22,332 nucleotides of DNA, from IMG/VR virus record IMGVR_UViG_3300007276_000340, positions 1-22,332 of that record; one strand, 5' to 3'. Positions within the stretch are counted from its first letter, which is position 1. Each line of letters starts with the position of its first letter. The DNA comes from a virus. Shown here piece by piece: positions 1 to 22,332 of the stretch. A model generated the notes under the pieces. That model made no database searches. It was not told the DNA's origin and worked only from the letters and a program-made list of their open reading frames with translations. Position numbers and translations under genes: made by a program.

Positions 1-719
1 ACGCAAAGAAAGTACCACAAAACCCAGACGCTGCACCGAAGCACCGTCAATCACCCATCGAGCCTGGCAGCTACCCTGCTCGTATTGTGCAGATCATCGA
101 CCTTGGTGTGCAGAACCAGAGACCATTCCGAAATGAACCCAAGCCACCCGTCCACCAGATCACAGTGACCTATGAGCTGGTAGATGAGTTCTGTTATGAC
201 GATGAGGGTAAGATACTGGAGGACAAGCCACGCTGGTTGTCCGAGGACTTCCCCTTCTACAGCTTGCAGGCTGAGCGAGCAAAGAGTACTAAGCGGTACC
301 TTGCCATCGACCCAGAGGATAAGTATGACGGGGACTTTACCAAGTTGTTAGGCCAACCCTGTATGGTCACGGTAACCAAGCGTGATGGCACCGGTCAGCA
401 CGAGGGCAAGACCTTCAACAACGTAGGTGATGTGTCAACCATGCGTGCCAAGCAGCAGGAGTCATGCCCTGCCTTGGTCAATGACCCTAAGCTGTTCGTC
501 ATGGATGAGCCTGACCTTGAGGTGTTCCGTTCACTGCCTGACTGGCTGCAAGAAAAGCTCAAGGATAACTTGAACTACGAAGGCAGTGCACTACAGGCTG
601 CCTTTTCGGGAAAGTCACAAGAGCCGCAGTTCTCAGAGGACGAAGCGGCCCCCGAAAACCCCCCAGAGGTTGGGACGAAGCAAGCTGGGAAGACATCCAC
701 TGACGAAGTGGAGTGGTGA
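1..719 (+). CDS. ssDNA-binding protein, T7-like podovirus type (5'-partial)
   Basis: The frame is open from the first bases of the window (first complete codon at 3), so the N-terminus lies outside; 238 residues are visible. A GTG at 87 is not a convincing start, because the upstream residues (including SPIEPGSYPARIVQIIDLG) continue smoothly and look conserved. I recognise the body (the PARIVQIIDLGVQ region, WLSEDFPFYSL, KSTKRYLAIDP) as the ssDNA-binding protein family of marine T7-like phages, by recall. The C-terminus is a Pro/Glu/Asp-rich low-complexity tail ending DEVEW. An acidic tail with a terminal aromatic residue is what T7 gp2.5 uses to contact polymerase and helicase, which supports the call. 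It would coat single strands at the fork and coordinate replication. It lies one base upstream of the exonuclease gene, so they are probably cotranscribed. Function is inferred from family resemblance and tail; confidence is moderate. Confidence 0.7.
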   Translation, partial: AKKVPQNPDAAPKHRQSPIEPGSYPARIVQIIDLGVQNQRPFRNEPKPPVHQITVTYELVDEFCYDDEGKILEDKPRWLSEDFPFYSLQAERAKSTKRYLAIDPEDKYDGDFTKLLGQPCMVTVTKRDGTGQHEGKTFNNVGDVSTMRAKQQESCPALVNDPKLFVMDEPDLEVFRSLPDWLQEKLKDNLNYEGSALQAAFSGKSQEPQFSEDEAAPENPPEVGTKQAGKTSTDEVEW

Positions 720-720
720 G

Positions 721-1623
721 ATGATACCACTCATTGATGGAGATGTCCTCCGTTATGAGATCGGATCATGTGGTGAGTACACAGATGATGATGGCAACCC
801 TGTCACTAGGGAGTTCGACTTCGTGTCGGGCTTGCTTAACGATAGGATAGCCTTGATCTGTGAGGAGGTGTGGGCTGACGCCCCGCCTCTTATCTTCCTC
901 ACCGCTGAGCCTGAGCTTGTCCGTGCATACAACCGCATGTACAAGTTCGACCCAGACTTCAAGCCAATAGAGTTTGAGCCTAACTTCCGTATTAAAGAAG
1001 CCACCGTGAAGCCTTACAAAGGCAACCGGAAGAACAGGGAGAGACCGTATCACTATGATGCGCTCACCCACTACATGCTGGCACACTACGATGTTAGGAT
1101 AGCTAAGGGTATGGAGGCTGACGATCTCATGTCGCACTACCAAGTGCACGGAAGGAAGGAGACAGTCATCTGCTCTCGTGACAAGGACTTACGTATCACA
1201 CCAGGGTTCCACTATGGTTGGCCCTGTGGTAAGCAGGAGCCTTTCAAGCTACAGGAGGTAACCTCACCTGGCGCTATTGAACTGGTAGAGAAGGTGGACA
1301 AAAACGGCAAGTCTTCCTTCACGATCAAGGGCACTGGGCTTATGTTCTTTGCCTCACAGATGCTGACTGGTGACACCACGGACAACATCCCTGGGATACC
1401 ACGTTGGGGTGCTGTGAAAGCCTACCCTTGGCTGACCGACGAGCCTTACGTAAGCTACACTGACTTGATGCAACGAGTAGCCACTGCATACTACAGCCAC
1501 TACGGTGTCTTCTGGCATCCGCGTATGACTGAGCAGGGTCGCTTACTGTGGATGCACCACGAGCTAGTTGGCGGTAAGCCTGTACTGTGGGAGGTGCCTG
1601 CAGATGTCAAACCACAGGAATAA
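721..1623 (+). CDS. 5'-3' exonuclease, T7 gp6-like (FEN/PIN-like nuclease)
   Basis: A 300-residue protein close in size to T7 gp6, the exonuclease that degrades host DNA, removes primers and takes part in recombination. Metal-binding acidic motifs of the FEN/PIN-like superfamily are visible in order: IDGD (residues 5-8), YKGNRK (99-104), EADD (132-135), CSRDKDL (151-157) and TGDTTDNIPG (216-225), the last belonging to the helix-hairpin-helix/3' metal region. The ATG at 721 is preferred over in-frame starts back to 586, because it places the IDGD motif at the very N-terminus, as in the family. GGAG at 710-713 lies 7 bases upstream, and the upstream extension would overlap the ssDNA-binding gene by 134 bases with unrelated basic sequence. 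All catalytic acids seem intact. The 3' end overlaps the next gene by 20 bases. Confidence 0.93.
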   Translation: MIPLIDGDVLRYEIGSCGEYTDDDGNPVTREFDFVSGLLNDRIALICEEVWADAPPLIFLTAEPELVRAYNRMYKFDPDFKPIEFEPNFRIKEATVKPYKGNRKNRERPYHYDALTHYMLAHYDVRIAKGMEADDLMSHYQVHGRKETVICSRDKDLRITPGFHYGWPCGKQEPFKLQEVTSPGAIELVEKVDKNGKSSFTIKGTGLMFFASQMLTGDTTDNIPGIPRWGAVKAYPWLTDEPYVSYTDLMQRVATAYYSHYGVFWHPRMTEQGRLLWMHHELVGGKPVLWEVPADVKPQE

Positions 1624-2017
1624 CGGGCAGTGGACAGAGGCTCGCTTCACCACCTTCGTCAAGTCCCAGCTGCGAGCTGGTTGCAGACGATGGGGGCCGA
1701 AGCAGTTAGCCAAGAAGCAAGCTAATGTGGAGCGTGGGTTCTATATGTGTGCCGAGTGCAACGATAAGGTACCTACTACCTTACCTCGTGACTCTAATGG
1801 CAAGCGCATTAAGAATATCTACGTTGACCACATAAAACCTGTAGTAGATCCAGCTACTGGGTTCACGACATGGGACGACTTTATTGAGAACCTCTACTGT
1901 GAGGTAGATAACCTACAGGTTCTATGCAAGCAGTGCCACGATATAAAATCAAAGGAAGAACGTGATGTCGCAACCCTGCGACGCAGACAGGAGAAAGACC
2001 TTGAGCAAAAAGACTAA
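1604..2017 (+). CDS. HNH endonuclease
   Basis: 137 residues. A structural zinc site is suggested by C49xxC52 and C108xxC111H112. Between them is the HNH core: D75-H76 in DHIKPV, then N103 in DNLQVLC and H112. This is the beta-beta-alpha-metal arrangement of HNH nucleases, with a basic N-terminal helix (SQLRAGCRRWGPKQLAKK) probably contacting DNA. The start at 1604 is set by a near-perfect ribosome-binding site, GGGAGGTG at 1589-1596, 7 bases upstream; an extension to 1568 would overlap the exonuclease further. Position next to the exonuclease suggests a role in host genome degradation, or as a junction/branch nuclease standing in for T7 gp3. Alternatively it could be a free-standing homing nuclease, though tight operon packing and intact neighbours argue against this. 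Confidence 0.88.
   Translation: MSNHRNNGQWTEARFTTFVKSQLRAGCRRWGPKQLAKKQANVERGFYMCAECNDKVPTTLPRDSNGKRIKNIYVDHIKPVVDPATGFTTWDDFIENLYCEVDNLQVLCKQCHDIKSKEERDVATLRRRQEKDLEQKD
1989..1993 (+). promoter_or_regulatory. Ribosome-binding site (AGGAG) deciding a TTG start
   Basis: AGGAG followed by a 7-base spacer to TTG at 2001. The same motif and spacer precede the TTG start of the ribonucleotide reductase, supporting TTG at 2001 as a genuine start rather than the ATG at 1965. Confidence 0.5.
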
Positions 2018-2249
2018 GCCTAACTTTAACAACGTCAAGAACCCCACCTTACGTGCCTGGAACCGTTGTTCCATCTTCTTCAACACCATTGGTGATGAGG
2101 GCATGTCGTCAGCTAAGAGATATGTTAACTCCATTGACCAAGAGGGCAAGCAAGATATGTGGGATATGTTCGCTGACATCAAGGAGCGGGGGTACGAGCG
2201 AGTTAACGCTGCAGTGTCCCGTTCATCACAAGCAGGAGGGACACAATGA
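2001..2249 (+). CDS. Small basic conserved-looking hypothetical protein
   Basis: 82 residues from TTG, beginning MSKKTKPNFNNVKNP. Not recognised with certainty. It is basic at the N-terminus, has no membrane segment, and its centre (AWNRCSIFFNTIGDEGMSSAKRYV) followed by a helical stretch suggests a small soluble, possibly nucleic-acid-interacting protein. Two starts compete: ATG at 1965 (AAGGAAG 6 bases upstream, 53-base overlap with the HNH gene) and TTG at 2001 (AGGAG at 1989-1993, 7-base spacer, 17-base overlap). I prefer 2001 because the extra 12 residues look like a shadow of the HNH frame and the Lys-rich MSKK start is typical. The stop overlaps the metallophosphoesterase ATG, so the two are translationally coupled. 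Its job is unknown. Confidence 0.7.
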   Translation: MSKKTKPNFNNVKNPTLRAWNRCSIFFNTIGDEGMSSAKRYVNSIDQEGKQDMWDMFADIKERGYERVNAAVSRSSQAGGTQ

Positions 2250-2920
2250 GAGTAGGAATCATAGGGGATACGCACATCCCCTACTGTTTGGAGGGTTACC
2301 GAGAGTTCTGTAAGGAGACCTTCGATCAGTGGGATGTGGAGAGGGTCATCCATATCGGAGACCTCATAGATCACCATGCACTGAGCTTCCACGACAGTGA
2401 GCCGTCCCTACAAGGGGCGTATGGTGAGCACCTTGACGCAGTTGAGCAGCTTAAGCCATGGTATGAGACATTCCCTGAGCTTACTGTGATCAACGGCAAC
2501 CATGACCTGATACCACAGCGACAGCTTACCAAGCTGGGGATGGATCATCAGACTTGGATGCGTCCATTGAAGGAAGTGTACAATATGCCTGAGGGATGGG
2601 ACATTCAGGACACTGTGATGATTGACGGGGTGCTGTACCACCACGGCTACACAGCCAACGGGGTGAACGGGTTCCGTAATGACGCCAACAAACGTATGTG
2701 CCGCACAGTTAGCGGACATTGCCACGGTAACGCTGGCATCTCGGCTTCTGCGAGTGAGCATCGGTTGGTGTGGGGAATGGCAGTAGGGTGTGGCATTGAC
2801 AACTCGTTGATGGCCTTCGCATACGGCAAGCACTTCCTTCAGAAACCCATCATAGCCTGCGGTGTGGTGATTGATGGCTCACCTTACGTCGAGTACATGG
2901 ACTTAGGAGAAGCAGAATGA
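2246..2920 (+). CDS. Calcineurin-like metallophosphoesterase
   Basis: 224 residues with all signatures of the binuclear-metal phosphoesterase fold in order: GDTH (7-10), GDLID (38-42), GNHD (84-87), YHHG (131-134) and GHCH (157-160). These supply the Asp, His and Asn ligands for two metals. The substrate cannot be read from sequence; family members act as phosphodiesterases or nucleases on DNA, cyclic nucleotides, or mono- and dinucleotides. In a nucleotide-scavenging operon, end-processing of DNA fragments or nucleotide cleavage is plausible, and removal of a host signalling nucleotide is another option. The ATG overlaps the previous stop (ATGA), with AGGAGG at 2233-2238 and a 7-base spacer. 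The 3' end overlaps the next tiny gene, again by ATGA. Confidence 0.92.
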   Translation: MRVGIIGDTHIPYCLEGYREFCKETFDQWDVERVIHIGDLIDHHALSFHDSEPSLQGAYGEHLDAVEQLKPWYETFPELTVINGNHDLIPQRQLTKLGMDHQTWMRPLKEVYNMPEGWDIQDTVMIDGVLYHHGYTANGVNGFRNDANKRMCRTVSGHCHGNAGISASASEHRLVWGMAVGCGIDNSLMAFAYGKHFLQKPIIACGVVIDGSPYVEYMDLGEAE

Positions 2921-3015
2921 CTTGGGAAGAGATCTTAAGTATAGCGGCGTGCGTTGCTATAGCAACGGCAACATGTGTCGGGGTTGTGGCAGTGCTGGGT
3001 AGGTTGTCGTGCTAA
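2917..3015 (+). CDS. 32-residue single-pass membrane peptide
   Basis: A short gene not captured by length-filtered ORF calling: it starts MTWEEILSIAACVAIATATC and ends GRLSC (32 codons plus TAA at 3013-3015). Residues about 7-27 form one hydrophobic helix rich in Ala, Val and Cys; the N-terminus carries two Glu and the C-terminus one Arg. It begins on an ATGA overlap with the metallophosphoesterase and has AGGAG at 2905-2909 with a 7-base spacer, the same geometry as its neighbours, so it is very probably translated. The following gene's GTG start (3009) lies inside its last codons. Function unknown. Candidates are a membrane anchor or regulator for a neighbouring enzyme, or a small toxic or host-membrane factor; nothing in the sequence decides. 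Confidence 0.7.
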   Translation: MTWEEILSIAACVAIATATCVGVVAVLGRLSC

Positions 3016-3284
3016 CAGCAGCAGTGCTCGTAACCCTGCTGGCGTTTGTGCAGAACGTCAGCTTTACAATGGTATCAAGAGCGAGGAACAGGGATAATGT
3101 TGCGTACCACGCAACGTGTTCAGTATTCAGCAACATGCTGTGGTTCCTCACCATGCACCAGCTAGTGGTAGCAGACCTTGACATAATACTAATCGTACCG
3201 TACACAATTGGCACTGTTTGTGGCTCCGTCTTTGGGGCTGCGGTATCAATGAGAATAGAGAAACTGATAGGAGCTAAGACTTGA
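3009..3284 (+). CDS. Small polytopic membrane protein, unknown function
   Basis: 91 residues from GTG at 3009, beginning MLTAAVLVTLLAFVQNVSFT and ending EKLIGAKT. Three hydrophobic stretches are visible: about 2-22, a central one around CSVFSNMLWFLTMHQLVV (about 37-54), and about 57-80 (DIILIVPYTIGTVCGSVFGAAVSM). A charged loop SRARNRDN (about 23-30) follows the first. The GTG overlaps the preceding 32-residue gene, and AGG at 3001-3003 sits 5 bases upstream. I have a memory of similar small membrane proteins (a QNVSFT...SRxRNRDN...FSNxLWFLT pattern) near nucleotide genes of tailed phages, annotated as hypothetical. It could be a carrier-like or membrane-remodelling protein. It is not an obvious holin, because it sits in the early/metabolic module. 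Confidence 0.75.
   Translation: MLTAAVLVTLLAFVQNVSFTMVSRARNRDNVAYHATCSVFSNMLWFLTMHQLVVADLDIILIVPYTIGTVCGSVFGAAVSMRIEKLIGAKT
3269..3273 (+). promoter_or_regulatory. Ribosome-binding site (AGGAG) for the TTG-started reductase
   Basis: AGGAG with a 7-base spacer (CTAAGAC) to TTG at 3281. No ATG or GTG in the reductase frame lies nearby, so this site fixes the start. Confidence 0.7.
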
Positions 3285-4921
3285 GTGAATTTAGAAATGA
3301 CTTCGGGGCAACCATATTCAAGCAGAAGTATGCGTTGTTTCCAGATCAGACTTGGGCTGAGAAGTGTGATGACATAGTTGGAGATGTCACACAGAACCTC
3401 ATGCCACCTGACATGATGGAGCAGTTGGCTGGGTATATGAAAGCCTTCATGTTCATGCCAGGTGGGCGTTACATCTACTATGCTGGCAGATTAGCCAGCT
3501 TCTACAACAACTGCTACTTGCTAAAGGGAGAGGAGGATACTCGTGAAGAGTGGGGGAACTTACTTAAAAGGGGTAGTGATTGCCTCATGTCTGGGGGTGG
3601 TATTGGCGCTGACTATTCAGTCTTTCGGCCTTCTGGTGCCCCTCTTGGAAGGACTGGGGGAATTGCTTCTGGCCCTATTCCTCTAATGAACTCGCAAAAT
3701 GAGGTAGGACGTAACGTAATGCAGGGTGGCAGCCGCCGCTCAGCCATATACGCCTCCCTCAACTGGATGCACGGTGATGCAGGTGAGTTTCTTACCATGA
3801 AGAACTGGCACGACCAAGAGATCCACAAAGGGTACAGCGTAGCTGATGCCAAGATGGATAACTTCAACTACCCTGCCCCGCTGGACATGACTAACATCTC
3901 ACTAAACTACGACAACAAGTTCTTGGATCAGGTGCAGAATGGCCTGCTTCCTCAGACCTTCGTTGACAACTGTAAGCAAGCACTGCGCACAGGTGAGCCA
4001 GGGTTCAGCTTCAACTTCGGAGATAAGGAAGATGAGACGTTGCGAAACGCTTGTACTGAGGTTACTTCTGCTGATGACAGTGATGTTTGTAATCTTGGTA
4101 GCGTTAATATGGGTGCAATCGCTACCCTTGACGAGTTTAGGGAGGTTGTTCGCCTTGCTTCTGGCTTCCTTGTGTGTGGCACCATTACTGCTGACCTTCC
4201 ATATGACAAAGTCTACCAAGTCCGAAAGAAAAACCGACGACTAGGTCTCGGCTTGATGGGGATACACGAGTGGCTACTTCAACGTGGCTATACCTACGGT
4301 ATGAACCCAGAGCTACGTCAATGGCTGGAAGTTTATAGAGAGGAGAGTGAACGTGCTGCAAATAGTATGTGTGATAGGCTTAGCATTAGCCGCCCTGTTG
4401 CTTATCGTGCCATCGCACCCACAGGAACGATTGGGATATTGGCTGGCACCACTACTGGTATTGAGCCTTTGTTTGCTGTTGCTTATAAGCGTAGGTACCT
4501 TGTTGGGGCTGGCAACTGGAAGTACGAATACGTAGTGGACAGCACAGCCGAGGAGCTGGTGACCAAGTATGACCTTGATCCCAACAAGATCGAGACCAGC
4601 CTGTCACTAGTCAACGACTTCGAGCGTAGGCTGTCATTCCAAGCAGATGTGCAGGACTATGTGGACATGGCGATCAGCTCTACGATCAACATGCCATCAT
4701 ACGGCACAGAGCACAACAACGAGGACACAGTGAAACCCTTCGCTGAAGTCCTAGCTAAGTATGCACCCCGCTTACGGGGCTTCACAGTGTACCCTGATGG
4801 GGCAAGAGGTGGTCAGCCGCTGACAACCTGTACCTACAAGGAAGCTAAGAAGCACAAGGGTATGGTGTATGAAGAGAATAGTGATGCAGCCTGTGGAGGT
4901 GGTGGTATATGCGGAATATAA
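3281..4921 (+). CDS. Adenosylcobalamin-dependent (class II) ribonucleoside reductase
   Basis: 546 residues, TTG start. It converts ribonucleotides to deoxyribonucleotides by radical chemistry. Visible core: C78 in NNCYLL, the finger-loop triad N256-x-C258-x-E260, C270 in VCNLGSVN (redox partner of C78), APTGTIG at 379-385, and a C-terminal CGGGGICGI with C538 and C544 as the mobile reductant-shuttling pair. No small-subunit (class I) or activase (class III) gene is adjacent, and the protein is compact with no visible N-terminal ATP cone, all pointing to class II, which uses B12 coenzyme instead of a second subunit. Such enzymes are typical of marine phages, which would depend on host cobalamin. 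Third-position T use is strikingly higher in the middle of the gene than at its 3' end (see findings). The 3' end overlaps a 40-codon gene by 13 bases. Confidence 0.93.
   Translation: MSEFRNDFGATIFKQKYALFPDQTWAEKCDDIVGDVTQNLMPPDMMEQLAGYMKAFMFMPGGRYIYYAGRLASFYNNCYLLKGEEDTREEWGNLLKRGSDCLMSGGGIGADYSVFRPSGAPLGRTGGIASGPIPLMNSQNEVGRNVMQGGSRRSAIYASLNWMHGDAGEFLTMKNWHDQEIHKGYSVADAKMDNFNYPAPLDMTNISLNYDNKFLDQVQNGLLPQTFVDNCKQALRTGEPGFSFNFGDKEDETLRNACTEVTSADDSDVCNLGSVNMGAIATLDEFREVVRLASGFLVCGTITADLPYDKVYQVRKKNRRLGLGLMGIHEWLLQRGYTYGMNPELRQWLEVYREESERAANSMCDRLSISRPVAYRAIAPTGTIGILAGTTTGIEPLFAVAYKRRYLVGAGNWKYEYVVDSTAEELVTKYDLDPNKIETSLSLVNDFERRLSFQADVQDYVDMAISSTINMPSYGTEHNNEDTVKPFAEVLAKYAPRLRGFTVYPDGARGGQPLTTCTYKEAKKHKGMVYEENSDAACGGGGICGI
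4895..4902 (+). promoter_or_regulatory. Ribosome-binding site for the 40-codon gene
   Basis: GGAGGTGG inside the last codons of the reductase (the Gly-rich CGGGG stretch), with 6 bases to ATG at 4909 (9 from GGAGG). It supports the otherwise overlooked small gene. The Gly codons alone could generate this sequence, so by itself it is weak. Confidence 0.45.
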
Positions 4922-5031
4922 ATAGGTGGGATAGGATCTGTTGCTGGCTTGGTTTCCATGACAAGGTTCAAATAAGCTCACGGTACCCAAAGTACTGGCG
5001 GTGCAGAGTGTGCAATGAGGATAACATATGA
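4909..5031 (+). CDS. 40-residue Cys-rich peptide (possible zinc knuckle) coupled to the kinase
   Basis: A 40-codon ORF filling the whole interval between the reductase and the kinase: MRNINRWDRICCWLGFHDKV to RCRVCNEDNI. It overlaps the reductase by 13 bases, and its TGA (5029-5031) overlaps the kinase ATG (5028) as ATGA, the junction type used elsewhere in this operon. Cys11-Cys12 (with His17) and Cys32-x-x-Cys35 could make a small zinc site, and it is rich in Trp and Arg. Without it a roughly 106-base gap would break otherwise continuous packing. Function unknown; a zinc-ribbon-like adaptor for the reductase or kinase, or a redox partner, is conceivable but unsupported. Confidence rests on the packing and the ATGA coupling. 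Confidence 0.65.
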   Translation: MRNINRWDRICCWLGFHDKVQISSRYPKYWRCRVCNEDNI

Positions 5032-5681
5032 CTAATAGATTTTATGAAGAGAGAGTGTTGCGTTCCTTGGAGCGCGAGAAGACACTGGGCACGGTGGTTA
5101 TACTTAATGGCCCGCCTGGTGTAGGCAAGGACACTATAGCTGAGCATCTTAGCAGGATGACTTTGCTGGAGGTGGACATGTTCAAGTCATCCCTCTACGA
5201 GGCAACTGCTAAGTACTTCGATGTCCCACTGCGGGACTTTACAATGCGGGCTACAGACAGGGAGCAGAAAGAGTTGCCTTGGGATGCGTTGGTACTTCAG
5301 TTGGGCGGCAGTTGGGGAGGAGAGAACGGCAACTGGGCAGTGATGATGTCTCCACGAGAGGCCCTGATATTCGTCAGTGAACGTGTGTACAAGCCACTGT
5401 TCGGTGCGGATTACTTCGGCCACGCTGCAGTCCAACTTGCTAAGGAGGGGGGTGTGTTGGATATTGTGTACAGCGACGGGGGTTTTCCTGACGAGACTCA
5501 GGTGATAAAGGACAACTGTGAAAAGTTATTCATAATCCACCTTATCCGCCCAGGTTACACCTTTGAGGGCGACTCCCGTGACTACATACAAGGTTTTGAG
5601 GCTGACACACACCAGGTGCATCTTAAGGAGGGCGACCCACTTAATGCAGTTGGTAAGATAAAGGAGATAACTGGCCTATGA
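5028..5681 (+). CDS. Deoxynucleoside monophosphate kinase
   Basis: 217 residues. A P-loop begins at residue 28 (GPPGVGKDT, 28-36) after the beta strand TVVILN; the Gly-Lys-Asp form is typical of phage dNMP kinases. It phosphorylates deoxynucleoside monophosphates, feeding the triphosphate pool from host DNA degraded by the upstream exonuclease and endonuclease. The middle contains the acidic and basic residues expected of a nucleotide-binding lid (TMRATDREQKELPWDAL), and IVYSDGGFPDE around 145-155 resembles the second nucleotide-binding strand. The start is an ATGA overlap with the 40-codon gene, with GAGG at 5017-5020 and a 7-base spacer. It is the last gene of the plus-strand unit, 28 bases before the terminator stem. 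Exact nucleotide specificity is not readable. Confidence 0.85.
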   Translation: MTNRFYEERVLRSLEREKTLGTVVILNGPPGVGKDTIAEHLSRMTLLEVDMFKSSLYEATAKYFDVPLRDFTMRATDREQKELPWDALVLQLGGSWGGENGNWAVMMSPREALIFVSERVYKPLFGADYFGHAAVQLAKEGGVLDIVYSDGGFPDETQVIKDNCEKLFIIHLIRPGYTFEGDSRDYIQGFEADTHQVHLKEGDPLNAVGKIKEITGL

Positions 5682-5748
5682 CACAAACCTACTTATAGCA
5701 GGCAATAAAAAACCCCCATTGGAGCGATCCAGTGGGGGTTTCTTCGTT
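5682..5748. other. Only substantial intergenic interval in the window
   Basis: 67 bases between the converging modules. It contains the terminator described above and no further ORF, promoter or RNA that I can support. All other junctions are overlaps or gaps of a few bases. Confidence 0.9.
5710..5741. terminator. Bidirectional intrinsic terminator between convergent operons
   Basis: Inverted repeat with arms 5710-5722 and 5729-5741 (13 pairs, one T-G wobble, six-base loop AGCGAT) containing a run of five C-G pairs. On the minus strand the stem is followed by TTTTTTATTG, a canonical U-tract; on the plus strand by TTTCTTCGTTT. It lies between the kinase stop (5681) and the stop of the last minus-strand gene (5749), so it can end transcription of both the metabolic and the structural units. 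Confidence 0.93.
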
Positions 5749-5991
5749 TCAGTCTTCAGTTCTAGTCCTTTCCTCAAGGTGGGCAACGATAAGTGCAAGG
5801 GCATGTAGCTCTTTCACTATACTTTTGTCGTCCTCCTTCAACATAGCTATATCATCCGCATTAGAGTTAACCCCGAAAGCCAACCCCGCTATGAATACAG
5901 CCACCATGACAAATGCCCCGACAACACCCAAGGCTATCTCCAGAGACTCCCATATAGTTGACTTCTTATCCAAGTAATCTCTGACCGTCAT
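5749..5991 (-). CDS. Small membrane protein with C-terminal coiled coil (lysis candidate)
   Basis: 80 residues from ATG at 5991, which forms an ATGA overlap with the preceding stop and has GGTGG at 5998-6002 six bases upstream; the longer start at 6009 lacks both. The N-terminus (MTVRDYLDKKSTIWESLE) carries Arg and two Lys, then one long hydrophobic helix (about 18-41, ALGVVGAFVMVAVFIAGLAF), then an acidic helical stretch with heptad-like hydrophobics (MLKEDDKSIVKELHALALIV) ending RTRTED. The charge pattern predicts N-in/C-out. It is the last gene of the late unit, where T7-like phages often place a holin or spanin-like gene. A holin with one membrane segment, an i-spanin-like protein, or a membrane anchor are all possible; I cannot choose. 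Confidence 0.75.
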   Translation of the reverse strand: MTVRDYLDKKSTIWESLEIALGVVGAFVMVAVFIAGLAFGVNSNADDIAMLKEDDKSIVKELHALALIVAHLEERTRTED

Positions 5992-6833
5992 GCTGTACCA
6001 CCATCCCATGCTGAAAAGCCTGCTGGCTTTGTGTTAACAAAATTAGCAGCGCCCCAGTTAGTTGTACACTGACCACCCCCGTTCATACCCATTCCTGTGA
6101 ACCAGATCTTAGAAGCTGGCAGTGCCCCCGCGTACACGGTGTATACTCCTGTACTGCTAGGTATCACACCAAAGGTGAGGTTGTCCAGATCAGCAACAAT
6201 CATCACAGTATCGCCTGTTACACCTGATATCATATCAGCGTCTACAGCTGTAGCTACGTTGTTGTTATAGAACCTGCCATCACCTAAGTAGGCGAAGCTA
6301 GATGTTGTCTGCCCATATACCTGAGTAGTCAACCTAGTCCGTGAGATGCCAAAACGCATATCGTTGGTGTTGTGCACCCTGTCTTGGTTGTACGTCACCT
6401 CATACACCCACTTTCCTGTGGCGTGGGTAGATCCCGTGTCACCATAACGCTTCTCCCAATTGCCACCGTTCCATGTAGCCACTGTGTTCCCTTCCGACAG
6501 GGCCATAGCGGTTCCGTAGACAGTGGTCTCCCAAGCTAGGCCATCTCCGCCTGTTGGGAGGGGTGGGGGTGGTGGTTGGTTGAACAGACTGTACGCTATC
6601 TCAGGGAAGTTGTCCCCCGTAGCGCCCTCGCCTACCCACACCTGCAACATACACTCAGGGACGTTCGTCGCTGTGCCCAACTCTAGGTAGCACTCCTCTA
6701 TAGTGTTCTTAGTAGCCCCCAGTACCTCCCTCAGCCACCTCAACTCCAACCAACCTATGTTATCATAGGTTCTGACATCATCTAACGTGGCCGCCAGATA
6801 CTCATACTTTGCTTCTGTTAGTGCTTTAGCCAT
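5988..6833 (-). CDS. SPRY-domain tail/receptor-binding protein candidate
   Basis: 281 residues. The N-terminal part (1-85) is helical and resembles an attachment module, followed by a proline hinge (residues 87-93, PPPPPLP). The C-terminal part (about 95-281) reads as a SPRY/B30.2-type beta sandwich: GKWVYEVTY (140-148), MRFGISRT (159-166), DGRFYNNN (185-192), TVMIVADLDNLTFGVI (209-224), and near the end NWGAANFVNTKPAGFSAW. This ordered pattern (strand, GI motif, 'YNNG'-like motif, 'V..DLD...F', final 'NFG..F....P.GF') is familiar from SPRY domains found in phage tail fibres. It probably binds a surface ligand on the host. ATG 6833 overlaps the upstream stop as TAATG, indicating coupling. Assignment is from motif pattern, not a profile search. 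Confidence 0.72.
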   Translation of the reverse strand: MAKALTEAKYEYLAATLDDVRTYDNIGWLELRWLREVLGATKNTIEECYLELGTATNVPECMLQVWVGEGATGDNFPEIAYSLFNQPPPPPLPTGGDGLAWETTVYGTAMALSEGNTVATWNGGNWEKRYGDTGSTHATGKWVYEVTYNQDRVHNTNDMRFGISRTRLTTQVYGQTTSSFAYLGDGRFYNNNVATAVDADMISGVTGDTVMIVADLDNLTFGVIPSSTGVYTVYAGALPASKIWFTGMGMNGGGQCTTNWGAANFVNTKPAGFSAWDGGTA

Positions 6834-7729
6834 TAGCCTGTCGTCCCCCGTTTTTTCCAGTATAGGTGTTCAGCTACCTCGAAGCTATCAGTTGTAATAG
6901 CTGGCGAGAAGGTGTAGTAAAGCTGAAAAAGAATCTCCCTTGTCGTCTTCGTCGTATTCAGTGGCAACAAAAGTCGGTCTATTGCCCAAAGCCTCTCCGC
7001 CTCGGGCAAGGTCATGTTTGGGCCTGGGGTCGTTGCACCTCTTATGGCAATGTCCGCAAGATAGTACCTCCTCTTTAACTCGTTCAAACTCCTCTTAGGG
7101 GAATACTCATTGAGAGCTGCTCTAATTGCCTGTTCTCGGAAGAACTCCGTCCCCTGCCTGCTGGTGATACCACCTATGGCGTACTGATAGCTGATCTCCA
7201 CCCTAGGAATAACTACAATGTGATTAGAACTGAGTACGGCAAAGCCCATCTGGAAGTTTTGGTTAGTCCGGTAGTCAAGAACATCTCGTGTTGGGTTAGA
7301 GGTGAAGAACTGCTGCTCAATCTCTACTATGTCGGAACCCCCGTCCGCAAACGGTATGCTATTGTCATTGCCGATAGCTATGTTGAGTGTACCCCAGTCG
7401 TTCTGGTACGACTGATTCTCTAGGTTTATGATAACAGTGCCAGTCTTCTCCTCCGTCTTTAGAAGGCCCAGCTGCGTCTTGACACGCACACCAGTTATGG
7501 CGGTGGTCTCAACTGGGAACTCATCATCTGCATTAACCATCAGGTTTATGACATCAGGTGGGTTTTTACTAACAAGTGCGGAGACTCCGTACCCATCATC
7601 TGCCACCGTCGGCACGGGGAATGGCGTTCCAGCCATATCGTCTCTAGTGTTAATGAACTCTGTGCCTACGAAGCTTCCGCTGACTGTGGTTATAGTAGGT
7701 ATAAGATACCTTGTCCAATAAGAAGCCAC
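6833..7729 (-). CDS. Hypothetical virion protein (late operon)
   Basis: 298 residues from GTG at 7729, which forms a TAGTG overlap with the upstream stop; GGAGG lies 9 bases upstream. No signal peptide or membrane segment. The first two-thirds is rich in beta-forming, Asp/Asn/Thr-containing sequence (VINLMVNADDEFPVETTA, TGTVIINLENQSYQNDWG), while the last third is helical with basic stretches (EYSPKRSLNELKRRYYLADI, WAIDRLLLPLNTTKTTREIL). I do not recognise a family. Position directly before the SPRY protein and after structural genes suggests a tail-associated structural protein or a fibre partner/assembly factor; that is inference from context only. Confidence 0.75.
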   Translation of the reverse strand: MASYWTRYLIPTITTVSGSFVGTEFINTRDDMAGTPFPVPTVADDGYGVSALVSKNPPDVINLMVNADDEFPVETTAITGVRVKTQLGLLKTEEKTGTVIINLENQSYQNDWGTLNIAIGNDNSIPFADGGSDIVEIEQQFFTSNPTRDVLDYRTNQNFQMGFAVLSSNHIVVIPRVEISYQYAIGGITSRQGTEFFREQAIRAALNEYSPKRSLNELKRRYYLADIAIRGATTPGPNMTLPEAERLWAIDRLLLPLNTTKTTREILFQLYYTFSPAITTDSFEVAEHLYWKKRGTTG

Positions 7730-8208
7730 TATATCTTACCTCCACCAAAATTGACAACACCAGGGTGGGACATGACCTTCCCCTGCTTCCTGTCAGGGCT
7801 TCTGCCTAAGGCCCGCCCTGGATTATCTTTGATCTTGTCCTTTGCCTTAGTGTACAGGTTAGCGGGTAAGTCCCCCTCCTCAAATACACCAAGAAGCGTG
7901 TCAGCGTGAACCTCATGCTCAAGGGTCTGCTCCAATAAGTACAGCAGCAGGTCTCTGGGGTACAGCGCCCTTACCCTCGGCACAGCCAGAAGGAATACAC
8001 CTAAGGTGGCTAGCTTCTCTCGATTACCACACTGATCCCAGTAGGTCTTGAGGGTAGCTGATCGACGCCTAGCTGGGTTGAACCACTGAAGCGTATCATC
8101 ACAGTTACGGCACTCCGCAGGGTCTTCGGGGGCTATGCCCAGCTCTGCACACGTACCGTATGCCAGCTGAAACACCTCCCACGCATTACTTTCTAGTGTT
8201 ATGTCCAT
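7729..8208 (-). CDS. Hypothetical Cys-containing late protein
   Basis: 159 residues from ATG at 8208, in a TAATG overlap with the upstream lipoprotein stop. Not recognised. The N-terminal half has four cysteines (C20, C33-x-x-C36, C60), a possible zinc site, next to a basic patch (NPARRRSATLKTYW). The middle is strongly helical and hydrophobic (LATLGVFLLAVPRVRALYPRDLLLYLLEQTLEHEV, about 66-100), too charged for a membrane segment. The C-terminus is basic and flexible (KAKDKIKDNPGRALGRSPDRKQGK). Position between a spanin-like gene and tail-fibre-like genes gives no firm clue. It could be a structural, chaperone or fibre-assembly protein. Confidence 0.7.
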   Translation of the reverse strand: MDITLESNAWEVFQLAYGTCAELGIAPEDPAECRNCDDTLQWFNPARRRSATLKTYWDQCGNREKLATLGVFLLAVPRVRALYPRDLLLYLLEQTLEHEVHADTLLGVFEEGDLPANLYTKAKDKIKDNPGRALGRSPDRKQGKVMSHPGVVNFGGGKI

Positions 8209-8594
8209 TACCCCTTACCCCTGATTAGTATCGTGAAGAACCTGCGAGTCCCCGTTGCCAGCCCAATAAACATCTTGCCAGGGTCTGGTATAGCCCACCC
8301 AGCTAGCAGGCAGATCAAGCCCAGCTGCCACCAAGGCATGCGGTTCAGGTTGTTGATCACCTCACCACTCTGATTGTTTGTGTCTGAGCCTACGTTAGTC
8401 TCGACTGTGTTGTTTATATCACCATCAGCATTGTCGATGTCTGGGCTGACCTCAAGAGAGGGGCCACCCCCTCCCCCCACTAGACTACCCGCCAAGCTTG
8501 TTGCCAAGGTTCCGCATCCGCTTAACAAGACGCTTGCTACGAGCACCCACCTGAGAGTACCAATCGCTGTCAACCATTTGGTTCGCTGCTTCAT
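8208..8594 (-). CDS. Lipoprotein with C-terminal membrane segment: candidate unimolecular spanin
   Basis: 128 residues from ATG at 8594 (AAGGTGA at 8600-8606, 5-base spacer); a GTG at 8603 is less well placed. The N-terminus is a classic lipoprotein signal: basic MKQRTKW, a hydrophobic core (WVLVASV) and lipobox LLSG-Cys27. A Gly then Asp/Asn-rich linker of about 60 residues follows, then a hydrophobic segment (about 88-102, WWQLGLICLLAGWAI) and a basic tail (TRRFFTILIRGKG). An outer-membrane lipid anchor plus an inner-membrane C-terminal helix in one chain is the architecture of u-spanins such as T1 gp11, which fuse inner and outer membranes in the last lysis step. Adjacency to the GH24 lysozyme fits. 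The first 36-37 codons are overprinted on the lysozyme's 3' end. The linker is short for a spanin, so some doubt remains. Confidence 0.72.
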   Translation of the reverse strand: MKQRTKWLTAIGTLRWVLVASVLLSGCGTLATSLAGSLVGGGGGPSLEVSPDIDNADGDINNTVETNVGSDTNNQSGEVINNLNRMPWWQLGLICLLAGWAIPDPGKMFIGLATGTRRFFTILIRGKG

Positions 8595-9333
8595 CAAAGT
8601 CACCTTTATCCAAGGCTTCCCACATCTTAGCGAAACCTACTCCCTTCTTTCGTCCCGCCCTTGTGGCTCCGAGGTTAAACACCATGTTGATTATGATGTC
8701 TCTAGCCTCAGACGGCAGCTTAGTGTCCCCTATGAGCCTGTCGGCGTCCTTAATATGGGACTTAGCATCCTCTTGCCACCACTCTTCGACCACTTTCTCT
8801 GGTATGACCGACCCCTCTGGGTACTTCTTGCGCTCCGCGGCAGTCATGGCATGCCCGTGCCCGCCTGTCAGCACTGGTGGGGTAGCTGTGTCTAGGTAGG
8901 AGACATGCTTACCACCCACCTTGCGTGTACCCTCGTCAGAGAGGATCTGCTTGGTCTCAGGCTCCATATCAGGAGTCCACTTAGGGTCGTCAACTGCCAC
9001 TTTCTGCTCAACAAGAGCTGAATCACTGGCTGGTAGCTCCGTACTGTCCACTGACGGGCCGCCCCAGTCCATCTCCCATGGTAGCATACCCTTAGCCAAA
9101 CCTGCCGCAGAGGGCTGTACAGGGGCTGTCACGAGGGTCTCAGTAGGAGGGGCGCTAGACATAACCGGCAAGTCTGCCATCATAGCTATCCCCTCCTGTC
9201 TGAGTTCTTCAGATGCTCCATCCCCCTCTGCTAGGGTAGCCTCGCTCTCAGCGACCAAGGCTTCCCGCTCTGCAGTGACCTCATCCACCGTATTGGACAC
9301 GAAGTCCCAAGGCATTTCCCACGGTTTTCTCAT
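8485..9333 (-). CDS. GH24 (T4-type) lysozyme with virion-like N-terminal extension
   Basis: 282 residues. Residues about 130-278 match the T4 lysozyme fold: a catalytic Glu candidate E134 (SDEG), D148 in SYLDTATPP and T156 in VLTGGHGH, then EARDIIINMVFNLG (209-222), GFAKMWEALDKGDFDEAA (233-250) and WYSQVGARSKRLVKRMRNLG, the last very like the T4 enzyme's C-terminal helices. It would hydrolyse the MurNAc-GlcNAc bond. E-to-D spacing is longer than in T4 lysozyme (14 against 9), indicating a small insertion. Residues 1-125 are disordered and acidic, with two copies of a PWEM-x-W motif (4-9 and 85-90) seen in no other protein here. No signal peptide. It may be a virion-carried wall hydrolase, the lysis endolysin, or both. 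TAATG overlap with the upstream gene. Confidence 0.85.
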   Translation of the reverse strand: MRKPWEMPWDFVSNTVDEVTAEREALVAESEATLAEGDGASEELRQEGIAMMADLPVMSSAPPTETLVTAPVQPSAAGLAKGMLPWEMDWGGPSVDSTELPASDSALVEQKVAVDDPKWTPDMEPETKQILSDEGTRKVGGKHVSYLDTATPPVLTGGHGHAMTAAERKKYPEGSVIPEKVVEEWWQEDAKSHIKDADRLIGDTKLPSEARDIIINMVFNLGATRAGRKKGVGFAKMWEALDKGDFDEAANQMVDSDWYSQVGARSKRLVKRMRNLGNKLGG

Positions 9334-11057
9334 TACCTAGCCTCCGCCCAGCTTTCTTTGTTGTTAGGGTCACCGCCAAGGTACACGAAAGGGGTTCCAT
9401 CCTCGGAATTAACCACCATACCACGTACTGGCGCACCGTCACCCTGCTCTTCTGCAACTTGGTTGGGTACGAACGTAGCCATGTTGTCATTGAACCACTT
9501 GTTGTAGTCTGTTGTGCCCTCTAGGTGGGCAGCAGCCTTGACATACTCAGTCAGAGTCTTGGACGCAGTCTTGTTTAAGTCCGAGGCATCCTTGCGGAGT
9601 CCTACCACGCCCAACAGTGAGTCCTCTCCGATAAAGACAGCTCTACCACCACGCCACTCCAAGGAGACACGCTCGGTATTGTCTACTTCGTTCTCTAAGA
9701 CCTTCATCAGCTGGCCGCGGTAGGTGCCACCAAGCATCTCAGAGGCGCGTTGACGCATCTCCCCCAGCTCCTCAGGGTGGGCAACGATATACTCACCTAC
9801 CTTGGGGTCAGAGAAGAAGGACATAGCCCTTGCGTTCTCTTTTGGGTTAGACCGAGTCATTGCGTATGAGCCAGCCCCTCTTAGCATCTTGTTCATGACA
9901 CCATTCAAGTCAGCCTCACCCTTCTCACTCAGGTTACCTGTGCGCCAGTCTGCTATGCTCGGGGTAAGTACTTGAGTCTTTAACCCATTGACAAACAAGG
10001 CATTATCCAAAGCACCTATGTTAGTGTCAGGGCGCTCTGACCCACCTTGTGATTCACTCAACCCAGCTGCTACAAAGTCAGACAAAGCTAGAGACATGTC
10101 AACTGTAGCGGCAGCTGCAGGGTTTCTGAACTTAAGCTCACCAGCTATCAGTATAGCTTGAGCCTCAGGGCTTTCCTGAGCAAAAGCCCATGTCATCTTA
10201 ATTTGCATCTCCTTCATAAGAGCTGAAGCAGTCTCAGTGGTGTACTTACCCTGTAGGGTATCCACTTGTATCTGCCTCATACTAGTAAGGGCATTGATAG
10301 TGGCTGTAGCTAAGGGCTGGTCTTCACTCGCCAAGGGTATAGACTGAATACCCGCTATGTGCTTCTCAGAGGTCTGCATAATAGCACTGACCTTCTGCTC
10401 TGGGGTCATGTCAGGGTTGTCAGAAATCGTCTGATAAGACTGGACGTACATCTGGGTACGGCCCTTGGCTATACGACTCACTGTCTGCCTGGCTTCAAGC
10501 CTGTCTTTGACACGACCTGAGTTCAGCTCAGCCTCCATGCCCTCAACATGTATCATACGCTGTATGTCAGCATCAACCTTCTCAGGTGGGTCGAAGGGAC
10601 TGGCGAAGCCTTCATCGAAAGCCTCTTGCCTCTTCTTCTCTTGAGCGCGTTGTGTTTTGCCTACGTCTTTAACCAACGGCCCCAGACCAGATGGCTCGAC
10701 GTAGGACTTATGAGCGGTAGCTAGCGCAGCACTGGCCGTAGGGTTACTAGCTGAGTACTCGCGGTAGATGGTGCGAGACAGAGCTTGAGCCTCCGACAAG
10801 CGGCTAGGGTCTTGCTCGACCATATCTGCTAGCTGTTGTTGTTTACTTAGATAGTGACCAACCACCTTGTTGTTGAACTGGGTAGCTGAGCTGCTAGCTG
10901 CAGTGGCTCTCCGGTTCGCTGTGAAGATGGTGGCTACATCGGCTATACCGTTAGCCAAGGCAGCCCCAACCCCACTGTTTCCAGCAGGGTCAGCTACGCC
11001 TGAGGAGCCACTAACTGGGGACTGCTCTGTTGGTGCTGTTTTAGTAAAATCAGTCAT
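9333..11057 (-). CDS. Internal virion (ejection) protein, gp15-position
   Basis: 574 residues from ATG at 11057, with GAGGA at 11063-11067 and 6 bases of spacer; a TTG at 11069 is less likely. The start overlaps the upstream stop by 8 bases. The protein is long, soluble, predominantly helical, Ala/Gln/Glu/Thr-rich, with a low-complexity N-terminus (APTEQSPVSGSSGVADPAGN), repeated 'Q-T-I/Q-T-S' helices and no recognised catalytic motif. A modest Gly/Ala-rich stretch lies near residue 30. Lying between the giant protein and the lysozyme, downstream of a gp14-like gene, it matches the place of T7 ejection proteins that leave the capsid first and build the trans-envelope channel. Family identity is by context; I do not see a sequence motif that proves it. 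Confidence 0.75.
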   Translation of the reverse strand: MTDFTKTAPTEQSPVSGSSGVADPAGNSGVGAALANGIADVATIFTANRRATAASSSATQFNNKVVGHYLSKQQQLADMVEQDPSRLSEAQALSRTIYREYSASNPTASAALATAHKSYVEPSGLGPLVKDVGKTQRAQEKKRQEAFDEGFASPFDPPEKVDADIQRMIHVEGMEAELNSGRVKDRLEARQTVSRIAKGRTQMYVQSYQTISDNPDMTPEQKVSAIMQTSEKHIAGIQSIPLASEDQPLATATINALTSMRQIQVDTLQGKYTTETASALMKEMQIKMTWAFAQESPEAQAILIAGELKFRNPAAAATVDMSLALSDFVAAGLSESQGGSERPDTNIGALDNALFVNGLKTQVLTPSIADWRTGNLSEKGEADLNGVMNKMLRGAGSYAMTRSNPKENARAMSFFSDPKVGEYIVAHPEELGEMRQRASEMLGGTYRGQLMKVLENEVDNTERVSLEWRGGRAVFIGEDSLLGVVGLRKDASDLNKTASKTLTEYVKAAAHLEGTTDYNKWFNDNMATFVPNQVAEEQGDGAPVRGMVVNSEDGTPFVYLGGDPNNKESWAEAR

Positions 11058-14000
11058 CGTCTTCCTCAAATGTAGGTTCTTCTAGCATGCCTCTAAGGCG
11101 TTGCTTATGGCTGTCAGATAGGTTGGTCTGGTTGATCAACCTTCGGAAGTCATCCTCACCAGCTGAGCCGAATGCCTCTAGCATCTTGAGATAGACTATA
11201 CCATCCCCAGACTTAACACTCCTGCTCATGTTCTTGAGCATCTCCTGCAGATAGAAGTTCTTATGCTCTTCTGGCAAGTAAGACTGTACCACTGACAAGT
11301 AGTTGTATACAAACTCCTTATCGACTAGGCTAATACCATCGTCCCTAAGTACCTTGACAAGCTCGTTGTGTGTCACCTTAGCGTCAGCCTCCAAGTCCTT
11401 CCGTATCTCATGTATCTGTTTCTGGACTAGGAAGTTTGAGGAGGAGGTAGCTGTGGAGAAACCCAACGCAACTGCGAAGGCTTCCGCGGATGTCACATCA
11501 TCATCCATGATGTAGGTTGAGCTGCTGTTCATCAAGACGCCCTTCTTCTTGGCTGCGTACGCACGCATGGTGTTGCTATATCCAGAGCTTATACTCAGCC
11601 AGGCATCCATAGCCTGCATCACATCCTTCGGCTCTGCACTGCCAGTCCAGATGTCCGCCACTACACTCAAGCTCTTCTTAAAAGCATCAGTGATACGTGG
11701 GTTCTTTCCGAAGAAGAGCTGACCACCAGGGCTGGCTGCTATGACGTTGTACGTACCTTCGTTGAGCATTGTGTCGAGAAAGCTCAAAGATGCGTACATG
11801 TCGAAGGGAGCTAAGCCACCCCAGTCTACTCGACTGACTGGCCCACCCTCCTCATCAAACACCTGCAAGCCCCTGTTCAGCATGTACGCCTCAGTGCCAT
11901 CCATCAGCAGACGCCTCAGATCTTCGTCCTCCTCACGAGCAATAGATTGCAAGAAGGCGTCTACGACAACACCAGCTGCGGCTGTTGGTACGCCATAGGC
12001 TAATGTGTTAAAGGCAGCCAGCTTGAGCTTCTGAGTCTTACTAAGGCCACGGTTAGTGGTAGCTGTTGTGGCGAACTTGTGTGGAACCTGCTGGTACTGC
12101 ATTACCATCCCAAGCATGTTCTGGTTGTAGGGCATGTCTCCTGCTTTGTTCATAGAGTAGGTGAAGTTCCTAGCAGCGCCCAAGGCAGAGTCCACGATCT
12201 CCTGATCGAAGGTCTTGCCCCCTTTCCCAGCCGCTGCCAACGCCTTCTGCTCCATGTTGTAGAACGTCAAGAAAGCTGACAGCAAGTTCATACGCTCACC
12301 AGCATCAAAGCCAGCCTTACGTATGCCAGAGGTCACCTTACCCATTGCGCTTAAACCCGCATTGTGAGAACCCATCATGGACTCAGCTAGGTAGGTCAAG
12401 TCACCTTGGAGTAGGTTGGTCTTGTCAACAGCCTGCCACACACCACTACGATCTACCAGATCTACTAGTGCTGCAGTCACTGCCAAGTCCTGGCCCATGG
12501 CCTCCTCGACCAACTTGCGTGCTTCCGCCATCCCACCAGCACTCTTACCACCCTTAAGGTAGGGTTGGTATAAGCTCTTGTACAGAACCACTGAAGCCAT
12601 CTGCTTCGGCAGTTGTGTCATAACAAACTTAGGTGCTATGGCTAAGAGCTGCAGACCTTGGTGGCTCTGTATCAGGAGCTGACGCAGAGGGTTAAGGGCT
12701 AAGTAAGCGTGGAAGCTGCTGTTCTTGAGCAACCCTGTCGGACTTACTTCAGACAGGTGGCTCATCATGCGTTCAGCATCGTCAGCTAGCGGCAGACTTG
12801 ATTCGCCAAAGGCGTTAGCCATACCTCGGAACAAGGACTTAGAAGCATCGTCCAAGGAGTTGTTATAGCCATTCTGCATGTATTGGATATACTCGAAAGT
12901 AGTCCTTGCATCACCTAGCTCCTTGTCTCCGTGCTTACCCTCTTTGGTTATCTCTGTCCACTTGTTGGGGAAGCTAACCTCACCATTTACCTTAGGTGTG
13001 AGGTGCCCATACTGCGCATTGAAGCGGGCCTTCATACCCTCAAGCCAGTCACGCATAGCTATCCGCTCAGAGAGGGATCGTGCTGCACGCTGCATGGATT
13101 GGGCGGGGTCTTCTACGTGGGCATCCAAGGCGTTGACGTTAGAGGTTGCATCAGCATCCTCAAGGCGTTTGCCACGGAACCTAGTTGCAATCCGGCCATT
13201 GGCCTGATGCAGATCCCAGTAGTCATCACTCCCTATGTCAATCTCTTTCTTGTCGCCACGAACACCACCCCAAGAGGCTACACCATCTTCAGATGTGATA
13301 CCATCTTCACGAGCCAGCTTCTCCAGCATACGCCGAGCGGTCTTCTGATCCTTGGCTACAGCCACTGCCTTGTTGTACAGGAAGTTGCCCTTAGTATCCG
13401 TGACGTTACGTGTAACAAACACTGGGTTCTTATAGGTTACAGTGTAGTATCCTTCACGATAGGACAGGACATGGTCAAGTGAGCTAAGCTTGCGGAAGTA
13501 ATCAGACTTGGTGTTCGAGGACATTATGTACTCTATGATCTCACCACCGTCGTCGATGCCAGCACGCAACCGAGCCACAGTACCACCACTCTCATACAAG
13601 GCGTTAAGCTCGTTCTTGCTCAGGCGGGTTACCTCATCTGTTACTGGGTTATATACTCTGTTATTATTATATATACCTTTCTCTAATGGTTTAGCATAGA
13701 GCCTACTACCATTTACCCCATCAGTGAGTACCATGTACCCATTAGCATCTAAGCTCCTGATAAGATCCATGTTCTCTAGGAGGTATGCTGTGTCCCAGTA
13801 CTCTCGGAACTTCTGAAGAGCTTGTATTGAGTTTCGGTCATACCCATTAGCAGACAGGTAGTTAGTGTTTAACTTAAGACCCTCTCGGTTAGCTTCATGG
13901 ATGTACTCAGTTATCATCTCCTTCTGGAGAGGGCTTGCTGACTTGTAGCGTCCGGCAAACTCCGAAGCTAGCTGCATGAACCCATCTTGTATACCAGCAG

Positions 14001-15855
14001 CCCTGTCAACGGCCACAGAGGCCGACTGAACCATTCTAGGGTCTAACATGGATGCTGGGTCAAGTACATTCCGTTGCAGCCTAGCGCCACCTAGGGAAGC
14101 CTTAGGCATGAAGCGGTCAAAGAGGTTATACTTCACATCGAAGTGAGCATACGTAGCTATATCGTTGGGGGCTATCTTGTACTTGTAATCCAAGGCAGCA
14201 ACGAAGTCACCTTGAGTGACAGCGTCGAACTTGTCTGCCGCAGGGGTGTAACCCTCTGGGCCACGTACCATGATGTCAAAGTCTTGGTCTCGGACACCCA
14301 GCGTACGCAGATTGAACAGAACTTGCTCTGTTGCGTCAGCTGCAGTGAGGAAACCACCGTCCCGTCGGCCATATACGGCTGTAATGTGGACTCTGTCGTC
14401 CCCCATACGCCTTCCGATAGTGGATGAGTTGCTCAAGATGCGGATATCGGTGACATCACGGAACTTATTGACGATCATAGCCGCGGCAGCGTCCTTTTCA
14501 GCTATGGTGTACTGGTTTCCACCGCTGATGTGCGCTCTCTCCACCATTTCTTGGTTGCCATTGATGGCCCGCGCCTCAGATGGCTTGAGAGGTGGTACTT
14601 TAGGCTTGATTGGAGCGGATATCATCTCCTTACTGCCCTTTGCATTAGGCGGGACGCTCACTCCCTTGCTTGGAGGGGGTGGTAACAGCTGTCGGCCAAC
14701 CTGAGTACCTATCTCAGGGGCTATGTCGTCCACAATAGCGGCCTCTCTGGTAGTACCAGCCAGCAGACGGGCTGCTTCACCAGTCTCATCCATCTCTATA
14801 GCCTCGATCACCTTACGGTAGCGGCCAGGGTTGGAGTTGCTCATAGTGGCAATGACTGAGCTGGGGTTGGGGGCAGGCTTGATGAAGCGGGTAGCGAAAC
14901 GCCCAGCCTCACCAGCTATGCCACCCAGCAGGGGGATTATGTCCAGCACTGAGGCAGCGTTATCGAAGAATGCCTGTGTGTCGTCAATGTAACCACGCTC
15001 AACCACATCCTTCAGCAGGTTGTACTCAGCAAACTGGTTGTCGCCTGACAACATTGCTGAAGACTCCGTAGAGACAATGCCAATCAGGTCACGGGCAAAG
15101 TCTATCCGCTGCTCAGGTGGTATTGCGGCTACAACCTCGGCCAGGTCACGCTTGACATTACCCATCAGGGAATCTCTAGCTACACCCTTGCCACTTAAGA
15201 TGTCCTCCCACAGGGTGCTTACTGCAGCTGCAGGTGTCATCTCATTCTTGTTTACTTTGTTCTGTATTTCATTAACTAAGGTAGTCTCTGCTAAGGGAAC
15301 CATATACAAAGAGAATATGTCCCAGACACCTTGAGAGTACTCAAAGTCATCCTGCTTAGCTACCTCAGTCATCACCATCTGGCTGATGGTTGACTGCACA
15401 GCAGCCTCCTCACCCATCCGACCAGCGTGGGTCAGGCGTACCTTGGACTGATAGTCACTCTCGTTGTCTGAGGGTGACACGATCATCTCCTCCTTGAGCA
15501 GAGCTTTGAAGTCTGTGTCTGCTTGGTTCAAGATGAAGTTAGCGTTTAGTGCGAAAGACTTATCGCCCTGCCCCACCTGAGGGTCAGCCATAGTCTGTAT
15601 CAGAGCTTCGTTGGAAGCTGTCCGGCTCTCCTCTCTGGCTCCGCTAAGAACGGACTCCGAGTACTGAGGGTCGTCGCTGTCCAAGCCGCCAACGGAAGCC
15701 TCGTAGGCCTCTGCTACATCTTCTCCGCCCAGCATAGCAACGTGAGCTGCCTTGTTCTGGTTGGAGAGTGGAGTCGTTTGCACAGGCTCCGGCGTGGCCT
15801 GACGAAGGTCATCCATTCCGATTGCTGTGCCTTGTAAGTCATCCAAGGTGTCCAT
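11050..15855 (-). CDS. Giant internal virion (ejection) protein, gp16-like by size and position
   Basis: 1601 residues, the largest gene in the window; ATG at 15855 with AAGGAAG upstream. T7 gp16 is about 1300 residues. Visible layout: acidic N-terminus (1-135), a helical region with a hydrophobic stretch (about 302-315, VLDIIPLLGGIAGEAG), a proline-rich linker (391-426), a mixed region with many Tyr/Asn, and a helical C-terminal third containing a weakly hydrophobic segment near 1285-1305 (LAYGVPTAAAGVVVDAFL) and an acidic end (EEPTFEEDDD). I see no lytic transglycosylase signature such as gp16's N-terminal domain; wall hydrolysis seems to be supplied by the separate GH24 protein. A very AT-rich patch lies at 13641-13700. 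It is presumed to be ejected into the host envelope with the 574-residue protein; this rests on size and synteny. Confidence 0.8.
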   Translation of the reverse strand: MDTLDDLQGTAIGMDDLRQATPEPVQTTPLSNQNKAAHVAMLGGEDVAEAYEASVGGLDSDDPQYSESVLSGAREESRTASNEALIQTMADPQVGQGDKSFALNANFILNQADTDFKALLKEEMIVSPSDNESDYQSKVRLTHAGRMGEEAAVQSTISQMVMTEVAKQDDFEYSQGVWDIFSLYMVPLAETTLVNEIQNKVNKNEMTPAAAVSTLWEDILSGKGVARDSLMGNVKRDLAEVVAAIPPEQRIDFARDLIGIVSTESSAMLSGDNQFAEYNLLKDVVERGYIDDTQAFFDNAASVLDIIPLLGGIAGEAGRFATRFIKPAPNPSSVIATMSNSNPGRYRKVIEAIEMDETGEAARLLAGTTREAAIVDDIAPEIGTQVGRQLLPPPPSKGVSVPPNAKGSKEMISAPIKPKVPPLKPSEARAINGNQEMVERAHISGGNQYTIAEKDAAAAMIVNKFRDVTDIRILSNSSTIGRRMGDDRVHITAVYGRRDGGFLTAADATEQVLFNLRTLGVRDQDFDIMVRGPEGYTPAADKFDAVTQGDFVAALDYKYKIAPNDIATYAHFDVKYNLFDRFMPKASLGGARLQRNVLDPASMLDPRMVQSASVAVDRAAGIQDGFMQLASEFAGRYKSASPLQKEMITEYIHEANREGLKLNTNYLSANGYDRNSIQALQKFREYWDTAYLLENMDLIRSLDANGYMVLTDGVNGSRLYAKPLEKGIYNNNRVYNPVTDEVTRLSKNELNALYESGGTVARLRAGIDDGGEIIEYIMSSNTKSDYFRKLSSLDHVLSYREGYYTVTYKNPVFVTRNVTDTKGNFLYNKAVAVAKDQKTARRMLEKLAREDGITSEDGVASWGGVRGDKKEIDIGSDDYWDLHQANGRIATRFRGKRLEDADATSNVNALDAHVEDPAQSMQRAARSLSERIAMRDWLEGMKARFNAQYGHLTPKVNGEVSFPNKWTEITKEGKHGDKELGDARTTFEYIQYMQNGYNNSLDDASKSLFRGMANAFGESSLPLADDAERMMSHLSEVSPTGLLKNSSFHAYLALNPLRQLLIQSHQGLQLLAIAPKFVMTQLPKQMASVVLYKSLYQPYLKGGKSAGGMAEARKLVEEAMGQDLAVTAALVDLVDRSGVWQAVDKTNLLQGDLTYLAESMMGSHNAGLSAMGKVTSGIRKAGFDAGERMNLLSAFLTFYNMEQKALAAAGKGGKTFDQEIVDSALGAARNFTYSMNKAGDMPYNQNMLGMVMQYQQVPHKFATTATTNRGLSKTQKLKLAAFNTLAYGVPTAAAGVVVDAFLQSIAREEDEDLRRLLMDGTEAYMLNRGLQVFDEEGGPVSRVDWGGLAPFDMYASLSFLDTMLNEGTYNVIAASPGGQLFFGKNPRITDAFKKSLSVVADIWTGSAEPKDVMQAMDAWLSISSGYSNTMRAYAAKKKGVLMNSSSTYIMDDDVTSAEAFAVALGFSTATSSSNFLVQKQIHEIRKDLEADAKVTHNELVKVLRDDGISLVDKEFVYNYLSVVQSYLPEEHKNFYLQEMLKNMSRSVKSGDGIVYLKMLEAFGSAGEDDFRRLINQTNLSDSHKQRLRGMLEEPTFEEDDD

Positions 15856-15864
15856 GCCGCTTCC

Positions 15865-16323
15865 TTATAGTTTCGTATGGTTAGTGGTGTTAACATCAGG
15901 CACAGTGCCTGCACCTGCAGGGGAGTTAAAGATTGAAGCTGCACTACCCACCGCTTGAAAGATAGAGCTTATGTTGTTGTTACGTGCTATGTTGGACTGA
16001 GAGTTTCCGATCTGTCTGCTGACAGCATCAGAGCTGATCTCTGCAGACTTCTCATTGGCAGCGTTGACTCCAAGCGTACCTATTGAGCTGGCCTCACCTG
16101 AGCTACCACCAGTACCAGTGTTCTCACCAGACTGTGCTATCTGTGCCGCGGCTATCCGACGTTGCCTAAAGGCTTGCCGCCTCTTCTGTATCTGTGCAGT
16201 TCTACGCTCTGCGTTCTGAGCGTCTGCGATATCCTGTTGCTCTTCAGCACTCTCGTTCGCCATGTATGCCTGGCCCGCAGTGCTCACTGCCAGTAGTGCC
16301 AAGGCTGCTACGCTAATTCCCAT
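15865..16323 (-). CDS. Internal virion protein, T7 gp14-like
   Basis: 152 residues; ATG 16323 with GGAG 7 bases upstream. It has a hydrophobic N-terminal helix (ISVAALALLAVSTAGQAYMA, 3-22), then a long charged helix with Gln/Arg/Ala (EEQQDIADAQNAERRTAQIQ, then KRRQAFRQRRIAAAQIAQ), a Gly/Ser hinge (GENTGTGGSSGEAS) and a Ser/Asn-rich helical remainder ending GAGTVPDVNTTNHTKL. The N-terminal hydrophobic helix followed by an 'R..A..R.RRI..A.I' helix and a Gly/Ser turn is the familiar pattern of gp14-type internal proteins, which form the outer-membrane part of the ejection channel. The 5' end overlaps the upstream gene by 16 bases. Identification is by pattern and position between tail tubular protein B and the giant proteins. 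Confidence 0.8.
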   Translation of the reverse strand: MGISVAALALLAVSTAGQAYMANESAEEQQDIADAQNAERRTAQIQKRRQAFRQRRIAAAQIAQSGENTGTGGSSGEASSIGTLGVNAANEKSAEISSDAVSRQIGNSQSNIARNNNISSIFQAVGSAASIFNSPAGAGTVPDVNTTNHTKL

Positions 16324-16568
16324 AGGAATACTCCATATACTTCACCATCAATTAACTCCTCACCTATCTTCTCACCCGCTAGGTAGCGGCAGAAGCGAGG
16401 GTTGGGTGACACGGTCACGAGGCGTTCAACGCCCCGATCACGTAGTTCTTCAAACATCTTATCTACTTCTTGGTCGAGCCTACGGGCTATACTGATGTCC
16501 CATGCCCACACATCACAGTGTACCATGACCTCCTTGTCGTTGATAGGCTCTATCCAAAGTTTAAACAT
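16308..16568 (-). CDS. Short gp13-position protein, possibly GNAT-like fragment
   Basis: 86 residues from ATG at 16568. An AGGGA at 16575-16579 lies 6 bases upstream; another ATG at 16574 touches that site and is less suitable, and starts farther upstream (to 16859) run inside the tail protein gene. It overlaps the tail tubular protein B stop by 8 bases. The sequence (MFKLWIEPINDKEVMVHCDV, then a helix REDQEVDKMFEEL-like, then RLVTVSPNPRFCRYLAGEKI and GEVYGVFLWELA) has the strand-helix-strand and 'NPRFCRYL..IGE' look of the short phage proteins at the gp13 locus, sometimes annotated as acetyltransferase-like. It is too short for a complete acetyltransferase, so a structural role or assembly factor is likelier. 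Moderate confidence that it is a gene, low on function. Confidence 0.7.
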   Translation of the reverse strand: MFKLWIEPINDKEVMVHCDVWAWDISIARRLDQEVDKMFEELRDRGVERLVTVSPNPRFCRYLAGEKIGEELIDGEVYGVFLWELA

Positions 16569-19500
16569 AACCATTCCCTGTGAGTGAAAGGTTCCACCCC
16601 AAGATACGACAGTCCTTACCAGCCTCTGTCTCCGCATAGATAGCAAGGGCGTTTCCGCTTCCTCGTACCTTGTTGCGTGTCGAGATGATCTCATACCCAC
16701 TGTCATAGTCTGCCCCAACTGCTGAGGGGATGTAATGACGCCGGAGTCTATAGGCTTGGAATGGTGTGCCCCACTTGTTGGAGGAAGAGCTGTTGGTGAA
16801 ACCCCATCGGGTCTGTACCTTGCAGCCTGAGGGATTCTCAAGCTCGTAGTCAGCACCAAGGGTGGTCTCAGTCTGTCGCATGTGCCAGGTCAGGAACGGA
16901 GCTTGCTTATCCCTTGAGCTGTCCCCTGCTGTAACTGCCCCAGTAGCCATGTAGGCTTTGGCATCAACACCGCCAGTACCAGCGGCCACTGGTATGCTGT
17001 CATACAGCAGCCCAATGTTCTCTGGTGACACAGCTATGTCAGTCATCCACATGTGCTGGAATCTTCCAGATAGTGGGCGACGGTTGACGGGGTTAGACAC
17101 ACCGTTTCCTATCAGCTCCCGACTGTAAGTTCCCGCACTGGGCAAAGGCACTATCGTGTCTGTTGCGTACAGCGCACCATCTTTGTACAGGCTTATGACC
17201 TCGGTTGTGGCGTCATAAGTTATGACCAAGTTGCCATCTATTCTGTCAAAGTCCACAGAGGAAGAGCCATGGTTGACTCGAAGTGCTGTGGCTGTATACT
17301 CTATTAAGAAGCTGCTAGATGTACTGCTAGTCTCCCACTTATAGATGTGCTGCTCACCGTCCACAGCCATGTTCGCATCGTCACCCCAAGTGGGGTAGGC
17401 ATCCTCAAGAATAACACCAAAGCTGTAGTCTGAGCCTTCCAGCGTACCGCTTGTTGATGCTGTCCAAGTGTCTCCTGTCCAAGACCAACAACCCTGTTGG
17501 TGACCACGAATACCCACCTGCCACCTTGTCACAATTGGTATGCCGTCTGTGGCAGACCAACCGTATGATGATGTCACGACGAAGTCAAACTCAGAAGCGG
17601 TGCCAGCTATCGTGTGATAACCAGCGGTGCTAACTGGCAGGCCACCAACCGTGTCATTAAGGTTTGTGGTAAGAGAGTCTATCGTAGTCTGACCAGATGT
17701 GTTCTCATCCCAGAATGTTATAGACTTGTTGTTCAACAAGGTTGTGAAATACCTGTTGGAAGATATGACAGAGAAGTTATACTTCAGCGTCCACCCTGCC
17801 CTGTAAGGTGTGTCTGGTGAGTTGAGAGTTTGTGGCTGTGCTGAGGAACTACTATGCCCAGCCCACCGCCACTCGTCATCAGCAAGGATATACTTAGCAG
17901 GATCTGTTACCCCAGTCAAACTGTAGTCATTCGGGTCTATGCTCAACAGGTATGGGAGGTCACCAGTACCAGTCCAGCCACTACCGCTAACCCACCCACC
18001 AGCACCTGTTGCACCCCCATCCTCATAGAAGAAGTCAGGGACTGCAGAGCCAGCATACTGTGTAAGTAAGCCTGCGAAAGCTACCGCACCAGTTCGTGGT
18101 GCACTGTTCACAATGCCAGCGTACCCTTGTACCCAGAGGATCGGGTCAATGCTATCTAGGTATGTGTCATAGGCATTCGTTACCTGGGTTATGGCATTAG
18201 CCTGCGCCCAGTCTACAAAGTTGTCATCATAGTAGTGCGAGAAGGTATAGCCGACTGTGTCGCTTGGCCCTGTCTCGTACAGAGTCAGGTACTTAAGAGT
18301 TCGTGAACCCTCTGCTCTGCTAGTCTCCTCTAAAGTAAGCTCTACGCCATCAGCCAGCACTTGTACACCGTCCGCGGTGACGGGGGTAATGACCGTAGAT
18401 GTACTGAAGGGTTTAGTCCTAACGTACGCCACAGCCTGTGGTGTGTAGAACGTCCCTATCTGAATGGTTGCCGGAGAAAAGGCACCAAGGTTAACGTCTA
18501 AGACTAACTCCCTAGTATGATACTGTGCGCCAACCAGGGTGTTGCCCAAGTACAGCCAACGTATCTTACGAGTTACCTCATCGAATACCCCCTTGGCTTG
18601 CTCCTTGGATGACAGTGAGATTTCGTCATAGAAGGTCTGTATAGTCTGCTGTGTTAGGTTCTCTGCCTTCCACGAGCCTGACGAGGGGTCAGGAGCTACT
18701 CGATAAATCCCATCCTCTGTCCAGTAGACCAAGCTGTCTTCAACCTCAACCACTGTGTCGCGAAAGATGTTAGTGTGTTCAGAGATCTTCTTGACAATAT
18801 AGTTGTCTGCTGAGAAACCTTCGTCAGCACCACCCATAACTATCCACACACCGTTGTTGGCTATGATGAACAGCACTGAGCCTACGTTGATAAGCTTGGT
18901 GATAGTGCCAACACCAGAGATACGTATGAAGCCACCATCAGTGGCAACCAAGTCAGACTCTGAGTCACTGGTGGGGTCACCAGCTTGGTAGCACTTACCG
19001 ATATCGTCACTAGATTCCACAAGCTGGCTGAACATAACATAGTTAGACAGCGAGGGGCTGCGGCTATCGCCGTCAGACACTGCGCCGCTGAAACCAGCGT
19101 ACCAAACTCGTCCGCCGTACTCAGCTACCTGTGTTGCACCACTGGGGGTGCTGTCAGCCGGTAAAGACTCGAACAGATCTACGTTCAGCTCACTGAACTT
19201 AGACATGTTGTCAGCGTAGGCTTGCTCTCGGCTAGCACCCCTGTCCAGTGCATCAATGACGAAGTACCCACGAGGAGCTGGTGCGCTGTACGGAGGGTTG
19301 TCTCCGAAGTCAGCAGCGAAGAACCTCACACGGCCTAAGCTATCGCTAGGGTCAGTGCGCAGGTAGGTAAACATGATGTCAGCATTACTGGGGTACTTGC
19401 CAGTTAGGTTGTCTGTGGAACTCAGGGGGTCTTCGTTACTACCGTCATCACGACAGAAGCGGGGAACGCCCCAGCTCTGGTTCCGTGTGTTGTACGTGTG

Positions 19501-20094
19501 CTCATTGCTGATGGCTGTTGGCCGCAGTGAGATGTTGTTGTCTTCAAACAGGTTATTGCTAGTGGCATCAATGTCCTCAACACCGAACAAGTCCCTTACC
19601 TTAACCCGCAGGGTGGACTTGCTGAAGTTGTCCAGACCGGCGTCGTACTCACAGACAGTGATGTCTTGTGTGCCGCGGGCCACCACCAATTTACCATCCA
19701 CTACAGCGAAAGAGAAGTCAATAGTCTTTTCTGACCCAATGGTCAACTCCCCCTGCACAGCTGAGGAGAGGACATCGTTCGCCATGTCGTGGAAGTGGAG
19801 TACGTTGCCTATTTGCACGACAGCAAAGCTTAGGTTGGCGTCTTCGGCTACGTTAGACCAAGTGAAGGTGTTTACCTTAGCGCCTTCCAGATCTGTGCCG
19901 TTGTAGGGAGAACCCCACAAGGTGTACCCCAGCTCAAAGTCCAGACCCAACCTGCGGTCACGGCTGCCATCCATGTTGAGGACGAAGTTGTCCTCATCTG
20001 TGGAGGCATCAGCCGGAAAGTTGAGCGGACTCGCTTCCGTTATCAGCCCCTTCACGAACCGATTTACTTCTTGTGGCTGGCTTTTCTTTGGCAT
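16561..20094 (-). CDS. Tail tubular protein B (nozzle) with large lectin-like insertion
   Basis: 1177 residues, against about 794 for T7 gp12. Beginning EVNRFVKGLITEASPLNFPA (residues 9-28), then STDEDNFVLNMDGSRDRRLG, it matches the N-terminus of marine tail tubular protein B sequences I know, where residues set up the nozzle. Typical beta-rich segments follow (YGGRVWYAGF around 326-335, VGSVLFIIANNGVWIVMGG around 404-422, VYWTEDGIYRVAPD around 456-469). The C-terminus (about 1062-1177, KQAPFLTWHMRQTET, CKVQTRWGFT, KVRGSGNALAIYAETE, GWNLSLTG) again matches the family. Between about 620 and 1060 lies extra sequence: a linker of Tyr/Gly/Ser/Asp-rich repeats and a LamG/concanavalin-like beta sandwich (about 885-1033, including NLVITYDATTEVISLYKDGA). 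ATG at 20094 overlaps the 90-residue gene by 86 bases and has only a weak AAGAG upstream. Confidence 0.87.
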   Translation of the reverse strand: MPKKSQPQEVNRFVKGLITEASPLNFPADASTDEDNFVLNMDGSRDRRLGLDFELGYTLWGSPYNGTDLEGAKVNTFTWSNVAEDANLSFAVVQIGNVLHFHDMANDVLSSAVQGELTIGSEKTIDFSFAVVDGKLVVARGTQDITVCEYDAGLDNFSKSTLRVKVRDLFGVEDIDATSNNLFEDNNISLRPTAISNEHTYNTRNQSWGVPRFCRDDGSNEDPLSSTDNLTGKYPSNADIMFTYLRTDPSDSLGRVRFFAADFGDNPPYSAPAPRGYFVIDALDRGASREQAYADNMSKFSELNVDLFESLPADSTPSGATQVAEYGGRVWYAGFSGAVSDGDSRSPSLSNYVMFSQLVESSDDIGKCYQAGDPTSDSESDLVATDGGFIRISGVGTITKLINVGSVLFIIANNGVWIVMGGADEGFSADNYIVKKISEHTNIFRDTVVEVEDSLVYWTEDGIYRVAPDPSSGSWKAENLTQQTIQTFYDEISLSSKEQAKGVFDEVTRKIRWLYLGNTLVGAQYHTRELVLDVNLGAFSPATIQIGTFYTPQAVAYVRTKPFSTSTVITPVTADGVQVLADGVELTLEETSRAEGSRTLKYLTLYETGPSDTVGYTFSHYYDDNFVDWAQANAITQVTNAYDTYLDSIDPILWVQGYAGIVNSAPRTGAVAFAGLLTQYAGSAVPDFFYEDGGATGAGGWVSGSGWTGTGDLPYLLSIDPNDYSLTGVTDPAKYILADDEWRWAGHSSSSAQPQTLNSPDTPYRAGWTLKYNFSVISSNRYFTTLLNNKSITFWDENTSGQTTIDSLTTNLNDTVGGLPVSTAGYHTIAGTASEFDFVVTSSYGWSATDGIPIVTRWQVGIRGHQQGCWSWTGDTWTASTSGTLEGSDYSFGVILEDAYPTWGDDANMAVDGEQHIYKWETSSTSSSFLIEYTATALRVNHGSSSVDFDRIDGNLVITYDATTEVISLYKDGALYATDTIVPLPSAGTYSRELIGNGVSNPVNRRPLSGRFQHMWMTDIAVSPENIGLLYDSIPVAAGTGGVDAKAYMATGAVTAGDSSRDKQAPFLTWHMRQTETTLGADYELENPSGCKVQTRWGFTNSSSSNKWGTPFQAYRLRRHYIPSAVGADYDSGYEIISTRNKVRGSGNALAIYAETEAGKDCRILGWNLSLTGNGYV

Positions 20095-20281
20095 CGGATT
20101 TACTCTTGATTGATGTAAACGAGTCTATTGCGTCTATCGCTGCTTGGAAGGATGTGTATAATCCTCTCAGAGAGGCGTCTACACTACCCGATCCGTCATA
20201 GTTAATCGTCTTCAGGGTGGGGAACTTAGGATCACTCTTAAGTACGAATTTTCCGTATGTAATAGTTGCGCCTTCGGCCAT
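20009..20281 (-). CDS. Hypothetical 90-residue protein between tail tubular proteins A and B
   Basis: Starts MAEGATITYGKFVLKSDPKF from ATG 20281 with AAGGA about 9 bases upstream, 2 bases after the preceding stop. The N-terminal half looks well folded (LKTINYDGSGSVDASLRGLY, then TSFQAAIDAIDSFTSIKSKS); the C-terminal third is charged and flexible (DAKEKPATRSKSVREGADNG to SAQLSG) and is encoded in a different frame within the first 29 codons of tail tubular protein B. No family recognised. Without this gene a gap of about 190 bases would separate A and B, so I believe it is real. A small virion-assembly or tail-connector role is a guess from position. Confidence 0.72.
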   Translation of the reverse strand: MAEGATITYGKFVLKSDPKFPTLKTINYDGSGSVDASLRGLYTSFQAAIDAIDSFTSIKSKSDAKEKPATRSKSVREGADNGSESAQLSG

Positions 20282-20283
20282 GA

Positions 20284-21075
20284 TTAATTATCCTTGTCTA
20301 GGGGGTGGCCCGTCCAGCCGGAGCTGTTCTTTCCACGACGCCCAAAGTTGCGGTAGCGGATGCCACCATTAAGTGCAAACGCTTTCCGTGACAGCCAGCG
20401 TCCTGCCTTCTGTGCTCTCTGCTCAGCCTTCTCATTAGCCATCTGCTTCAAGGCTAGGCTTGCTGCAGACTTAGAATCTTCGAGCAGCTGAGTGAAAGCC
20501 TCAGACGGTAGGTCAGGCACAAAGCTGTCAGAGGATGTCCAGGCTGGGCTTACGAAACCCTGTGCCTGCATCTTGCCTGCTGCTATGAAGCTGTCTATCG
20601 CTGAGTCGTACGCATCAAAGTAGATAGTCTCATCGTCGAAGCTCGTCCAGTACTGGGGTGGCACATCGTTCCGTATGAGTATCTCAGATCCGTCATCCGT
20701 GCTGATGATATCAACATTGGTTGCGTCACTGTTCCGTGCGTTCGTCTTGTTGAGGAAGACATCAGGGTGGAGGTACTCCATCACCTTGTACTTCCTTCGC
20801 GTCTCTCCAGTCTTGCGTACATCGTACCGAAGCTCAACTAGCTCCTTCAATTCGGTAGGCGCTGTAGACTTGGTGGGGTTGGCGGAGTTTGAGTTGGTGA
20901 ACGTGACCATACGCTTTAGGTGAGGCCAGTTCTTGCTGTCGATCATGGCATAGTACGTGTCCTTCACAATGGAGGCAACCTGTGTGCTCTCCACTGTATC
21001 GTCTATGCTATTGACCTCGTCACCGTCCATGTCATTAAGGACGGACTGTACAAGCTCTAACAATGTCTTCTTCAT
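20284..21075 (-). CDS. Tail tubular protein A (adaptor)
   Basis: 263 residues (T7 gp11 is about 196, so this is longer). It begins MKKTLLELVQSVLNDMDGDE, then helix VASIVKDTYYAMIDSKNWPHL (about 32-52) and the KRMVTFTNSN motif; a 'helix, D..W, K....F' opening with PTELKELVELRYDV (78-91) is the pattern of gatekeeper/adaptor tail tubular protein A, which joins the portal to the nozzle. A middle beta region (IISTDDGSEILIRNDVPPQYWTSFDDETIYFDAYDSA, about 125-160) and a C-terminal helix with basic residues (SKSAASLALKQMANEKAEQRAQKAGRWLSRKAF) follow. AAGGTG about 4 bases before ATG 21075; it starts just after the preceding stop (21077). Family assigned by motif recall and by its position before tail tubular protein B. 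Confidence 0.85.
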   Translation of the reverse strand: MKKTLLELVQSVLNDMDGDEVNSIDDTVESTQVASIVKDTYYAMIDSKNWPHLKRMVTFTNSNSANPTKSTAPTELKELVELRYDVRKTGETRRKYKVMEYLHPDVFLNKTNARNSDATNVDIISTDDGSEILIRNDVPPQYWTSFDDETIYFDAYDSAIDSFIAAGKMQAQGFVSPAWTSSDSFVPDLPSEAFTQLLEDSKSAASLALKQMANEKAEQRAQKAGRWLSRKAFALNGGIRYRNFGRRGKNSSGWTGHPLDKDN

Positions 21076-21076
21076 A

Positions 21077-22332
21077 TCACACCTTACTAATAACTAGGTT
21101 AGAGTCCTTGAGGTCGAAGTTGACACTGCCCGTTGTGCACTCTACCCAAAGCTCAATGTAGTCCCCGTTAGCCAGTGTCTCAATACCGAGTACAGTCAGC
21201 GCCCCGTCTGCTGTCGAGGCGAACTCTCTCGTCCCTGCTGTGGACACATCTACCGTGCCGTTCTTGGCTATATAGAACTTGTAAGAGTGTGTGCTAGAGA
21301 CACATGTACCACTAACAGTGACGGCTACGTTGGCCTCAATCTCATCAACACCATCGTATGTGATTCGCCCAGCTGTGGTTACTGTGAACTGGTCATCATG
21401 GTTTACTAACCACCCAGTACCGCCGTCAGTAACAACGGGGGTATTGATGGTGGCGATGGCTGTGGTTACCGCATTGTTGCTCAGGTAGGCGTGAGCATTA
21501 ATTGTCGTGTCACCTATACCAACACAGCTGTTAAAGGCCCACTGCGTGTCGGCTGTTGTCATGTCCTCGATAGGTGTAGTGGCTGTGAAGTTACACCGCT
21601 CTACATACATCTTTGCACCAGACGCTATGTTGGCACTGTTTGCTGCACCTGCTAAGGATACGTCAGAGCCACCTGTCCCGCCAAGGCTGCTGTTGGTAAT
21701 CGCCCCGCCAGTTACCACGGAGCCGTCAAGGTCAAGGGCTGTGCCCGTCTGACCACTGATTGACACATAGTCTACGACAAGTTGCCCGTTGTCGGCCCCC
21801 GACAGGGTTATGCCATCCGTGCCACCGAAGTACACGCTGAAGTCCATGATGATGTTTAGTCCACTTATGATCGTCCCTATCTCACCTGTGTGTGTGACAG
21901 AGAGGATGTCCCGTGCACTGAACACCTTGGTGCCGCCGCCGTCAAAGGCAAACAGTTTTGAGCTGCTCGCGGCGTTCAGGGTTAGGCGCTCAAATCTCAT
22001 GTTCACCCCAGTGCCTGTGAACAAGGCTCCTGAGTTAGAGGAGGTTATGCCGCACACTGTGCGGTGTACGCCCTGTAGGATGCTACCATCGGAGAACACG
22101 AGGCGATTTGCGCCTATGTCAACGATGGTGTTAATGTGGTAAACTGTGCTAGCTGCCAGGGTTATTACGTTGGCTACTGCGGTTGGGAAATCTGATACGG
22201 TCTCTATGGCTACCACTGTGGAGGGTATGCCAGCTTGGTCTGCAAAAGCGCCAGAGCCTGCTCCGTCTGCTACGTATACTTGACCCGCTGTCGCAGCGGC
22301 TGCGCCCTTGGGTTCATGCAATTCTGGGTCTG
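21077..22332 (-). CDS. Beta-helix fibre/spike with C-terminal jelly-roll (N-terminus beyond window)
   Basis: 417 residues visible; a TTG at 22321 is open upstream to the window edge (PELHEPKGAAAATAGQ), so the true N-terminus lies outside. The HEPKGA...AGQVYVADGAGSG segment is a motif I associate with phage structural proteins. Residues between ISTVV and the middle contain repeated short strands and turns (INTIVDIGANRLVFSDGSIL, SARDILSVTHTGEIGTIISG, LVVDYVSISGQTGTALDLDG) like a parallel right-handed beta helix. The last about 110 residues (DQFTVTTAGRITYDGVDEIE through YKFYIAKNGTVDVS and GDYIELWVECT to DSNLVISKV) resemble a trimerising TNF/C1q-like jelly roll often found on phage virion proteins. 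It probably binds or modifies host surface carbohydrate; no catalytic residues are assigned. It ends 1 base before tail tubular protein A. Confidence 0.78.
   Translation of the reverse strand, partial: DPELHEPKGAAAATAGQVYVADGAGSGAFADQAGIPSTVVAIETVSDFPTAVANVITLAASTVYHINTIVDIGANRLVFSDGSILQGVHRTVCGITSSNSGALFTGTGVNMRFERLTLNAASSSKLFAFDGGGTKVFSARDILSVTHTGEIGTIISGLNIIMDFSVYFGGTDGITLSGADNGQLVVDYVSISGQTGTALDLDGSVVTGGAITNSSLGGTGGSDVSLAGAANSANIASGAKMYVERCNFTATTPIEDMTTADTQWAFNSCVGIGDTTINAHAYLSNNAVTTAIATINTPVVTDGGTGWLVNHDDQFTVTTAGRITYDGVDEIEANVAVTVSGTCVSSTHSYKFYIAKNGTVDVSTAGTREFASTADGALTVLGIETLANGDYIELWVECTTGSVNFDLKDSNLVISKV

Follow-up and report, generated by a model that had tools for sequence, protein, structure and literature searches.

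A putative one-zinc mini protein encoded between the reductase and kinase genes of a virus, and its relatives among phages

In the searched libraries the tiny phage proteins considered here are represented only by PHROGs of no named function and by weak matches to DUF1660. Four PHROGs (15735, 2670, 15926 and 8294), with profiles of 41-66 positions, are matched by members of the group. Of these, phrog_15735 is reached at E 0.1 or better by 25 of the 33 rows of one alignment of the group (A5), with Etna gp41 at 5.8e-26. A few members weakly match the first half of DUF1660 (PF07874, a prophage protein; best E 0.023), and those whose bit scores are shown reach 15.4 and 15.3, under the cut-off of 21.4. 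No paper on DUF1660 together with phage was found in the open-access library searched, and among the titles and abstract starts listed there none names the family; Fremin et al. 2022 may contain such families. The window, by which we mean the whole stretch of 22,332 nucleotides of viral DNA that was analyzed, carries a 40-codon gene whose product, judged by its sequence, would be a divergent member of this group that no searched library reports. Its only match in PHROGs is to phrog_15735 at E 3.1 (9 bits), with nothing at 0.1; Pfam, DUF1660 included, gives no match up to E 10, and NCBIfam none up to E 5.

Among described proteins, gp16 of phage Mangalitsa and its phiEcoM-GJ1 homologue resemble the window protein in their length of 39 aa, in the same four predicted ligands and in being encoded by a short gene between neighbors. 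Mangalitsa gp16 differs in that its gene follows the SSB gene and is not beside a reductase or a kinase, and in that its core reads C-F-I-G-L-H as against C-W-L-G-F-H. Retroviral-type zinc knuckles have the spacing C-x2-C-x4-H-x4-C, whereas the window peptide is spaced C-x4-H-x14-C-x2-C, with the CxxC 14 residues past the His. The “mini zinc knuckle” proposed in an earlier sequence-only reading of this DNA is supported as a mini zinc-binding pattern. A further likeness is to the haloviral CxxC micro-proteins (PMC7230728), which are likewise viral, are shorter than 100 aa, bear zinc-finger signatures and for the most part have no known function; they differ in coming from archaeal viruses and are described there by their CxxC motifs.

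The 40-codon gene and its locus

The open reading frame at 4909-5031 (+) consists of 40 codons plus TGA and encodes MRNINRWDRICCWLGFHDKVQISSRYPKYWRCRVCNEDNI, a peptide with four Cys (11, 12, 32 and 35), one His (17), three Trp and six Arg. By motif, profiles and model it is a predicted one-zinc mini finger, C12-x4-H17 ... C32-x2-C35. Its upstream neighbor (3281-4921, +) is a ribonucleotide reductase, NrdJ-like (B12 type) by its match to the HMM NrdJ_Z (9.7e-59, 199.5 bits, under the curated cut-off of 399.95), and its downstream neighbor (5028-5681, +) is a deoxynucleoside monophosphate kinase (phrog_139, 1.6e-34). The frame fills the gap between the two just as the sequence-only reading had described, with an ATG 13 nt within the 3' end of the reductase gene and a stop that overlaps the kinase start as ATGA (5028-5031, +). 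A Shine-Dalgarno-like GGAGG (4895-4899, +; read from the sequence), the beginning of GGAGGTGG at 4895-4902, ends 9 nt before the mini-gene ATG. It doubles as reductase Gly codons (the string reads GGA GGT GGT GGT in the reductase frame), and the ATG itself arises from the Ile-Cys codons ATA TGC; since both are spelled by reductase codons, both may be by-products of the reductase gene. The kinase has its own GAGG (5017-5020), 7 nt ahead of its ATG, and a terminator-like hairpin of 14 pairs, 7 of them GC, lies 3' of the kinase gene (5710-5741, +; a consensus match only). The region 4870-5060 folds more weakly as RNA than 200 of 200 shuffles (z 2.88), and we therefore propose no RNA element there.

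The length of the mini frame is uninformative taken alone, because the window contains 184 ORFs of at least 35 aa (six frames, open-ended ones counted). GC at the three codon positions is 0.35/0.43/0.58 in the mini gene versus 0.58/0.37/0.58 in the kinase gene, position 1 being atypical. What lifts the mini gene above chance is the family match described below, in which it ranks first of 12,939 ORFs and withstands a shuffle test. On these sequence comparisons it is very likely a real, easily missed phage gene. Directly before the reductase, 3009-3284 (+) encodes a 91-aa hydrophobic protein (phrog_33664, 3.3e-6), and one other locus (L047) has a stretch 39% identical to this protein upstream of its reductase.

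Relatives and the conserved pattern

Searching phage records by tblastn with the mini peptide gave weak matches to 20 records (best E 0.2), among which two kinds share its pattern. One is gp23 of Curtobacterium phage Fairywren, a protein of 42 aa; the other is found in Vibrio phages K404 and K45, related to each other, where the pattern is the N-terminal part of a longer protein (204 aa in K404). From the Fairywren search came more Curtobacterium phages, Microbacterium phages Etna and Endor and Gordonia phage Phendrix. C12, G15, H17, C32 and C35 (window numbering) do not vary in either of two alignments, one of 9 and one of 19 sequences, window included; in the larger, W, G, F and H are in part dictated by the pattern used for the search. 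Members were recognized by C-x-x-G-x-H followed by C-x-x-C in a short frame, which the window peptide has; many also carry a Trp two residues past the His, where the window has Lys, and the position of C11 is usually occupied by another residue. The BLAST matches in Gordonia phage EMoore and Pseudanabaena phage Pam2, like the gene ahead of the kinase in phage Spp16, are not members, and the 50,000 of 50,509 bases of Pseudomonas phage O4 that were covered hold no clear member. On one viral contig two different members lie in tandem (L097, 267-401 and 401-505, -).

DNA patterns for the first half of the motif only were scanned through IMG/VR, and continuation to CxxC was then counted. With CW[LF]GFH[DE], which fits the window, CxxC follows in 18 of 29 viral matches (13 of 20 distinct), the other 11 being chance frames without it. 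With the sister pattern CW[LF]GFHxW, which the window does not fit, it follows in 50 of 55 (41 of 46 distinct proteins). As controls, the sister pattern in cellular genomes continues to CxxC in 4 of 46 matches, and any C-x4-H site in the reductase loci in 16 of 1055. The gap limit was 30 for the CW[LF]GFH[DE] scan and the C-x4-H control and 40 for both CW[LF]GFHxW scans, and 12 loci are common to the two viral sets. None of the 25 matches to CC-W-[LF]-G-F-H, which has the double Cys of the window, continues to CxxC. They have the look of chance frames, and C11 does not belong to the motif. The sequence-only reading had counted the CC pair and the CxxC together; its zinc pattern holds for C12, H17, C32 and C35, which are conserved in the relatives, but C11 drops out. 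The pattern turns up in short genes from phages unrelated to one another, and the group to which the window gene very likely belongs is widespread.

Profiles built without the window lead to the same gene. In a profile search with eight isolate members the window ORF has E 8e-6 among 13,423 ORFs, the next match, with the isolate-member loci set aside, being at 0.024. Three other profiles each rank it first of the 12,939 six-frame ORFs of the window plus L001-L080: that of the IMG/VR members (E 7.2e-7), that of the IMG/VR members plus two coliphage copies (E 3.7e-7) and that of six coliphage copies alone (E 0.088). Shuffled versions of the mini peptide reached the real score in 2 of 5000 cases with the coliphage profile and in 0 of 5000 with either of the other two. 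The earlier suspicion of an overlooked gene is borne out to the extent that the gene looks real by these matches. The profile evidence is partly circular, because the first members were chosen via single-sequence BLAST likeness to the window; with members chosen by window similarity and patterns taken from members, the half-motif test and the structural route are the cleaner lines. When 50 of 81 reductase records (49 from L001-L080, and L085) were searched over their whole length with a profile, two weak matches appeared, in frames of 232 and 84 aa. These begin only at positions 12 and 13 of the 39-position profile, lack C-W-x-G-F and were not counted as members. Against the PDB, the best stretch of each of the 60 matches listed (of 88) begins no earlier than profile position 14, and hence none of them spans C-W-x-G-F-H; most are classical zinc fingers, rubredoxins or ribosomal proteins.

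The relatives also show purifying selection. In six pairs of four Curtobacterium-phage genes pS is 0.62-0.97 versus a pN of 0.19-0.38, and in the Etna-Endor pair 0.30 versus 0.03. Among six coliphage copies, compared over the first 36 codons, all variation is synonymous at 9 codons and includes replacement at 6, the 15 pairs having pS 0-0.38 and pN 0-0.056; here GJ1-Bp7 (0.05/0.034) shows hardly any synonymous excess and ST32-EcoM1 (0/0.011) none. The L127-L132 pair differs by one replacement, its sole difference.

Stand-alone members occur in 13 named isolate loci, a hand-picked set and no sample, from which the two Vibrio phages are excluded, the motif there lying inside an annotated longer protein. 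The member is annotated in seven (Etna, Endor, Ellison17, Reje, Fairywren, Mangalitsa and GJ1) and unannotated in six (Ayka, Phendrix, ST32, DE15, Bp7 and EcoM1). In the deposited genomes of these six, the unannotated frames (301-417 in L242-L245, 301-420 in L090 and 301-411 in L092) fill gaps between annotated genes. Annotation thus misses such frames in 6 of the 13 hand-picked loci, and one simple motif recovers many missed members. The phiEcoM-GJ1 group of coliphages offers a laboratory system for probing the function of the mini protein.

Predicted fold and genomic setting

The AlphaFold input was a 33-row alignment of the window peptide and 32 of 44 distinct members, 12 being left out. 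The window model (pLDDT 89) has a helix at 6-13 and strands at 19-23 and 29-32, with the CxxC after a strand and no helix following it. The model of a second member (pLDDT 81; helix 3-7, strands 13-16, 27-30 and 36-38, further helix 17-23) has the same helix-then-strands order plus an extra short helix. The invariant C-x4-H ... C-x2-C, with a strand ahead of the CxxC and a helix running into the first Cys, is what one structural zinc would fit. The window peptide is predicted to form a helix at its N terminus and then a beta hairpin, with one zinc on C12/H17/C32/C35, and the proteins of the group are probably built around a single zinc ion.

In BFVD the best structural match is to a Mangalitsa protein of 39 aa, with a TM of 0.70 and an rmsd of 1.2 over 32 columns; at E 0.051 it is not significant by E-value, none of the 298 matches being at E 0.001 or better. 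Against the PDB, Foldseek gives nothing better than E 1.8 and VIA-align nothing with Z of at least 2. The BFVD entry is taken to be Mangalitsa gp16 by length and organism; the 50,000 of 52,329 Mangalitsa bases examined hold two annotated 39-aa genes, gp16 and one whose product is without Cys. The gp16 protein, MKILCFIGLHNW...FWVCKHC (in full MKILCFIGLHNWEISHTNDYVTFWVCKHCSEMREEYHGQ), has its four ligands as in the window peptide, and it is the top match of a window-free profile within the Mangalitsa genome (E 0.001). It matches 38 records (by organism name 36 Escherichia, one Shigella and one Staphylococcus). A kinase partnership suggested by Mangalitsa, which was met in the kinase search, was set aside, its member lying after the SSB gene and ~17 kb from the kinase.

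The sequence-only reading had also proposed the mini protein as a small partner of the reductase or the kinase, and the surroundings of the relatives support neither. The reductase has at least 599 relatives, and of the loci of the best 80, 77 include the reductase stop (L045, L046 and L080 end before it). The frames after the reductase vary among those listed for the 77. In the 75 relatives whose sequence runs on for at least 123 nt past the reductase, the motif is absent from up to 450 nt downstream, and across the 80 loci no frame of 25-130 aa combines motif and CxxC. A kinase match was found in none of the 80 loci, 64 of which extend at least 800 nt downstream, and the kinase query found no relative among viral contigs. 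A near relative of the window carrying the mini gene was likewise absent from the set searched, which may omit very near records, so that a sister phage may still have a conserved copy. The earlier expectation that a real gene would recur in related phages therefore fails for the near relatives of this locus and holds for phages at large.

Among the 44 distinct members, exactly 4 nt are shared with the next ORF in 16 and with the previous ORF in 16, and 4-nt overlaps join the member gene of Etna and Endor both to the helicase gene and to the gene before it. The ATGA overlap with the kinase is accordingly an ordinary arrangement. The neighbor was chosen by rule, the longest adjoining ORF being taken, and 41 of 42 downstream and 28 of 38 upstream picks were scanned, the 11 dropped ones lying mostly atop the member itself or being its sister gene. 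No PHROG family is matched by more than one of these neighbors. The lists give 25 of 56 and 25 of 33 families, several of which can belong to one neighbor protein. Those with a name are largely replication and nucleotide families (polymerase, primase, ligase, methyltransferase, MazG and NinG), with lysis, tail and structural families also listed upstream. A reductase- or kinase-specific role is unsupported, because in the 75 usable relatives the motif does not follow the reductase, no kinase was found near it in the 80 loci and no neighbor family is common to the members. The reductase-kinase setting looks like one case of a general habit and no conserved partnership.

Readings of function

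On balance we consider it probable that the window peptide is a one-zinc adaptor of an early operon, with a basic, aromatic surface held by the zinc. The mini protein would be made in an early operon with nucleotide-synthesis genes, a label we infer from gene content and the terminator-like site. A single zinc on C12, H17, C32 and C35 would pin the helix and the beta hairpin of the 40-residue protein and so hold the surface, whose binding partner in genome replication or host takeover may be a nucleic acid or else a protein of phage or host. A zinc-pinned binding surface with three Trp and six Arg would be economical, since 40 residues leave little space for a catalytic core. Computation supports the frame, the family, the conserved C/H pattern, the selection in relatives and the predicted fold; translation in the window phage, zinc binding and the adaptor role are what we infer.

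The main rival, to which we give a modest minority chance, is that the mini finger serves no phage enzyme and is a host-takeover inhibitor, binding and shutting down RNA polymerase, a factor of replication or defense, or another protein of the host. The viral bias of CW[LF]GFHxW with CxxC (50 in viral contigs versus 4 in a far larger cellular set), the patchy occurrence of the gene (0 of 75 after the reductase) and the place of Mangalitsa gp16 among many small genes would all suit it, but the named neighbor families are largely replication genes. That the frame does no more than hand ribosomes on from the end of the reductase gene to the kinase start, with an inert product, seems to us improbable: such a spacer would explain why the frame starts in the reductase, fills the gap exactly and ends in ATGA, but has no need of the C/H/C/C pattern common to unrelated phages, and the kinase start has a GAGG of its own.

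Very unlikely is a redox peptide, a possibility entertained in the sequence-only reading, whose CxxC would reduce the reductase in the fashion of a mini glutaredoxin or NrdH. The gene adjoins a reductase, and beside the reductase genes of the related phage O4 lies a short gene for a thioredoxin-like protein (WCGPC; L246, 24600-24848, -). Glutaredoxin, NrdH and thioredoxin carry the CxxC at the start of a helix, however, whereas that of the window peptide is modeled after a strand and, paired with a conserved Cys and His, suits zinc. Pfam gives no thioredoxin or glutaredoxin match, and members occur in many contexts other than that of a reductase. Just as hard to credit is a chance frame without a role, for which the 184 ORFs, the start and Shine-Dalgarno string spelled by reductase codons, the odd GC at codon position 1 and the 11 of 29 half-motif matches that are chance frames could be cited, but against which stand the first rank with three window-free profiles and the shuffle counts of 0, 0 and 2 in 5000.

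A broader and more speculative picture, which we regard as possible but doubtful, is that PHROGs 15735, 2670, 15926 and 8294, DUF1660 and many unannotated frames form one phage-specific superfamily of one-zinc micro-adaptors. These would pass readily from one replication or nucleotide-synthesis operon to another and all dock to the same component of the host or the replisome; the copy in the window would bring the superfamily into a reductase-kinase operon.

Elsewhere in the window, 11050-15855 (-) encodes a 1601-aa internal virion protein. It shares 31% identity with its counterpart in Pseudomonas phage O4 (Zobellviridae, Paundecimvirus), a likeness that hints at the family of the window phage.

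Follow-up and report, generated by a model that had tools for sequence, protein, structure and literature searches.

The prototype unimolecular spanin (u-spanin), gp11 of phage T1, has an N-terminal lipobox, a C-terminal transmembrane (TM) domain and no periplasmic cysteine, the last of these being a rule for u-spanins, and it belongs to a beta-rich family (PMC6139136). U-spanins are listed for phages SIO1, P12053L, VpV262, CW02, ICP2 and CHOED (PMC6139136), and cobavirus spanins are described as having a lipoprotein N-terminus and a C-terminal TM domain (PMC6775973). Overlapping genes are familiar from two-component spanins; in the embedded Rz/Rz1 of lambda and the overlapped lysB/lysC of P2 the lipoprotein starts in the +1 frame of the neighboring lysis gene, and both frames encode spanin subunits (PMC6139136, PMC3556154).

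Here we analyze a 22.3-kb viral fragment (IMG/VR) from a marine podophage of the Zobellviridae/cobavirus-like type, referred to over its whole length as the window. We consider it very probable, on sequence grounds, that a u-spanin has its start codon, signal peptide and lipobox written, in the +1 frame, into the 3' end of the lysozyme gene. The position of the lipoprotein start recalls Rz/Rz1 and lysB/lysC, whereas the two products differ in kind, being a folded GH24 enzyme and a single-protein spanin. The resemblance to T1 gp11 is one of predicted architecture, and the window protein is predicted to be disordered. SIO1 gp22 and the cobavirus u-spanins (ICBM1/2, P12053L; PHROG 30566) share with it a lipoprotein start, a short hydrophilic middle and a C-terminal hydrophobic segment with a GWxxPxP motif, as well as a place in the late arm near the endolysin (PMC6775973, PMC6139136); unlike the window gene, that of SIO1 gp22 starts outside any lysozyme gene. 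The u-spanin encoded by gene 2 of Vibrio phage ICP2 matches the same family profile, and its signal peptide lies 71 nt within the preceding gene, but that gene encodes N-terminal TM segments and a coiled-coil-like tail and no lysozyme.

Gene order and reading frames in the window

The plus strand of the window carries ribonucleotide reductase, exonuclease and nucleotide kinase genes, and the minus strand carries tail and internal virion protein genes. Along the minus strand, the genes for the internal virion proteins (1601 and 578 aa) are followed by those for the 282-aa lysozyme, the 128-aa lipoprotein and a 159-aa protein. The lysozyme ATG opens on the final base of the IVP-C gene, a one-base overlap, and the u-spanin stop and the start of the 159-aa gene also share one base (TAATG). 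The features of this region are as follows.

9333..11069, minus strand: gene for an IVP-C type internal virion protein, directly upstream of the lysozyme gene (phrog_18587; synteny)
8485..9333, minus strand: GH24 lysozyme, 282 aa; its N-terminus lacks a TM segment and carries a PW-rich extension of 120 aa (PHROG endolysin and virion-lysozyme matches)
8208..8594, minus strand: u-spanin-like lipoprotein, 128 aa, starting at ATG 8594 (translation, profile match and alignments)
7729..8208, minus strand: 159-aa gene with function unassigned, next after the u-spanin gene (ORF list)
8485..8594, minus strand: 110-nt overprint, with lysozyme codons 247-282 in frame 0 and u-spanin codons 1-36 in frame +1
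8600..8605, minus strand: u-spanin Shine-Dalgarno sequence AGGTGA, within the lysozyme gene (duplex energy -8.8 kcal/mol)
8517..8594, minus strand: signal peptide of 26 residues (KQRTK n-region plus hydrophobic core)
8514..8525, minus strand: lipobox LSGC, with the Cys27 codon at 8516-8514 (Cys invariant in family alignments)
8512..8532, minus strand: lysozyme motif RLVKRMR, read as VLLSGC in frame +1

The original prediction had a lipoprotein frame opening 110 nt inside the GH24 lysozyme gene in another frame, with a basic n-region, a hydrophobic core and an LLSG-Cys string all encoded within the overlap, and translation bears this out, the frame being +1. The n-region is basic (KQRTK), LLSG-C occupies residues 23-27, and the Cys27 codon stands 31 nt ahead of the lysozyme gene end. 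The lipobox fits [LVI][ASTVI][GAS]C, and the +2 residue is Gly, so that there is no Asp at this position. The same 110 nt hold, as predicted, the last 36 lysozyme codons, in a region that aligns with the T4 lysozyme C-terminus: residues 207-275 of the window lysozyme match T4 lysozyme, with the C-terminus aligning to T4 residues 92-155. The further claim that no start lies past the lysozyme stop apart from a distant Met holds for ATG codons, the only later one being Met86, but overlooks GTG 8477 (Val40), just beyond the stop, which as a start would drop both signal peptide and lipobox. Two upstream options, GTG 8603 and TTG 8597, have weaker Shine-Dalgarno sequences than ATG 8594.

The same lysozyme/u-spanin overprint, always in the +1 frame, is found at three further loci: L003 (PQ867843; 125 nt), L028 (IMGVR 3300049904_000006; 107 nt) and L195 (IMGVR 3300008050_000183; 209 nt). 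Their overprinted lysozymes are diverged from that of the window, with identities to it of 36% (L003), 32% (L028) and 32% (L195). On the lysozyme alignment the u-spanin starts of the four loci are at most one codon apart, and in all four the lipobox is read from RL[IV]xRMR or the codons directly after it. The in-gene Shine-Dalgarno energies are -12.5 kcal/mol in L003 and -12.7 kcal/mol in L028.

Farther along the window, a strong 14-pair hairpin (5710-5741) lies where the convergent arms meet and is a probable two-way terminator. The final gene before it (5749-6009, minus strand) encodes an 86-aa protein with one TM segment and a coiled-coil-like tail, a candidate holin or other late membrane protein; a toxin pore domain in Pfam matches it weakly (E=0.0055, well short of the cut-off), which we attribute to its hydrophobic segment and regard as an artefact. 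Genes of similar TM plus coiled-coil layout come after the u-spanin gene in L001, L003, L028 and SIO1, and one ends the late arm of PA11.

The lysozyme partner

A Pfam search with the window lysozyme gave no match, though its relatives match PF00959, and the positions of its catalytic E, D and T were seen in alignment only. The N-terminal extension (9333-9060, minus strand) contains repeated PW-type motifs (PWEMPWDF, PWEMDWGG), which occur at the same place in the lysozymes of L001, L003 and L044, often after an N-terminal hydrophobic segment. Locus L195 has two GH24 lysozymes (L195:1269-2153 and L195:5078-5674), one downstream of the genes for internal virion proteins, the other exported and overprinted by the u-spanin gene over its 209 nt. 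A further locus, L006, was rejected as a relative, its lysozyme being an unrelated myophage one.

The window enzyme might be a virion-associated (ejection) lysozyme, with the endolysin encoded outside the 22-kb fragment, a reading that is compatible with the u-spanin overprint and that we regard as possible if rather doubtful. The absence of an N-terminal TM segment, the long PW-rich extension and the position immediately downstream of the genes for internal virion proteins are in its favor, as are PHROG matches that include an internal virion lysozyme and a best match to the L195 lysozyme next to the internal virion protein genes (44%, vs 32% for the exported one). Set against these, the overprinted orthologues in L003 and L028 carry a hydrophobic N-terminal segment of the kind found in exported or SAR endolysins, and in L195 it is the exported lysozyme, with its signal-like start, that is overprinted. 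Cobavirus endolysins likewise do without membrane anchors (PMC6775973), and no second lysozyme was seen in the window.

A GWxxPxP lipoprotein family

As sole query, the window lipoprotein found no convincing relative in the phage collection, IMG/VR, Pfam or PHROGs, and its relatives, in Vibrio, oyster-virome and IMG/VR phages, were reached only by following gene order around the large internal virion protein. Run against every ORF of approximately 64 loci, a profile of nine proteins that leaves out the window protein and includes SIO1 gp22 and ICP2 gene 2 matches the window ORF with E=4.3e-11; the pairwise match of the window ORF to SIO1 gp22 has E=3e-4. A scan for the family yielded 106 IMG/VR loci, and genome contigs scanned with the L028 u-spanin gave no match. 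The family is widespread in marine phages. Two C-terminal features join the N-terminal ones listed above.

8280..8300, minus strand: family signature GWAIPDP (GWxxPxP), with G99, W100, P103 and P105 invariant in 18 aligned proteins
8289..8333, minus strand: C-terminal hydrophobic segment WWQLGLICLLAGWAI, a predicted inner-membrane anchor (low-confidence AF2 helix 88-101; aligned segments in relatives)

The lipobox Cys and GWxxPxP are kept in 18 of 18 aligned proteins, none of which has Asp at +2, and neither the window protein nor its 17 relatives has a periplasmic Cys. Homology to the SIO1 u-spanin and to ICP2 (PMC6139136, PMC6775973) supports the predicted u-spanin assignment, with the function itself inferred. 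SIO1 gp22 is the sole ORF of the SIO1 lysis region that fits a u-spanin and is presumably the one listed for that phage. A two-component spanin does not describe the window locus, where the second frame is lysozyme and there is no i-spanin.

The genomic surroundings of the family are consistent with a role in lysis. In relatives the u-spanin gene adjoins lysozyme, M15-like peptidase or holin-like genes, and it follows the lysozyme or IVP-C gene. In the corresponding region, Citrobacter phage CVT22 (Zobellviridae) has an annotated i-spanin/o-spanin pair beside the endolysin; spanin genes, or pairs of ORFs resembling spanins, also occur in GP100, Pecta and Klyazma. The family also includes overlaps with another partner: at six loci (L087, L089, L090, L091, L092 and L094) the first 185-224 nt of the GWxxPxP u-spanin gene lie within the tail of a gene for a holin-like protein with two TM segments rather than within a lysozyme gene, and these loci have close relatives.

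The two proteins would both be translated from a polycistronic message late in infection. Sec would export the lipoprotein, which would then be lipidated and cleaved at Cys27 and, having Gly and not Asp at +2, be sorted to the outer membrane, with the C-terminal GWxxPxP segment placed in the inner membrane and the basic tail inside. After cleavage of the peptidoglycan, the membranes joined by the protein could be drawn together and the outer membrane disrupted. We infer lipidation, sorting, inner-membrane anchoring and membrane fusion from the architecture together with the published u-spanin model.

The overlap could be real coding and the protein still an outer-membrane lipoprotein of other use, e.g. 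in superinfection exclusion, with its C-terminal segment on the membrane surface, but we think this unlikely. Its appeal lies in the C-terminal segment: in the window protein this is short, approximately 15 residues and below the 18-residue hydropathy cut-off, and PxP and an amphipathic helix come after it. The u-spanin reading has further weak points. With pLDDT 60.7 and pTM 0.24, the AF2 model is too poor for a fold search, and its middle is disordered where T1 gp11 is described as having beta structure (PMC6139136); the predicted periplasmic part, approximately 57 disordered residues, would need nearly full extension to span the periplasm, and in several family members this part has only 28-40 residues. 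In the literature found, moreover, the spanin designation of the family rests on architecture, and this includes the SIO1/ICP2 lineage, the members of which are nonetheless published as u-spanins (PMC6139136, PMC6775973). In the L001, L003, ICP2 and SIO1 relatives the C-terminal segment does pass the 18-residue cut-off. In many genomes the gene has an endolysin or peptidase gene as its neighbor, and it sits where related phages carry i/o-spanins, which argues for the u-spanin reading.

PHROG 30566, a function-unknown family, has matches in L102 (E=1e-65), L119, L077, L113, L028 and L195, and several of the SIO1-type u-spanins that match it also weakly match PHROG 1804 (Rz-like spanin). The u-spanin start in L119, L077, L127 and many others is joined by one base to, or lies shortly after, a gene assigned by eye as an M15 peptidase-like endolysin.

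Double coding and its possible origin

The original prediction looked to homologues for conservation of both frames and for constraint in the overlap. The lipobox frame is indeed kept at the three further lysozyme loci, and the constraint is present as alternative-frame constraint across the four. In a sliding test we asked whether the +1 translations of the four anchored loci are more alike than expected from the lysozyme residues and codon usage. The two test windows covering the overlap gave z=5.1 and 5.4 for the +1 frame, which is open there in four of four loci, whereas those clear of the overlap gave non-significant values (z from -2.1 to 0.7), and no more than one locus has +1 open in them. 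At the overlap the +2 control frame reached z=2.5 (P=0.012), but it is never open. Common codon ancestry might raise the +1 score, but at this divergence no such rise is seen elsewhere in the gene. Codon identity at shared residues, on sparse data, is 9/15 in the overlap and not significantly higher than the 23/54 outside it; no close relative was found.

We also held the lysozyme residues fixed, redrew synonymous codons, and scored draws for an open +1 frame, a lipobox and an equally hydrophobic core. All three were obtained in 0.09% of draws for the window (P=9e-4) and in 0.0005-0.045% for L003, L028 and L195 (per-locus P down to 5e-6). Because these P values are low and the frame is conserved in relatives, the sequence evidence confirms the same-strand overprint as genuine and beyond chance.

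Among 50 lysozymes without a neighboring u-spanin, the +1 frame is open across the overlap stretch in six, and LLTGC is read in two. That the window protein instead starts past the lysozyme stop (at GTG 8477 or Met86), with the in-lysozyme lipobox a chance by-product of the RLVKRMR codons, is very improbable: these two cases show that a lipobox-like string comes cheaply at the motif, but their core is less hydrophobic (1.2-1.4 vs 1.6-2.3 in the overprinted loci) and no GWxxPxP protein goes with it, nearly all complete family members examined carry both signal peptide and lipobox, and ATG 8594 has a strong Shine-Dalgarno sequence ahead of it and a conserved +1 frame.

With the start at ATG 8594, the motif itself suggests a route by which the lipobox arose, since RL[IV]xRMR in the +1 frame spells LLxGC, a latent lipobox. 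The latent lipobox would have come first, at the lysozyme motif, and the reading frame upstream of it would then have been turned into a signal peptide. The lysozyme frame is likely the older of the two, because its helix is conserved across GH24 and aligns with T4 lysozyme as far as residue 155, and the signal peptide the newcomer in the overlap. In other family members the start falls 4 nt inside a lysozyme or peptidase gene or a little beyond one, or it lies within an internal virion or holin-like gene; the u-spanin gene start is therefore mobile. With a long-branched lysozyme tree, the hypothesis that the overlap arose once was not rejected (p-AU 0.55), a result that does not establish one origin across the four loci. 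On balance we favor the view that phages exploited the latent LLxGC of RL[IV]xRMR to give the lysis gene that follows its membrane-targeting signal by overprinting, that four deeply diverged loci retain the double coding, and that translation of the two genes may be tied.

While u-spanins as a kind are already known, neither the GWxxPxP signature nor a lysozyme/u-spanin overprint is described in the literature found, in agreement with the novelty suggested at the outset; embedded and overlapped i/o-spanins, also +1, are the known analogue (PMC3556154, PMC6139136). One stretch of DNA here probably serves two lysis proteins, the signal peptide of one lying atop a conserved helix of the folded enzyme, and the latent lipobox offers a visible route of origin for an overprinted signal. 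The overlap is also a clean system for studying constraint between two frames, and the GWxxPxP profile provides a simple finder for marine-phage spanins filed as unknown function (PHROG 30566). The family further shows how u-spanins come to be mis-annotated: in L003 the deposited start of PQ867843 ORF63 (L003:12527-12784) omits the entire signal peptide, whose translation probably begins at ATG 12419, within the lysozyme gene.
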